Assembly (NCBI GenBank): GCA_902984215.1
Contig: CADWAF010003261.1
Span: 1-64,000, forward strand
DNA from: Willaertia magna
Lineage: Eukaryota > Heterolobosea > Eutetramitea > Acrasida > Naegleriidae
Length of the DNA stretch: 64,000 bases
Direction of reading: 5' to 3'
The position numbers were made by a program, and so were the translations under genes. The notes below the pieces were generated by a model. That model searched no databases, had not been told where the DNA came from, and saw only the letters and a list, made by a program, of their open reading frames with translations. Shown here piece after piece: positions 1 to 64,000 of this stretch (position 1 is the stretch's first letter; every line of letters begins with the position of its first letter).

Positions 1-214
1 CACAACACTCTTTCTTTGTACCAATCCATTCATAATCAGTACATTTACCTTTAACTGATTTGTATTTGTGACACTTTTCATAACAATACTTTTCAGGTTG
101 CTTTCCATAGGTATCTGTCTTTTTGTCAGCTGGTTTCTTTGCATCACCAGTTGCCAATGCAAAGCTTAATATTACACTTAATAATACAGTTAAAAGTAAT
201 ACTTTTGTACGCAT
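1..214 (-). CDS. Secreted small Cys-rich peptide precursor, 3' end beyond window
   Basis: Reading leftward from an ATG at 214-212 gives 71 codons without a stop before the window edge. Residues 1-21 form a typical signal peptide (MRTK, then a Leu/Val/Ile core ending in FALA). A short Lys/Asp-rich spacer follows. The next segment holds five cysteines before the edge, spaced C-x3-C-x9-C-x11-CC, with Tyr, Lys and Trp between them. This looks like a small disulfide-stabilised secreted peptide (defensin-like or another host-defence or effector peptide), but the cysteine pattern is incomplete and I cannot name the family. The ATG follows an A/T-rich leader with no other start nearby. Function is unknown. 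A second secreted peptide precursor lies 4.4 kb away (4653-5702). Confidence 0.65.
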   Translation of the reverse strand, partial: MRTKVLLLTVLLSVILSFALATGDAKKPADKKTDTYGKQPEKYCYEKCHKYKSVKGKCTDYEWIGTKKECC

Positions 215-654
215 TATTATTATTTAATTTTTTTGCTGTTGTTCATTACTTTTCATTAATACTTTGTTTTTATAGCGTTTATTTGTCATTACTTTTTTGT
301 AACATTGTAAAATTTGAATAAATTGTTTAAATTGAGTAAATGTTGTAAAAATTAAAGAAAGGTTGGAATTGGAATGAAAAGTGATTTTCAAACAGTAATT
401 TCGTAAATAAAATTTCATTCATAATTGATAAATTAGCCAGTAATATAAAATTTCCTAAAATCAACTCTTTGTAAATTTATACTATTTGCAATACCATCTA
501 GTAGGTCTTTAAAGGTTTAATAACGGGTTGAAAGTTGGTTTTTATAATTATTGGTATGTGCATGTTAATGATATTTTTTTAATTTAACACAAATGAAATT
601 TAATTATCAATTTCCTTTTATTAACTCATCCTTTACAATCATTGTAAACATAAT
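215..654. other. Gene-free stretch between two minus-strand genes
   Basis: About 440 bp of A/T-rich sequence. It should hold the promoter of the Cys-rich peptide gene to the left and the 3' untranslated region of the gene at 655-1236. The short open frames here show no domain, no signal peptide and no biased composition. I see no RNA gene or repeat. Confidence 0.6.
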
Positions 655-1236
655 TTATTTATCTTGTTGTTGATCTTCATAAACCCTTTGATTTTCCAAA
701 AACTTTTTAACTCTTTCATCATTCTTAGCCTTCTCTTGCCAATATATACTATAACTTGTTTGATTTGTCATTTCATTCTCCTTTAAAGCCTTTGAAAACT
801 CTCTTTCCTCTTCCGATTCAAAATGTTCTTTATGATATTTACTTGTATCAGGCATCTGTCCAGCAATCCATTCTTTTACTGCTGGTTGTGAGATTGCAAA
901 TACTACCATGAAAGGGTAGATGAGGTAACCTGCGAATTTAAAGAATTCTCTTCCGAAACGATATTTAATTGGAGGAACATATTCTAATAGTTTAGTAAAT
1001 GTACTTTTAGGCTTTATTGGTTTATTTGGATTTATAACTTTTTCAATTGATTCTTTATGAAATGTTGAATATAAAGTTGGTACTCTATCACCTTTAGTTA
1101 TACCTTCTGCTGCATAATGATTGAAAATACTATTGTTATTACCTGTTGTTGATGTAGTAGTTGCAGATTTATTGATATTCGGAGTGGAAGATGTAGTGTT
1201 GGTGTTAGTTGAAGAAGAGGTAGTTGTTTCAGTCAT
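655..1236 (-). CDS. PET100-like mitochondrial inner-membrane protein (cytochrome c oxidase assembly candidate)
   Basis: 193 residues. The first 45 or so are Thr/Ser/Asn-rich low complexity. Near residues 92-125 there is a short basic and aromatic lead-in (RFGREFFKFAGYLIYPFMV), one membrane segment, and then SQPAVKEW. The pattern 'E-F-x-x-x-Y-L-x-(Y/F)-P, hydrophobic run, (N/S)QP' is the signature of PET100/PET117-type assembly factors of complex IV. A hydrophilic Glu/Lys-rich tail faces away from the membrane, as in that family. The protein is longer than the usual 70-110 residues of PET100 because of the Thr/Ser-rich front. That is my inference from the motif alone; a generic single-pass mitochondrial protein is the alternative. 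The start ATG follows an AAAAAAAGTA leader. Confidence 0.4.
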   Translation of the reverse strand: MTETTTSSSTNTNTTSSTPNINKSATTTSTTGNNNSIFNHYAAEGITKGDRVPTLYSTFHKESIEKVINPNKPIKPKSTFTKLLEYVPPIKYRFGREFFKFAGYLIYPFMVVFAISQPAVKEWIAGQMPDTSKYHKEHFESEEEREFSKALKENEMTNQTSYSIYWQEKAKNDERVKKFLENQRVYEDQQQDK

Positions 1237-1471
1237 TACTTTTTTTTCTTGTTTTTTATGCCTTTTTCGTCTATTTCTCCAATAATCGGTTTCTTACAAA
1301 TCGCCTCCATTATTAATATTAAATCTTTACAGAATTAACTAGCAAACGATAGTAGTTTAAAAGTTATTTTGTTGGGTTAATATCTTGTTAGTGTTGCACA
1401 AGTGTTTTCGAAGAAGCAACAGTCACGAATGTTGTAAAGTTGTCAATTTTTACAAAGATCTTTAAAAAAAA

Positions 1472-2500
1472 ATGAATTTAAAAAATTTCATTGAATTTCC
1501 AATTGAAATTCAAATTTTAATTTTATCATTCTGTTCAGATAATGAATTATTAATTTTTAGTAAATCTAATGAATTTTTCTATAAATTAATTAAAGGAAAA
1601 TCTTTAAAGAATGAAAATAAAAATTTAGAACAATTAGACGATGATTTATATAATTGGCATGAATTATTATGGAAATTAAAATTATTACAATTATTTAAAA
1701 ATAATAAAAATGAAGATATTTTATTATTAGAAAATATTACAAAAAATTATAAACATCATTATTTCATTTTAAATAATTTAGTTTTTGAAATACCAAATGA
1801 TATTTATAAACAAGAAGAATTAAATTCTTTACAAAAAAAATGGACTTATTCTAATTATAAAAAGAGTGTAGAAAATTTAAGTGTTGAAACATGGCTTAGT
1901 TTTAGATCTTCCTTTCAAATGTCAAGAAAATATTTAAACCCAAAATTAAGAGGATTTGAAATTATTATTGATAAATACAATAATACATCAAATTCATGGG
2001 TTCTCGTCATTGGCGTTGGATTAAAAACAACAAATGAATTTTTCTTTCCAATAGATAAATATGAATCGTGTCACAAAGAGGGTGATAATTACTATTTTAA
2101 TGCAGACAGAAGTATCACAGAATTTGTTAAGGCAAACAAAGGCGTTGGTTTCTTAAGTAGTTTTCTTGGTATAAAAACGTTTGGTGAATATTTCTCTTAT
2201 AGTCCAGAAGATGTAAACACAAAGAAGACTGGAGTTGTAAAGGGAAGTAAACTTAGTTGTTTAATTAACTTTGAAGAGAAACAAATTTATTATTTTGTTG
2301 ACGGCATTCATAAAGTGACAGTATTAAATCCTTTTATTGAAGATGATGAGATTTATTATCCAATTGTTTCTTTATCGTCAGGTATTGGTGTAACCATTTC
2401 TTCATTTCCAGAAGATTATTTATTAAAAGGAGATGTAATTGAAATGGATTTGGGTAAATTAATTCGTAAAAGAGATGAAGAACATATCAACAATGCTTAA
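1472..2500 (+). CDS. F-box-like / SPRY (B30.2) domain protein
   Basis: 342 residues. The N-terminus (about 7-45, FPIEIQILILSFCSDNELL) fits an F-box: Pro at the start, hydrophobic heptads, then a short polar loop. Residues about 160-320 look like a SPRY domain: strands containing GFEIIIDKY, SWVLVIGVGL, a Tyr-rich loop, GVVKGSKLSCLINFEEKQIYYF with its 'L...D/E....I.YF.DG' core, and a closing YYPIVSLSSGIGVTIS. F-box/SPRY proteins such as FBXO45 are substrate receptors of Cullin-RING E3 ligases; that role is inferred here. There are no introns. The start follows AAAAAAAA, the usual context in this window. Confidence 0.6.
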   Translation: MNLKNFIEFPIEIQILILSFCSDNELLIFSKSNEFFYKLIKGKSLKNENKNLEQLDDDLYNWHELLWKLKLLQLFKNNKNEDILLLENITKNYKHHYFILNNLVFEIPNDIYKQEELNSLQKKWTYSNYKKSVENLSVETWLSFRSSFQMSRKYLNPKLRGFEIIIDKYNNTSNSWVLVIGVGLKTTNEFFFPIDKYESCHKEGDNYYFNADRSITEFVKANKGVGFLSSFLGIKTFGEYFSYSPEDVNTKKTGVVKGSKLSCLINFEEKQIYYFVDGIHKVTVLNPFIEDDEIYYPIVSLSSGIGVTISSFPEDYLLKGDVIEMDLGKLIRKRDEEHINNA

Positions 2501-2530
2501 ACTTTTGTTGGAAGATTGTATTAAAATAAA

Positions 2531-4444
2531 TTAAAACTTTCTATTAGGAGATACAATTAAGGAAGATCCATCACTACTATTATCAGTTGTTCCAGTTGTC
2601 CCACTAATTTTCTTTAAATATTCTGTACTACCATAATTTGTTGTTGAATTATAAGGTTTCTTCTTACTGGAAAGAGAATTACTAATATTACTTAATACAC
2701 CAATATTAGTACTTTCATCATCTTCTTCTAATGAACCCTTCCATTCTTCTTCTTCTCTGTAATATCTATCAGCTATTGAAAATACTTGTCTTTTCTTCTG
2801 TTTCTTTTTCTTTTTAAATGAGTTGGTAATTGATTGATTATTTGTTAGTGAACTACTTGTATTTTCAATTTCTCTTTCTTCTTTAAGGTTGACTGACATT
2901 TGTAATAAAACATAATTTAAAACTAGTAAAGGGAAGATTTCACCTAATAAATAATAAACTAAAATAATTCCCCAAGATTTTTCTAAAAAAGTAAATTTAA
3001 TTTGTAAAATTAAAATTACACTTCTTAAAATTAATATAAATACATCAATTAATGTTACAATAACTATATATTTCATAATTTTTTTAATTATGTTACTTTT
3101 TAAATAATGAAATTGTAATTTAAAAAATAATAAAATTCCTAAAAATAAAATAAATAAAGCACAAAATAAAAATAATATAATTGGTATTAAAACTGAAATT
3201 AATTCCGTTATTGTATAATTATCATCTTTTATTTTTTCATAATCTTTATTAACGAAATCTAAAAATAGAAAAATATCAACTACAATCATAATTAAATAAA
3301 TTAAAATATTTAAACCAATAAATAAATATTTAATTTTTTCTTTAATTTTTTTTAAAATATTTTTTGTAAATTTTTTTAAAAAATTGACTTCTTGATTTTC
3401 ACCAATCAAAACATTAGATAAATCATTTTGTAAAAATTTTTGAAAATCTGAAATTTCAATCCAAAAAAATATAAAAATTAACATTAACGTTATAAATAAA
3501 AAAGCGGGACAAGTTGAAATTATAACTAAAATTTCCCTAAATGTTGTAATTGTTGAAATTGTTGCTTGTAAAATAAATTGTAAAAATCTAAAAAAAGAAA
3601 TTAAAATAATTATTGTAAATATTAATTTTTTATCAGAAAAGAAATGAAAATTATCTTTTAAATATTTATCATCTTCTTTATTTACAACATTTTCCTGTAA
3701 ATTTACTAATGGCGCCACTTCTTCATTTTTGTCAGTCTTATCATTATCTTTAAAAAAATTATTTTCAATTAAATAATTATTAACTAAAAATTGATCTTCA
3801 ACAAGATTTTCTTCTGATTGATAATAATTATTTGTCATTTCATTATTTATAAAATTAAAATTATTTTGTGTAAATTCATTATTATTATTTGTATTGTAAT
3901 AATTAAAATGATTTTGATTTGGATATTCTTGATTTAATTGATTGCTTATTATATTTGCGGCAATAAACATTTCATCTTTATAAGATGATAATGCTTTTTT
4001 AATTTCATTTTTATTTTGTAAATTATTTTGTAAATTATTTTCTGTAATGTTTTGTAAATTATTTTGTAAATTTTCTTGTTGTTCTTCATTATTTGTAAAA
4101 TTTTGTAAATTATTAATTTTATTATTACTAATTGTTGTTGGTTGTTTCTTTTGTAAAAAATTTAAAATTTTCTTTTTTTTAATATATTCTAAATAAATTA
4201 TTCTTGTACATATTATAATACTACCAATAAATATTATTCCATAAAAAAAAGATAATAAAGAATAAATTATTATATTATCAACAGGTATTTCATTATTCGT
4301 ATAGTTGTTATAATTTTGTAAATAGTTATTGAATATATTATTATTTAGAAATGTAGTATTATTATTGTTATTGTTGTTTAATAGTAATCCTAGATTAATC
4401 ATTAGAGTTGAAGAAGGCTTATTTTCGGAAAGATGGTGAAACAT
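2531..4444 (-). CDS. THH1/TOM1/TOM3-like seven-pass membrane protein with very long first loop
   Basis: 637 residues with seven strong hydrophobic spans near residues 58-85, 275-298, 305-335, 373-397, 412-443, 450-480 and 490-515. The third span (CPAFLFITLMLIFIFFWIEI) resembles the 'P-x-x-x-F-x-T-x-x-x-L-x-x-F-W-x-E-I' segment of the THH1/TOM1/TOM3 family (plant tobamovirus multiplication proteins and GPCR-like relatives). The loop between spans 1 and 2 is almost 190 residues and is built of Asn/Gln/Leu low complexity, including several LQN-type repeats. The C-terminal 120 residues are Ser/Lys-rich and probably cytosolic. The product is likely a membrane protein of vacuole, endosome or plasma membrane; ligand or partner is unknown. 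It is convergent with the F-box/SPRY gene (30 bp between stops). A generic 7TM receptor is the alternative. Confidence 0.5.
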   Translation of the reverse strand: MFHHLSENKPSSTLMINLGLLLNNNNNNNTTFLNNNIFNNYLQNYNNYTNNEIPVDNIIIYSLLSFFYGIIFIGSIIICTRIIYLEYIKKKKILNFLQKKQPTTISNNKINNLQNFTNNEEQQENLQNNLQNITENNLQNNLQNKNEIKKALSSYKDEMFIAANIISNQLNQEYPNQNHFNYYNTNNNNEFTQNNFNFINNEMTNNYYQSEENLVEDQFLVNNYLIENNFFKDNDKTDKNEEVAPLVNLQENVVNKEDDKYLKDNFHFFSDKKLIFTIIILISFFRFLQFILQATISTITTFREILVIISTCPAFLFITLMLIFIFFWIEISDFQKFLQNDLSNVLIGENQEVNFLKKFTKNILKKIKEKIKYLFIGLNILIYLIMIVVDIFLFLDFVNKDYEKIKDDNYTITELISVLIPIILFLFCALFILFLGILLFFKLQFHYLKSNIIKKIMKYIVIVTLIDVFILILRSVILILQIKFTFLEKSWGIILVYYLLGEIFPLLVLNYVLLQMSVNLKEEREIENTSSSLTNNQSITNSFKKKKKQKKRQVFSIADRYYREEEEWKGSLEEDDESTNIGVLSNISNSLSSKKKPYNSTTNYGSTEYLKKISGTTGTTDNSSDGSSLIVSPNRKF

Positions 4445-4652
4445 TTATTTTTTGTATGCTAGAAATGGTCTATCATGAACTTTTTTTTTCTTAGAAATTT
4501 TGAAAGAAAATTGGAATAGGCTCCAAGCCATGGGCATTTAGTTTACAAAGAAGAAAATTAGAAAAGATTCAATTTTGTAAAGAAGGGAATTATAAAATTT
4601 TTAATTTTTTTGTGAGCCAAGTTCTATACTTCTCTTCAAATAAATGTATTGT

Positions 4653-5702
4653 TTAACATCTTCTAAGACATCTTGCATATGGACCAGCATTTCCCTTGAA
4701 AAGTTCATTACAGAGAGCAACACAATTGTCATCTGCAAGAGCATATCTTAATAAAGATAAATCAGATTGTTCAACTGCAGCATCTTTCCACCATCCTTGT
4801 TGTTTACCAAACTTATATCCCTTGATACCTAACTTGATACCACTTAAGATTGCACCAATTGGAATATCACTTTCTTCACGTGCAGCATCTTTCCACCATC
4901 CTTGACTCTTGCCAAATTGATATCCTTTAATACCAAGTTTAATTCCACTTAAGATTGCACCAATTGGAATATCGCTTTCTTCTTGAGCTGCATCTTTCCA
5001 CCATCCTTGTTGTTTTCCAAACTTGTATCCTTTAATGCCTAATTTAACTGCACCAATAATTGCACCAATTGGAATATCACTCTCTTCTTCTACAGAGTCT
5101 TTCCACCAACCTTGTTGTTTACCGAATTGATAACCTTTAATACCTAACTTGATACCAGATAAAATTGCACCAATAGGAATATCACTTTCTTCTTCGACTG
5201 CATCTTTCCACCATCCCTTACTTTTACCAAACTTGTATCCTTTAATTCCAAGTTTGACACCAGCGATGATTGCACCAATTGGGAGGTCACTTTGTTCTTC
5301 AGCTGCGTCTTTCCACCATCCTTGTTGTTTACCAAATTGATATCCTTTAATTCCAAGTTTAATTCCACTTAAGATTGCACCAATTGGGATGTCACTCTCT
5401 TCTTCAACAGAGTCTTTCCACCATCCCTTGCTCTTACCGAATTTATAGCCTTTAATACCTAACTTAACGCCAGCAATAATTGCACCTAATGGGAAGTCAG
5501 CATATGGTCTAGGGTCAAATGGATCATTTGGATTTCTTCTTCTAATTGGGATTTTAATAGGTCTTCCACCAAATGGATCTACGGTTCTGTATTCATCTCT
5601 TGGTTTTCTTGGTGGACCACCGAATGGGTCTTCAACTCTTGCTCTACCAAAGACTGTTACTGCAAGGATTGCTAATAAAAGAGCAAAAAGGATAACTTTC
5701 AT
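4653..5702 (-). CDS. Secreted repeat polyprotein: seven Gly/Trp-rich peptides plus Cys hairpin tail
   Basis: 349 residues from the ATG at 5702, which follows an A-rich leader. An in-frame ATG 18 codons upstream would bury the signal peptide, so I reject it. Residues 1-19 are a signal peptide. Residues 20-69 are Pro/Arg-rich with two DPFGG motifs and an Arg-Arg-Arg. Residues 70-314 are seven exact-length 35-residue repeats. Each has a cationic, Gly-spaced hydrophobic core (xPxGAIxxGxKLGxKGYxFG, a linker, then GWWKD) and an acidic Glu/Ser/Asp linker. The tail (315-349) carries CALC-type cysteines spaced C-x3-C-x13-C-x3-C, the alpha-hairpinin spacing. The layout resembles multi-peptide antimicrobial precursors, but that function is inferred. 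Repeats 1-4 strictly alternate between two variants. I do not recognise the family. There is no intron. Confidence 0.8.
   Translation of the reverse strand: MKVILFALLLAILAVTVFGRARVEDPFGGPPRKPRDEYRTVDPFGGRPIKIPIRRRNPNDPFDPRPYADFPLGAIIAGVKLGIKGYKFGKSKGWWKDSVEEESDIPIGAILSGIKLGIKGYQFGKQQGWWKDAAEEQSDLPIGAIIAGVKLGIKGYKFGKSKGWWKDAVEEESDIPIGAILSGIKLGIKGYQFGKQQGWWKDSVEEESDIPIGAIIGAVKLGIKGYKFGKQQGWWKDAAQEESDIPIGAILSGIKLGIKGYQFGKSQGWWKDAAREESDIPIGAILSGIKLGIKGYKFGKQQGWWKDAAVEQSDLSLLRYALADDNCVALCNELFKGNAGPYARCLRRC
4761..5495 (-). repeat. Seven 105-bp in-frame tandem repeats (two alternating types)
   Basis: Seven units of exactly 105 bp (735 bp) encode the repeats of the secreted polyprotein. No unit has gained or lost a codon. 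Units 1 and 3 share GAIIAGVKLG with GYKFGKSKG. Units 2 and 4 share GAILSGIKLG with GYQFGKQQG. Unit 5 is a variant of the first type (GAIIGAVKLG). Units 6 and 7 are of the second type with exchanged linkers. The alternation implies growth by duplication of a 210-bp double unit, followed by mixing in units 5-7. Confidence 0.9.
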
Positions 5703-6310
5703 TGTTTTATTTTTTTTGGTGATGAAAAAGTTGACAGTTCTGCAATGAATTTTCAAATTTATTCACATTAGATCGTAATCGAGTCATGCACACAGAAACT
5801 TTCGTTTTGGCATGCCGCCATGCGGACCAATATCAATCTACACTTTTTTTATTTCGATTACTTTACATTGTAATTATTTTGTATAAAGATAACATGACAT
5901 TGTTTATGTGTGACTTTTTTGTTAACGATTGTGGTCAATTAGAAAAATTCAACTAACTTTAAGTAACTGTAGTTTTTGATTTAACTTTTACAAGTGCTTG
6001 TGATGTATTTTGATTTACGAATTCATTTAAAAAACAACATCTATCAATCTGTGCACTTTCAAACAAAAACTGCATCACAAAAAATCATTCAGTGTACGCT
6101 TTAATATTTATTACTTCAATTAAAGCACGAAAAATCTTCAAAAAAGAAAGCCACAACAAGATACTTTTTATTACATTCCCATAAACTAATTATTCTAACT
6201 CTCAAACCTCCACAACAAATTATCGCACTTACGAAAATATCTAGCGTTTTATTTTTACAGATTCAACAACAGAACAAACCCCAATAAAAACCACAAAAGC
6301 CTTTTTCCAG
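5703..6310. promoter_or_regulatory. Divergent intergenic region with GC-rich hairpin
   Basis: About 600 bp lie between the divergent polyprotein gene and the U-box/ankyrin gene, so both promoters should be here. Near 5808-5828 a GC-rich patch includes the inverted repeat GCATG-CCGC-CATGC and an overlapping palindrome GGCATGCC, which stand out in this AT-rich DNA and could be a regulator site. A TTTTTACAG at about 6253-6261 would suit a 5' untranslated intron acceptor. No gene is evident. Confidence 0.4.
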
Positions 6311-8761
6311 ATGCCACACAAAAAAATGGATGCCGCAAGCCATTCTTCTGCATTAAATTCTAATAATAATTTATCTTCTTCTTCCTCGGGTCATGATGCT
6401 ATCATTATGGATTCATCTTCTTCTAACGTAACAACGAATAATAATACTAGTATGAATAGTTTAAGTATTGTAGAAACAACAACACCTACAAGTGCTAACC
6501 TAGTAGTAGATCAAATGAGACAAGGCTTTGAAAGTCCAACCGCACCAACTAATACCGCAAATAACGAAAATGTTGGTTTAGATTTAAATAATTTAATGGA
6601 AATTAATTCCGCAACATCTTCCCATTCTTCTAGTAGTATCAATAATAGTAGTAGTTTACTAGGTAACGTTAGAGAAACTAGTAATAACATGATAAATAAC
6701 AATACAATAAGCATAGTTATCCCTAAAAATACAAATAAAAGTGCGGCAACTAAAGTTACGGGCAATAATAGCGCTAATAAAAATTTAACGAATAATAATA
6801 ATAATGAAACTGAAGATCAAACCCATCAATATTTATGTGCAATTACAAGGCTAATAATGAGAGATCCAGTTAAAAATTGTGTAAATAATACTTATGAAAG
6901 AGAAGCTATAGAGTCATGGTTAAAAAAACAAAATAGAGATCCTTTATGGAATGTAACTTTACAAAATACAGAATTAACACCAGATTATGAATTAAAACGA
7001 AAAATTGATAATTATTTAAAAAGTGATGATTATATAAGATTTATTTCAAGTACAACAGAAGCTTATTTTTCAATTTCGGATTTAAGAGAAGCTAGAAATG
7101 ATATTGAGAAATGGAATTTAAATTCTTTAAAATTAAAAGTTGAAAGAACACCTACTTTATTTTATATTCCTTTATTATTTAATAATAATGTTGTAAATAA
7201 TAATTCATCACAGATACCTCCTTATCAAAAGAAAGAACAAAGGTTTTGCGTTTTTGATTTAATTTATAGAAATTTAAAACAATGTTGGGAAGAAAATGGT
7301 AAACAAATGAATGAAGAAATTATATATAAAAATAATTTATTATCTTATTTATTTACAACATATGATAAAATTAAAACTATGATTGAGCACTATGAAAATT
7401 TATACAGTTGTGATTCTAAATTAAATGAAGTACAACACGTAAAAAAACAAATATCATCAAGTTTAAATTATTTATTTGCAAATAGTGTTAAAATATGTCC
7501 TTCTACAGATTTTATGAAATTTTTATTTAAAAAAGGAGCTTCAATGGAATCTACAAATCAATTTGGACAAAATGCATTTTTATTAGCATGTGAAGAAAAT
7601 CAAATACCAATAATAACAATGTTAATTGAAAATAATGTTAATGTTTTTAATACATACTGTGACAATGTTAAATTATTTTGGAATGGTTTACATTTTGCAA
7701 TTTGGAATGAACATAAATCTACAATTGATTTGATAGTTGATTATGCAACTAAATTGGATTATGAACCTTTGAAGAAATTATTATTTGGTAAAGAAGAATC
7801 AATTGCTTTGGTGAAAGATAAATCAAGTATATTCCATCCTGTGGATTATCTTTCATTAGCTTTTTATAAGAAAAATTTACCACTGGCCAAATTTTTAATT
7901 GAAGAGTTAAAATTTAATTTTTTAACAAAAATATTAACAGAAGAACAATATTTAATAATTAAGAAGATAAAATCAGAAGGATATTTATCTTCAACAGAGA
8001 AAGTAAAAGAAAGATTAAGTGAAGAATTACATTATATGTATTGGAATTGCATTTCAAACCATTTAGAAGGATTTATTTATTTATATTCACAATTAGAAAA
8101 ATTAGATTATGAAAATGTTTTACTTTATGGAAATGATATGAAAGATATTCTATTAAAGAAAGAAATGACTAAAAGACATGTTGCTGCATTTGATAGATCT
8201 TTAATCCATGCAATAGCAATGGAAGGAGATTCTGTATTTATGCAATGTTTCATTGAAAAGTGTAAGAAATTAAATATTTGGGATATTGTAAAGGATATGC
8301 AAGACAGTTTTGGAAATACAGCCCTACATTACAGTTGTGAAAAGAATAAGTATGACATGTTAAAATTATTATTAAATGAAGGAGTAGATATTGATATATT
8401 AAATAGAAAAGGAAAGAGAGCAAAAGATTTGTGTAAAGAGAATGCACCTAAAGAATTAATACAAAAACAAGAAAAGATAAACAAAACAAAGTTAGTAATG
8501 CAATTAAATGGTTATACATTTGAAGGTAATTTAAAGAGAAAAGATATGTTTTCTTCTTCTTCATCAATTACAACAAATGGTGAAGTGATACGTGAAGTTT
8601 GTAGAATGTTATTTCCAGATGATATGATGGACACTTCAGGTATTAGTAGTTCTTCTAGAGATACAACGGGTAGACTTTCACCTGAGAAGAGAACTAGAAA
8701 GAATAATGAAGATGAATCTTCAACTTCTTTACAATCATCAAATAATGGTAATTTCATATAA
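6311..8761 (+). CDS. U-box E3 ligase-like protein with ankyrin repeats
   Basis: 816 residues. Residues 1-170 are Ser/Asn-rich low complexity. Residues about 173-240 form a U-box: YLCAITRLIMRDPV, then YEREAIESWL, then a Leu-Thr-Pro and a C-terminal helix, matching the E2-binding fold that lacks zinc ligands. Ankyrin repeats appear near 405-450 (FGQNAFLLACEENQ, ITMLIENNVNVF) and 665-720 (FGNTALHYSCEKNKYDMLKLLLNEGVDID). The tail is Ser-rich with acidic and basic patches. It is likely an E3 ligase that uses ankyrin repeats to pick substrates; the E2 at 49.8 kb is of the class U-box proteins commonly use. The second Met (6326) follows an AAAAAA run and may be the real start. No intron is seen. Confidence 0.75.
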   Translation: MPHKKMDAASHSSALNSNNNLSSSSSGHDAIIMDSSSSNVTTNNNTSMNSLSIVETTTPTSANLVVDQMRQGFESPTAPTNTANNENVGLDLNNLMEINSATSSHSSSSINNSSSLLGNVRETSNNMINNNTISIVIPKNTNKSAATKVTGNNSANKNLTNNNNNETEDQTHQYLCAITRLIMRDPVKNCVNNTYEREAIESWLKKQNRDPLWNVTLQNTELTPDYELKRKIDNYLKSDDYIRFISSTTEAYFSISDLREARNDIEKWNLNSLKLKVERTPTLFYIPLLFNNNVVNNNSSQIPPYQKKEQRFCVFDLIYRNLKQCWEENGKQMNEEIIYKNNLLSYLFTTYDKIKTMIEHYENLYSCDSKLNEVQHVKKQISSSLNYLFANSVKICPSTDFMKFLFKKGASMESTNQFGQNAFLLACEENQIPIITMLIENNVNVFNTYCDNVKLFWNGLHFAIWNEHKSTIDLIVDYATKLDYEPLKKLLFGKEESIALVKDKSSIFHPVDYLSLAFYKKNLPLAKFLIEELKFNFLTKILTEEQYLIIKKIKSEGYLSSTEKVKERLSEELHYMYWNCISNHLEGFIYLYSQLEKLDYENVLLYGNDMKDILLKKEMTKRHVAAFDRSLIHAIAMEGDSVFMQCFIEKCKKLNIWDIVKDMQDSFGNTALHYSCEKNKYDMLKLLLNEGVDIDILNRKGKRAKDLCKENAPKELIQKQEKINKTKLVMQLNGYTFEGNLKRKDMFSSSSSITTNGEVIREVCRMLFPDDMMDTSGISSSSRDTTGRLSPEKRTRKNNEDESSTSLQSSNNGNFI

Positions 8762-8880
8762 TATCACTACTATAATACTAACAATACTAATAATAAAACA
8801 AAAAAATTAAATTGATTTTTATTGTAAAATAATTTTTTAAGGCTTTACTTTAATAATTTTTTTTAATCAAAAAAAAAAAA

Positions 8881-11455
8881 ATGACAGTTTCTTCTTTGTT
8901 GGCGACAAGAACTATCAACACTTTCCGAAAGGGATTTATTCTTCAATTTATTATTCAATTTTTCTTTTTATTATTTATTACTACCACTACTATATATTGT
9001 TTATCAATAGAACCTAATGATCCAACCATTGATATTCAACCTTTTGAATTATCTAATTTTGGTATTATTTATCAAGATATCTCTACTACTATAATTAACA
9101 ATAGAATGATACGTAATGATTTTACAGATATTCTTAAACTTTCATCAAATAAGTATTTCTATTTTATTGCACATCCTTCACCTAATCAAGGATCAATGTC
9201 ATTTGATATAAACCATCAAGCTTTATTTTTATTTAATAATCAAAAACAAATTAAAGAAATTTCATTCCAACAATCTAATAATGAAGAAAAGATTTATATT
9301 AAAGAGAATTGTGGATTATTATTTCAAGTAGAAGGAACAGAAGATAGTTTAACTAATATGGATAATGAATTTACAATTTATTTTGCCGCCAAAACTAATG
9401 TAAATGATAAATGTATGATTTATAAAGTAATTTTAAATAATAAACAACAAAAAAGAAATTTAGAAGAAAATTTAATTATAATTTCAACAAATTATGAATT
9501 AATTAATTATAAAAAACAATCTATAAATAGTAATTATTTTATAAATGTTTTACAAAATATTACAATAGAAAATAATGAATTTATTTCTAAAAAAGGATTA
9601 TTAAAAATAAATAAGGAAGAAAAATTTTATGAATTAAATGAAGATATTTATTTTCCATTAAATTTAATTGGAGGAAAAGATGCTTTAAATAGAAATGAAA
9701 AAGATTTACAAAATGAATTATTTTTTATTACAAAAACAGAAGAAAATTATTTATTTTTTAATTTAAGTGAAAATTTAAATGAAAATTTAACATTTTCATC
9801 AAATGTAACTTTACAATTTTTAGATAATAATTTAAATGATCAAAATAATTTATTAAATAATAATTTATTATTTTTTATTGAAAATAATTTAATTATTTTA
9901 GATAAAAATAGTAATAATGCTACAAAATTAAATATTGAAAATTTAAATTCTATTGATTTTCATTTATTAAATAAAAATTTATATTTTTTAAGTGAATATA
10001 ATAATTTATTATTTATGACAAATGGTAAAGAATTAAAATCAGTTAATGAAATTAATAAATTAACAGATTTAATACAATTAGATAACAATAATTTATTTTA
10101 TGTAATTCAAGATAAATCCATTATTTATTCTATTGAAGTTTTAAATAACAATGATGATAATAATAATGATAATAAAGAATGGATTAAAGTTAATGAAATT
10201 TATAGAAAAGAAGGTGAAACATTTAGGTTTTTAAATATTTATAAAAATGATCAAGGAAATGATGAATTATTTATTGAAAATTGTAAACAAAGTAATGATT
10301 GTTCCATTACAAGATTAATTTTAAATTCAAGTAATAATAAAATTATAGAAACTACCATTTTAGTAAAATCTGGTGAGATTGATAAAGTACCAATGAGATT
10401 CTATAAATCACCTTTATTAATTTCAGAAAATTTAAATAATTTATTTAATGTAATGTCAGGTGGTAATCAATGGACACCAAATTTATTATTATTTTCAAAA
10501 AAGGAAATTAGAAAATGTTTTGGTATATTTTACAATGATACATTAAATGTATGTTCAGGTAAAGGTAAATGTATTAGTGAAAATAGATGTGAATGTTTTG
10601 ATAATTTTGATGGAGATGAATGTGAGAAGTGTAAAAAGGGATTTGAGGGACCTAATTGTACTGAAGTATTACGTAAGTTATTTTTAATATTTATAATTAT
10701 TAAATAATTATTAAATAATAATTAATATAATAATAGCTATTATGTGTTTTAATATATTTGCTAATGAATCAATAGTTTGTTCTGGACATGGTGATTGTAT
10801 TTCAGAAAATAAATGTAATTGTATTGAAGATGAATACACAGGTATACAATGTGAAATACCATATTGTTTTGGATTAAAATCAACAGATAATAATGTTTGT
10901 AATAAATATGGTAAATGTATAGATTTTAATGATTGTAAATGTAATGAAGAACATACTGGAAGTAATTGTGAAATTTATATTCAAAAACCAATTGGTGAAA
11001 AATTATATTCTTTAATGATTATTTATGGTGGATTTAATCTTTTATTTGTTTTAATTTTATTAGTTGTAATTGCTATTGTAATTAAAAGAAGAGGTAAATA
11101 TGATGGTTTTAATAATATTAGTGGATATCAAGAAGATAATCATCATCATCAATTAAATGATGAAGATGATGAAGATTTGTTTTTAACAGATGATTTATTT
11201 ATTAAGGATGAAGAAAGAGAGAATGTTGTTGACACAAATAATAATAGTATTACTACTAATACTGGAAGTGGTAGTGGTGGTAATGAGAGTAACATTAATA
11301 GTAATTTAATACAAGAAGAGTTAAAGGTTGGTGGTGGTGAAGATAATAATGAAAAGAAAGAAGAAGATGTGAAGAATAATGCAACAACAACAACAACAGG
11401 AACTAATAAGACATTTGCAATTGACGATGAGGAAGATTTATTACATTTTGATTAA
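8881..11455 (+). CDS. Type I membrane protein with EGF-like repeats (2 exons)
   Basis: Exons 8881-10672 and 10737-11455; the intron 10673-10736 starts GTAAGT, ends TAATAG and splits a Pro codon. The product is 836 residues. A hydrophobic signal segment lies at about 18-40. The region 45-545 is beta-rich and Asn-rich without a domain I can name; a propeller is possible. Three EGF-like modules follow at about 552-690. Each has a 'V/CSGxGxCI...C.C' core and a 'GxxC' end, similar to tenascin-type EGF repeats of amoebozoan and heterolobosean surface proteins. A single membrane span lies at about 692-713 and ends in KRRG. The cytosolic tail has about 120 Asn/Asp/Glu-rich residues. A surface adhesion or recognition role is inferred from the architecture. 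The splice rejoins the EGF frame exactly, so the gene model is firm. Confidence 0.8.
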
Positions 11456-11496
11456 AGTATTTCTGTAAATTATAAAATCAACACCTTTTGTAAATT

Positions 11497-12849
11497 TCAA
11501 AATTTTAATGAAATATCTGTTAATTTATTGTGTAAAATAGCAGCATTGTATAAATTATTGAAATAGAAGTTATCTTGTTCTAATTCTGTATTAATGTTGC
11601 AATCATAATTGTTTGTTGTTAAGAAATAAATTTCTTTGTCAAACAAAAAAGGATAAATACGTTTCAAGTTTAAATTAAAAGTTAATAGTTCGTTTTCTTT
11701 TATAATTATTTCTTTATTTTTATTTGTGGTTTTATTATTGTAATTAAAAATAAATAACTGGTTATTAAATGTTTTGATAATAAATAAATCTTGAATTTTG
11801 AAAATATTTTGAAAAAGATTGTTTGTAAAAGTTGTTGGAAAGATGATTTTAATAAATTGAAATCCGTTACTGTAACAATGATTAATGACTTTATAATTAA
11901 AAATTTCATTCTTTTCAGTTAAAATAAAGAAATTATCTTTTCCTTTCTTTTCGGATAAAATTTGTAAAGTTTTTGTAAAATTAATTTTTGTAAACTCGAC
12001 ATTACTTAAATCATTATTCCTTCTTGTTGGAATAAAAATATTATTAACATCGGAAATAAGTTTGTTTTCTTCTCTTTTTAATTCTTTATTTAAAAATAAA
12101 TTACCATAACCGTCCAATAATAAAGTAAAAAATCTGCCACATTGAATGTCTTTAATTTTATAAAAATTATTTTTAATATTAATTAATTTAAAACAATCTT
12201 TTAATTTAATGTCTTCATAATTTATATTTTCAGATTCATTTATTGTAACATGTATTTTATAAAATTTATTACTTTTTGTTAAAATATACAAAATTCTTTT
12301 TGTACAACGCATTAAAATAATTTCTTCATTAATGAATTTAAAAACAACTTTTAATAATTCTTTCTTTTTTGAAGCATATCCAATAAAATTATTTTTTATA
12401 AAAGAATCAATATTATGGAATGAATGTGTAAAATAAAATTCATTGTAATTATTTACAATAATTGTAAAATCTTCAAAACATTCTAAATTTGTAATATTAT
12501 TAAATGTCACTTCATTATACTTATAAAATTTATCATTTAATTTAGAAAAATTATTGAAAATAAATAAATTATTTCCATAAATTTTATTTCCATTGATAGA
12601 GATATTATTTGTTTTAAAGTTACTGGAATTACTAGTTGAATTAGTTAAAGTTTTATTAATTAAACATTGACTTTCTATATTATTTCCATTTACAAAAATA
12701 TTATTTTCGTTTGTTACAATTATTGTGTGATTCACTCCACTTTTTATAAATTTAATTTTTTCATTTAAAATTTCTTCTTCTAGTATTGAATTTTGTTGAT
12801 TAACTTCAATATTTGAAATTGAATTTTTTTTTAATCTTAGCAATTCCAT
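11497..12849 (-). CDS. RCC1-repeat-like protein ending at a BTB stub (copy 1)
   Basis: 450 residues. Repeats of the form 'FIKSGxNHTIIVTxENNIFVNGNN', 'CFEDFTIIVNNYNEFYF' and 'IQCGRFFTLLLDGYGNLF' mark a degenerate RCC1-type seven-bladed propeller. The C-terminus ends LYNAAILHNKLTDISLKF. That is how a BTB domain begins in RCC1-BTB proteins ('NKxLSDVxF'), but a stop follows at once. Two relatives lie directly upstream in the same orientation (13210-14091 and 14220-15434), so this is a tandem duplication. The role is probably scaffold or adaptor; no guanine-exchange function can be inferred. The start follows AAAAAAAA. Confidence 0.7.
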   Translation of the reverse strand: MELLRLKKNSISNIEVNQQNSILEEEILNEKIKFIKSGVNHTIIVTNENNIFVNGNNIESQCLINKTLTNSTSNSSNFKTNNISINGNKIYGNNLFIFNNFSKLNDKFYKYNEVTFNNITNLECFEDFTIIVNNYNEFYFTHSFHNIDSFIKNNFIGYASKKKELLKVVFKFINEEIILMRCTKRILYILTKSNKFYKIHVTINESENINYEDIKLKDCFKLINIKNNFYKIKDIQCGRFFTLLLDGYGNLFLNKELKREENKLISDVNNIFIPTRRNNDLSNVEFTKINFTKTLQILSEKKGKDNFFILTEKNEIFNYKVINHCYSNGFQFIKIIFPTTFTNNLFQNIFKIQDLFIIKTFNNQLFIFNYNNKTTNKNKEIIIKENELLTFNLNLKRIYPFLFDKEIYFLTTNNYDCNINTELEQDNFYFNNLYNAAILHNKLTDISLKF

Positions 12850-13209
12850 TTTTTTTGTGGGTGGATTGTTGACTTATCATCGATAGAATGTTGTTTAAGG
12901 GTGATTTTGAAAATAACTTGTTGGGTATTTGGTTTTTGTTGTCTAATTTATCGTTCTCTAATTCCACCTTTTTATAATTGCATTTACCTTGGAGTTTTTA
13001 CTTGAGAGGGTGGCTCAGTTTCAGATTCTGACGGCTTAATTAAATAAGACTCTCTTCCTCACTTTCATATTCATATGGCTTCAATAAGTTTCCTTCTATA
13101 ATAATCCCTTTGATAAATTTTCATTTCTTTCGTACCATCAACAAATCAGGTACACCTGCATACTTACCACATGTAAACAACGAAAAAAATCTGGAACTAG
13201 TAAATTTTA
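12850..13209. other. Gene-free stretch upstream of RCC1-like copy 1
   Basis: About 360 bp, less AT-rich than its surroundings. It should contain the promoter of copy 1 and the remains of the 3' region of the broken copy. No tRNA, repeat or coding signal is visible. Confidence 0.5.
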
Positions 13210-14091
13210 TTAACAAAAAGAAACGTCGGTTAACTTTTTATTTAAAAAACTGTTAAATAAATTATTGCAAAAATTGTCATTTTGCTCAAATACAACATTA
13301 ATTTGAAAGTTGGCTGTTAAAAAATAAGTGTATTTGTCAAATCTAAATGGATAAATATTTGTCCATTTTAAATCACAAACTGGTATTTCACTTTTATGAA
13401 TAACCATTTGTTCTTTATTTTTAAGGAGTACATTTATAGAATTGTTGAAATAATTAAAACTATATAATTTATTATTACCAGTTCTAATAATAAATATTTC
13501 TTTAATTTTAAAAATTTCTGTAAAATTGTTTATAAAGGCAGTTGGAAGAATAATTTTTGTAAATTGATATTCATTATAGTCTGCAATATTTAAATTATAA
13601 ATTTCATTATTTTGTGTTAAAATAAAATTATCTTTAGTAAAATTTATTACTTTTTGTTACAAAATATAAAATTCTTTTGGTTGAACGCATTAAAATAATT
13701 TCTTCATTAATTTCACTAAAAATAATTTTAATTAAATATTTCTTTTTTGATAAATATCCCATTCCATTTGTACTTAAATAAAAACGGTCACTAAAATAAA
13801 ATTCATTATAATTATTTACAATAATTGTAAAATCTTCAACACATTCTAAATTTGTAACATTATCAAATGTAATTTCATTATATTTATAAAACATATTGTA
13901 TACTTTATAATCAAACGTAATTAAACTTTGACCATAAACATTACTTCCATTCACATAAATATTATTTTCTTTTGTTACAATTATTGTGTGATTTAATCCA
14001 CTTTTCAAGAATGTAATCTTTTCATTTAAAATCTCTTCGCAAAGCATTGAATTTTGTTGTTGGTTCTCTTTTGCTATTGTAACTAATCCAT
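13210..14091 (-). pseudogene. Broken RCC1-like copy 2 (tandem array)
   Basis: This is a decayed sibling of the genes on either side. The ancestral ATG at 14091 is followed two codons later by a stop. The homologous frame resumes one reading frame away with an IAKENQQQNS-type stretch, showing a frameshift near the start. From 14047 to 13634 the first RCC1 repeats are intact up to TKSNKFY, where a stop occurs. The next homologous part (KDNFILTQNNEIYNL) lies in another frame. About 115 residues that both siblings have in between are missing, so an out-of-frame internal deletion joined two distant repeats. The last part down to 13210 is open and ends NKKLTDVSFC, the same BTB-stub end as its siblings. 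It is unlikely to make a working protein. Confidence 0.8.
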
Positions 14092-14219
14092 TTTGATTGT
14101 CTGATAGTAATTAATTACAAAATATTTACAACCAAACAATGTTTTTAATAAATTATTTATTGTTGTATTAATTTAAATGTTACAATTAAGAATGATTATT
14201 TCTTTTAATACAAATAAAT

Positions 14220-15434
14220 CTAATTTCCAAAAGTACATTCATCAAAGGAAATGTCTGTTAATTTATTATTTAACAATGTGTTGTATAAATTATTTAAAAA
14301 GAAAAAATCATTATCTTCTCTCTCTAATTCTCTATTAATTTTGTAATCATTTAAAAAATAAATTTTCAAATCAAAAAGGAAAGGATAAATATTTTTCCAA
14401 TTTAAATCACCAGCAACAAAGAGTTCATTATTAAAAGTAACGGCTGATTCATAGTTAAAAGTAAATAAATTATTATTATTTAGGTATTTAATTATTAATA
14501 ATTGATTAATTAAATAAATTTCTTGGATCAAGTTCTTTGTAAAGTTTTCAGTAAGGATAATTTTTGTAAATTGAAATTCATTAGAATCATTTTGTTTATA
14601 ATTAAAAATTTCATTCGTTTCAGTTAAAATAAAGAAATTATTCTTGTTTTTCTTTTCAGATAAAATTTGTAAAGTTTTTGTAAAATTAATTTTTGTAAAC
14701 TCAACATTACTTAAATCACCATAATTTTCCATTAAGAAAAAAATATTTTTACCATAGCTATTTTTATTATCTTTATTAAAAAATAAATTACCATATTTAT
14801 CTAGCAATAAGGTATAAATACTCTCACATTGAATATCTTTAATTTTAAAAAAATTATTTTCAATTTTTATTAATTTAAAACGATCTTCAAATTTATTGTA
14901 ATGTTCAACAGAAAAATATAATTTATATAATTTATCACTTTTTGTTAAAATGTATAACATTCTTTTATTTGAACGCATTAAAATAATTTCTTCATTAATT
15001 TCATTTAAAATAATTTTTGATAGTTTTTTGTTTTTTGATAAATATCCAATAAAATCACCAATACCGGCACCGTATATATAAAAACTGTCACTAAAGTATA
15101 ATTCATTGTAATTATTTACAATAATTGTAAAATTTTCACAACATTCAACGTTTGTAATATTATTAAATTTCATTTCAGTAAATTTATAAAATTTGGAATC
15201 TAGTTCTTTGGAAAATAAAGAACTAGTCTGTTGATTAATTAAACATTGACCATAATTATTATTTCCGTTAACATAAATATTATTTTCTTTAGTTACAATT
15301 ATTGTGTGGTTTAATCCACTTTTAATAAATTTAATTTTTTCATTTAGCAACTCTTCTGGCAATATTGAACTTGGTGGTTGTTTTAAGATGGAAATTGTTT
15401 TGTCATTATTTTCTTTCAATCTTAATAGTTCCAT
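14220..15434 (-). CDS. RCC1-repeat-like protein ending at a BTB stub (copy 3)
   Basis: 404 residues, closely related to copy 1 across its whole length: MELLRLK start, FIKSGLNHTIIVTKENNIYV, FTIIVNNYNELYFSDSF, IQCESIYTLLLDKYGNLF, KINFTKTLQILSEKK. Each blade has the RCC1 'xCGxxHTxxLxxxGxxxxxG' outline in eroded form. It ends NNKLTDISFDECTFGN, a few residues further into a BTB start than its siblings, then stops. The start follows AAAAAAAA. The gene is apparently intact. Function is unknown; a propeller adaptor that lost its BTB domain is my inference. It is the most upstream member of the array. Confidence 0.7.
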   Translation of the reverse strand: MELLRLKENNDKTISILKQPPSSILPEELLNEKIKFIKSGLNHTIIVTKENNIYVNGNNNYGQCLINQQTSSLFSKELDSKFYKFTEMKFNNITNVECCENFTIIVNNYNELYFSDSFYIYGAGIGDFIGYLSKNKKLSKIILNEINEEIILMRSNKRMLYILTKSDKLYKLYFSVEHYNKFEDRFKLIKIENNFFKIKDIQCESIYTLLLDKYGNLFFNKDNKNSYGKNIFFLMENYGDLSNVEFTKINFTKTLQILSEKKNKNNFFILTETNEIFNYKQNDSNEFQFTKIILTENFTKNLIQEIYLINQLLIIKYLNNNNLFTFNYESAVTFNNELFVAGDLNWKNIYPFLFDLKIYFLNDYKINRELEREDNDFFFLNNLYNTLLNNKLTDISFDECTFGN

Positions 15435-15535
15435 TTTTTTTTATAAATTTTTAAACATCAGTTTGTGTAAACTTGTTGATTGGATGCTAATCTTATGATT
15501 GGATGCTAGCGCTTATTTATTTAATTTTACAAAAA

Positions 15536-17994
15536 TTAATGTTCGTACAAAGTAGTATTATTCATTGCACAATCTTTCAAATAATTACATGGTTTAAGAA
15601 TGTGTAATTTTTCACCACTGTCTTTATAAAATTGACATAATCTATCATGAACATATTTACTACCCATAGAATCTGCCCATTTCATTAAACCACCATAATA
15701 ATGATAGAAACCATATCCCATTACAGAAGCAATATCAATATCACTAACATGATAAACAACTTTCTCTTCAATAACTCTACATGCTTCATTTACAGCACTG
15801 AATAAACAAATTTCAACAATATCTTTATCATTATAATTAGCTGGAGTTATATCATTCTTTCTTACTTTAGATAAAATTTGATCTAAATCTTTATCTGGTA
15901 CACGTTTACCATTTTCATATTTATAGAAACCAATGCCTGTCTTTTCACCTAATCTTTTACTATCATTCATTAATTGAATTAATGAAGAATCAGTATAGTT
16001 TCTATCACTATATGCTGAACCCATTGATTGTCCAGCAAATCTTACAACATCAAGACCTGACATGTCAGCCATTGAGAAAAATCCTATACGTATAACTTTA
16101 GCTAATGCCTTATCAATATTATATGGATGTAATCCTTGTCTTTCAACTAAATATTGTGCTGCTAAACCATATGGCCAGAATAATCTATTCACAGCAAATC
16201 CAACAACATTAAATACAACAATTGGTGTTTTCTTCATTTGTTTTGCGAAATTTAAAACATTCATTAAAATAACATTATCTGTATGTTCAGTTCTAATAAT
16301 TTCTAATAATTGCATAACATTTGCAGGTGCAAAATAATGTAAACCAACAATTCTCTTTCTATTCTTTTCCTTATTAGTTAATTTCTCTGCAATTACATTT
16401 AAATCAATAGTTGATGTATTTGTTGCAAAAATACAAGTATCATTACAATATTTCTCTAAATCTTTGAAAATATTTTGTTTTAATTCTTTAATTTCTAAAA
16501 CTGCTTCAATAACTAATTCAAGTTCATTAAAACCATCATATGTTGTTTGTCCTTTCAAATTTTTAATAATTTGTTCATAAGCTTGTTGTGTTAACCTCTT
16601 TCTTTCAACTTTAGATTGAAATACCTTCTTAATACGTTCTAAAGCTAAATCAACTTGTTTATCATTAATATCTTTTACAATAACTTGACAACCATTCTCT
16701 AAAGCATTAATAGCAATACCATTACCCATAGTTCCACCACCAATTACACCAACCTTAGTAAACTTTTGAATTGTTGGTTTCTCTTTAATTGGTAACTTTG
16801 TTGTATTTCTTTGTGCTAAAAAGTAATGAATCATTCCTTTTGCGGTTGGTGTATTTGCGCATTTTGCAAAGTATTCAGTTTCTTTATCTAAACCTAGTTG
16901 ACCATTACTTACAAAATCAAAACCATCTAAAATTGCTTGTTTACAATATTTTACGTGTGGTAATAATTTTGCGACTTCAGGTAATGGGAAGTTTTCAACA
17001 AATTTAAGGCTTGAAACTTTTGGATCAATTAATTTCTTTGCATATTGTAAAGTTCTTTTCATTGGAAGTTGGCCATTTAAAATTTTCTTTACAACGTCAA
17101 CACCCTTTTCTCTTAAAGCAGAAGAGATGTTCTTATCTACATTAATGAGCTCATCAACTAAACCTAAATCTAAAGCTTCTTTTGCTTTAATAGATTGTCC
17201 AGTCATCATCATCTCAAAAGCTTTATTTAAACCAATTAAACGAGGACAACGTTGTGTGCCTCCGGCGCCAGGGAAAATGCCTTTTAAGGTTAGTATATTA
17301 TTATAGTATTATTAATTATTCACAAACAAAATAAGGTATTAAATTACCATCTTTACTTAATTCATTAATACTTACCAATGTTAATCTCAGGTAAACCAAA
17401 ACTTGAAGATAATGAAGAAATTCTATAATGAGTTGACATTATTAGTTCACAACCACCACCTAATGCTGCACCATGGATTAGTGACACAATTGGTTTAAAA
17501 GATCCTTCAATTTTATTCATAATATCGTTTGCCTTCTTTGTCATTTCAAAAAAGTCACCATTTTCATCTTGTCTTTTCTTTAATTGTGTAATATCTGCTC
17601 CTGCTACAAAGATTGTAGATTTATCATTCATTTCATTAGTTGTAATAATAATACCTTTACAATCATTATCTTTTAAAGCTTTATCTAATTGTGAATTTAA
17701 AGCTTCAAGTAAAAGTGGTGAAAGAGTATTCATTGGAGGATCATTTAATAAAAGAAGAACAATACCATCATTACGATAAGTAGAATTATCATAGAGTACT
17801 CTATTGTTAGATGATTCAGAAGTGTAATTATTGTTAACACTACTATTAGCGGAACCACTTGTATAATGAAGGCTTAATTGGTCATTATTCATCATAAATG
17901 AAGAACCATTATTATTATTGGTAGATGAGTTACGATTATCTTGTTGGTGTGGATAAAGATGATCAATCAAGACTTGTAGACGGGAATTCATCAT
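15536..17994 (-). CDS. Peroxisomal-type bifunctional enoyl-CoA hydratase / 3-hydroxyacyl-CoA dehydrogenase (2 exons)
   Basis: Exons 17994-17376 and 17280-15536; the intron 17375-17281 starts GTAAGT, has a CTAAC branch site and ends TTAAAAG. The product is 787 residues. The hydratase half (about 75-260) has the oxyanion-hole motif HGAALGGGCEL and, spanning the splice, LPEINIG-IFPGAGGTQR; both catalytic Glu are present. The dehydrogenase half (about 380-787) has the NAD motif VGVIGGGTMGNG at about 383-394 and the catalytic His in LHYFAPANVM, followed by two C-terminal helical domains. It hydrates and oxidises enoyl-CoA in beta-oxidation. Near the N-terminus, residues 5-13 (RLQVLIDHL) match the PTS2 peroxisomal import signal R-L-x5-H-L exactly. 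The C-terminus has no SKL. A mitochondrial trifunctional-alpha role is the less likely alternative. Confidence 0.93.
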
Positions 17995-18213
17995 TAATTT
18001 TTTTTTTGATTTTTTATTTTCTTTTTTAATTTTTTTAAATTTTATTCTCCAAGGGATGCTTTTGGAAATTTGTTATTTTCCTTTTAATTTTCCACAAGGT
18101 TTTTTGTAATGTTTTGTTGGCATTATGTTTACAAAACAACGTACACAATTCTGGATAATTTGTTATTTAATACAGTGTAGTAGTTATGTTGTAATAAATA
18201 AAAAAAATAAATT
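17995..18213. other. Short intergenic region between ECH/HADH and mago genes
   Basis: About 220 bp with poly-T tracts at its left edge (the A-rich leader of the ECH/HADH gene on the minus strand). Nothing else is recognisable. Confidence 0.4.
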
Positions 18214-18803
18214 TTAATGAACAGGTTTTGTTTTAAAATGTAAATTAATTAAAGAAATTGCAAAATTTTTTAAATCACCTAATAAAAAATAAAATTTCTT
18301 TAAGCCTTCTGGATCTCTAGATTTTGCAACTTCTGAAAGTGTTTGGATTTTACTTGTTACAAAAAGGATACGTTTACCATCCATTATTATTTCAAGTTCA
18401 GATTTTCCAATATTATCGGGTAAAGGCCAATATTTATCGCTTTCACTAAAAGTGGTTTTAATTGTTTAATTTTTTTTTGTAATTTTTTTGTAAAGTTTAT
18501 TAGTAAAAGTTGTAATAAATGATAACTTACTGTATAATTTGAGATTCTTTTACAATTTTTTTTAATTCTCTCAAGACAATATCGTTTACAATTACTTGTT
18601 TTTTAATTTCTCCATCTTTTTTATACATACTATCATTTGTATATTCTAATAATCCATCGGAATTAAATATTATTTCAAGATATTCATGTCCGTATCTTCC
18701 TTCATGCCCTACATACTAATTTATTTAAATAAATATTAATCCAAATAATAAATTATTAAATTTTATAACCTACACATCTAACAAAAAATTCATCTTGTTT
18801 CAT
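18214..18803 (-). CDS. mago: Mago nashi, exon junction complex subunit (3 exons)
   Basis: Exons 18803-18774, 18715-18531 and 18445-18214; introns of 58 bp (GTAGGT...TTAG) and 85 bp (GTAAGT...TTTAG). Total 447 nt, 148 residues, the family's normal length (about 146). Landmarks in order are FVRCYVGHEGRYGHEYLEI, a strand with FNSDGLLEYTN, WPLPDNIGKSELEI, FVTSKI, SRDPEGLKKFYFLLGDL and LINLHFKTKPV. These match Mago nashi almost throughout, including the DPEG loop and the C-terminal LHFK(x)KP. With Y14 it forms the core heterodimer of the exon junction complex in the nucleus and cytoplasm, marking spliced mRNA and acting in mRNA localisation and decay. It is easily missed because the first exon has only ten codons. 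Y14 is not in this window. Confidence 0.96.
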
Positions 18804-19036
18804 TTTTTTTTGTAAAATATTATTCGTTAAAATATTGGAATTAACTGTCGATAATATTTACAATATGGTTGGCCAACTTTCATTAAACAAATCAATTTTA
18901 TTCAACCAACACATCATGGTTCTAATTGCAATCCATTATTATTGTTGGTCGTTTTAATGAGATTGTACTTCCTCTGTTATTTTCCCAATTTAAATTTTTT
19001 AAAAAAAAATATAATGTTTTCAAATTTCAAAAAATT

Positions 19037-20851
19037 ATGAATGACTTTGTAAATTATTTTTCGGCAGGGCGTTCCGACAAGAATACCCTTTCTTCTTCCA
19101 GTACTTCTTCTTCTTTTCATACTGTCAATACTGGTAGTAATGATAATAATAATAATCAAAATATTGAAAATATAGAAAGTAGTAAAGAACCAGAGTTTTT
19201 TCCGATAGCCTGTAAGAATTGTAGACAAGTTCATAAGAGATGCGATAAGAAATTACCATCTTGTAGTTCATGTATACGAAAAGGATTAGTTTGTACATAT
19301 GCAACACCAAAAAGAAAAGGAAGAAAGTGTAAAGGAGAGAAATTAGAAAATTTAACTGCAGAAACTACTGACCATAACGAAAATCATAGATTTCAACCTT
19401 ATCCTTCCGTCAATCAAACAATGCAATCTTCTTCTTCTTCTGGAAGTTCAACTGAGAAAGGTCATTTAAACTTATTTAAAAAAGATTTAGATAAGACTAT
19501 ATCAAACTTGAGTTATTCATTTGTCAAACAAAACGTAGAATTGTCTCTAGTAGCCTTAAGAAAACAATCTATTGAAATGTATAAGATAGTTTCACCTCCT
19601 GTAATACCAACTAATGTATTTGAATATTTAATTACTTCTACACTTGGTGTTGAAGAGATTGGTTTAGATGGAAAGGCTTTGCTTTACGCTGTTCATGCAA
19701 ATATTGAACAAAGACTTGGATCTTCTGATTTAAGAACAAAAGAATGCATAGAAAGTGCTAAAAAGTTAGTAGATTTAGTCTCTTCTGATTGGAGTAATAA
19801 TCGCGTTATTACAGCTAAGTACTTTCTTAGTTTTTGTCTATTAGGGAATGGGAGACATAAAGAAGCACAATATTATTTGAGGCAAATGGATTTTGCAGTT
19901 AAAGAATTGGAAAATAAAAGTCAAATAGATCACGAAGAGAAAATGTTAATGAAGATGAATGATTTTGCTAAAATTGAAATAATTGAGGGTATTGATGCAG
20001 ATAATGATAGCTTATATTCCTTATCTTTTCCTAATGTAATGTTTAAAAGATATCCTATAATATTTAAATTAATCTCAGAGAACTTAATTCCACCTCCCCA
20101 AAAATTATTTCCAATGGAATCACTTGTCAAGGAGAATTTATTAACTCATTTGCAAACAATTGAAAAAATTGCTAATATTATTGTTTTTTCTTTGACTATA
20201 CATTGTGACAAGTCAAAATTATTGGAATTGAGGTTACTTCAAGCATTATTGAAAAATATGATGAAATTACTATGTATAAAATCGATTGACCAAATGGAAA
20301 TTAAATTTACTATTCAATTCAGTTGCGCAATAGCAGACGTTATTGATGATGATTATTTTTGTATGTTACCCTCACAGGCAATTATTCCAATAGCTATTTC
20401 AGCAAAAGAGATTATGCGTGTTATGTCAATTGTCTATTCAGGTGAGTTGCAAGCCAATAGTGCAGATATTAATTTATTTGATTTATTAAGAAGACATTTA
20501 GAAGGTATTAATAAATTAAAAGCAAAATATAAAAGAGTAGAAGTATATTATGGAAATGTAATTAATGAAATAGAGATGGCCTTGGATCCAAATACTAGAT
20601 TTGGTAATAATAACAATTTTGAATTCAATAACGGTGATAACATAACAACAATAGACGACGAGAATGGCCCATTTAGTTTAAACGCAAATCTATTTTTTGA
20701 ATTCCCTACAGATTTGTATTTTGATAATAATGTTGGTAACAGCCCAACAACAACAAAAACTTCAACAATAGACGAAAATGAACAATTAGATCTATCGGAA
20801 GTTGATATGTTACTACAAGAGCTAATTAGTGACGATTCCACAACTGAGTGA
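19037..20851 (+). CDS. Zn2Cys6 (GAL4-type) transcription regulator
   Basis: 604 residues from the ATG at 19037, which follows AAAAAATT; an in-frame ATG at 18926 would add 37 mostly hydrophobic residues and is less likely. Residues about 57-91 are a binuclear zinc cluster: ACKNCRQVHKRCDKKLPSC, then SSCIRKGLVC, giving C-x2-C-x6-C-x6-C-x2-C-x6-C with a basic linker KRKGRK behind it. The remaining 480 residues are helical and Leu-rich, like the middle homology region of fungal regulators, and end in an acidic, Asn-rich tail that could activate transcription. It should bind DNA in the nucleus, usually at CGG half sites. This class is typical of fungi and also occurs in some amoebae. It is divergent from mago. 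Confidence 0.85.
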   Translation: MNDFVNYFSAGRSDKNTLSSSSTSSSFHTVNTGSNDNNNNQNIENIESSKEPEFFPIACKNCRQVHKRCDKKLPSCSSCIRKGLVCTYATPKRKGRKCKGEKLENLTAETTDHNENHRFQPYPSVNQTMQSSSSSGSSTEKGHLNLFKKDLDKTISNLSYSFVKQNVELSLVALRKQSIEMYKIVSPPVIPTNVFEYLITSTLGVEEIGLDGKALLYAVHANIEQRLGSSDLRTKECIESAKKLVDLVSSDWSNNRVITAKYFLSFCLLGNGRHKEAQYYLRQMDFAVKELENKSQIDHEEKMLMKMNDFAKIEIIEGIDADNDSLYSLSFPNVMFKRYPIIFKLISENLIPPPQKLFPMESLVKENLLTHLQTIEKIANIIVFSLTIHCDKSKLLELRLLQALLKNMMKLLCIKSIDQMEIKFTIQFSCAIADVIDDDYFCMLPSQAIIPIAISAKEIMRVMSIVYSGELQANSADINLFDLLRRHLEGINKLKAKYKRVEVYYGNVINEIEMALDPNTRFGNNNNFEFNNGDNITTIDDENGPFSLNANLFFEFPTDLYFDNNVGNSPTTTKTSTIDENEQLDLSEVDMLLQELISDDSTTE

Positions 20852-20993
20852 ACTAACTTTCCAAGTCTGTGAGACTAAAGGAGGTTAGTTGACTAAGTGC
20901 AAATGATAATACAAAAATCATACAAAAAAATCGGAACAAAGGCTTTTGAAAATTAGAAAAAAAAAATTCTTTCAAGCCTAGATTAAGGAAATT

Positions 20994-22646
20994 ATGCTTA
21001 TCAATACCGATACTTCAAGTAACAAAAGGAACGACGGAAGTAACGGTAGTATTTTACCAACAATAAGGAGAACAATAGAAGGAGAAGTGAGAAGAACGAC
21101 AATGGAAATACCTCATAAAGAATACAATTTAAAGGAAATTGAAAATAAGATTGAAAAATGGAGAGAACAATTAAATAGATACAAATGCCCAATTAGTCAA
21201 GAGATAATGAAAAATCCAGTAATTTTACCAAGTGGTCAAACATTTGAAAGAAAACATATTGAAGAGTGGTTATCTACAAATAAAACTTGTCCAATTACTA
21301 GAAAGAGAATTCACGCTAAAAAGTTAATTGAAAATATAAATTTAAAGGCAAATTGTAAAGAAGATATTTCTAATTATATTAATAGAATAATTAAGAAAGT
21401 ACAATGTTGGATGTTAGACGAAAAATGTTGGAATATTTGTAAAGATGTGTTAAATGAAGGGATAGAATTTATTAATACCTTATTCGATAAAAATGAAAAG
21501 AAAGAGGTTTTGAATCAGATTTATACATTAAAGTTTAATATTCAATTAAAACGCTTAAGTAAAGAAGCTAATGAACAGGTTGTAATAGAATATTTAGATG
21601 ATATTAAAAAATTAAATAGCTTGGAAGGGAAAGTATTAGAACTAACAAAAATGGAGATGAAATTAGGTAATTTATCTGTTTTAGATAAATTTTATGTAGA
21701 AATGTTAAAGATTTTAATGAGTGATAATGAAAATAATGTATCAGATAGAACAAAACGTTTATTTATTAATTTATTGAAAACTATATTAAAGAAAATTAAA
21801 TTAGAAACAACATTGTTGGATGATAGTAATAAAATACAAAATTTAGAAGATAATTTAAATGAATTAGAAAATAAATTTGTTAACAATGAATTAAATAGTG
21901 AGCTACAAGAATTATATTTACAACTTTATAGATTACAAAATAAAATTACATATTTAGAAAAGGCATACCATTTAGATGAAAAGAAAGAAGAATTAGGAAG
22001 AGAATTAATGAATGAATATTTAAAAACAGAAAATCATGATGAATATATTATTTTATATTTAAAATTTAATGCAAACAAAGTAGATACTAAAGTATTAGAA
22101 ACTATTAAATCAATAAATGAGAAAAATAAAACATTGGAAAACGAAAAACAAGAATTAGAAAATAAAATTAAAAACATGGAATGTACATATCAATTAGAAG
22201 ATCATTTATTAATGCTTGCCAGAAGGAATTTAGGTTGGCAAGATTATTTTTGTAAGCTTGTAACCTTTTCAATACCAAAATCAAATTTAAGAGATGAACG
22301 CTTTCATTCTGATAGATTTGATGCATATGGATTCACTTGGGGTGTATCATTTGAGACTGGAGCTCGCCTTGTAGACCTTGAGATTTGTATTTGGTTATTA
22401 GAGAATAATACAGAGAATGATTTTTCACCAATAAGGGTAAAGGCTTTTATTTCAAATATTTTACTGGAAGAAGATTCCGTTGTAATGAGTGATCTTGAAT
22501 TTGACAATGTTGATGCAGGTTTTACACAGACTGTTCATATTAGCGATTATTGTCCATTGTTAGAGGGTGAAAATTTTGTATTTAACTTTATTATTGGCTT
22601 ACAAGAACCATCCACTTACAATAATACACTTGGGTTAGACATTTAA
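20994..22646 (+). CDS. U-box / coiled-coil protein with MATH-like C-terminus
   Basis: 550 residues. The U-box at about 62-130 reads YKCPISQEIMKNPVILPSG, TFERKHIEEWL, CPITRKRI. Residues 140-410 are helical and rich in Lys/Glu/Leu, with strong coiled coil in the last third. The C-terminal 130 residues switch to beta-rich sequence: KLVTFSIPKSNL, FDAYGFTWGVSFE, VDLEICIWLLEN, and a late FNFIIGL. That order fits a MATH/TRAF-C fold, where 'xGxxWxxxxx' marks the second strand. If correct, it is a TRAF-like E3 with a U-box replacing the RING. The U-box call is firm; the MATH call is an inference. No intron is seen, and no partner is adjacent. Confidence 0.72.
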   Translation: MLINTDTSSNKRNDGSNGSILPTIRRTIEGEVRRTTMEIPHKEYNLKEIENKIEKWREQLNRYKCPISQEIMKNPVILPSGQTFERKHIEEWLSTNKTCPITRKRIHAKKLIENINLKANCKEDISNYINRIIKKVQCWMLDEKCWNICKDVLNEGIEFINTLFDKNEKKEVLNQIYTLKFNIQLKRLSKEANEQVVIEYLDDIKKLNSLEGKVLELTKMEMKLGNLSVLDKFYVEMLKILMSDNENNVSDRTKRLFINLLKTILKKIKLETTLLDDSNKIQNLEDNLNELENKFVNNELNSELQELYLQLYRLQNKITYLEKAYHLDEKKEELGRELMNEYLKTENHDEYIILYLKFNANKVDTKVLETIKSINEKNKTLENEKQELENKIKNMECTYQLEDHLLMLARRNLGWQDYFCKLVTFSIPKSNLRDERFHSDRFDAYGFTWGVSFETGARLVDLEICIWLLENNTENDFSPIRVKAFISNILLEEDSVVMSDLEFDNVDAGFTQTVHISDYCPLLEGENFVFNFIIGLQEPSTYNNTLGLDI

Positions 22647-22757
22647 AAAGAAGATATTAAGTAGCTCAAATAAACAGCGCAACCTTAAATCACTAATGTT
22701 TGCCAGAAGGAACAGTAACCCGTAAACCGGTTCTTCCTCGCCTAACCAACAAAAAAA

Positions 22758-23288
22758 ATGGAACAATTTATTAAGAAATTGGAAAACGTTCAAGTTATGC
22801 GAGAACGCATAAACAATGATAACTTTGACAAAACAATGGAAGAAATAAGAATTAAAAACATTACAAACTCAAATTTACTAAGTATTAGTTTATACTTAGG
22901 TGTAGAGGATGCCCTAAAAGTAAAAAATCTAACTAAGCATTATGTCTTTTGGAATGACAGCATTTCTTCACAAAAAGATTGTGAAAGATTTCTAGAAGGT
23001 TACATTAATTTCTCAAACTGTAGCAAAGGGAATAATTCAAGTTTTTCCACTTATCGTATGGGTCTAAGAACTAAAGCAATAGCTGATGCACAAGAGTTTA
23101 TTTCGGAGTATCACCAACAAATAATTTTAGAGGGGCAACAAGAATCAAAACAGAGTAGTAAAAAGAAAATGGCCAAAAAATCGAAAGTTGTGGGCAAAAG
23201 ACGTAACTTTTGTGTGACTTCCTTAAAAGCAGAGGAAAAACCAACTTTAGAAGAGAAGTTAGAAGAAAAAGATTCAATTGATAATTGA
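22758..23288 (+). CDS. Unrecognised protein with basic nuclear-type C-terminus
   Basis: 176 residues, no family recognised. Residues 1-120 are mixed helical sequence with a few cysteines and no membrane segment. Residues 130-160 form a Lys/Arg/Ser-rich stretch (SSKKKMAKKSKVVGKRR) that looks like a nuclear localisation signal. The last 20 residues alternate Glu and Lys. The start follows AAAAAAA, so translation is likely. It lies 111 bp after the U-box gene and 124 bp before the BTB-WD40 gene on the same strand. Confidence 0.5.
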   Translation: MEQFIKKLENVQVMRERINNDNFDKTMEEIRIKNITNSNLLSISLYLGVEDALKVKNLTKHYVFWNDSISSQKDCERFLEGYINFSNCSKGNNSSFSTYRMGLRTKAIADAQEFISEYHQQIILEGQQESKQSSKKKMAKKSKVVGKRRNFCVTSLKAEEKPTLEEKLEEKDSIDN

Positions 23289-23412
23289 TAATTTCAAAAT
23301 ATTGAATAGAAATAGAAAGACAGTACGCTTAATGAAACGGCTTGGGAGACGAGCGGTTGTGTGTGAAATCGCAAAAAAAAAAAAAAAAAAATAAAAAAAA
23401 TTTAAAAAAAAA

Positions 23413-25371
23413 ATGTTGGTCATCAATCATCATCTAACAGATGAATTATTAAAAGAATTTGAAAATATAAAAAATACACAAACCAATAATTGGAAAATTA
23501 TTTTAACTTTACAACAAGAAGAAAATCAACCACAATTTGAATATCCTTTACATCAAAATATTTTAATAAAAACAAGTGAACTATTTAAAGATTTATTATC
23601 TCTAAATATAGAAGAAGATTACAATAATAATTTTAAAGATTTATCTTTACAAATTACAGAAATATTTATAAATAATTTTGAAGAAAAGGAAATATTTGCT
23701 TTACATATTTTACCAATTTTAGAAGGAAAAACAAATGTGATTGACATTGACAGGGGTAAATCATTTTTAATAACTTTACAATATTGTGATTATTTACAAA
23801 TGACAGAATTTAAAGATATTTTAGAAAAAGAATTAAAAGAAATGTACGATAAAAAATATATTTATAAAAATATTTCAAAATATTTTGATGAACATGCAAA
23901 TTATTTATTTAAATATTTATTTGATGAACATCCAACTTTTGTAACGGATAAAAATTTATTAAATTTTCATTATGAAAGAATTATTTATGGTTTCTATAAA
24001 TGGAATATTTATTTTAATAAATTAAAAATGGAAGAAACTTTTAAATTATTAAATTTTGATGTTTTTAATTATATTTTAAGTTTAAATGAATTAACAGTTT
24101 ACAATGAAGATCAAGTAATGGAAAGTATTGAATGTTATATTTCTTTACAAAATAATTATGAAAATATTTTTAAATTATTTTTAAATTTAAGAATAAATTA
24201 TTTATCAAATGAAATGTTTACAAAATTAATTACAAATTATAAAAATATATTTACAAATGAAATGATTGAATATTTTAAACAACAACGTTGTAATAATACT
24301 TTACAACAACCACGTAAATATATTAATGACATTTTATTTAGTGGTAATTTTGATGGATTTATACAAATTTGGAATTTAAAAAAGGGTATTTGTATCTCTT
24401 CATTTAAAGCACATCATGGTATCATTCATTGTTTAAAATTATTAAATAGAAAGAATATTTACAATAATGAACAATATATTGTTTCTGGAGGTGAAGATGG
24501 TATTATTCATTTAATGAAAGTAGATTATAATAATTTTACAATTACTTCTTTAGAAAAGAGATTAATTGAAGATAACTGTCAAATTTCATCTATGGATATA
24601 AAAAATAATTTAATGGTTACTTGTACAGTTAATGGACAATTAGATATTTGGGATATGTCACCTATTGATGAATTAAATAATTTTAAACCTAAATTTAAAA
24701 TAATTTCAAATAATAAAGAAGAATTTGATTTTGTAAGGAGTATTTGTATTCATGATGATAATTATTTTATTACTGGAAACAAAGATGGATCAATTTCAGT
24801 ATTTGATATGACAAGTGAAAGAAAAGAAGTATTTAGAAGTAGAAAACATTTTAGTCATGTCATGTGTTTAAAATCAATCATTGTTCCAAAGAATTATCAA
24901 AATACTAACAATGACAATGATTACAATAATAAAGAAGAACATAAAGAAGAAGAATATGAAGAATATTTATTTACTGGTTCATGTGATAGAAAAACAAATA
25001 TTTGGAAAATTATTAGAAGTGATAACACAACAATTGATTTAAAATGTTTAAAAACAATTAATTTACATACTGGATATATTTATTCATTAGATGTATTAAT
25101 TAAAAATACAGAAAATTGGAATGATAATTTAATTGTAACTGGTGGTACAGATTATAAGGTTTTATTAAGTAATATTGGTAATACAAATTTAGAAGGAAAA
25201 TTTATTGATCATTATAATTTTGTTTATTCTGTTTTATTTAATGGTAATTGGCAAATTATTTCTGGTGGAGATGATGGTACAATTCGTTTATTTAATATTG
25301 AAACAAAAGAATGTGATTATACTATTGAGGTTGGAAAGAATATTAGATGTTTAGCTATTCCAAATTGTTAA
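23413..25371 (+). CDS. BTB-BACK-WD40 protein, putative Cullin-3 adaptor
   Basis: 652 residues. The N-terminal 135 fit a BTB/POZ domain: WKIILTL, YPLHQNILIKTSELFKDLL, and a later FLITLQYCDYLQM. Residues about 140-295 are helical and resemble a BACK domain. From about 305 there are six or seven WD40 blades, such as FSGNFDGFIQIWNLKKG, SGGEDGIIHL, TGNKDGSISVFDM, FTGSCDRKTNIWK, TGGTDYKVLLSNI and SGGDDGTIRLFNIE. BTB-WD40 proteins usually link a substrate bound by the propeller to a Cullin-3 ligase. That is established for the family in animals and inferred here. The start follows an AAAAAAAAA run. No intron is seen. Confidence 0.75.
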   Translation: MLVINHHLTDELLKEFENIKNTQTNNWKIILTLQQEENQPQFEYPLHQNILIKTSELFKDLLSLNIEEDYNNNFKDLSLQITEIFINNFEEKEIFALHILPILEGKTNVIDIDRGKSFLITLQYCDYLQMTEFKDILEKELKEMYDKKYIYKNISKYFDEHANYLFKYLFDEHPTFVTDKNLLNFHYERIIYGFYKWNIYFNKLKMEETFKLLNFDVFNYILSLNELTVYNEDQVMESIECYISLQNNYENIFKLFLNLRINYLSNEMFTKLITNYKNIFTNEMIEYFKQQRCNNTLQQPRKYINDILFSGNFDGFIQIWNLKKGICISSFKAHHGIIHCLKLLNRKNIYNNEQYIVSGGEDGIIHLMKVDYNNFTITSLEKRLIEDNCQISSMDIKNNLMVTCTVNGQLDIWDMSPIDELNNFKPKFKIISNNKEEFDFVRSICIHDDNYFITGNKDGSISVFDMTSERKEVFRSRKHFSHVMCLKSIIVPKNYQNTNNDNDYNNKEEHKEEEYEEYLFTGSCDRKTNIWKIIRSDNTTIDLKCLKTINLHTGYIYSLDVLIKNTENWNDNLIVTGGTDYKVLLSNIGNTNLEGKFIDHYNFVYSVLFNGNWQIISGGDDGTIRLFNIETKECDYTIEVGKNIRCLAIPNC

Positions 25372-25441
25372 AAAGAGACTCTTCATTAAGGTGGATGTAA
25401 GGCAGTTGACAACTTTGATTTACAATCAACAATAAAAAAAA

Positions 25442-27127
25442 ATGTCACTAGTGTTTAAAAATCTAACAACCAAACTATTTAACATAAAGAACAACAACAA
25501 TGCGAAATTATTTCAAAGTAGTTTAAGCCAAAAATCATTTCGCAATTTCAACACTAACAATTTTACTTTTTCTTCTTCAAATAATAATGATCTATCAGTG
25601 ATTGACAATCTCATTGATCAATTCTCAAAAGAAATTAGAGAATTAGATCAACAAGTAACAGATCAACAAGTTTTTATTCAAAAAGAACAAGATTTAGCTA
25701 ACAAAATAATGACACAAATGGAAAAACTAGGTTTTCCAATTCAAAATTCTTTTCTTTTAGAGATGAAGAGATTTCATCTCCTTACACAATGTTTTTTACG
25801 TGGAATTTTAATGAAACAACCTAAAGATTATGAATTAAATTTAAATTTATATTTACAACATTTGAATTTAAATTGTAGTGACAGAATTAAAAATACTTTG
25901 AAAATTAAGCATGAAATGAAAGATTTGAATGATGATTGGTTTTTAAACTTTTTAAAAGTTGAATTTAAAAATAGAAAGTATGCAATTGAAGAGTTTAAAT
26001 CTATTTATAGCTTTCCTAATACTATTATTTCTTATTTTGATAATCAAATATTAAGTTTTAGAAAATTCTTTACAACAGAAAGTAAAGAGATTCAAATTAT
26101 TTCTGGATTTTATCTTATTTCTTTTTATTTGGCTGGAGTGGATATATTTAGAAATATTGTCCTCAAAGAGTTTTTAAAAGAGAATGATGGACATTTGATT
26201 ACCTTTAGTAAAGCATTGAAAGATTTATTAAATAGATATAATATGTGGAAAGATGAATTAGATATGAGTTATAAGATTAAAGATTTTGAATTATTAGATA
26301 AGGATATAACTTTACAAAGTTGTGTTGACTGTTTACAATTTTTAAATTTACTTTTACAATCAAATGGAAATGAACAGTCAATTCAACAAATTATGGGTAA
26401 TTATTATGAAAAGCAAAAAGATAATTATATATTTTCTTTTATTTATTCCATCTTTTTATATAATTTAAACAGAAAACAAGAGGCAAACATTATTTTAAAA
26501 CAATTAACCTTATTGGTAAAAGAAAATAAGATATTATCGATTACTACACTGCCAATCAATCATTGGTTCTTAAGGACATCTGTAAATTTGGTTGATGGTT
26601 TTAAAGGGAATCAAGAATTTATTGAAACCTTAAAGTTAGCTTGTAATGAAATCCAAAAGTGTCCACCATCTATATTAATACATCCCATAACCAATACCTT
26701 ATTTGATTTACTTATTTGTTATCAGTTATCGAAAGATGACGTCACAAGTTTTAATATTTCCTGTAAAATTCTTGACGAAATTCCTTATTTATATTCAGAA
26801 GAGAAATTACTTTTTTCACTTCGTACTCTCTTAAATGGTGGATTGAATTTAGTTGACAAGTACAATTTTGTGTCAAGTAGTTTATTAACTCTTTTTAATA
26901 GGTACGCAATTTGTTTTCCATCAAATGTTGAAATCCAAACGTTGAATTTAATATGTAAAGAGAAATTGGGAGTAATGAAAGACAAGAAAGAATTATTAAG
27001 GGAATATACAAGGTTATATGAAATGTGTTGTATTCCAACTGAAGAAATGAAAAAACATGAAATGGATACAAAATTGTTGAATGAAGCAAAACAATTTCTT
27101 TACACAAAATTAATGGAATTAAAATAG
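25442..27127 (+). CDS. Unknown protein with mitochondrial-type N-terminus, paralog of 60928-62628
   Basis: 561 residues, no domain recognised. Residues 1-40 are basic, Ser/Asn/Leu-rich and free of acidic residues (MSLVFKNLTTKLFNIKNN), as in mitochondrial targeting peptides. Residues 50-85 form a coiled coil. The rest is alpha-helical with TPR-like spacing (FIYSIFLYNLNRKQEANIIL), so a helical-repeat solenoid is plausible. It pairs with the gene at 60928-62628, which has the same N-terminal motif (SLSQKxFRNFxTN) and architecture but is clearly diverged over much of its length. From about 26236 to 26520, and again over the last 170 bp, the two are nearly identical in DNA. Function is unknown; an organellar RNA or protein-handling solenoid is a guess. 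Confidence 0.6.
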   Translation: MSLVFKNLTTKLFNIKNNNNAKLFQSSLSQKSFRNFNTNNFTFSSSNNNDLSVIDNLIDQFSKEIRELDQQVTDQQVFIQKEQDLANKIMTQMEKLGFPIQNSFLLEMKRFHLLTQCFLRGILMKQPKDYELNLNLYLQHLNLNCSDRIKNTLKIKHEMKDLNDDWFLNFLKVEFKNRKYAIEEFKSIYSFPNTIISYFDNQILSFRKFFTTESKEIQIISGFYLISFYLAGVDIFRNIVLKEFLKENDGHLITFSKALKDLLNRYNMWKDELDMSYKIKDFELLDKDITLQSCVDCLQFLNLLLQSNGNEQSIQQIMGNYYEKQKDNYIFSFIYSIFLYNLNRKQEANIILKQLTLLVKENKILSITTLPINHWFLRTSVNLVDGFKGNQEFIETLKLACNEIQKCPPSILIHPITNTLFDLLICYQLSKDDVTSFNISCKILDEIPYLYSEEKLLFSLRTLLNGGLNLVDKYNFVSSSLLTLFNRYAICFPSNVEIQTLNLICKEKLGVMKDKKELLREYTRLYEMCCIPTEEMKKHEMDTKLLNEAKQFLYTKLMELK

Positions 27128-27217
27128 AGGTTTAAAATAAGGAAATTTAATAAAATAATAATTGAAGGGTGGTATGAATCAACAATTTACAAAATATTAT
27201 TACAATACGTTATTCAT

Positions 27218-28963
27218 TCAAAAAAATTGAGGAACATTGTAAAATAATAAGTAATCAGCTATTTCTTTCAATTCCATGTTAATTTCCTTTAATTTATAAA
27301 TATTGTCTTTCTCGTTCATAAATTGTTCGATTCTAAATAATATTAATTTCTTTATAATTGGTAACAAATAAATTCCATAAATAAAAAATAAAGTTTTACA
27401 ATTTTTTTTGTTAACTTTATGAATTGAATAATTTTTAGAATAATCTTTATCGTTCATTAACAAAATAATTTGTTTTTGAAAAATAATAATTAAATTTAAA
27501 TATTTTTGAAAAAAATAATTAATATTTTTATATAATTGTTTTTTTACTTTTTTTAATTGTTCTTTTTCATTGTAATTATTGTAAAAATATTTATAAACCA
27601 TTTTAACTTTTAACAATTCTTCATTGTAACAAATATTTTCAAGTTTTTTAAAATCAAAATCAAATAAATATTCCACTTCCTTTTTTAGTGGAAAATTACT
27701 TAAATATTCATTTACGTTTTCTTCATTCATTTTACAATTTCCATTTAATAAATATTGTTGGAAAATATTTAAAATATCTTTAACACTTTCATCTATTCTT
27801 TCCCTTAAATAAACACCAACACTATAAAAATAATTTAAAGATTTAAAATTTGGTTTAACTAAAGAAGGAAGCTGATTTTTTCCAAATTTTAATTCAAATT
27901 GATTTTCTAAAAAACTTAATGATTTATTATAATAACTATAATTAAAATGATTTTCAAAATAAAAATTATTTAAATATTTCATAATTTCATTAAAATCATT
28001 TGGATAATTAAATAAATTATATTCTGTACCTAAACTGTTAAATTTACAACTTTTTTCAATAAATAAATAAAAATTATCAATTCTATTTATGTCATCAATT
28101 GTTACAATTTTAAATGGAATTAAAATTAAAAGTAAATTATTTAAATCAAATTTAATAACATTTTTACAACATTTAATATCTTTTAAATCTAAATCGTGTT
28201 CTTGAAATAATTTTCTTTTTAAAATTTCAGCAATTTTTCTAACATGTTCATTTTTTTCGGTATTATTTGATGAAAATAGGTCACTGTAAAAGTAATGTAA
28301 TGGGTTTTGTAAACTATCGAACCAATTATTAAAATTGTAGAGTGAGGAAAAAATATTTAAGGTTAAATTCATTAATAATTTATTTAAATGTCTAAAATTA
28401 TTATTATTATCTAGATATTGTAAAGATTCTTTATTACAATCAGTATCTAAATTATAACTGTATTGATCTTTATAAATATTTATTAAAAAAGTATTATTGT
28501 AATCATAATAATTATAAAAAAATAATTTAAAATAAAATTTATAAATTAAAAAGTATTTTGAAACGTTAATATTTTTGTAAACATTTTTATTTACTTTATT
28601 TTGAATATTTTCAATTAAAAAACCAAATTCTAAATATTTAAATTGATTTATAATAAAATTTAAATATTTATTTTCATCAATTTTATTTTCAGTTTTTAAA
28701 TTATATTCCATTACTTGTTGTAAAATATTTTCTTTTTGTAAAATATTGTCAAAGTGAAATTCGGGTTCAATAAATTTTTTGTAAAATATTTCGGAGTGAA
28801 AAGTTTGTTTACATTTTGATTTCCATAAATAATCATTTGATAAAATTTGATTTACAATATTCCAATTACATAATTTATTTATAAATATATTAATTAATTC
28901 ACCTGTTGTAAAATAATTAATTAAAATTTCAATAAAGAGAAAAGGATTTTCTTTGTGAAACAT
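27218..28963 (-). CDS. F-box-like protein of unknown function
   Basis: 581 residues. The first 60 look like an F-box: NPFLFIEILINYFTTGELI, then NWNIVNQILSNDYLWKSKCKQ, with the usual final 'xxLWKxxC'. The remainder is strongly Asn/Tyr/Phe/Lys-rich and helical with no motif I can name. AT pressure has pushed it toward AAT, TAT, TTT and AAA codons. It is convergent with the orphan ending at 27127. The start ATG follows a run of A. It is probably a Cullin-1 adaptor if the F-box is real. Confidence 0.5.
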   Translation of the reverse strand: MFHKENPFLFIEILINYFTTGELINIFINKLCNWNIVNQILSNDYLWKSKCKQTFHSEIFYKKFIEPEFHFDNILQKENILQQVMEYNLKTENKIDENKYLNFIINQFKYLEFGFLIENIQNKVNKNVYKNINVSKYFLIYKFYFKLFFYNYYDYNNTFLINIYKDQYSYNLDTDCNKESLQYLDNNNNFRHLNKLLMNLTLNIFSSLYNFNNWFDSLQNPLHYFYSDLFSSNNTEKNEHVRKIAEILKRKLFQEHDLDLKDIKCCKNVIKFDLNNLLLILIPFKIVTIDDINRIDNFYLFIEKSCKFNSLGTEYNLFNYPNDFNEIMKYLNNFYFENHFNYSYYNKSLSFLENQFELKFGKNQLPSLVKPNFKSLNYFYSVGVYLRERIDESVKDILNIFQQYLLNGNCKMNEENVNEYLSNFPLKKEVEYLFDFDFKKLENICYNEELLKVKMVYKYFYNNYNEKEQLKKVKKQLYKNINYFFQKYLNLIIIFQKQIILLMNDKDYSKNYSIHKVNKKNCKTLFFIYGIYLLPIIKKLILFRIEQFMNEKDNIYKLKEINMELKEIADYLLFYNVPQFF

Positions 28964-29080
28964 TTTTTTTAATTTTTTTTTTACGGGAGTGTTTATTGCA
29001 GGCTGAAATTGCAGTATATTATTGTAAAGTTTTCGGGTGAACGGTTTGCGAACAAATACCTAAAAATGTTCCATTATTCA

Positions 29081-31141
29081 CTAAAAAGCAAAACAAATAT
29101 CACTCAATGATACTTTTCCTTCATTATTTTTCATTAATACTTTCTTTAAATTATTAATCATCAACTGACCTTTCTTGCACTTCTTTCTTTCATTCATTAC
29201 AAAGAAAGTTCCATGTCCACCACAAATGATTTCATTCACCGTTTTATCTTTTTCACAAATTGGATGTTTTACCAAGTTATTTTGACTGTAAGAGTCCCCT
29301 AATCCCAATCCACCATATCCATTATATCCCCCACAATAGATTTCATTTCCTGTTTTTACAAATATTTGTTGAAATCCAACTGAAATTTCAAAATCATTTG
29401 GGTTAATTGTAATAGATGTCAAGTTGACTTTTTGGAAAGTTGCAACATGATTGGAAGTATATCCCAAACATAATTCACCAGAGTAATTCCAACCACAACT
29501 ATAAATTTCAAAGTCAATTGTCAAAATAAAAGAGTGATAGTATCCACAATAAACTCTTTGAGCTTTTAAATTAAATATCTTTTCAAATATTACATTACCT
29601 TCATTATTTTCAATTCCTAATTGATGGTAAGGTGAATTATTTCCAGAACCATAAACTTCACCAGATTTTGTAATCATTAAACAATGATTAATCCCAAACG
29701 CAATATCACTAATTGGTTTGTTGAATTTACTTTTTACAAACTTTTTAAAACAACCTTTACTTGTATCTTCATCTAATTCTTGGCATGAATTATCACCATG
29801 AACGTACAATTCACCATTTTGTAAAATTAAAGCAGTATGATTTCCTCCACAAATAACTTGTGTAATTCTTTTAATAATTTCAATATCTAAACTATTAATT
29901 TCTTTAAAGTTATTGTAATCTTCAAAATTAACACCTAAACCATAACATTTAAAATCTTCTGTTACAATAAAAGTGTGACTATACCCACAATTAATAAATT
30001 TAATTCTTTTACGTAAATTTGTAAAGGATTTAATTTCTAAATATTCATTATTAAAATCTATATCTATTAATTTTGACAAAATAAAACAATTAAATAATTT
30101 TTGAAAATATTTCTCAATATTTAAATGATTGTTACAATAATAATTATCTTCAATAAAATAATCACTAATTACAAAAATAGTTGCATTATTATAAAATGTC
30201 AAATTAATAAAATTATTATAAGGGATATCTAAATTATTTAATTCAGTATTTTTATCTCCTTTAAGAAAATAAAATAATTCATTTAGATTTGTTTGTAAAT
30301 ATATAAATGAAGAAATATATGACGAATGAACTTTTAATGTTTTGTAAAACGTATTTTGTAAAGAAGAAAAATTTAATTTTGTAAAAGTTTTATAACTTTC
30401 TCCAACTATAAAAATTTCAAAAATATCATTTACAATAATTGATCCTTTTGCAGTACAACTAATTTGTTTTACTTTAAATGGAATATCTATTTTTGTAAAT
30501 GACATTATATAATCACCACAATAATCATTATTTTTAATTGCGTTATTTAAATTATTTAAATTTAATGCAGAAACAATTCCAGCTCCATAAATATTTCCAA
30601 AATAATCTAAAACTAAAGTGTGATTATCACCACATTGTAAATCACAAATATTTTGTAAAGTTGTAACCATTGTAAACTCAGTAATATTTAAACTATCTTC
30701 TTGAAAATCATAATAACTACCATTATTTTTATTATCATGTCCTAACTGTCCATATGCATTTACGCCTGAAGAATAAATTAAATTATCTTCTGTAATTATA
30801 AAAATAGAATCGAAACCACAATTCACTTTTTTTATTTTTTTATTTTTTAAATTTATTTTTTTAAATTCTGTACTTTTTTTGAGTGCAGATTCTAAAATAT
30901 AAATTTCATTATTTTCATTAATAAAAATTGCATGACTATAGCCACAAGCTAATAATTTTATATTGTCAATATTTGTGACTTTTGTAAATTGTTTATTTGG
31001 TTCTAAACATTTAAATAATTCACCAATAGTTGTAACAAGATAAATAAATTCATTTCCTGCTTTTATTGTTTTAATTTTGCCGTGAGTGAAGGAAGGGAAA
31101 TGAATAAGTTTTTTGTTTTTCTTTTGAATAATTTCAGCCAT
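29081..31141 (-). CDS. Double RCC1-propeller protein with two BTB stubs
   Basis: 686 residues from the ATG at 31141, whose leader AAACAAAAAA fits the local start rule better than two upstream in-frame ATGs (31225, 31186). Two RCC1 blocks are visible. Block 1 (about 15-330) has 'LACGYSHAIFINENNEIYIL', 'GFDSIFIITEDNLIYSSG' and 'QCGDNHTLVLDYFGNIYGAG'. It ends with LFNCFILSKLIDIDF, the same BTB-start remnant seen in the 11-15 kb trio. Block 2 (about 380-670) restarts with FINCGYSHTFIVTEDFKCYG and ends KVSLSDICFAF, again a BTB start cut by a stop. It looks like two RCC1-stub units fused head to tail. No exchange-factor residues can be judged. Likely a scaffold. Confidence 0.7.
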   Translation of the reverse strand: MAEIIQKKNKKLIHFPSFTHGKIKTIKAGNEFIYLVTTIGELFKCLEPNKQFTKVTNIDNIKLLACGYSHAIFINENNEIYILESALKKSTEFKKINLKNKKIKKVNCGFDSIFIITEDNLIYSSGVNAYGQLGHDNKNNGSYYDFQEDSLNITEFTMVTTLQNICDLQCGDNHTLVLDYFGNIYGAGIVSALNLNNLNNAIKNNDYCGDYIMSFTKIDIPFKVKQISCTAKGSIIVNDIFEIFIVGESYKTFTKLNFSSLQNTFYKTLKVHSSYISSFIYLQTNLNELFYFLKGDKNTELNNLDIPYNNFINLTFYNNATIFVISDYFIEDNYYCNNHLNIEKYFQKLFNCFILSKLIDIDFNNEYLEIKSFTNLRKRIKFINCGYSHTFIVTEDFKCYGLGVNFEDYNNFKEINSLDIEIIKRITQVICGGNHTALILQNGELYVHGDNSCQELDEDTSKGCFKKFVKSKFNKPISDIAFGINHCLMITKSGEVYGSGNNSPYHQLGIENNEGNVIFEKIFNLKAQRVYCGYYHSFILTIDFEIYSCGWNYSGELCLGYTSNHVATFQKVNLTSITINPNDFEISVGFQQIFVKTGNEIYCGGYNGYGGLGLGDSYSQNNLVKHPICEKDKTVNEIICGGHGTFFVMNERKKCKKGQLMINNLKKVLMKNNEGKVSLSDICFAF

Positions 31142-31319
31142 TTTTTTGTTTGACTTTGGCTGGCCAAATAGTTCGGTATGTTCCATTGTAAACTTGTTTA
31201 AAGTCAACAAGCCGCCTGAGTGCAAATGGAAAATTTAGAAGATATTTTGCGCATTAAAACAAAATTTGCAAAGAAAAGGTATTAGGAATTTTTGTATTAA
31301 ACTCAGTGTCCAGCTTTTT

Positions 31320-33350
31320 ATTTAGAAAAACAAAAAAGGTTAGACTTTTTTTTTAATAAAATCATTATTATTATCATTTACCTCTTTATATATAAAAAAC
31401 ACAATAAAAAATATCTTTTTACTAAATTCTTCAACACTATATAAATATTATAAACCTTTAAATAACATAAAATTACTAAATCTTAAACTTTATAAATTTA
31501 TTTTAAAAAAAACTAAATTTCTATCTACATAGTCCCTAAAATAAAACAAAAATGCTAAAATATTATTATGATTATTATAATGTAAATTAATAGTTTTATA
31601 TTTATTTAATTTATATCTATCATTATAATATTTATTAATAACTATATTAAAAAAAGATCTATAAATTTTTTTAATTTTATATTATTCACTAACATTATTT
31701 AAATATTTAATTAAAATAATTTGAAAAATTTTTATAATTCTTAAAGCTTTATTAAAGAATTTTATTTTTTTAATTTTTTTTAATTAATTTAGTTTCTTTA
31801 GTTAATTTTTAAAAAAAATTAAATAAAAAACTTTAATAAAATCCTTATATATCATAATATATAGATTTTTTATTATTTTTAAAATTTTAATAAAATAAAA
31901 TTATATAATTCTTTATTTGTCATATTTTTAAAAATAAAATATATAATTGATCTTCTTTATTATAATAAAAAATAATACTAAAACAAATAATAAATTAAAT
32001 ACTATTTTTATTATTTTTTAATATATTTTTAATATTTTTAATAAACAGTATTTATATATTCATTTTATTGTAATTATAAAAAAAATAGTTTTTAAAATTA
32101 TTTTTAAAATATTTTTATAATAACTAACAAAAAATATATTCTTTTTTTATTGTTTATTCATTTATTAATCATTATTAAAATTTAAAATATTTATAATTAT
32201 TTTTTTTACTATAAAAATCAATAATGTATTATATATTATTAAGTTTAAAGATTACTGTAGTAATAATTTTTATTTATCGTAATATATTATAAAAAATAAT
32301 ATTAACAATAATATAAAAATATTTTTTTAAAGAATAAATGTAATAAAAGTTATTTATAATAATAAATGTAATCAGTAATAATATAAAAATATAATTATAA
32401 GTAATATTATAATTTATAGTAATAAATAAAATTAATTTTATATATAATAATTAAACAAACATTATATATTTTTAATTATTATAAAATTTTATTTATAAAC
32501 AGATTTTTTTTATAGATAAACAGAAAAAATAAATATAAAAAATTTAAAATAAATTTATTTTATTATTAAATAGTTTATAAAATAATTATAATTATAATAA
32601 ACAATAAAATAATAATTGTTAAATCAATATATAATAAAATTTTATTATAAAAAATAATGATTTAAATAAAGTTAAGAATTATTTAATAAATTTAATTTAA
32701 ATGAAAAAACAATAAAAATGAAAATGATAATGATAGTGATGATTTTATTATAAATTTTAATAAACTAAATGATAATAAAATTTTAATTAAAAATTTTAAT
32801 AATAAAAATAATTTAAATATAATATTTAATTTAATAAAAACAATAATATAGTTAGCTCAGTTTTTATTATATTTTTTAAATAAAATAAATATAGCAAAAG
32901 ATATTGAAATATAGAAATATTTATTATTAAAAAAGAAAAAAATGATAATAAATTTTTAAATAATATTTTAAATACAAATATTATAATTTAAATAACAATT
33001 ATTTACATTTAAATAATAATAATTTTAATACAATTAATAATGAATCTTTAACTTCAAATTTATTAACAAATCAAAGTGGTTTGTTAATGGATTAATTTGT
33101 AAATTATATTAATTTATTTATGTTTTAACTATATATATTTTTTTTTTGTTTTTATTCTTTTATAGTTTATTTTTAAAATATTAACTTTATAAAAAAAATA
33201 AAATAACCAACAAGGTAATATCTTTTTTATATAAAAACTTTTTTGATTTTCAAACTTTATGACATTGCAAATCTTGATAGTGAAAAAAAAGTAAAAAGTC
33301 TCTATAAGAATTAAATTTATAACCTTTAAACACAAAATACATTTATTTAT
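31320..33350. other. 2-kb extreme A/T island without genes
   Basis: Over about 1.8 kb most 60-bp rows contain only two to eight G or C, far below the neighbouring genes. There is no open frame longer than about 68 codons. Homopolymer and TA-type runs dominate; there is no clean tandem repeat or long inverted repeat that I can see. It lies directly downstream of the tRNA-Thr gene (which reads leftward) and downstream of no other gene's obvious 3' end. Possible roles are a decayed mobile element or gene, a replication or centromere-type AT block, or a hard-to-map spacer. A TAGCTCAG at 32853-32860 resembles a tRNA A box, and a decayed coding tail occurs at 32964-33095. Confidence 0.7.
32964..33095 (+). 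pseudogene. Possible decayed coding tail inside the A/T island
   Basis: One frame is open for about 43 codons and ends in a stop at 33093. The end (NNESLTSNLLTNQSGLLMD) uses mixed residues and less extreme codons than its setting, as real C-termini here do. Upstream of it all frames are broken by stops within a few codons. It could be the last remnant of a gene that drifted toward A/T, or chance. Confidence 0.25.
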
Positions 33351-33372
33351 TCAAAACACAAAAAAGGTAAAA

Positions 33373-33445
33373 GGCCTCTATGGGAATCGAACCCATGACC
33401 TCTGTCTTACTAGGACAGCGCATCTGCCGACTGAGCTAAGAGGCC
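33373..33445 (-). tRNA. tRNA-Thr (anticodon AGT), intact
   Basis: 73 nt. On the minus strand the acceptor stem GGCCTCT pairs with AGAGGCC. The anticodon stem CTGTC/GACAG encloses CTAGTAA, so the anticodon is AGT at 33409-33411 (Thr, reads ACT/ACC after inosine editing). The T-arm ATGGG-TTCGATT-CCCAT is perfect and carries a good B box. The D-arm (GCTC...ATGC) has two weak pairs. The 3' flank TTTTACCTTTTTT supplies the RNA polymerase III terminator. No intron. A second copy with the same flanks lies at 42598 and is interrupted. Confidence 0.93.
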
Positions 33446-33644
33446 GTCGAGTATAATTTAAAAACATTTTTCACAATCTATTGATCTCAAAGGCATTTCC
33501 TCGTTTTTATTGAACTTCATTACAATTCCGATGACTTGCGGAAATACAGCAATTTCCTAATCAAAACCTTGGTAAAGCTTTAACCTGATAAATACAAAAT
33601 CTAGGTTTAATTAAAAAAAAGACACTAACATCTTTGCTACAACG

Positions 33645-34163
33645 ATGGGAAACACAATTCAAAATATTGTAAGAAATTCAAAGAAGGAAGCTAAAGTAGC
33701 TCTTATAGGCTTGGACGGTGCAGGCAAAACTTCAATTCTGTATAGACTCAGTTTAAATAAACTTATACCAACCGTGCCAACCTTAGGCTATAATGTAGAA
33801 ACATTAGAAATTGGTAAAAAGTTCTTAACTCTTTTAGATCTAGCTGGTCAAATTAAAAAGAGAAGTATATGGAAATATTATTATAACGATTGCGATGCTA
33901 TAATATTTGTAGTAGATTGTAGCGATAGTAAAAGATTAATTGAAGCTAAAGAAGTTTTAGAAAATCTTTTAAGTCAACCAAGCCTACAAGATAAAAAAGT
34001 TTTAGTCTACGCTAACAAATGCGATCTTCAAGGTGGTCAATCTCTAATAGAAAATGAATTAAAAACGATTCCTTTAAAACAAGAATGGAAAATAGTATCT
34101 TGTAGTGCAGTAACAGGAACTGGTCTTCATGAAGGCTTGAATTGGCTTTCTCAAAGAATTTAA
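33645..34163 (+). CDS. Arf/Arl-family small GTPase
   Basis: 172 residues with Gly2 for N-myristoylation and a short amphipathic N-terminal helix. The P loop is GLDGAGKTS (22-30). Switch I contains PTLGYNVET with Thr46. The G3 motif is DLAGQ (65-69) instead of the usual DxGGQ. Then comes RSIWKYYY, as in the Arf interswitch and switch II. The G4 motif is NKCD (124-127) and the G5 motif CSAV. Arf/Arl proteins control vesicle coats, Golgi or cilium traffic. The first Gly of the GGQ pair is replaced by Ala. The subtype is uncertain. Intronless and divergent from the tRNA. Confidence 0.9.
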   Translation: MGNTIQNIVRNSKKEAKVALIGLDGAGKTSILYRLSLNKLIPTVPTLGYNVETLEIGKKFLTLLDLAGQIKKRSIWKYYYNDCDAIIFVVDCSDSKRLIEAKEVLENLLSQPSLQDKKVLVYANKCDLQGGQSLIENELKTIPLKQEWKIVSCSAVTGTGLHEGLNWLSQRI

Positions 34164-34352
34164 CTAATTACCTTGAGCAACAAAAGTGTTCTTTAACAAC
34201 CAATAGCTAACAAATAACCAAATTTCAATCTTAATTGACTGAAACGAAATGAAAGCAATTAATTGCTTATCAATCAACCAAAACATAAAAATTTTGCAAT
34301 AATCTAACAATTTTGAAAAATTAAAAAAACGAATGTAAATAATAAAAACTTT

Positions 34353-35933
34353 TTAATTAAAATCTCTTCCAGTTCTAAAGAATCTTCTACCAGTAATATT
34401 TAATAAGTGAGCTGCCTCTGCTGTTGAGACAATAGGTGATGGATTTACCATTAAAGAACTATTATTGTTATTTCCATTATTATTAATAAGTTGATTATTC
34501 ATTAAATCTTCTGTATCTTCATCACTTCTATTAGATACTTGATCTCTAGGTGATAATGCATCATCTGTAATATCATCAATTAAATTTGGATTCATATTTG
34601 AAATAATTCTATTATTTCCTTGTTGTAAATTAGAATGATGATTATTATTTCCATTTGTAATATTTCTTCTATTTCTACGATGTCTACCATTAGAATTATT
34701 TCCACTAGTATTCATTGTTGATTTTTGAGATTTTGATCTTTTACAAACTATCCAAGTAAGAGCAAAAGAAATCAAAGCAATACCAATTATCCCTGTAAAT
34801 ACAATTGTTATTCCACCTAAAATTACTAATATTAAAAATAATCCTGTTTTCTTTCCAGGACTTTCATATTTAAATACATGTGATGTACCATTACAAAAAG
34901 CAGTTCTTTCAAATATACCATCACATCTCATTAATGGATTAGCTTGAAAAGTAAATACAACATTTGAAGATGAACTAAATGATGGAATATATTCACTCCA
35001 TTGATTTTGATTAAAATAAAAACAAATTGGTTTTAATCTAAATACTCTTCTATGCTTACCAACCACAACACCATCCAAACCATTATTATTATGAATATCA
35101 CTTTCAACATTGCTTTCACTAATCAAACCTAAATGATTTAAAGCCTTAACCATTTTACTTTTACTATTCGTTTGATTTATAACATGTATCTCTAACTCAC
35201 CAATAAATATATGTTCTAAAACATAATGTAAAATATCATTTGAAACACCTTGATCAAAAATAGATTTTCTAAAACTTTGAAATTCAGAATGTTTAAAAAT
35301 TCTTTCCCGCCCAAATAAAAGTGTAAAATTCTTTACAATTAATTTTCCAAGCCTCCAATCTTGATGATTTGAACTTTTCTGATTTGGTGAATCAACAACA
35401 TATTCAATTTGTATAGAAGACCTATTAATAACATCTAATGTTGAAAATGATGCAAATTGTATAAATGTAGAAGATAAAGGAATACCTTTCTTTGGTAAAA
35501 TATTATTATTATTATTATTTGTATTATAATCTGGAAGAATAGGACAATTGTCAAAACGAAAAGTATCAAAAAAATGTTTCGTTGTTAAATTAGGACCCGA
35601 AAAATCTCCTAACCAATTACCATCATATAATGGAGCATTTGTTACATTTTCATCTACAAACATTTTATTTATTAAATTATTTATTGAATTCTTATTTAAA
35701 CTATTCACTTGTTCTTCTTCTTTAATTATTGTTGAGTAATTATTGTTATTACTACTATTATTATTGTTGTTTTTGTTATTGCAGAATATGAAAGAGTTTA
35801 AGAAAAGTAAAATTATAAAATAGTATATTATTATTGTTGTTAAATTATAGTATTGTTGTTTTTTGTTAGTTTTACAAATATTTACATGAAATAAAGAAGA
35901 TAAATAATTTTTAATGTTATTACATTGAACCAT
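34353..35933 (-). CDS. Single-pass membrane protein with large luminal or extracellular domain, unknown
   Basis: 526 residues, family not recognised. A hydrophobic segment at about 30-50 (IIIYYFIILLFLNSFIFC) should act as a signal peptide. An Asn run follows. Residues about 100-355 form a globular part with DGNWLGDFSGPN, several Phe/Trp and conserved-looking Cys (CPI, RCDGIFERTAFC), suggesting disulfides. A membrane span lies at about 368-395 (FLILVILGGITIVFTGIIGIA), followed by Lys/Arg. The tail of about 130 residues is Ser/Asn/Arg-rich and cytosolic. The start has a weak context, so the exact N-terminus is unsure. A cell-surface or endosomal role is inferred. Confidence 0.55.
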   Translation of the reverse strand: MVQCNNIKNYLSSLFHVNICKTNKKQQYYNLTTIIIYYFIILLFLNSFIFCNNKNNNNNSSNNNNYSTIIKEEEQVNSLNKNSINNLINKMFVDENVTNAPLYDGNWLGDFSGPNLTTKHFFDTFRFDNCPILPDYNTNNNNNNILPKKGIPLSSTFIQFASFSTLDVINRSSIQIEYVVDSPNQKSSNHQDWRLGKLIVKNFTLLFGRERIFKHSEFQSFRKSIFDQGVSNDILHYVLEHIFIGELEIHVINQTNSKSKMVKALNHLGLISESNVESDIHNNNGLDGVVVGKHRRVFRLKPICFYFNQNQWSEYIPSFSSSSNVVFTFQANPLMRCDGIFERTAFCNGTSHVFKYESPGKKTGLFLILVILGGITIVFTGIIGIALISFALTWIVCKRSKSQKSTMNTSGNNSNGRHRRNRRNITNGNNNHHSNLQQGNNRIISNMNPNLIDDITDDALSPRDQVSNRSDEDTEDLMNNQLINNNGNNNNSSLMVNPSPIVSTAEAAHLLNITGRRFFRTGRDFN

Positions 35934-36331
35934 CGGAAATGATCTTTGTTGAAAAAAAAAAGAACTGTAATTTTAATTAAATTTGTAAATTAATATTGTT
36001 AGTAGTGAAATAAAAAGTATTGTCAGTTATAAAAATGAAAGATGTGCAAGTTGTGTGAAGGGTTATTTTTTTTTCGCAATTCTTCTTCTTTATCCGACAA
36101 CTAGTTCCGAACTAGTTGAATTTCTGTTAAATTTTAAAAAACAAAATTTGATTAATAAATGGCACATACAATGTACCAAGTTTAACTTGTTTCGTTTACA
36201 GATGTAAAAAAGTCTGGCGTTGTGACCAAGCCTTGGCTGTGGCTTAAACGTCATCCTTTCACTGAAATGGTGTCAGCATTCCAGTTGAATTTTTTAAAAA
36301 AACGAATCTAAAAACAATAAAAAATTAAACA
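35934..36331. promoter_or_regulatory. Divergent promoter region, about 400 bp
   Basis: It separates the divergent membrane-protein gene and the fucosyltransferase-like gene. There are poly-T and poly-A tracts and a somewhat GC-richer block at about 36205-36290. No repeat, RNA gene or coding signal is recognisable. The A-rich leader just before 36332 is the usual start context. Confidence 0.4.
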
Positions 36332-37867
36332 ATGAACATACTTTCCGATCATCGAACAACAACTAACAATAGTTATGGTTACAATAATAATTATAACAGT
36401 AACAATGGTGCTTCTTGGGTACAACAAGCTAATTCTTATAGAAAATCAAGTCTCATTAAACAAATATCATTTTTCGTCATGTCATGTATAATGATTTACT
36501 TTTTATTTATGTTATTTATTTCCGCAAGAGAAACAAAAGAAAATAATAATTCAAATACTGTAAGAACAGAACAAAATGATAATGCAGATTATATTGATAA
36601 ATTAATTAAAAAGAGTGAAGGTGATGGTAAAATTGCAGTAATAAATCATAATAACGATGATAATAACGAAAATAATATAAAAGGCTTTAAACCAATATTA
36701 AAAAATAAAATTGTTACTTGTGGATCACCTTTACAAAGTAATGAAAAGGGGATAGGATTACAATGTGGAATAACAAATCAATTATTTGAATTAGTTACTT
36801 GTGCAGTAGTTGCTAGTTCATTGTCCGCAAAGAAATTAATTTTACCAAATATGTGTATAGATGGTAATTGGGGATTATGTTGGTGTAAAAATTATCAGAA
36901 AATGTCAAAGTTTTTAGATTTTGAAAGATTAAAAACTGTTTTTAAACAAGAATTTGATTTAGAAGTAATTGAAACTGATATGACAACTGAGTACCTTTCA
37001 AAATCAAAACATTTTGATAAATATACAATCTCTGAACCTGTTTTAGAAGTTTATCGTGAAGCTATAGTAAGACCATTAGACGAAAGTGTTAAACAAGTTG
37101 TAGATAAGATTAATACAAATCCTAATCGTTATTTAAGTAAAGATATTATCAATTTAGGTTTTATGTGGGGACGTTGGACTCCTAGAAGTGATGATGAAAT
37201 TAATTTGTATCATAAATTATGGAGTGCTATACAACCAAGTGCTATTTATAGAAGAATAATTAATGATTTATTATGGAAATTTAAAACGGTAGATAATACA
37301 GATAAATTTATTGTTGTTCATGTTCAAATGTCATCTGATGATAAAGCTTATAAAGGATGTCAACGTTCAAAAGTTCAAGCTAAAGATTTAGTTCTTTACT
37401 TTTTAAATGAATTTGCTTTCCCGCCAAAATCTTCCGTTTTAGTTATTGGTTCAGGTTTAGAAGAATTTGGTTTTGGACAATTCCACTTTACCATACTTTC
37501 TGATGAGAAACAAGTATTTACACATACTCAAGGAGAATTACTTAGTCAATTGAGAGATCATCAATTACAAAATTCAATTCTTTCTTTTTGGATGTCTTTA
37601 GAAAGTGATTTATTTATTTCAACTGCTTGTGAAAGCCAATTTCTTTCACATATTTTACGTTTTAGACAAGAAAGAAAATTACCAACTTGTTCTACAACTG
37701 AGATTGTTGATACTGGTTTCCCTCATATCTATCCACAAGAATATGTTAAAGCAGAAAGAGGTAATCAAAAAATTCCATATTTCTTTCCATTCCCCAATAT
37801 TGGTAATCATTATATTGTTCCAAGATGTTCAAAAGATTTTATTTCACAAAGTTTAATTAAACAATAA
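36332..37867 (+). CDS. O-fucosyltransferase-like type II membrane protein
   Basis: 511 residues. A short cytosolic Asn-rich N-terminus, one membrane anchor at about 44-64 (ISFFVMSCIMIYFLFMLFIS), and a long luminal part give a Golgi type II layout. The start of the catalytic-type region has 'GLQCGITNQLFELVTCAVVASSLSAKKLILP', like the 'GLNNQLxxLxxAxxLAxxLxRTLVLP' opening of GDP-fucose O-fucosyltransferases. Later FIVVHVQMS occupies the 'VHxR' strand, but the usual Arg is replaced by Gln. Near the end SFWMSLESDLFIST resembles the 'SDxFI' segment. The family level (GT65/GT68-like) is a suggestion; the missing Arg could mean an inactive or different transferase. No intron. Confidence 0.5.
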   Translation: MNILSDHRTTTNNSYGYNNNYNSNNGASWVQQANSYRKSSLIKQISFFVMSCIMIYFLFMLFISARETKENNNSNTVRTEQNDNADYIDKLIKKSEGDGKIAVINHNNDDNNENNIKGFKPILKNKIVTCGSPLQSNEKGIGLQCGITNQLFELVTCAVVASSLSAKKLILPNMCIDGNWGLCWCKNYQKMSKFLDFERLKTVFKQEFDLEVIETDMTTEYLSKSKHFDKYTISEPVLEVYREAIVRPLDESVKQVVDKINTNPNRYLSKDIINLGFMWGRWTPRSDDEINLYHKLWSAIQPSAIYRRIINDLLWKFKTVDNTDKFIVVHVQMSSDDKAYKGCQRSKVQAKDLVLYFLNEFAFPPKSSVLVIGSGLEEFGFGQFHFTILSDEKQVFTHTQGELLSQLRDHQLQNSILSFWMSLESDLFISTACESQFLSHILRFRQERKLPTCSTTEIVDTGFPHIYPQEYVKAERGNQKIPYFFPFPNIGNHYIVPRCSKDFISQSLIKQ

Positions 37868-37974
37868 ATTATTTTTTTAAATATTTAAATTATTTTTAAT
37901 ATAAATAGTTTGTTATATAAATTGATATTTACAAAACTGATTATAATTTTTGATGCGATTGACTAACGAGTAAT

Positions 37975-39411
37975 TTACATTTGAGGAGAATCACAAGCAA
38001 TGTCTTCCATAAATAAGTGTTTCTTATTTCTTGAAAGTGTAGGTGATGGCATTATCAAATTAGTTGAGGGAGATATACATGCTGATGGAGAAGGGGTTGG
38101 CCTTAAATCAAAACCATATGATCTCTTATCCCTTGAATCCATTATTGACAATGAAGTAAGCACTTCTTCATCTGTAGTAATTGTAATTTGCATTTCTTCA
38201 CAAGTCTTTTCCTCTTCAAGTTGTATCACATTAACACTAGAAATTTCAATCATTGGAGAAGTGATAAATTCACAACTATGAATCTTCTCATTATTAACGC
38301 CTTCTTCCAACAACACTACTTCTTTAGGTGATTCCATTACATTAGTTGCTGACATTGCTACTGTTCCACAAACTGCACTTCTCCACCTTAAAAAGAAATA
38401 AGAAGGAACATTAATACAAATTACAGCAATATCATAAGAAAATGCTAATCCAGCAAATAAATTCCAATGTAATATAGTTGGACATGCTAAACAAGTAAAT
38501 ACACTAACAGAAGTTGATCCTAACATCATTGGTCCAACAACATTTAAAGTTACAGCTTCTTCTTGACCTATCCATAAAGTTAATAAAGTAGTTGTAAATA
38601 TTGTTGGAAATCCCGCCAATAATCCTGCCACTACTCTAAATTGTTCTTGATGTGCTAATAATACACAAGTTGAAATAAATACAAAAGGTAATAATGCTCT
38701 CAAAAGAATGATAAACCCCTTAGTTTTCTTTTTAGGTGCTTCTTTTAATTCTTTTGTATTCCAACATACTGTAATAGCTAACAATAAAGAAATCATTGTC
38801 ACTCCAACAGATACACAAATCAATACAATATCTGGAATGACAACTAACTGTTGTAAAATCAACCATGAACAACCAAAACAAAACCAAACAAATAAGGCTA
38901 TCAAACAAACAGTTAGCGCCTTCATTACCTTCCTTTTAGTTTCAGATAACCCTTTCCAATACTTATATAATTTACTTTCCTTAACACTTTCCCTTTCAGA
39001 TAATTTATCTAATAGATAAGGTATAACTTTCCAACAAAGTAAGAAAATTGTTGATATAAAATTACTAATTGGTACGGTATATAATTCTTGAGTTAGAACG
39101 TGAGCTTTTAAATTAAAATCAGTAGCGTATTGACGTTGTGCATCTAAATAGAAACCAATTGTTGTAGGAACGATAGCTGTAGGTATTGAACTAATTATTC
39201 CACCTAATCTTCCACCCAATTTTTCTATTGTTATTGTTAATAATATTGAAATTATACTTGCAAATAAACCTGATGTAATGGCTGTGACGTAAGTAGATCT
39301 AATAATTGAAAGAAAATCTATTCCACCATTAGCACCATCGTATACTGTTGAGTTAGATAAAATTGTTGAATTAGTTGTGTAAACTATTTGAGATATTATT
39401 TGTTCCAGCAT
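37975..39411 (-). CDS. Undescribed multi-pass membrane protein, paralog of 45899-47481
   Basis: 478 residues with about eight membrane spans between residues 33 and 350, and a hydrophilic Ser/Glu-rich tail of about 125 residues. Two short motifs look like internal duplication: GGIISSIPTAIVPTTIGF after span 1 (about 70-88), and VAGLLAGFPTIFTTTLLTLWI in the second half (about 260-282). Both read 'G-x3-(S/G)-(I/F)-P-T-x-(I/F)'. Pro-Thr motifs repeated in two halves are typical of pseudo-symmetric transporters, so a transport role is inferred, not shown. The neighbour at 45.9 kb has both motifs in the same order. I recognise no named family. Confidence 0.6.
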   Translation of the reverse strand: MLEQIISQIVYTTNSTILSNSTVYDGANGGIDFLSIIRSTYVTAITSGLFASIISILLTITIEKLGGRLGGIISSIPTAIVPTTIGFYLDAQRQYATDFNLKAHVLTQELYTVPISNFISTIFLLCWKVIPYLLDKLSERESVKESKLYKYWKGLSETKRKVMKALTVCLIALFVWFCFGCSWLILQQLVVIPDIVLICVSVGVTMISLLLAITVCWNTKELKEAPKKKTKGFIILLRALLPFVFISTCVLLAHQEQFRVVAGLLAGFPTIFTTTLLTLWIGQEEAVTLNVVGPMMLGSTSVSVFTCLACPTILHWNLFAGLAFSYDIAVICINVPSYFFLRWRSAVCGTVAMSATNVMESPKEVVLLEEGVNNEKIHSCEFITSPMIEISSVNVIQLEEEKTCEEMQITITTDEEVLTSLSIMDSRDKRSYGFDLRPTPSPSACISPSTNLIMPSPTLSRNKKHLFMEDIACDSPQM

Positions 39412-39917
39412 TGTTTAAGTAATTATTTGTTATAATTAAAATTTGTTATTGTTTCAATTGTTTTAAAGATATACCTAGTTGTTAATTGAAATGGCAATCC
39501 TTTTTATAGCACCTCTTAAATGAATATACATATTACTCAGTAAACTTAATCACTGTTTGGTTTTACTTATTTATTACCTTAGCTGTAAAGGAAGCAATCC
39601 ATGAGTAATATTTGGATTTACGAAATGTTGTCTACTTCCTTTTATTTGACTACAACTTAGATTTTTTTGAATTCACAATTTCTAGTTCTTTTATTATTCA
39701 TCAGCATTATCATCATCTGTGTTACTTTCCTTTCATTTCCTTCATCTTCTATTGTTAAGTAGCAACAAAAAACATCTTAGTGCTCCACATTATTTTTTTC
39801 TTTTGAGAATATTGGGCACTTTCCCGCCTCATGAAACGGTCAGAGATTAAATTCAATAAAAAAAAAGAAAATTAAAAAAATAGAAAGAATTTAAATTTCG
39901 GAAAGTAATAAGTTAAG
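39412..39917. promoter_or_regulatory. Divergent promoter region, about 500 bp
   Basis: It lies between the membrane-protein gene and RFC3. It contains Thr/Ser-like TTC/CAT repeats and poly-A near the RFC3 start, but no open frame of note, no RNA gene and no clear repeat. Confidence 0.4.
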
Positions 39918-41012
39918 ATGGTTTTATGGGTAGATAAACATCGTCCAACAACATTGGATAATATGCAAATACATAAAGATATTTCAACTAATCTAAAGAA
40001 TATAGTTTCAACTGGAGATTTCCCACATTTACTTATCTATGGACCTTCTGGAGCAGGTAAAAAGACTAGAATTCATGCTTTAATAAAACAATTATATGGA
40101 TCTAAAGGAGAGAAAGTAAAATTAGAAAATAAAGAAGTACCTGTAGGTTCTACTGAATCAAAAACTGTAACAGTTACAGTTTTAACAAGTAATCATCATA
40201 TAGAATTAACACCAAGTGAAAGTGGGTCTTATGATAGATATGTTATTGCTAATATGATTAAAGAGATTGCAGAGACAGATACAGTTGGTAAAATAAATAC
40301 TATTGGTAATGCTAGTTCATCTAATAATAATGCGCAACAAGGTATTAAAGTTATTGTTCTTCATGAGGTTGACTCATTGACAAGAGAGGCCCAACAAGCT
40401 TTACGTAGAATTATGGAGAAATATTCTAAAAATTGTAGATTAATACTATGTGCAACAAGTACTTCAAAAGTTATACCTCCAATTAGAAGTAGATGTTTAA
40501 GTGTAAGAATACCAGCCCCTACAGAAGAAGATATTGAAACGGTTTTAAAACTTGTTGCTAAGAAAGAAAATATAAATTTAATACCTGAAATTACGAAACA
40601 AATATGTGAAAATTGTGATAGAAATTTAAGAAGAGCAATTTTAATGTTAGAAAGTGCGAAAATAGATCAATACCCTTTTAAAAAAGATCAAAAAGTTAAA
40701 TTACCTGCATGGGAGAAATTTATTGAGGATATTGCAAAGTCAATAATTCAAGAACAATCACCAAATCAATTATTGAAGATTAGAGATGATTTTTATTTAT
40801 TGTTGACAAATTGTATTTCACCAGAAACCATTTTGAAACAATTATTATTAAAGTTACTGGAATTAAATCCAAGTGATGAACAATCCATTAAATTGGTAAA
40901 TTTAGCTGCAATATTTGAACATCGTATGAAATGTGGAAGTAATCCAATCTTTCATTTGGAAGCTTTCGTAGCGAAAGTGATGACAATGTTAATGAATTCG
41001 TTTTCACTTTAA
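39918..41012 (+). CDS. RFC3: Replication factor C subunit 3 (human RFC3 / yeast Rfc5 type)
   Basis: 364 residues, normal length. It opens with MVLWVDKHRP. The Walker A motif GPSGAGKKT is at 42-50, with the KK variant typical of this subunit. The Walker B position reads VIVLHEVD, with the Asp/Glu weakened as in human RFC3 (TEVD). Then come LTREAQQALRRIMEKYSKNCRLIL, the sensor STSKVIPPIRSRC with the SRC arginine finger, and VRIPAPT. It is a clamp-loader ATPase-family subunit that loads PCNA at primer-template junctions in the nucleus. A short Asn/Ser insert near 135-142 is species-specific. No intron. The assignment is very firm. Confidence 0.95.
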   Translation: MVLWVDKHRPTTLDNMQIHKDISTNLKNIVSTGDFPHLLIYGPSGAGKKTRIHALIKQLYGSKGEKVKLENKEVPVGSTESKTVTVTVLTSNHHIELTPSESGSYDRYVIANMIKEIAETDTVGKINTIGNASSSNNNAQQGIKVIVLHEVDSLTREAQQALRRIMEKYSKNCRLILCATSTSKVIPPIRSRCLSVRIPAPTEEDIETVLKLVAKKENINLIPEITKQICENCDRNLRRAILMLESAKIDQYPFKKDQKVKLPAWEKFIEDIAKSIIQEQSPNQLLKIRDDFYLLLTNCISPETILKQLLLKLLELNPSDEQSIKLVNLAAIFEHRMKCGSNPIFHLEAFVAKVMTMLMNSFSL

Positions 41013-41182
41013 AAGTTTTGTAAACATTAAGTTATTTTTACAATACATTCTTTCAAACTCTATTCATTTCACATATCCACTACTAACCATTGTTTCTTCA
41101 AACAAATCATTCAAAACAAAATTTAACAAATGTGCTTTATTTTGTTTTAAACATAACAGTTAATATCTTCTAAGTTTTCCAT

Positions 41183-42232
41183 TTATTGTATTTTTTGTAA
41201 GAACATTTCAAGTAATTCCCCTTCACTCTTATCAATAAATTTACCTTCATAATAAGGATCCTCTCCATAATAATGTTCATACTGAATAGACTTTAAATTT
41301 TTCATATAAGGCGAATTAATAATATATTTCACACATTCATTCCCAGAATTTGTTCTTCTGATATCTAAATAATTTAAATTACACATATTTGGACTATTTG
41401 CAATATATTTCACTCCATCATCTCCAATATAAGTATATTCAAATTCCAATGATTCAATGTTTTTTGAATTTTCACTTTCACACATAATTCTAATACCTTC
41501 TCCATCTAAATGACATCTATCCATTGTAAAAATTTTGATGTTCTTTAAATACTGACTTGAAGCAAAATATTTCATTCCTTCTTTTGAAATATTTCCTTGA
41601 CCAATGTCAAGTTCTTGTAAGTTTATAAAATTTGGACTGTCACAAATAAATTTAAAACCTTTGTCTCCATGTAAATCAGTTAATTTTAAACAAGTCAATT
41701 TGGAAAATTTTGGACTTGTAGCTAATAATTGAATTGAATTTAAAGAAAATCCATTCCAATAACCATTAAAATAAGTTAAATTATTGAAATTTTTACCATT
41801 TTCAATCATTTTTAATCCTTCATCTCCCAGTAAAAATCTGTAAAGAGTTAAATGGCTAACATTTTTAAAATTGTTACAATTTACAATTTTTTCTAACATT
41901 TTTAAACATAATGACTTCGTTTCAACATCACTTAAACCTAATCTTTCAATTTTTAAACTTTTTATTTCACACAATTTTTCAATTATTTCTAAAGTTGGTT
42001 CATGTAAACTTAATTGAGAAATAAATTGAATTGTTAAACTATTACAATACCCATCAAAATTCTTATCATAATAAAAGAAACTCTTTTCAAAATCTTTAAA
42101 TCTTAATTGAAGAGCTAATTCTTTCCAATGTTTACAAATTACAATAATTTTAGTAATAACATCATTAATTGTAAAAAATTGGAAAATATTTTCAAAAAGA
42201 ATATCTTGATGGTTTAATTGCGAAAAACTCAT
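41183..42232 (-). CDS. F-box / leucine-rich-repeat protein
   Basis: 349 residues from the ATG at 42232 (MSFSQLNHQD). An in-frame ATG 25 codons upstream lacks the usual A-rich context and is less likely. Residues 8-50 form an F-box-like segment (ILFENIFQFFTINDVITKI, CKHWKELA). From about 70 on there are eight to ten LRRs of the ribonuclease-inhibitor/AMN1 kind: 'LTYFNGYWNGFSLNSIQLLA', 'LQELDIGQGNISKEGMKYFA' and 'LNYLDIRRTNSGNECVKYI'. Such proteins are substrate receptors of SCF ligases; this is the most ordinary reading. It is convergent with RFC3 (170 bp between stops). Confidence 0.7.
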   Translation of the reverse strand: MSFSQLNHQDILFENIFQFFTINDVITKIIVICKHWKELALQLRFKDFEKSFFYYDKNFDGYCNSLTIQFISQLSLHEPTLEIIEKLCEIKSLKIERLGLSDVETKSLCLKMLEKIVNCNNFKNVSHLTLYRFLLGDEGLKMIENGKNFNNLTYFNGYWNGFSLNSIQLLATSPKFSKLTCLKLTDLHGDKGFKFICDSPNFINLQELDIGQGNISKEGMKYFASSQYLKNIKIFTMDRCHLDGEGIRIMCESENSKNIESLEFEYTYIGDDGVKYIANSPNMCNLNYLDIRRTNSGNECVKYIINSPYMKNLKSIQYEHYYGEDPYYEGKFIDKSEGELLEMFLQKIQ

Positions 42233-42597
42233 AGTGTACTTTGTGTATTTTTTTTTGAAATAGCTTGTTGACTTTAACAATAAGTTTACAATGGAATAGC
42301 ACATCAAATTTGAAAATGATTTTTCATGCTATAACGAATTACAGTAAATTACATTAATAACCAATTCATTTATATGTTACCCCCAGTGTTCGGCCGTTGT
42401 CAAAAAGTACTCTGTAATTTTCGAATGGTGGATACAGTAATTTTGTTTTATGGTCACCCTACAAAATTAACCCTCAGCGACCTTCACCTTTAATGCACCG
42501 AAAGAATTAATACAAGAGAGGAAATTAATACAAGAAATGAGGAAATGCTTTTGAATCTAGTTATAGATTGTGAAATATGTTTGTACTTTCATTCGAC
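42233..42597. other. Gene-free stretch before the split tRNA
   Basis: About 365 bp, richer in G and C than typical for this window. It should hold the promoter of the F-box/LRR gene. The last five bases before the tRNA (TCGAC) match the flank of the intact tRNA-Thr copy, and similarity stops there. Confidence 0.4.
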
Positions 42598-42990
42598 GGC
42601 CTCTTAGCTCAGTCGGCAGATGCGCTGTCCTAGTAAGACAGAGGTCATGGGTTCGATTACATCTATTATCTTTCCTTTTTAAATGTCATTGAGGTTACGA
42701 TATAATAAAATAATAAATTATTTTATAACGTTACAATATTATTTTTAAAATTTCCTTTTTAAAACATTTACTATATTCTAAAAATAAAAGTTATGATCAA
42801 TTATATTTATTAATTTTTCATCTTTCTTTCCTATTTCAGTTTCTAAATAATGATATTACTAAATTAATAAAGATAAAGGTTACGATATTAAAATGTAATA
42901 AATTGTCAACAACTAATAGATTAAATACACTTACCTTATTAGTATAGTTACTATATTCTAAAAATAAAGGTTTCGATTCCCATAGAGGCC
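42598..42990 (+). pseudogene. tRNA-Thr (AGT) gene split in the T-loop by about 310 bp
   Basis: Bases 42598-42658 repeat the intact tRNA-Thr at 33373-33445 exactly, from GGCCTCT through the anticodon AGT to GGGTTCGATT. Foreign A/T-rich sequence then runs to 42971. The tRNA resumes at 42972 with TTCGATTCCCATAGAGGCC and the same terminator TTTTACCTTTTTTG. TTCGATT is present on both sides of the insert, as a 7-bp target-site duplication would leave it. The interruption is inside the B box. The gene probably makes no normal tRNA unless the insert is removed. Both flanks of the intact copy (TCGAC upstream, the terminator downstream) are preserved, so this was once a complete gene. Confidence 0.85.
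42659..42971 (+). repeat. Insert inside tRNA-Thr: degenerate ~90-bp repeats with B-box-like motifs
   Basis: The insert carries near-copies of the interrupted B-box sequence at regular distance: GGTTACGAT at 42693, AGTTATGAT at 42789, GGTTACGAT at 42878 and GGTTTCGAT at 42969, spaced about 96, 89 and 91 bp. A 21-bp sequence TTACTATATTCTAAAAATAA(A) occurs identically at 42768-42788 and 42948-42968, just before the second and fourth motif. GGTTACGATAT at 42693 and 42878 is also identical. This suggests a tandem array grown from one unit. No open frame of transposase type is present. Confidence 0.7.
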
Positions 42991-43071
42991 TTTTACCTTT
43001 TTTGCGCAAAAAAAAAATTGTTTTATTGAAGTTTCTTCCTCTAATTTGAAGAAAAGTTAAAACAGAAAAAA

Positions 43072-44178
43072 ATGTTAAACAAGCAAACAAGTGTTAATAC
43101 TACCCTTACAACTTTACCAGTAGTTTCAAGCTTAGCTCCAGAAGTTAGACAAGGTGCTTCTTCTATTTTATACAAGGACCAAATTATTTCATTTGCTGGT
43201 AGAATTAATTCTGACAAAAGTGTCAAAAGAAAAGGAAGAAATTTAATTAATGAATTGTGGAAAGGAAAATTAATGAAATTAAATGATAATGACATTGTGA
43301 TTGATTGGCAATTAGTTAGTCCAGATGATGACAATTCTAAAATTCAAAAAAGACATAATCATACTTCTATTTTATGGAATAATAAAATGATTATATTTGG
43401 TGGAAGTAACAATGATAAATATTTTAATGATATTATTGAGTTTGATTTAACAACTGACAAGTTTACAAAAATAAATATGTTAAGTGATGAAATCCCAGAA
43501 CCAAGACATGGACATACAGCAATACTTTACAATAATGAATATATGATTGTTTTTGGAGGGAAATTAGGTAAAGGATTCCAAGCAGAATATAAAAACGATG
43601 TTTGGAAATATCACTTACCTACAAAAACTTGGACAAAAGTTCAAGTCAATCAAAAATCAAATCAAATGCCTCAAGAAAGATGTTGGCATACATGTATTTT
43701 ATATAAAGGTAGATACATGTTATTGTTTGGAGGGTTTTATTCAGCAAAACGTATGTCAAAACATTTTAATGATTTATGGTCCTTTGATTTAGAAACTAAT
43801 CAATGGGAATTATTGAATGATAATTTTGGAATTGATAATTTACCAAATGTTAGAAATAGACATGGTTGTTTTGTAATGGAAGATCAATTCTTTGTATTTT
43901 TTGGAAATTATTATAAAAATCGTAAAGATTTATTTTTGAATGACGTTTGCTGTTTTGATTTATTACAAAAGAAATGGAAATTAAATATTGATTTAAAGAT
44001 GGATAGATTAGATATTTATGGTGAAGGATTGGGACACTTTTGTACATTAATGAATGATAATGATGCTGTAGAAGGAAGTATTATTCCAAAGAATAGTTGT
44101 TTAATATTTAGTGGGGAACTTGCTGGATTGAGAAGAACAAATGAAACTTCTTTATTAACATTTCATAAAGATTTATAG
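43072..44178 (+). CDS. Kelch-repeat propeller protein
   Basis: 368 residues with five or six Kelch motifs. Each has the 'RxxHT', the double glycine, and the 'Nx(I/V/L)xx(F/Y)(D/H)LxxxxW' elements: RHNHTSILWNNKMIIFGGS; PRHGHTAILYNNEYMIVFGGK; ERCWHTCILYKGRYMLLFGGF; VRNRHGCFVMEDQFFVFFGN. The last blade has GN instead of GG. It is likely a cytosolic propeller adaptor. There is no BTB or F-box, so no ligase role can be claimed. The ATG follows AAAAAA and begins about 80 bp beyond the split tRNA's terminator. Confidence 0.85.
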   Translation: MLNKQTSVNTTLTTLPVVSSLAPEVRQGASSILYKDQIISFAGRINSDKSVKRKGRNLINELWKGKLMKLNDNDIVIDWQLVSPDDDNSKIQKRHNHTSILWNNKMIIFGGSNNDKYFNDIIEFDLTTDKFTKINMLSDEIPEPRHGHTAILYNNEYMIVFGGKLGKGFQAEYKNDVWKYHLPTKTWTKVQVNQKSNQMPQERCWHTCILYKGRYMLLFGGFYSAKRMSKHFNDLWSFDLETNQWELLNDNFGIDNLPNVRNRHGCFVMEDQFFVFFGNYYKNRKDLFLNDVCCFDLLQKKWKLNIDLKMDRLDIYGEGLGHFCTLMNDNDAVEGSIIPKNSCLIFSGELAGLRRTNETSLLTFHKDL

Positions 44179-44234
44179 TTTTTTTATTGTTCATTATATT
44201 TACACAATATTTACAATGAGTTTGGTTTACAATT

Positions 44235-44507
44235 TTATTTATTTAATTTATTATCTTTGCCTGGTAAGTTTACATTAAATGTATTCTTTTGATAAAGATT
44301 ATCTTCTCTGGTTGGATTATAATTTTGATCATATAATCCTGAATTAATATTTGGAGCAACTTCAGAAAGATCCTTGTCAGAACTAATAGTACCAAAGTTT
44401 GGATTATTCCAATCTTTACCACCTGGAATGATTTTATTTTCATCCTTTTCAATGTTGCCAGAGTTAAATTTACCAAAATCTTTACCACTTTGTTTTGGAA
44501 CGTCCAT
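44235..44507 (-). CDS. Small hydrophilic, probably disordered protein
   Basis: 90 residues rich in Asn, Asp, Lys and Gly, without membrane segments or cysteines. The first half repeats short motifs such as SGKDFGKFNSGN and PGGKDWNNPNFGT. It could be an intrinsically disordered regulator or a hydrophilin-type stress protein; no family is recognised. It is convergent with the Kelch gene, 56 bp between stops, and the ATG has an A-rich leader. Codon usage is ordinary, which supports translation. Confidence 0.45.
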   Translation of the reverse strand: MDVPKQSGKDFGKFNSGNIEKDENKIIPGGKDWNNPNFGTISSDKDLSEVAPNINSGLYDQNYNPTREDNLYQKNTFNVNLPGKDNKLNK

Positions 44508-44768
44508 TCTTAATGTTTGTTTTGATTTCTTTTTGATTTGATTTTATTAACAAAGGTTTTTATTATTGTTTGGAAATTATTTTTGGATGGTTATTAATTT
44601 TTGAAATTGTTTGTTATAGTAGTTTTATTTTTATGATTTATAAGTAATAGAAATGTTAGGGTTTCCTTTGTAAAATTCGGGACCGGTTCCAGTGTGCGTT
44701 TGAACTGTTAGTGATGGACCCAAATGGTTGAATTTGCCGTTAAGAATTTTGTAAACATTTGAAAAAAA

Positions 44769-45554
44769 ATGAAAGAAAAGAAATTATTGGTTTACAAACC
44801 AATAATTAATTTAAATGTTGACAACGTTTGCGTTTCTGGAGGAGCTACCGGATCAGATTATTATTGGATAAAAGAAGCAGATAAATATAGTCACGGATCT
44901 GTGGTCATGTCTTTTGTTGGACACAAAGGAAGAACTGTTATAAAATCACTAAATTTAAAAATTATAGAAATAGAAAAACAAAATCTTTTGACAGCTGATA
45001 GTAAATTATTAATTGCTAATAAATATTTAAAAAGAAGTAATATTAATTATGATTTATTGAGAAGAAATTATTTTATTATTCAACAAGCTGATTCTGTTTA
45101 TGCGATAATTACAAAATTATTTAATAAGAATCAAAGTAACAAAGATCAAGTAAGAATTGATGGTGGAACAGCTTGGGGTTGTCAAATGTTTGTTATTGAA
45201 TATATTTCTAAATTAACAAATATCAATGACATTAAATCCTTAATAGTTTGTGTTCCACTTTACGTTTTTTCACAAGACACTAACAAATGGCTTCAAGCCA
45301 AATGTCACTATAATATGGAAACATTATCCCTTAAAGAAATTGATTGGTTTGAAATTACAGAAGCTCCAAAACCAAAAGGTTGTTATGGGGCAATTGGAAC
45401 GAGAGAAATTAATAGCAATGGTATAAAAGCAATTCAAAATATTTTCAGTAAGGAGGAAGACAATAATTTTGAGGGAAGAAGAGCAAAACAATTACACCCT
45501 GAAATTTTGTTGTATAAAAATCGTGCAAGTACACAAAACAATAGTATGCAATAA
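44769..45554 (+). CDS. SLOG/Rossmann-like nucleotide-binding protein (putative)
   Basis: 261 residues. A conserved-looking N-terminal SGGATGSDYYWI at about 22-33 sits after a hydrophobic strand, matching the glycine-rich nucleotide loop of SLOG-superfamily folds (the DprA/LOG/YpsA type). A second block RRNYFIIQQADSVYAI (about 97-112) and a third, RIDGGTAWGCQMFVIEYI (about 131-148), repeat the strand-Gly-helix layout. This 'GGATGSD ... RNY..Q.AD.VYA ... GGTAW' set is seen in uncharacterised proteins of bacteria, protists and large viruses, as far as I recall. Function is not known; a role in nucleotide-derived signalling or processing is inferred. The start follows AAAAAAAA. Confidence 0.45.
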   Translation: MKEKKLLVYKPIINLNVDNVCVSGGATGSDYYWIKEADKYSHGSVVMSFVGHKGRTVIKSLNLKIIEIEKQNLLTADSKLLIANKYLKRSNINYDLLRRNYFIIQQADSVYAIITKLFNKNQSNKDQVRIDGGTAWGCQMFVIEYISKLTNINDIKSLIVCVPLYVFSQDTNKWLQAKCHYNMETLSLKEIDWFEITEAPKPKGCYGAIGTREINSNGIKAIQNIFSKEEDNNFEGRRAKQLHPEILLYKNRASTQNNSMQ

Positions 45555-45898
45555 TAATAATTAAAATGTAATTTAACCAACAAACAAACAAACGTACAAC
45601 TTGCTTTGCTTGCAACAGCAATCATCACTAAAACTTCAAAGAATTATTTCCAAGCACCCAAATAATTGAAATGTTGGGTTCAATTTAAATGGAACCTTTC
45701 TCATTGAAATTCCAAAAATCAGCACAAAGTTTCTAAAGTTCTAAAGCGAGGCACAAAAAATTTTTCGCTTTAGAACTGGGCTCCTCAAACAATTATGTAA
45801 GTTTTTCCCAATGAGGGAACTCAATCTGAAAACGTTTAAGAATTGGTAGCGACGTAAAGACTTTAAGGAAACGAGATGTTTTGAAAAAAGATAACAAC
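45555..45898. other. Gene-free stretch between SLOG-like gene and membrane-protein gene
   Basis: About 340 bp. It contains the perfect inverted repeat at 45737-45777 and a GTAAGT at about 45797 that could be a 5' untranslated splice donor. No other gene is seen. Confidence 0.4.
45737..45777. promoter_or_regulatory. Perfect 13-bp inverted repeat (hairpin or dyad)
   Basis: The left arm AGTTCTAAAGCGA (45737-45749) and right arm TCGCTTTAGAACT (45765-45777) are exact complements around a 15-base A/T-rich loop. A direct repeat of TTCTAAAG overlaps the left arm. It lies about 120 bp before the 45899 gene, so it may be a dyad-symmetric transcription factor site or an RNA hairpin near a transcript end. 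Confidence 0.55.
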
Positions 45899-47481
45899 AT
45901 GAAATTAATGGTCACTTGGTTTTTAATTATAATAATACTATTGTCTGCACTACTAACGATAGAGGGGGTTGTGAATGGCAATTCGGGATCTACTAATACT
46001 ATTTATGCAATAGATGATATTATATTTCCATTAGATAATAGTGATATACAGGAAGTGATGTCCAATAATAATGCAACAAGTAAGAATGAAACGGTACTAG
46101 CAAGCAATGTATTATATACTGTATTTCGTTCAGTTTACTTTAATGCCATCTCTTCAGGTATATTTGCAAGTATAATTGCCCTAGTTCTCACAATTGTTTT
46201 AGAAAAAGCTGGAGGCGCAGTTGGAGGTAAGTAAGCAACACAATATTGATGTGTATAATTAATGTGCTTTATTTTGCTTAAATAGGAATACTTGGATCTA
46301 TACCCACAGCTATAGTTCCAACAGCTATTGGTTTCTTTTTAGATGCCCACAGACAATTTGAGGATTCTAACTTATCAGAGAAGGAGAAGTTTGACGCTAA
46401 ATATCATTTACTAACGCAAGAATTATATACTGTACCCATTAGTAACTTTATTTCTTGTGTTTATCTAACTTGCTTAAAGTTTTCTCCATTTGTGTTGCAG
46501 TTTCTTTATAAAAAGATAAAGGATCAAACAAATCCATTATCTCCTTCAAATAGAACTTACAGTGAAAGGTTAATTCAATGGGTTGACAATTTAACTGAAA
46601 CGAAGGTTAAGGTTTACAAAAGTTTATTTGTTTGTTTTATTTCACTTTGTGTATGGTTTTTAATTGCCGTTGTGTGGATTTCTTTCTTGGATTTTAACAA
46701 ACCAATCAATGATAGATTATTGTTGTCTTTTTCTGTTGTGGCAACAGTGTTAACTTTAGTTTTAGGGGTAGCCATTTGTTGGAAGGTAAAAGAACAACCA
46801 GAAACGGAGAAGAAGAAAACGGCTTGGTATATGTATGTGTGTAGAACTCTGCTGCCATTTCTATTGATATCATTTTGTGTTTTTTTGGGAAGTTTAAAGT
46901 TGACAGTTGTTGCTGGTTTATTAAGTGGATTTCCAACCATTTGGACAACTACATTAATTACTTTATGGATAAGTCAATCTGAAGGTATTGTAATGAATGC
47001 TATTGGTTCTATGATGTTAGGTAGTTGTAGTGTATCTGTATTTTGTTTACTAATGGTGCCAAGTGGAATGTATTGGAACTTGACAGCTGGATTATTCTTT
47101 TCCTATGACATGGCTATTTTATTTGCCAATGTGCCAGCTTACTTCTTTATAAAGTGGAGAAGAGAGGTAGCCCACAACAAACAATTGGAGCATTTGAATA
47201 GGTTCCACTGGTATGATCATATGCCCAGACCTAAAGTGATAATAAGTAGTACAGCATCCTCAATAGCCAGTGACAGCCTTAGTACAGTGAATGATGCTGT
47301 TTCAATACAGTATGTTGGAGGATATAATGAACATATTAAAAGGTCTGCATCTCATTCAGAAATTGAGGTATTATCTCTGGAAGAGAGTGAAAGGTTCTCT
47401 ATTGATAATGAAACAACATCTTCTTGGGGTAGTGCCACAAAAACAAAGCTTGGATACGTTTATAAAAGCTCTTACTTTTAA
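45899..47481 (+). CDS. Undescribed multi-pass membrane protein, paralog of 37975-39411 (2 exons)
   Basis: Exons 45899-46226 and 46286-47481; the 59-bp intron starts GTAAGT and ends AAATAG. The product is 507 residues. Unlike its paralog it begins with a signal-peptide-like segment (MKLMVTWFLIIIILLSALLT) and a 60-residue luminal Asn-rich region. The spans then match the paralog, as do both internal motifs: GGILGSIPTAIVPTAIGF (built across the splice) and VAGLLSGFPTIWTTTLITLWI. The C-terminal tail is Ser-rich. The intron lies inside the first motif, and the paralog at 38 kb lacks it, so one copy gained or lost it. Transporter-like pseudo-symmetry is inferred. Confidence 0.65.
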
Positions 47482-47530
47482 ATAATTTTATTAAACATTT
47501 TAATTTTTGTAAGATGTTTGTGTTGCTTTA

Positions 47531-48886
47531 TTATAAGAAATTAGACAAATCTAAGAGTTTAACTTCTTGTAACATATCTTGATATATTTTAGTTTTAATG
47601 TATACCTTAAACAGGGGTGTTAATATTTGCTGTTTTATAATTATTGATAGGACATCCAACCTGTTGCTACAATCTTCCATTGTTAAATCGTTATTATTAT
47701 TAAACTTATTTATACATTCCATAATTATTTCTGACATGTCCTTGTTGTAACTTAATAAAAAGAGAGAATCTTCACCAAAGAATGTTTCAAATATATCTTT
47801 AACTTTCTTGATAATTTCATTGAATTCTTTATCTACCTTATCAAGCTTTGTTATATCTTTAACATTATTATCGATGGTAACGGTACTGTTTTGTAATCTA
47901 GATTGATAGACTTCGCATGCAGTTTTAAGTAGATAAATTTCCTCTAAAAACATTAGTTCTTCTATGCCTTGCCTAATATTTACCAAAAAGGCTTTAAACA
48001 TTCTTTTAGATAAATTATGTTGTAACACCTCATCCAAAGACATGTGAAGTGCTGTTGATATTCTCTTTTCACTTGATAGTTTTAATTCACGTGCTGCTTT
48101 TTTCAGCAACATTTCATTTCTTTGTAATCTTTCCTCCCTTACCTTTTCTTTAAATTGAGGAAATAATCTAATAAGTCTTGGTAAAAACACCTCTGGATGA
48201 GAAAGATAATCTAAATTCACACTGCCATTATTAATATCATTAAGTTGAACAAGAGGATCGATACTACCTAATTCCATCAACATTTTTCCGTAATTAGGTC
48301 TAACCCCCATTTCTTGCAATCTAAATGCCCAAACCTCACCTTTATAAACCTGATAGAACTCAAACATTGTAAATAATTTCATTTTCTGCATTTCCCTTAA
48401 AGAAGGCAAGAAAAACTCTTTTGTTTTATCTTCCATAAGGCATTTGCAAATTTTTGGCATCATTTTGAGGTGTGACAAGATTGATTTTTCCCTCACTTGA
48501 AAGCCTTTAAGTATTTCATGATTAACTGAGGAATGTAGAAGGTTGGTTCCTTGTAATAAGTAAAAAGCCTTTTCTGAATCTTCTTGATGACATATAATTG
48601 GAATAGTATTACACTTTAGAAAACTTGTGAAATGTTTTTGTAAATCTTCCACCACTTGCTGACAAAATGGACAACCAAAAAATTTAATGAAAGATAAACT
48701 CAACCTATGATGAAGTGAAAGATCCCAACAATTACAACCATTATTTAATATTGTTTTTTCTAATAACTCTTTTGGAACGTTTACTCTTTCAATAATTGGA
48801 AAAAACTCTCTATCAATTTCTTCTGCTAAAGAGGTCCTTAAATCAATTGAATGCGTATCGGTATCAAAATCCTGGTTGCTAATCAT
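47531..48886 (-). CDS. Thioredoxin-fold (AhpC/TSA-like) domain fused to RGS domain
   Basis: 451 residues. Residues about 55-170 look like a thioredoxin-fold peroxiredoxin-like module: LSLSFIKFFGCPFCQQVVEDLQKHF with CxxC (CPFC), then a strand TIPIICHQ. Residues about 285-440 look like an RGS box: SLDEVLQHNLSKRMFKAFL, then EELMFLEEIYLLKTACE, and a closing DMSEIIMECINKF ... FKVYIKTKIYQDML. The 'FxxFL ... EN/EELxFxxEIYxLK' spacing is typical. RGS domains accelerate GTP hydrolysis by heterotrimeric G-alpha proteins. A redox-type module on an RGS protein is unusual. Both calls are from motifs only; the RGS is the stronger of the two. Confidence 0.6.
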   Translation of the reverse strand: MISNQDFDTDTHSIDLRTSLAEEIDREFFPIIERVNVPKELLEKTILNNGCNCWDLSLHHRLSLSFIKFFGCPFCQQVVEDLQKHFTSFLKCNTIPIICHQEDSEKAFYLLQGTNLLHSSVNHEILKGFQVREKSILSHLKMMPKICKCLMEDKTKEFFLPSLREMQKMKLFTMFEFYQVYKGEVWAFRLQEMGVRPNYGKMLMELGSIDPLVQLNDINNGSVNLDYLSHPEVFLPRLIRLFPQFKEKVREERLQRNEMLLKKAARELKLSSEKRISTALHMSLDEVLQHNLSKRMFKAFLVNIRQGIEELMFLEEIYLLKTACEVYQSRLQNSTVTIDNNVKDITKLDKVDKEFNEIIKKVKDIFETFFGEDSLFLLSYNKDMSEIIMECINKFNNNNDLTMEDCSNRLDVLSIIIKQQILTPLFKVYIKTKIYQDMLQEVKLLDLSNFL

Positions 48887-49128
48887 CTATTTTTTTTGTA
48901 CTTTTGTAAGTACTTTGGAATAGCTCAGACTTATTCAACTAAGTAAGAATCTCCTGTCATATGTACTTCTAAATTGCTGTTCAACCTCCTACCAAAAAAC
49001 CATTTTAGTAAAGCATGGAGACGACCAGATCAAATCTCGATTAAAATAACTTCGAAGGTTTTATTGAACAACTTATTTAGTGTTGTTCAACGGTTGTAAT
49101 TATTTAAAATAATAAAGTGAAATAATTC

Positions 49129-49626
49129 TTATTTCTTTGGTTTTTTCCCTGGTTCATAAACTACTATAGGCTCTGCATTTCCTTGGACCAACGAGGTAAA
49201 CGTTTTTATAGTCGTATTTTCTTCCTTTTTTTTCTTTTGGTTTCCCCTTGGTGATAATGGTAAGGCTGTTGTTTCATCTGCCTTTTTAATCTCAACCTTA
49301 CATGCAATATATTTCTCTCCTATCTTTAAGTATTTACTTGGATTTTCCATTTCATGTAAATGTAACATGCAACATTCCCCAGTTTTAAGTAAGGCTAAAT
49401 CTAAGATTTCTATTTCTTGATATCCACATAATTCTTTTATTTTATCTAATAAAACAATAGCCCTGTCTATATCCATATTAAAGAGCAAAACCTCTTCTTT
49501 AATTGAGAAACTATTTTCTTTATTTCCAGTTGTAGGTCTATTCCCTTTTTTACTTTTACTTTTCACAGAATCCGTACCTGTAGCTTCAATCTTCACTTGA
49601 GAAGTAACTAAGTAAAAGAATGACAT
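49129..49626 (-). CDS. Unrecognised Lys-rich protein
   Basis: 165 residues. A basic Ser/Thr/Lys-rich segment (about 18-38) precedes a compact helical and strand core (about 42-112) with ELCGYQEIEILDLAL and CCMLHLHEM, followed by a Lys-rich linker and a short tail. No membrane span or signal peptide. No family recognised. The ATG follows AAAAAAAA. It is divergent from the E2 gene (about 170 bp between starts), so the two may share a promoter region. Confidence 0.45.
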   Translation of the reverse strand: MSFFYLVTSQVKIEATGTDSVKSKSKKGNRPTTGNKENSFSIKEEVLLFNMDIDRAIVLLDKIKELCGYQEIEILDLALLKTGECCMLHLHEMENPSKYLKIGEKYIACKVEIKKADETTALPLSPRGNQKKKKEENTTIKTFTSLVQGNAEPIVVYEPGKKPKK

Positions 49627-49799
49627 TTTTTTTAACGTAAATAATTGTAGATACTGAGAGGCAGGTTTTTAGCGAAGAAGACCTATGAAGGCTTGTTTGT
49701 AAAAGGTTCATAAAGTCGTAGAGAACAAAAGGCTGTTTATGTTTTTTCCGCCAAAACGGAAGCAAATGTAAAAATAGAGAACAAATCAAAACCAAAAAA

Positions 49800-50469
49800 A
49801 TGGCACAAAAGAGAATAATGAAGGACTTGGCAAATCTTCAACAAAATGGTTTAGAAGGAGTGGAAGCTGGTCCGGTAGGAGAAGATATATTTACTTGGGA
49901 TGCATATATTGAAGGACCAGTATGTTTCATTTTAATTTTTTAAATTTTTTTTATTTTTATATTCAAGTTTTAATATTTTTTTTTGTAATATTTTTTTGAT
50001 GTTATTATTCATTTAATTATTTACAGACTGGCACTCCATATGAAGGAGGAAAATGGAAATTAAAAATACAATTTCCAGTTGACTATCCATTTACTTCTCC
50101 AAAAATTCATTTTGTAACACCAATCTATCACCCAAATGTAAATACTGGTAAGTCTTTGAATTTTATTTTAATAGAATTTAAAATTTAATTTTATTTAGAT
50201 GGTAAAATTTGTTTAAATATATTAGATAAAGAGTGGAATCCAGCTGTTAATATTTCTCAAGTTTTAGACAGTAAGTCATTTTTTTTTACAAAAAAATTAT
50301 AATTTACAATGAATTAGCTATTAAAATTTTAATAAGAGAACCAAATCCTGAAAGTGCAGTACTTCCTTCTATTGGTAAACTTTATGAAACAAATAGAGAG
50401 GCTTTTAATGAGGAAGCTAAAAGACATACAGAAGAACATGCCAAAGAAGAAAATGTAGAAAAACAATAA
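49800..50469 (+). CDS. Ubiquitin-conjugating enzyme E2, UBE2D/Ubc4-5 class (4 exons)
   Basis: Exons 49800-49919, 50027-50147, 50199-50270 and 50318-50469; introns of 107, 51 and 47 bp with GTATGT, GTAAGT and GTAAGT donors. The product is 154 residues. Key features are KRIMKDL at the start, AGPVGED, YEGGKWKLKIQFPVDYPF, the HPN motif at 75-77 and the catalytic Cys85 in DGKICLNIL. Cys85 has the same number as in UBE2D. The C-terminus after 'EPNPESAVLP' has an extra Glu/Lys-rich tail of a few residues. It takes ubiquitin from E1 and hands it to RING/U-box E3s; the U-box proteins at 6.3 and 21 kb are plausible partners. The gene was recovered by joining exons, not as one open frame. Confidence 0.93.
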
Positions 50470-50513
50470 ATAATCAAAATTGTATTGTCAATAATTAGCT
50501 TTCTTTCTTGTTA

Positions 50514-53500
50514 TTAATTGGTTTCTTCTCCTATGAGTATGTGACTCTCAGTTATGCCCATCTCTTTGCCAACAATTAAAAACATTTCTAACAAAAGTGA
50601 TTTCATGGTGAGATCTTCGTGGCATGAAGAAATACATTCACAAAGTACAGAGTACAATCTAATTATCAAACCCCTTGGACCATTTAAAATTTTAAGGGCA
50701 CTTTCTTCTGTAGTCATTGATTTTGTTTGTCTATTTAGTTCTGAAAATAAAGTAGAGTGTACTCTTATATTTTTCAGTTCAGTTAAAGTATAAATAACTT
50801 CGTGTCTTCTATATTTTGGTAAAGGGAATTGGCCACTCTTTTTATCATCTTCTATAAAGGAATATAAAATAGATTTACAACGCTTAAATAAAATTGGTAA
50901 AACTAATTGACCTAATTCAATTTCTAGTAATTCCTTATTATTTGAAGTTTGTTCATTATTAATTTGATCTAATATTTGAGTTGCTTTAGAAACAAAACCA
51001 AATAAAGATCTTAAAGAATGTTTAGCAACAGGTTTTGGAGCTAGTTGACTTGCTCTTTCTAACAATAATAAAAATCTACTCTTTACAGAAGGAGATGCCT
51101 TATAAGTATGTAAAAGTATGTAATCAGAAATTAAATTTGTTAATAATATACTTTCATCTAATGTTTCACCATTATCATCTACATCATCTTCACTTTCAGA
51201 ATCAGAATCATCTTCATCCTTTCCTATAGTGTTTGTTTTATCCTTTTCAAAAAACAAAAAGTTTTCAATTGCTGTACAAATATCATTCCAAATATCATCA
51301 CTTAATTCATTTGCTAAATTATCTTCAATTTCACTATTTAAACATGTAGTTATTACTTTTTCAAATAGTTTAACGCTAGATCTCCATAAGAAATAGTTTT
51401 GATTTAAATTCTTACTTGGCTTTGCAAATTTAGTTAACATCATATCACCCAAAGTTTGTATAATTTGTGGAAATAAATGTTTTTGAACAGAATGAGGTGC
51501 TTGTAAACAACAATTTTCAATTAATACTTTTTGTAAATGAATTGCAAATTTTAGGGGTGGATAATCTATCACTCCTTTTGAGATAGATTGTTTGGAAGGT
51601 AAATGCTTTACAAGTGTTGTAAAAAGTAGTTCTCTAGTTTCCTCAGAAAATACTACAATTTTTGAAATTAATTCTAGACATGTTCTTTGAACTTGTGATG
51701 GAAAAACTACAAAACCCATTGTTGCGGCTGGTCCTGTAATAAGTTGATCGATTAAATATGTTATTACTTTATCTACATCTTCTTGAGTAAATATTTTAAT
51801 TTCTTCATTAGTTGGATCTAATTGTTGTTGATCAAATAATTTACCTATACCTTCTAATAATGTTGTGACAGTGTCTTCCTTAACAAATGGTCTTCTAGTT
51901 GGATCAAATGCGTCAGGAGTCATTTGTTTAGAAAAGTCAACTAATGTATGCCAAATTTCCCAAGCCCCTTTCCATAAAAGTTGTTTAATTTTACCTTTTG
52001 TTGAAAATAACATATCATACAAGAATCTAACAGATGTGATTGCAATTTCTGAAGTTTTTGATAAAACAGACTTGTGAATAAATAAAGTAATTTCATCACA
52101 AGCCTTATCGGTAAATAAGGGAATATTACATAAAGTAGTTGAGCCATGTTCTGTTACTATTCTTGATGTACATTCAATAACCAAACTTCTTGTTTCACTC
52201 CATTGTTTTGCAGCAGTATTTCTTGAGTGATGAACAAAAATTTGTTTTTTCTTTTTGGTATTTACAGAGGACAAATCTTCATTATCTTGCCCTGCAGTTG
52301 GAAATTCAGGTATATCTTCTGGATTAGTTTCAGCTGTAGTGGCATATTCATGTACTATATCAAGGATCTTTAATAATACATCAGATACGAATTGAGTCCA
52401 TGTTTTCAAAGTCAATTGGTGACCATGTGACGCTATCATAAATGTTAAAGTTCTTAAGGTTGAATGTCTTACTTCAGGTCTAGGATCAATAGCACATTCT
52501 TTTAATTGTTCGTATAGAGTAAGCCATAATTCTCCTACTCTACTTAAATCACCTTCATTCTCACCAGCTTCTTTGTCATTCGAATAGGAATCTTCATTTA
52601 CTTGTTTTGGGAATTTCTCAGTTAAAAACTCAGCACTACTCATAAACAAACTAATTGCCACCAAACTTAAATTGAGATCAGAAGCATCTTTTTGTTTCAC
52701 ATAAGTTGTCACAACAGAGAAATATTCAGTCAAACATTCAAATCCTAAAGTAGAGAGGTAATCCTTTTCACTACCAATTGATTGAACACACTTAAAACCA
52801 AATGGTATCAATTTTGCTCTATTAATATTGGTATTATTAGTTGATTTACGTTTTGTAGGAACTGCAGCACATTCCTTTAATAAAGGTAAAACAACTGTCC
52901 ATGCAGAAGACAATTTATCTCCACATTTTTGTATTATAGCGTTTAACGTATTCAGTAAGAATTCTCTGGTGTCACCATAGTTTGATGAAGATTGGAAAAT
53001 GTCCATAAAGATAGTAAAAACGGTACGTTCCAAATCCTGAGGTATTTCTTGCTTGTTTTCAGTATTCTCTTCAGTTGAATAACGAATACTGAATTTGTTA
53101 TATTCTGGTCTATATATCGATATAATAACATCTGAAACACTTGTCACTGCAAATTTACGAATTGTTTCATCGTCTGTTTCAACTAATTGAAGCATATGTG
53201 GAGCAAAAACATTCCAAATCTTATCTATTCGTTGTATATTTACTTGAACTGTTTCAATTAATTTCTGGGCTGCGAATAATCTACTTGTTTCACCTAATAA
53301 TGTATTATTAATAGTATCTTTAGATAAACGGCAAAGTGCCTTTAACATTACTAATAAAGCGTCATCAGATAAGTGACAAGTGCTCACAAATAAATTTTGT
53401 AAAGCAGAATACAAAATATTAAGGTCTTCTTGTTCTGTTTCTGTAGCTGCTGTAAATGGTAATCTTTGGGTTAATAATTTATCTAATACTAAAAAGTTTT

Positions 53501-55705
53501 TTAATAATAAATACCAACTTGTTCCCAATAGAGCACCTAAGCAATGAGCAATATTAAATAAAATTTTCATTACCAAAATTGATTTTCTATTTAATTCATC
53601 TAATTTAACTTGAGCTAATTCTGTTGCTCCTGAAACAACACCACCTGCAGTACCCCCACTTGTCATTAATGGTGACACACTGGTAGTTGCACTATCATTA
53701 GAGGAATAAAAGAATTCATTTGAATTTGAAGGAGTATGTGTTAACCTTCTAGGTAATTTAATTTTAGGAGTAAATTTGCATAAATTAGTTAAAAAGGCAT
53801 CTCTAGGTGTTACAGATCCAGTAACACCACAAGTGTGAGTAAATAGCAGATAATTCCTAAGAATAGATTGTATTATTTCCTCTCCTTCACAACATTCTAA
53901 TAAAGCATATAGCGTTGCTAATATTGGTGCCCACAGTATATTAACCAAATAAGAACATACTTCCTTATTTTCAACTGGTTCAGCTATCTCTGATTCATTT
54001 GTTCCAGACAACCTATGAATTCCTGCCATTTTACTCAGTGAAGCGATTAATCCAGTAGTACATTCAAGGCATACATTAATCAATTCAGATAAGGTGGGTG
54101 AATAACTTGTTTTATCTAATAAACTCTCAAGTGTACTTGATTGTTTTGTAGAAACATCTAGTATTGTTAAAGTCTTTGTACTTAAACTTGAATTTCCTGG
54201 TGGTTGATTTAAACTTGGAGATGTAGGTGTTATAATAATTTCATTTGAAGTACTATTCATACTAGAAGTTGAATTAAAATTCAATAAACTTTGTACACAA
54301 CTTGTTATTGCACTTGCTAATTTACATAAAATATGGCTATCTGAAGCAATTTCTACTCCATATTGTTTTGTAATCTCTACATGTAAAAATAATATTAATT
54401 CACAATCATAAAATACTTCTTTTATAATTTTTAAGGCTAGATATTTATTCCATTGCCCATAATTTGGTTTTTCAATTACTTCTTGAAAATGTTCCAAAAA
54501 TATTAAAATTTGTTTTAAAGAAATATTTGCTGTAAAATTATGTAAAACTGAACTTATTAATTTATAAACTCTCAAAACTATATTAAAGTTAGTATTAGTA
54601 GAATTCTTTATAGACTCTACATTATCTAAAAGTAATGGACAAATTATATTATCAATAATATCTTGAAATTGTTTATACTATTTTAAAATAAAATTAGATA
54701 ATGTTTAAATAATATACAAACCTTATGAAATAGCTTGCCGTAATTTCCGATTATTGAATCTAATAATTCTAAACCAAAATTACTATCCACTCCACTTATA
54801 TTTAACCAAGTACCTGATTGACCTTGTGCAAATAAACAAATATCCTTCAAGTATAATAAAGAGTTTTTAGCTGAATTAAAATGTTCAGTATCCATTTGTT
54901 TTTCTTCTTTTGTAGAATTATTTTCGCTTATATTAGATTGAATAGTTATTACATCTCCTTCTTGATTATTATCATTTGTATTTTTTGGTTCTTCATTATT
55001 TGTTTCGTTATTTGACGATGTCTTAATATTTGATAATTTAGATAGTTTTTCAAAAACAGAATTAGTTGCTTGTCTAATAGTTGCTTTTGCTGTTAATTCT
55101 ACATAAACACTTTTTGAAGTAACTAAAGAATAACAAAGTTTTAATAATTTAGCTAATGTAGTATGTGTTAATTCATAAGAATCACCACTTTCATTACTTG
55201 CAGTGAATATTGTTAATACTAATTGTAACAACTTTAATTGTACTGTTTCTTCCGATGTTTGTTGATGTAGTCTAGCAACAGTTTCAATAATTATTCCAAG
55301 TCCTCCCTTTTTTTAAAATATGAGTTATGATGTTAAGATTGATGATTGACAATAACATTTGTTACTTACTTCTGGTACGGCATGATGTTGAAGAAGTTGG
55401 TGTAGAGAAGATAAAGCTGTAACAATAAGCTTTGTATTTTTACTTTCACAAGCGATCAAGAAAGGTTTTACTATTTCATCATTATTACTTTTAATTACTA
55501 ATAGTTTTAGTTTGTTTATTTAGATCGGAATTTATTACTTACATTGAATTACTTGATCGGAAGATAATTGATCAATTTTTTCTTGTAAAGAACGTAATTG
55601 TCTAACACCTCTATCGGCCGCTTCTTTTACGGAAGGGTGTTTCTTCTGGGATTCAGAAGAGAGTGATCGCAATTCACTCTGCAGGACCTTCATAAGCGAA
55701 GCCAT
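50514..55705 (-). CDS. MON2: MON2-type Golgi trafficking protein (4 exons)
   Basis: Exons 55705-55543, 55497-55370, 55306-54722 and 54677-50514; introns of 45, 63 and 44 bp. The last uses a GTTTGT donor. Total 5040 nt, 1679 residues, the usual size of MON2 (about 1700). The N-terminus (MASLMKVLQSELRSLSSE, then KKHPSVKEAADRGV) is the MON2/Sec7-BIG DCB-type start, and KATIRQATNSVFEKL is the matching dimerisation-region motif. The rest is an alpha-helical HEAT-like solenoid with no Sec7 catalytic domain, as expected. MON2 acts with Dopey and P4-ATPases on Golgi and endosome membranes in retrograde traffic. Asn/Ser and Asp/Glu runs are species-specific inserts. It is convergent with the E2 gene, 44 bp between stops. 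Confidence 0.9.
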
Positions 55706-55855
55706 TTTTTTTTTTAATTTTTATTTAAATATAAACAGATATTTGTGTTTTTTTATAATCAATATTCAAAATAATTAAATATTAAAATAATTTTTACAAA
55801 AAAATGACTCAAAAAAATGACTTGAAAAAATTTAGGCTTTTTAAACATTTTTAAG

Positions 55856-56353
55856 ATGGTAGCATTGGACATATTTCATTTACGTGCTCTAGTGGACAAG
55901 AAGGAGCAAATTCGTAACATCTCTATTATCTCTCGCTTAGACTACGATAAATCTACTTTACATGAATATTTAATTGCCGAAGTGGGTATCACTGCTGCCT
56001 ATGAATCTTATGAACGTTTTGTTACATAAATTTTCCCTATCATTTTGCATACATGAATGAAAAACTTGGTAAATTGGATCCAAAATGAATTGGCAGAAAC
56101 CTCTTTGTAAACCTCCTGAATCTTCCTTAACCCACTTCTTTTTCTTTACATCAAAGAAATCACACCAAAATCTCGTTACTAATTTTTCTTCTGCTATACC
56201 AAATTTCTGGGAGTACATCTGTGCAAACTTCCTTGTGGTAATATTGGTTACTTAGTTGGTGTTGACGAATTTATTGTTGAAACTGGTACCTTAGGGTTTA
56301 CCTTAACAAATGAAGAATGTGATGATATGTGTCCATTCAAGGTTATGAAATAG
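55856..56353 (+). pseudogene. Rearranged elongation factor 2 relic with an inverted middle
   Basis: Three EF-2 pieces lie in N-to-C order. Piece 1 (plus, 55856-56029) reads like the EF-2 start: an MVALDIFHLRALVDKKEQIRN-type opening, but the P loop is ruined (RLDYDKST for HVDHGKST), ending in a stop at 56027. Piece 2 (minus, about 56024-56218) reads backwards and matches the region with WCDFFDVKKKKWVKEDSG and QFILDPIYQVFH. Piece 3 (plus, about 56220-56353) matches CKLPCGNIGYLVGVDEFIV and ends PFKVMK-stop. So the middle segment is inverted and most of the gene is lost. Codons are less A/T-biased than the surroundings, as in a highly expressed gene. It cannot make EF-2. Confidence 0.8.
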
Positions 56354-56638
56354 TCTGTTGTTTATCTATTAGTTGAACTGAAAGTTTGTTGTGACATTAT
56401 AAATTCCACACCATAAGATTGTGGCTGACACTAACCAAACTTCCAGTGATTGTAAAGTGGAACCGTTCAAAAACGTTTCAAGGGCAAAAAAAAATGTGGC
56501 AAGTCACAGAAATAGACCCATTAACATTGTACTTTTGGAGCTTCAACCTATGAATAGTAATTTCATGAATAGTAATTTTTCAATGTGAAATGAAACGACA
56601 AATAACAGTATTATAATAAAAAATAACTACATCATAAT
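56354..56638. other. Intergenic spacer after EF-2 relic
   Basis: About 285 bp without a recognised gene. A short direct repeat (ATGAATAGTAATTT-type) lies at about 56550-56580. It may hold the promoter for the B-box/NHL gene. Confidence 0.35.
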
Positions 56639-58432
56639 ATGAAAACTCAATCTACTACATCATCACCCATTGAGAAAGAAACATTATCACCAATAGAAGA
56701 TAATCATGAATTAATTCTATGTGATATTTGTTCATTTACAACAAATGAAGAACCATCAGTTGCTCACAGTAAATGTAATGATTGTAATAAAAATCTATGT
56801 GAAGGTCATTTACTAATTCATAAAACTAGAAAAGCAACAAAAGATCATGTTATTGTTCCTTTAGTTCAACAACAATTTCATAATAATTTAGAAAATCATG
56901 TTACAACAGTACAATTACATCATTATTGTAATAAACATGAAGATTTATTAGATCATTATTGTAAAGATTGTAATGAAATCATTTGTTTAAAATGCGCACT
57001 ATTTAACCATATTAATCATAACTATTATGAAATTAAAAAAATAATTAATGAACAAAAAGAAAAATATTTAAATTCTTTAAAAGATTTAAGTCTAAAAAAT
57101 AATTTTATTGAACAACGTAAAGAAAATATTGAAATATTAATTTCTAAAGTGAATGAAAGATTTGAGAAAATTAAATTTGATTTAGATAAAAACTTTATGG
57201 AAATAAATAAAGCTTTATTTTTAAAGAAAGAAGATTTATTAGAAGAATTAAATAGAATTTATTTTGATAAATTAAATTTATTAAATAATGAGAAATTATT
57301 ATTAGAGAAATATAATGAACAAATAATAATTAATTTAAATGAAAAATATAATGAATTAAATGATATTGATATATTTTTAAATGAATTAAAATTTGAAAAG
57401 AAAATTAATGAAATAAATAATTTACAAATTATAAATAATTTAAATAATGTTGATAAATTTAAATTAAATATAATTAATGATAAAATTAATTTAATTTCAA
57501 TAATTGATAATCATTTAGGTAAATTTGAAATTGATAAAATAAATAATACAACTTTACAAAATTATTTAAATAATTTACAATTATCAAATAATAATAATAA
57601 TTCATTTTCATGTAAATTTGAATTAATTACAACATTTGGAATAAATGATAAAGCAAATAATTGGTTAAGAGATATTGTAATAGATAATAATGATAAAATA
57701 ATATATCTTGTTGATTATCATAATAAAAGAATATTAATTTTTAATAATATTTATAAATTTCAAAATGAAATTAAATTAACAGATTCTCCATTATGTATAG
57801 CATTAGATACAACAAATAATTCTTTATTAATTGCATGTAATAATAATAAGATTTATAGATTTACTAAAAGAGGAATATTATTAAATAGTATTAATGGAAA
57901 TAAAACTATATTAAATAATAAAGTAGAAGAATTTAATTATGTTACTGGAATGACAGTTGATAAGATTGATGGTACTATTTATTTATGTGATAGTAAACAT
58001 TTTAGAGTTTTATCAATTTCAAAAGATGAAAAAGTTTACAAAAAATTTGGTGCAAAAGGAAATGAAAATGGTCAATTTAATTTTCCAAATAGAATTACAA
58101 TGAATTCAAAAAGTGAATTAGTTATTTCAGATGCCAATAATCATAGAATACAAATATTTGATAAAAATGGTAATTTTATACGTTCATTTGGTAAATATGG
58201 TAATGGAATAAGTGAATTTATAGGTCCTAGTGGAATAGTATGTGATGGAAATGATAATTATATAATTTGTGATTTAGGAAATAATAGAGTACAAATATTT
58301 GATAAAGATTTAAATTTTTTAAAACTTTACAATATTAATTTAAAAAATCCAATTGGAATTGCTTTTAACACAGAAAATGGTTATTTATTTATTGTTGAAT
58401 ATGGTGATAACTGGGTGAAAGTATTTAAATAA
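56639..58432 (+). CDS. B-box zinc finger / coiled-coil / NHL-repeat protein (TRIM-like without RING)
   Basis: 597 residues. Two B-box-like modules come first: LCDICSFTT ... KCNDCNKNLCEGHLLIH (about 27-65) and YCNKHEDLLDHYCKDCNEIICLKC ... H (about 96-135). Residues 140-300 form a long Asn/Lys/Glu/Leu coiled coil. The C-terminal 270 hold six NHL-type blades, such as VDYHNKRILIFNN, DSKHFRVLSISKDEK, FPNRITMNSKSELVISDANNHRIQIFD and GPSGIVCDGNDNYIICDLGNNRVQIFD. The layout equals animal TRIM-NHL proteins minus the RING. Those bind RNA or act as E3 ligases; with no RING, an RNA-binding or scaffold role is more likely. No intron. Confidence 0.8.
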   Translation: MKTQSTTSSPIEKETLSPIEDNHELILCDICSFTTNEEPSVAHSKCNDCNKNLCEGHLLIHKTRKATKDHVIVPLVQQQFHNNLENHVTTVQLHHYCNKHEDLLDHYCKDCNEIICLKCALFNHINHNYYEIKKIINEQKEKYLNSLKDLSLKNNFIEQRKENIEILISKVNERFEKIKFDLDKNFMEINKALFLKKEDLLEELNRIYFDKLNLLNNEKLLLEKYNEQIIINLNEKYNELNDIDIFLNELKFEKKINEINNLQIINNLNNVDKFKLNIINDKINLISIIDNHLGKFEIDKINNTTLQNYLNNLQLSNNNNNSFSCKFELITTFGINDKANNWLRDIVIDNNDKIIYLVDYHNKRILIFNNIYKFQNEIKLTDSPLCIALDTTNNSLLIACNNNKIYRFTKRGILLNSINGNKTILNNKVEEFNYVTGMTVDKIDGTIYLCDSKHFRVLSISKDEKVYKKFGAKGNENGQFNFPNRITMNSKSELVISDANNHRIQIFDKNGNFIRSFGKYGNGISEFIGPSGIVCDGNDNYIICDLGNNRVQIFDKDLNFLKLYNINLKNPIGIAFNTENGYLFIVEYGDNWVKVFK

Positions 58433-58492
58433 TTTTTATTGAGCTAGTATTATGAGATTTTAAAATATTTAAATAATATAATTAAATATTAT

Positions 58493-59476
58493 TTAAAGAA
58501 TATTACATGATTTTATCATGCCAAAAAACAATGCAAACATTCCAACTAATTGATTTGTTCCATCATTTGTCACTGATCCATCAACATTTGAATTTGTATT
58601 CTCTACATGTACTCCAGGTTTACCTTTTAAACAAGCATCTATCCCAGTCATTACAACTTCATTAACACCTTCCCTTGTTAAAGCACTACATTCAACATAA
58701 GAATAAAAACCAAATTCTTTTGCGAATTTCTCTGCTCTTTCTTTTGTAACAACTTCTTTTCCTAAAAGTTTTAAATCATGTAAAGTTTTTTCATCATTTC
58801 TTAAATCTGATTTTGTACCAACTAGTAGACAATGTGCTCTTTTCATTGCTTCTCCTTTTTCTTTAATTTCTTTTAACCACAACGTTTTAATGTTATCTAA
58901 ACTATCAGGATTGACAACTGAAAAGCCTTTTTTTTTTAATTATTTGTAAATTATTATTTTGTAAAAGAAATTGATTTTGTAAAATTATTCTTATGTTTTC
59001 ATTAAAAAAACTTACAAACTAAAAACAAATTAGTATCTGGATAGGCCAATAATCTTAAATTTTCAAATTCCTATATTCACATCAATCAATCAAAATTAAA
59101 ATAAATAAAAAATTAAAATAAAAAATAAAAACTTACTTCTTGTCCAGCAGTATCCCATAGATTTAAATCAATAAATTCATCATTATATTTAACTCTTTGA
59201 ATTTTATTATCAACAACTGTAGGTACATGATTTTCATCAAATTCATTATCCGTAAAACTTAATAATAAACAAGTTTTACCTACAGCACCATCTCCTATTT
59301 AATTTATTTATTTAATTATTAAATATTTATTTTTTTAATTTTATTTAATTTAGAATAATAATTGTTATAATTTTATTTAGGGATAACAACAACAACTTAC
59401 CTACAATTACTACTTTAAATCTATTATTTTGATTATTATTGTTGTGATGATGGTGATGTGAAGATTGACGGGACAT
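58493..59476 (-). CDS. Rho-family GTPase with His/Asn-rich N-terminus (4 exons)
   Basis: Exons 59476-59401, 59294-59137, 59070-59016 and 58926-58493; introns of 106, 66 and 89 bp, all GTAAGT. The product is 240 residues. After MSRQSS and a run of five His and several Asn comes the G domain: P loop GDGAVGKT (26-33), switch I VPTVVD with Thr51, G3 DTAGQE (73-78), GTKSDLRND as G4, and ECSAL as G5. The Rho insert helix is present between G4 and G5. The C-terminus is CNIL, a CaaX box ending in Leu, so geranylgeranylation is likely. It acts in actin and membrane signalling at the plasma membrane. The N-terminal extension is unusual for Rho. The second intron separates DTAGQE from the rest of switch II. 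Confidence 0.9.
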
Positions 59477-59590
59477 TTTTTTTATTTAATTTTGAAATCA
59501 ATAAAAAAAAAATAATTATTTTTATTAACAAAACAAGACTTTTCTTTTTTTGGAGATTCCATCACTTGCCATCATTAATTTTTAACAAAT

Positions 59591-60718
59591 TTATTGAGGA
59601 AATGGTCTCTTCATTGCACTAGCGGTATTTAAATCTCTATTTAATTGCCAAGTTAAATAACTTTTATATAATTTATGATTTAAAATAAAATCTTTAAAAT
59701 CCTTAAAAGTATTATAAATATTATCCATATTCATTCCAATAAATTTTAAATTAAAATTTCTTAAAGTTTCTAATCTTTCATAAGGAATAATATAATCATG
59801 ATGTGATAAACCAATTAAATAAAAATCTTTTGGTAAATTTACATTTGGTTCTGGATTTAATTTATTTATTAAATAATTAAATGCAATACCATTATATAAT
59901 TTTTTATTTTTAACAAATAAGGAAGATGCTTTATTAATTTCTTCAATTGTTTTAGATTCAGGTGCAATCTCAAAGATTATTAATTTTTCATCATCAAAAT
60001 AAAAGAAATCAACGCCAGGGAAGATGTTGTTTTTAAATTCATATAAAGTATTTGTTTTTAGGTTAATTATATTTGTAAAATCATAGAGGGTTTCCATATT
60101 TGTACAGATGCAATCCAATGAGAATTCTTTGGAGTGGTATTCGTTGGGTTGTTTTTTTTGTAAATGTTGTTGTAATGGTTGTTGTAATAATTCTTGATTT
60201 TCTTCTTCGTTTGTTTCTTTTTTTGTAAAGTAAAATAAATTTCCTTGTAAAGAAAAGTAACCTGGAATTGATTTTGTAAATAATTCATCCATTAAATTAA
60301 ATAAATCATAAAAACTGTCATCTGTCATATTTTCATATTCTTTATTTGATAATAATAAATTTTCTTCGCCAAGTTTATAAGTATCAATATCTTTTAATTC
60401 TGAAATTTTAAAATGTTCTTTTTTAATTACAGTTAAAATTTCTTTAATATGTTTTAATAATTCATTTTGATTATTTTGTAAAGTTTGAGAATTTGGTAAA
60501 ATAAATTGATTAAAATAATTTAATAAATATTCAATTTTAATTTCATCTAAAGATGGATGTGTTAATCTTTCTAATTCATCAATTCTTTCAATCTCTTCTG
60601 TTGGTGGAAGAATATCTTCTAATGATTGTTGATGTTCTTCTTCTTTTCCTCTTTCTTTTAAGGATTTTTGTTGTTGGGTTTGTTGTTGTAAAGATTTTGA
60701 TAAGGAATGTAAGGACAT
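59591..60718 (-). CDS. Unrecognised protein with possible PD-(D/E)XK-like core
   Basis: 375 residues. The first 70 are Gln/Glu/Lys-rich coiled coil. Residues about 72-180 are helical. Around residues 230-252, FPGVDFFYFDDEKLIIFEIAP has a pattern 'P-x-x-D, strand, E' like the core of PD-(D/E)XK nuclease folds found in RHS- and CRN-type effectors, but the Lys is not where it should be. This is a weak inference. No membrane span. The start context is poor (TCCGC), so the N-terminus is unsure. Function unknown. Confidence 0.4.
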   Translation of the reverse strand: MSLHSLSKSLQQQTQQQKSLKERGKEEEHQQSLEDILPPTEEIERIDELERLTHPSLDEIKIEYLLNYFNQFILPNSQTLQNNQNELLKHIKEILTVIKKEHFKISELKDIDTYKLGEENLLLSNKEYENMTDDSFYDLFNLMDELFTKSIPGYFSLQGNLFYFTKKETNEEENQELLQQPLQQHLQKKQPNEYHSKEFSLDCICTNMETLYDFTNIINLKTNTLYEFKNNIFPGVDFFYFDDEKLIIFEIAPESKTIEEINKASSLFVKNKKLYNGIAFNYLINKLNPEPNVNLPKDFYLIGLSHHDYIIPYERLETLRNFNLKFIGMNMDNIYNTFKDFKDFILNHKLYKSYLTWQLNRDLNTASAMKRPFPQ

Positions 60719-60927
60719 GCGGATTTAAATTTTTGTGTGAAAAAGTGGTTTCGTTGGAGTTGACTTTTTCTTATTAAATTTATACAGTTGTATGCTATTT
60801 ATAAAGTATGGTGAATTTCTAAATTAAGTGATTACTTTAAATAGGAATAGTGTAAAATAGTAGGTTCTTTTAATTAAGCTCCCAGCCTTTTCAACATTAA
60901 ATAGTTTTATTGAAACCAAATAATTTC

Positions 60928-62628
60928 TTATTTTAATAATTCCATTAATTTTGTGTAAATAAATTGTTTTGGTTTATCCAACAATTTTGTATCCATTTCA
61001 TGTTTTTTCATTTCTTCAGTTGGAACACAACACATTTCATATAACCTTGTATATTCCCTCAATAATTCTTTCTTGTCTTTCATTACCCCAAAGTTCTCTT
61101 TACATATTAAATTCGTCATTTGTATTTCAACATTTGAAGGAAAACAAATTGCATATCTATTAAAAGTAGATAATAAACTAGTTGACACATATTTATATTT
61201 TTCTTCTAATAAATTAATTCCACTGTTGAAAAAAGTACGAAGTACATAAAGTAATTTCTCTTCTGAATACAAATAAGGAATTTCATTAAGAATTGTTAAA
61301 GAAATATTAAAAACAGGAACATAGTTTTTCAAAATGTAGAAACCAGTAACTAAATTAAATAAAGTATTATTTAAAGGATATAGTACCATTTTTGGTTCGT
61401 ACTTAACCATCTCAATACATGCAAGTTTTAACGATTCAATATCTTCCTCTTCATTATTATTATTTAACTGAATAGATGTGGCTAAAAACCAATTGGCAAT
61501 TGGCAATGCAGTTATTTGTATTGTTTTATTCTCATTTACTAATAAGGTTAATTGTTTTAAAATAATGTTTGCTTCTTGTTTTCTATTTAAATTATATAAA
61601 AAGATTGAATAAATAAAAGAAAATATATAATTATCTTTTTGCTTTTCATAATAATTATCCATAATTTGTTGAATTGATTGTTCATTTCCATTTGATTGTA
61701 AAAGTAAATTTAAAAATTGTAAACAGTCAACACAAGTTTGTAAAGTTATATCCTTATCTAATAATTCAAAATCTTTAATCTTATAACTCATATCTAAATC
61801 ATCTTTCCACATATTATATTTATTTAAAGTTTCATTCAAAAGTTTACTAAATGTTGTTAGATGTCCATCTTTCATCTTAATACATTCCCTATTTTGTACA
61901 ATATTTCCAAAAAAATCTATGCCAGTTAAATAAAAAGTAATAAGATAAAATCCAATAATAATTTGCAACTCTTTACTCTCTGTTGTAAAATAGTGTTGTA
62001 ATATCAATAATAAGTTGTCAAAATGAGCCATAATTCCTTTCGTGTTTCTATTAATAAAATTAAATTCATCACTTATATATTTATCATTATCAAATTCTTC
62101 TTTTAAAAATTTTAAAAACCAATCTGCTTCCACTTGATTGCTAACTTGTGATCCTTTCATTTCACCATTTCTAATTTCCATTACATTTTTAATTCTTTCA
62201 CTACAATTTAAATTTATTTGTTGAAGAAAATTATTTAATCCATTATCTGTTGGATAACGCATTGTAATTCCACGAAACATACATTGTGTCATGAAATGTA
62301 ATCTCTTCATTTCTAAAGGAAAAGAATCTTGGATAGGATAACTAAATTTTTCAATATGTAACATTACTTTATCAGCAAAATCATTTTCTTTTTGAATAAT
62401 GGTTTCTTTGTCTTTAATTTGTTGATCTAGTTCTCTAATTTCTTTTGTGAATTGATTAATATGATTTTCAATAATTGACAAGTTATTAAAGGTATTGAAA
62501 GAAGAAGAATAAAGCAAGTTGGTGTAGAAATTACGAAATGGTTTTTGGCTTAAAGAGTGTTGAAAGAAAAACTTGTTATTCTTAACACGAAGCAAACAAC
62601 AATTTGCAAGATTTTTAGTGTGTGACAT
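60928..62628 (-). CDS. Unknown protein with mitochondrial-type N-terminus, paralog of 25442-27127
   Basis: 566 residues from the ATG at 62628, whose A-rich leader and alignment to the 25-kb paralog beat an in-frame ATG ten codons upstream. The N-terminus (MSHTKNLANCCLLRVKNNKF) is basic and Ser/Asn-rich, mitochondrial in style. It shares the whole architecture of the 25-kb gene: coiled coil near 50-80, then helical solenoid. Most of the protein is only moderately similar, but about 280 bp (61533-61815) and the last 170 bp are nearly identical to the paralog. Function is unknown. It is the more Asn/Glu-rich of the two. Confidence 0.6.
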   Translation of the reverse strand: MSHTKNLANCCLLRVKNNKFFFQHSLSQKPFRNFYTNLLYSSSFNTFNNLSIIENHINQFTKEIRELDQQIKDKETIIQKENDFADKVMLHIEKFSYPIQDSFPLEMKRLHFMTQCMFRGITMRYPTDNGLNNFLQQINLNCSERIKNVMEIRNGEMKGSQVSNQVEADWFLKFLKEEFDNDKYISDEFNFINRNTKGIMAHFDNLLLILQHYFTTESKELQIIIGFYLITFYLTGIDFFGNIVQNRECIKMKDGHLTTFSKLLNETLNKYNMWKDDLDMSYKIKDFELLDKDITLQTCVDCLQFLNLLLQSNGNEQSIQQIMDNYYEKQKDNYIFSFIYSIFLYNLNRKQEANIILKQLTLLVNENKTIQITALPIANWFLATSIQLNNNNEEEDIESLKLACIEMVKYEPKMVLYPLNNTLFNLVTGFYILKNYVPVFNISLTILNEIPYLYSEEKLLYVLRTFFNSGINLLEEKYKYVSTSLLSTFNRYAICFPSNVEIQMTNLICKENFGVMKDKKELLREYTRLYEMCCVPTEEMKKHEMDTKLLDKPKQFIYTKLMELLK

Positions 62629-62748
62629 TTTTTTTTGGGCAGATGTGAACTGGCACATTCAATCAAAATGCCCCACCAAAACCTGTTCTATTAACACAAA
62701 TCTCTACAAAATTTACACTAATTTATAGAAAAAATATTGATAAAAAAA

Positions 62749-64000
62749 TTAATGAATTCTCGTTAATTCTAAAATAATTGCGCCAAAAAATAATACTAAT
62801 AAAACTAACCATGGATTAACTTGTTCCTCTTCTTCCTTCTTATCTTCTTCCTTTTTAACAGTATTTTCCTCTTCTTTAAGTTTCTCTTCTTTCTCTTTCA
62901 TTAACAATTTTTCATTCTCTTCCATTAATTCTTTTATTTTAGTTTTATAATTTTGAATTTCTTGTTTAAAATCTTGTAAAATTTTATTATTTTCATTTCT
63001 TTCTAAATTAAATTCTTCATCTAAGTTTTTTGAAATTAATTTTTGATTTTGGAATTCTTTTTGCAATTCATTAAATTCTTTTTGTAAATTATTTAAAGTA
63101 TTTTCTAAATTTTGTTTTAAATTATTTTCAATATTTAATTGATTTTTAATTTCTTCATTTTCTTTTTGTAAAGAATTTATTTCATTTTGATTTAAATTAT
63201 TTATTTCATTTATTTGATTTTCTTTTTCTTTAATTAAATTTAATAAATTTTCATTTTCATTTTGTAAATTATTTTTTTCATAATTTAATTCATTTTCTTT
63301 TAATTTAAATTGTTTTGTAAACTCTTCTTGTTCTTCTTTCCTTTTTTGTAACTCATTACTTAAAAAATTTAAATTATTTTCTAAATTTAAAATTTTATTT
63401 TCATTTAATTCCTTTTCTTTTTCTAAATTTTGTAAAGTTTCTAAATTTTCATTTTTATTTTTTAAATTTTCTTCTTTTAATAAATTAATTTCATTTTGTA
63501 AATTTTTAATTTCATTTAAATGTTTTTCTTTTTCTAAACTGTCACTTGTCAACTTTTCATTTGTCAATTTATCAATTTCTGTTTGTAAATTTTTTGTAAA
63601 TTCTTCTTCTTTTTCTTTTAATAAATTTTTTAAATCAATTTCTTTTTTATTTAATTCATTTTCTTTATTAATTAAATTATTTTGTAAAGTTTTTATTAAT
63701 TCTTCTTTTTGTAAATTTAATTTTTGATTTTCTTCATTTTCTTTTTGTAAACTTTCAATTTGTTTTGTAAAGTTTTCTTTTAATTGATTTTTTTCTTCAT
63801 TAAATAAATTTTCTTTTTCATTTAAAATTTTTTCAAAATTTTCTTTTTCTGATTGTAAACTTTTTGTAATCTCTTCACTAATATTATTTGAAAAAGATTT
63901 TAAAATATTTTCAATTTCTAATTCTTTATTTAGTAATTTATTTTTAAAATTATTTTCATTTTCAATTAATTTATTTTGTAAAATATTATTTTCATCATTT
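62749..64000 (-). CDS. Long coiled-coil protein with C-terminal membrane anchor, 5' end beyond window
   Basis: The reading frame runs from the stop at 62749 back to the window edge without a break, at least 417 residues, so the gene starts to the right of the window. Nearly all of it is Glu/Lys/Asn/Leu-rich heptad coiled coil. The last 25 residues are one membrane span, NPWLVLLVLFFGAIILEL, followed by a 4-residue tail. This makes it a tail-anchored protein of the golgin/giantin or ER-tether style. No head domain is in view, so the class is open. An in-frame ATG at 63567 is internal and should not be used as the start. Confidence 0.7.
   Translation of the reverse strand, partial: NDENNILQNKLIENENNFKNKLLNKELEIENILKSFSNNISEEITKSLQSEKENFEKILNEKENLFNEEKNQLKENFTKQIESLQKENEENQKLNLQKEELIKTLQNNLINKENELNKKEIDLKNLLKEKEEEFTKNLQTEIDKLTNEKLTSDSLEKEKHLNEIKNLQNEINLLKEENLKNKNENLETLQNLEKEKELNENKILNLENNLNFLSNELQKRKEEQEEFTKQFKLKENELNYEKNNLQNENENLLNLIKEKENQINEINNLNQNEINSLQKENEEIKNQLNIENNLKQNLENTLNNLQKEFNELQKEFQNQKLISKNLDEEFNLERNENNKILQDFKQEIQNYKTKIKELMEENEKLLMKEKEEKLKEEENTVKKEEDKKEEEEQVNPWLVLLVLFFGAIILELTRIH

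What the first reader, a model, noticed from the sequence alone, without database searches (positions are those of the whole stretch)
4653..5702. Secreted polyprotein of seven Gly-zipper/Trp peptides closed by an alpha-hairpinin-like tail
Seen: signal peptide, seven exact 35-residue repeats each with a cationic Gly-spaced core and an acidic spacer, then a C-x3-C-x13-C-x3-C tail. Known: alpha-hairpinin plant peptides use C-x3-C-xn-C-x3-C; several animal and plant defence peptides are released from repeat precursors with acidic spacers; GxxxG cores occur in pore-forming two-peptide bacteriocins. Inferred: this gene makes a set of membrane-active peptides, possibly with two cooperating types, plus a hairpin peptide. 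I know of no described heterolobosean family like it.
Basis: partly seen in the sequence, partly recalled or inferred. Interest (0 to 1): 0.88.

Follow-up and report, generated by a model that had tools for sequence, protein, structure and literature searches.

The report
Amoeba's multi-peptide antimicrobial precursor family
The gene belongs to a large, apparently undescribed family of secreted amoeba proteins that look like strings of small antimicrobial peptides joined by acidic cut sites, some of them ending in an enzyme that digests microbial cell walls.

Summary
The ORF is real (349 aa, minus strand): leader, Pro/Arg block, seven 35-aa repeats, C-x3-C-x13-C-x3-C tail. The repeats match in length, not sequence; pooled dN/dS is 0.10. 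The genome is Willaertia magna. The gene has kin: 18 ORF pieces at 17 loci share its plan, strings of short, mostly cationic modules opened by [Ala/Ser]-Asp after acidic stretches (128 [AS]D against 29.9 +/- 5.1 in shuffles). Paralog C164 carries both the window's repeat type and the common type. C164 and C782 share the tail's cysteine spacing. A Naegleria lovaniensis protein has the plan too. Some members end, after the same junction, in an NlpC/P60 peptidoglycan-hydrolase domain or a GH45 cellulase. Best reading: precursors of membrane-active peptides plus wall-degrading enzymes for killing microbes. Release and activity are inferred, not shown. Against it: the window's own repeat is no more amphipathic than shuffles, it is not detectably homologous to the other module types, and no structure could be predicted. 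The alpha-hairpinin label rests on cysteine spacing alone.

The parts
4653..5702 (-). whole gene, 349 aa plus stop, single open frame
5646..5702 (-). signal-peptide-like N-terminus, residues 1-19 (cleavage site approximate)
   Evidence: read by eye; a similar hydrophobic leader is seen in 16 of 18 ORF pieces (C358 starts at a contig edge, C359b lies in another frame from its leader)
5502..5645 (-). Pro/Arg block, residues 20-67, holding DPFGG twice and NPNDPFDPRPY
   Evidence: NPNDPFDPRP recurs in P0015 and, by eye, is the strongest part of a 61-bit two-sequence match
5397..5501 (-). repeat 1 (form IIAGV...KSK)
5292..5396 (-). repeat 2 (form ILSGI...KQQ)
5187..5291 (-). repeat 3 (form IIAGV...KSK)
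5082..5186 (-). repeat 4 (form ILSGI...KQQ)
4977..5081 (-). repeat 5 (intermediate form IIGAV...KQQ)
4872..4976 (-). repeat 6 (form ILSGI...KSQ)
4767..4871 (-). repeat 7 (form ILSGI...KQQ)
4656..4766 (-). C-terminal tail, residues 313-349, C-x3-C-x13-C-x3-C; begins with SD and holds a second AD before the first Cys
   Evidence: same spacing in C164 and C782

Best explanation
The gene is one of a large gene family of Willaertia magna that makes secreted precursors of microbe-killing peptides. The chain enters the secretory route (phagosome or medium). A protease cuts near the [Ala/Ser]-Asp that marks each unit, after an acidic stretch that probably keeps the cationic peptide quiet until release. 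This frees seven Gly/Lys/Trp peptides, a Pro/Arg-rich N-terminal peptide and a disulfide-bonded four-cysteine tail peptide. The peptides would act on microbial membranes. Paralogs release other cationic helical peptides, Arg-rich segments and, after the same junction, an NlpC/P60 peptidoglycan hydrolase or a GH45 cellulase, so membrane and wall are attacked together. Shown: the architecture, the family, the shared junction, purifying selection on the repeats, the enzyme fusions. Inferred: secretion, the cutting and its exact bond, the disulfides, the killing, the target.
For: Seven 35-aa units kept at dN/dS 0.10 with dS 1.36. Paralog C164 holds two units of the window's type (found with a pair of window repeats at 44.5 and 38.1 bits, E 3e-10 and 3e-8), modules of the common type, and the same cysteine-spaced tail; C782 has the tail too. 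18 ORF pieces at 17 loci share the plan, with modules in different orders between [AS]D junctions. [AS]D: 128 of 276 D in the 18 pieces against 29.9 +/- 5.1 (maximum 48) in 2000 shuffles; 61 of 137 D in six proteins from other or unnamed sources against 19.1 +/- 3.9 (maximum 35); window protein alone 9 of 22 against 2.9 +/- 1.5 (maximum 9). The 8 residues ending at the junction average charge -2.5, the next 24 average +4.1 (n=174). Sample sequences of module types A, B and C have helical moments 0.59-0.71, reached by at most 0.6% of 2000 shuffles. NlpC/P60 at the C-terminus of C358 and P0012 (probably one gene in two assemblies) and of P0017 (E about 1e-13), and GH45 in P0016 (E 9e-55), each domain following an [AS]D junction. 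Free-standing SH3-NlpC enzyme C754 also has EEESD before its domains. Pfam's frog-peptide family PF08110 scores 32.9 over its cut-off 22.7 in P0004/C342. W. magna lysate is reported directly fungicidal to two oomycetes (abstract passages). T. vaginalis NlpC/P60 enzymes degrade peptidoglycan (abstract).
Against: No peptide has been seen by mass spectrometry here and none was tested. The window's own repeat (type E) has helical moment only 0.33-0.37 in three samples, reached by 21-42% of shuffles; type D (0.31, 25%) and the tail (0.47, 11.5%) do not beat shuffles either. As whole 35-aa units the window repeats are nearly neutral (net -1 to +2); only the cores are cationic (+4 to +6). Type E is not detectably homologous to module types A-D (hhalign probability under 4%), so its function is carried over from the family by architecture. 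Linkers are as conserved as cores (dN/dS 0.110 against 0.106), which a throw-away spacer need not be. The counted ORFs are related and were picked partly by similarity, so the [AS]D counts are not independent. PF08110 is met in 1 of 10 proteins and 1 of 9 (C342 and P0004, the same protein). The Gly face of type E stands out only if the first Gly is left out (8.3% of shuffles with it, 0.1% without).
Confidence: 0.7

Rival explanations
1. The chain stays whole: a secreted multi-helix protein that binds or lyses microbes through many weak, repeated contacts, with [AS]D-acidic segments as flexible hinges or helix caps.
For: Linkers are as conserved as cores. Asp and Ser are common helix N-caps (recalled), which could by itself favour [AS]D at module starts.
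Against: Modules of unlike types, sizes and composition (amphipathic, Arg-rich, His-rich, cysteine tail, enzyme) are mixed in different orders, odd for one folded body. The same motif precedes separate enzyme domains.
Confidence: 0.14
2. Signalling or pheromone peptides released from a repeat precursor.
For: Repeat polyproteins are a common source of such peptides (PMC5850478 passages).
Against: Many divergent cationic modules, Arg-rich blocks and cell-wall hydrolases in the same family.
Confidence: 0.06
3. Structural or cyst-wall repeat protein.
For: Tandem repeats with Gly and Trp; secreted-looking leader.
Against: Enzyme fusions, cationic amphipathic modules in paralogs, varied module order; no match to a structural family in Pfam or PDB.
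Confidence: 0.05

Closest known systems
Naegleriapores (Naegleria fowleri saposin-like pore-formers from one precursor; Herbst et al. 2004, seen only as a citation and in passages of PMC5850478 and PMC7561387)
   Same: Heterolobosean; several antimicrobial peptides cited as released from one precursor.
   Different: Saposin-like proteins have a six-cysteine pattern (passage); here the repeats are short, without cysteine, and no saposin match appears in Pfam for the window protein.
Plant alpha-hairpinin precursors (MiAMP2, Tk-AMP-X; PMC7191063 passages, PMC11591084 Table 1 passage)
   Same: Secreted modular precursor; the tail fits the 4C rule CX3CX4-20CX3C.
   Different: Plant precursors repeat the hairpin 2-12 times (passage); here the four-cysteine unit occurs once at the end and the repeats have no cysteine. 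No sequence match in PDB at E up to 10.
Magainin and apidaecin multi-peptide precursors (named in a PMC5850478 passage)
   Same: Several peptides from one precursor.
   Different: Other spacer motif here ([AS]D; that the known ones use other processing sites and carry no enzyme at the end is recalled). Sequences not compared directly.
Trichomonas vaginalis NlpC/P60 peptidoglycan hydrolases (PMC6299479 abstract)
   Same: A protist using NlpC/P60 enzymes against bacteria; weak sequence match of P0012 to entries 8ev4 and 6biq, named clan CA C40 there (that these are the Trichomonas enzymes is recalled).
   Different: Here the domain is fused to a string of cationic peptides.

Membership tests
[AS]D-junction peptide-string family of Heterolobosea (defined here) | secreted leader, multiple short modules, [AS]D junction after an acidic stretch | tested here: met
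   (window protein 9 [AS]D against 2.9 +/- 1.5; the largest of 2000 shuffles also reached 9)
[AS]D-junction peptide-string family of Heterolobosea (defined here) | sequence link to other members | tested here: met
   own-genome search finds C164 at E 1.3e-18; C164's annotated form P0002 1e-20 and P0015 1e-15 in two-sequence BLASTP, lenient for repeats. Against: the database search with the window protein found nothing at E up to 1, and no link to the other 15 loci is seen without C164.
alpha-hairpinins | CX3C-X4-20-CX3C motif | tested here: met
alpha-hairpinins | two antiparallel helices held by two disulfides | not testable with these tools
   structure prediction not accepted
alpha-hairpinins | sequence similarity to a solved member | tested here: not met
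   no hit at E up to 10; members have low identity to each other (passage), so this is weak evidence
naegleriapores / saposin-like proteins | saposin domain with six cysteines | tested here: not met
   no saposin family among Pfam matches up to E 1; only four cysteines, all in the tail
class IIb two-peptide bacteriocins | match to a bacteriocin model; paired genes with immunity and transport genes (recalled definition) | tested here: not met
   no match over cut-off in NCBIfam; the gene lies in a eukaryotic genome next to F-box-like, U-box/ankyrin and RCC1-like genes

The most novel reading that the evidence does not exclude
Willaertia, with relatives in Naegleria, makes combined-payload precursors: one secreted chain delivers many different membrane-active peptides and a wall-digesting enzyme (peptidoglycan or cellulose), all freed by one [AS]D-directed protease. 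This family would be a main molecular basis of the amoeba's microbicidal power, including the reported direct activity of its lysate on oomycetes, whose walls contain cellulose (recalled).
Probability: 0.35. Interest if true: 0.9.

Novelty: new variant of a known kind. Interest (0 to 1): 0.78.

Why it matters
W. magna lysate is approved in the United States against fungal plant diseases (abstract of PMC11197080 in the listing), and the passages shown of two lysate papers (12 of 37 places; 12 of 13) named no amoeba peptide as its active principle. A family of 17 precursor loci with 107 module pieces of 24 aa or more, its own cut motif and enzyme payloads, gives a direct molecular candidate and a new source of antimicrobial sequences. 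It also makes a testable system for how phagotrophic protists kill prey, and for how a protist couples wall hydrolases to membrane-active peptides.

Tried and rejected
Database search with the window protein: 811 candidates, none at E up to 1, although other family members of W. magna are annotated there; why the window gene is missing is not known. The searches scored only the 8000 candidates sharing most words, so their hit lists are lower bounds. PDB with the whole protein: only a chance DNA-ligase match, E 0.45. Pfam on the window protein: GP46 at E 0.77, rejected. NCBIfam: matches up to E 1 all below their cut-offs (the nearest is a lasso-peptide model in C760, 22.6 against 33 bits). Relatives in prokaryote genomes and viral contigs: 343 and 42 pattern matches, none confirmed. 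Pfam RBD_LARS1 in P0018 is over its cut-off (36.4 against 27 bits, no single stretch passing) and RPN7 in C50 is below it (22.7 against 29.6); I set both aside as repeat-composition matches, by judgement. Structure prediction of three repeats and of repeat plus tail: not accepted. Legumain as the protease: one locus matches (C116), which shows only that a candidate is present; no other protease family was searched. Shared upstream word: ATTATAAT in 9 of 16 upstream regions against at most 7 for any 8-mer in 200 shuffles; no control on other genes, so not used. The type E profile was built with the two C164 units inside, so its 67.0- and 68.5-bit scores for them are by construction and are not used as evidence. 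Rows dropped: C813, C357, C295 and C855, matched at E 3.6e-6, 4.6e-5, 0.059 and 0.12, were fetched and looked at and left out of the family count; C813, C357 (near a contig end) and C855 may be fragments or decayed members. C754 and C633 have NlpC but no peptide string. Module counts by type rest on simple text rules (107 pieces of 24 aa or more in 18 ORF pieces, 25 of them unclassified; that script put 8 pieces in type E, although 9 units are seen).

Full report
What is there. The ORF at 4653-5702 runs on the minus strand, ATG to TAA, 349 aa. It has a hydrophobic leader, a Pro/Arg block (residues 20-67), seven 35-aa units (68-312) and a 37-aa tail with C-x3-C-x13-C-x3-C. The units are equal in length but all seven differ in sequence. 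Over the 21 pairs, pooled synonymous divergence is high (dS 1.36) and amino-acid divergence low (dN 0.136, ratio 0.10), with cores (0.106) and linkers (0.110) alike. So the array is not a fresh duplication; the peptide sequence has been held by selection.

Where it is. The window lies in contig C540 of a 19.24-Mb, 894-contig assembly. Four of its family ORFs are 100% identical over their length to proteins named Willaertia magna ABK040 (P0004, P0005, P0011, P0013), so the organism is W. magna or a very near strain. Low G+C in the window (0.17-0.31 per 2 kb) fits the published 24.8% (PMC6892926 table passage). Nearby genes are F-box/SPRY-like, U-box/ankyrin and RCC1-like and tell nothing about function.

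A family, not a singleton. Searching the own genome with the window protein gave one paralog, C164 (E 1.3e-18). Its 497-aa open frame has a leader, two units of the window's type, other amphipathic-looking units and a tail with the same 3-13-3 cysteine spacing. Searching with C164 and then with C760 led to 18 ORF pieces at 17 loci that I read as family members; four weaker loci were looked at and left out. C782 carries a third tail with the same spacing. A profile search of the large protein collection (8000 candidates scored) gave 18 proteins at E up to 0.01: 12 from W. magna ABK040, one from Naegleria lovaniensis (P0010, E 7.8e-78) and five from unnamed sources. One of these, P0015, shares the window's N-terminal block, with three DPFDPRP copies in P0015 (61 bits in a two-sequence comparison). 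A profile of the window's unit type finds it only in the window gene and in C164/P0002, which were in the profile, and hhalign does not join it to types A-D (probabilities under 4%). Membership of the window gene therefore rests on the C164 hybrid, the tail, the N-terminal block and the junction motif. Prokaryote genomes and viral contigs gave no relative.

The junction. Nearly every unit opens with Ala-Asp or Ser-Asp after an acidic stretch. In 18 ORF pieces 128 of 276 Asp follow Ala or Ser, against 29.9 +/- 5.1 (maximum 48) in 2000 shuffles; in six proteins from other or unnamed sources 61 of 137 against 19.1 +/- 3.9 (maximum 35); in the window protein 9 of 22 against 2.9 +/- 1.5 (maximum 9). 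Over 188 junctions the residue before is Glu 75, Gln 50, Leu 34. The eight residues ending at the junction average charge -2.5, the next 24 average +4.1 (n=174). The ORFs are related, so these counts are not independent. Among 59 window ORFs of 60 aa or more the gene has the highest [AS]D density. The motif is read as a processing mark; which bond is cut, and by what, is not known. One legumain-like locus is present.

Payloads. One sample core each of the common module types A, B and C is cationic (+6 to +8) and strongly amphipathic: moments 0.71, 0.70 and 0.59, reached by at most 0.6% of 2000 shuffles. The window's type E is not: 0.33-0.37 in three samples, reached by 21-42%. Nor are type D (0.31, 25%) and the tail (0.47, 11.5%). 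The Gly residues of type E lie on one face clearly only if the first Gly is left out (resultant 0.88, 0.1% of shuffles; with it 0.58, 8.3%). Other segments are Arg-rich or His-rich. Pfam's ocellatin (frog peptide) family passes its cut-off in one family protein, seen as P0004 and as C342 (32.9 against 22.7 bits). The C-terminus of C358 and P0012 (probably one gene in two assemblies) and of P0017 is NlpC/P60 (E about 1e-13), and of P0016 is GH45 (E 9e-55); each follows an [AS]D junction, in P0016 with a Cys-rich stretch between. In the best alignments the Cys and the first His of the NlpC active site are kept, while the third position reads Ser; which residues are catalytic is recalled. The GH45 part matches solved endoglucanases (best E 1e-62). 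C762 has the same NlpC fusion interrupted by an in-frame stop; the annotated W. magna protein P0013 ends at that place too. The GH45 part at C95 also shows a stop in this assembly's frame, while P0016 is annotated whole. C754 is a secreted-looking SH3-NlpC enzyme without peptides, but with EEESD before its domains.

How it most likely works. The shared plan, mixed cationic modules, acidic junctions and wall hydrolases point to secreted antimicrobial precursors cut at [AS]D. For the window gene itself I infer release of seven type E peptides, an N-terminal Pro/Arg peptide and a four-cysteine tail peptide. The weak amphipathicity of type E is a real gap: it may insert as a Gly-zipper helix, act only with partners, or do something else.

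Literature. Library searches for Naegleria, Willaertia or heterolobosean with antimicrobial peptide and precursor, repeats or polyprotein and for amoeba repeat propeptides listed no paper whose title or abstract start describes this family; the library lacks most subscription journals. Passages of the W. magna genome and omics papers, the Naegleria pangenome paper and the Naegleria single-cell paper do not name it; only passages were seen and their supplements were not read. The lysate's direct fungicidal activity is stated in the abstracts of PMC7463879 and PMC9607421, beside an effect on plant defences; linking it to this family is my inference.

Verdict. It is larger than stated: a multigene, multi-payload precursor family. 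The alpha-hairpinin label is supported by spacing only.

Noticed in passing
L065 (C762), minus strand (open frame 1161-2213 in reverse-complement coordinates): Peptide string with an NlpC/P60 domain interrupted by an in-frame stop; the W. magna ABK040 protein P0013 ends at the same place.
   Followed up: partly
L030 (C266) and L068 (C865): Very basic pieces of 159 and 151 aa (net charge +69 and +63), rich in Arg and with His runs, between ordinary peptide modules: possible nucleic-acid- or membrane-binding payloads.
   Followed up: no
P0017 (ABK040_002371): Extra cysteine-rich segment between leader and peptide module, ahead of the NlpC domain.
   Followed up: no
P0018 and P0019 (unnamed sources): Looser repeat strings with SD/AD junctions, suggesting the plan may be wider than Willaertia and Naegleria; P0019 carries a source name, CtsR regulator, that does not fit its sequence.
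   Followed up: no
upstream of 16 family ORFs: ATTATAAT occurs in 9 of 16 upstream regions and most end in A-rich runs before the ATG; no control with other W. magna genes.
   Followed up: partly
window 2-214, minus strand: Short ORF with a signal-peptide-like start (MRTKVLLLTVLLSVILSFALATGDAKK), running to the window edge.
   Followed up: no
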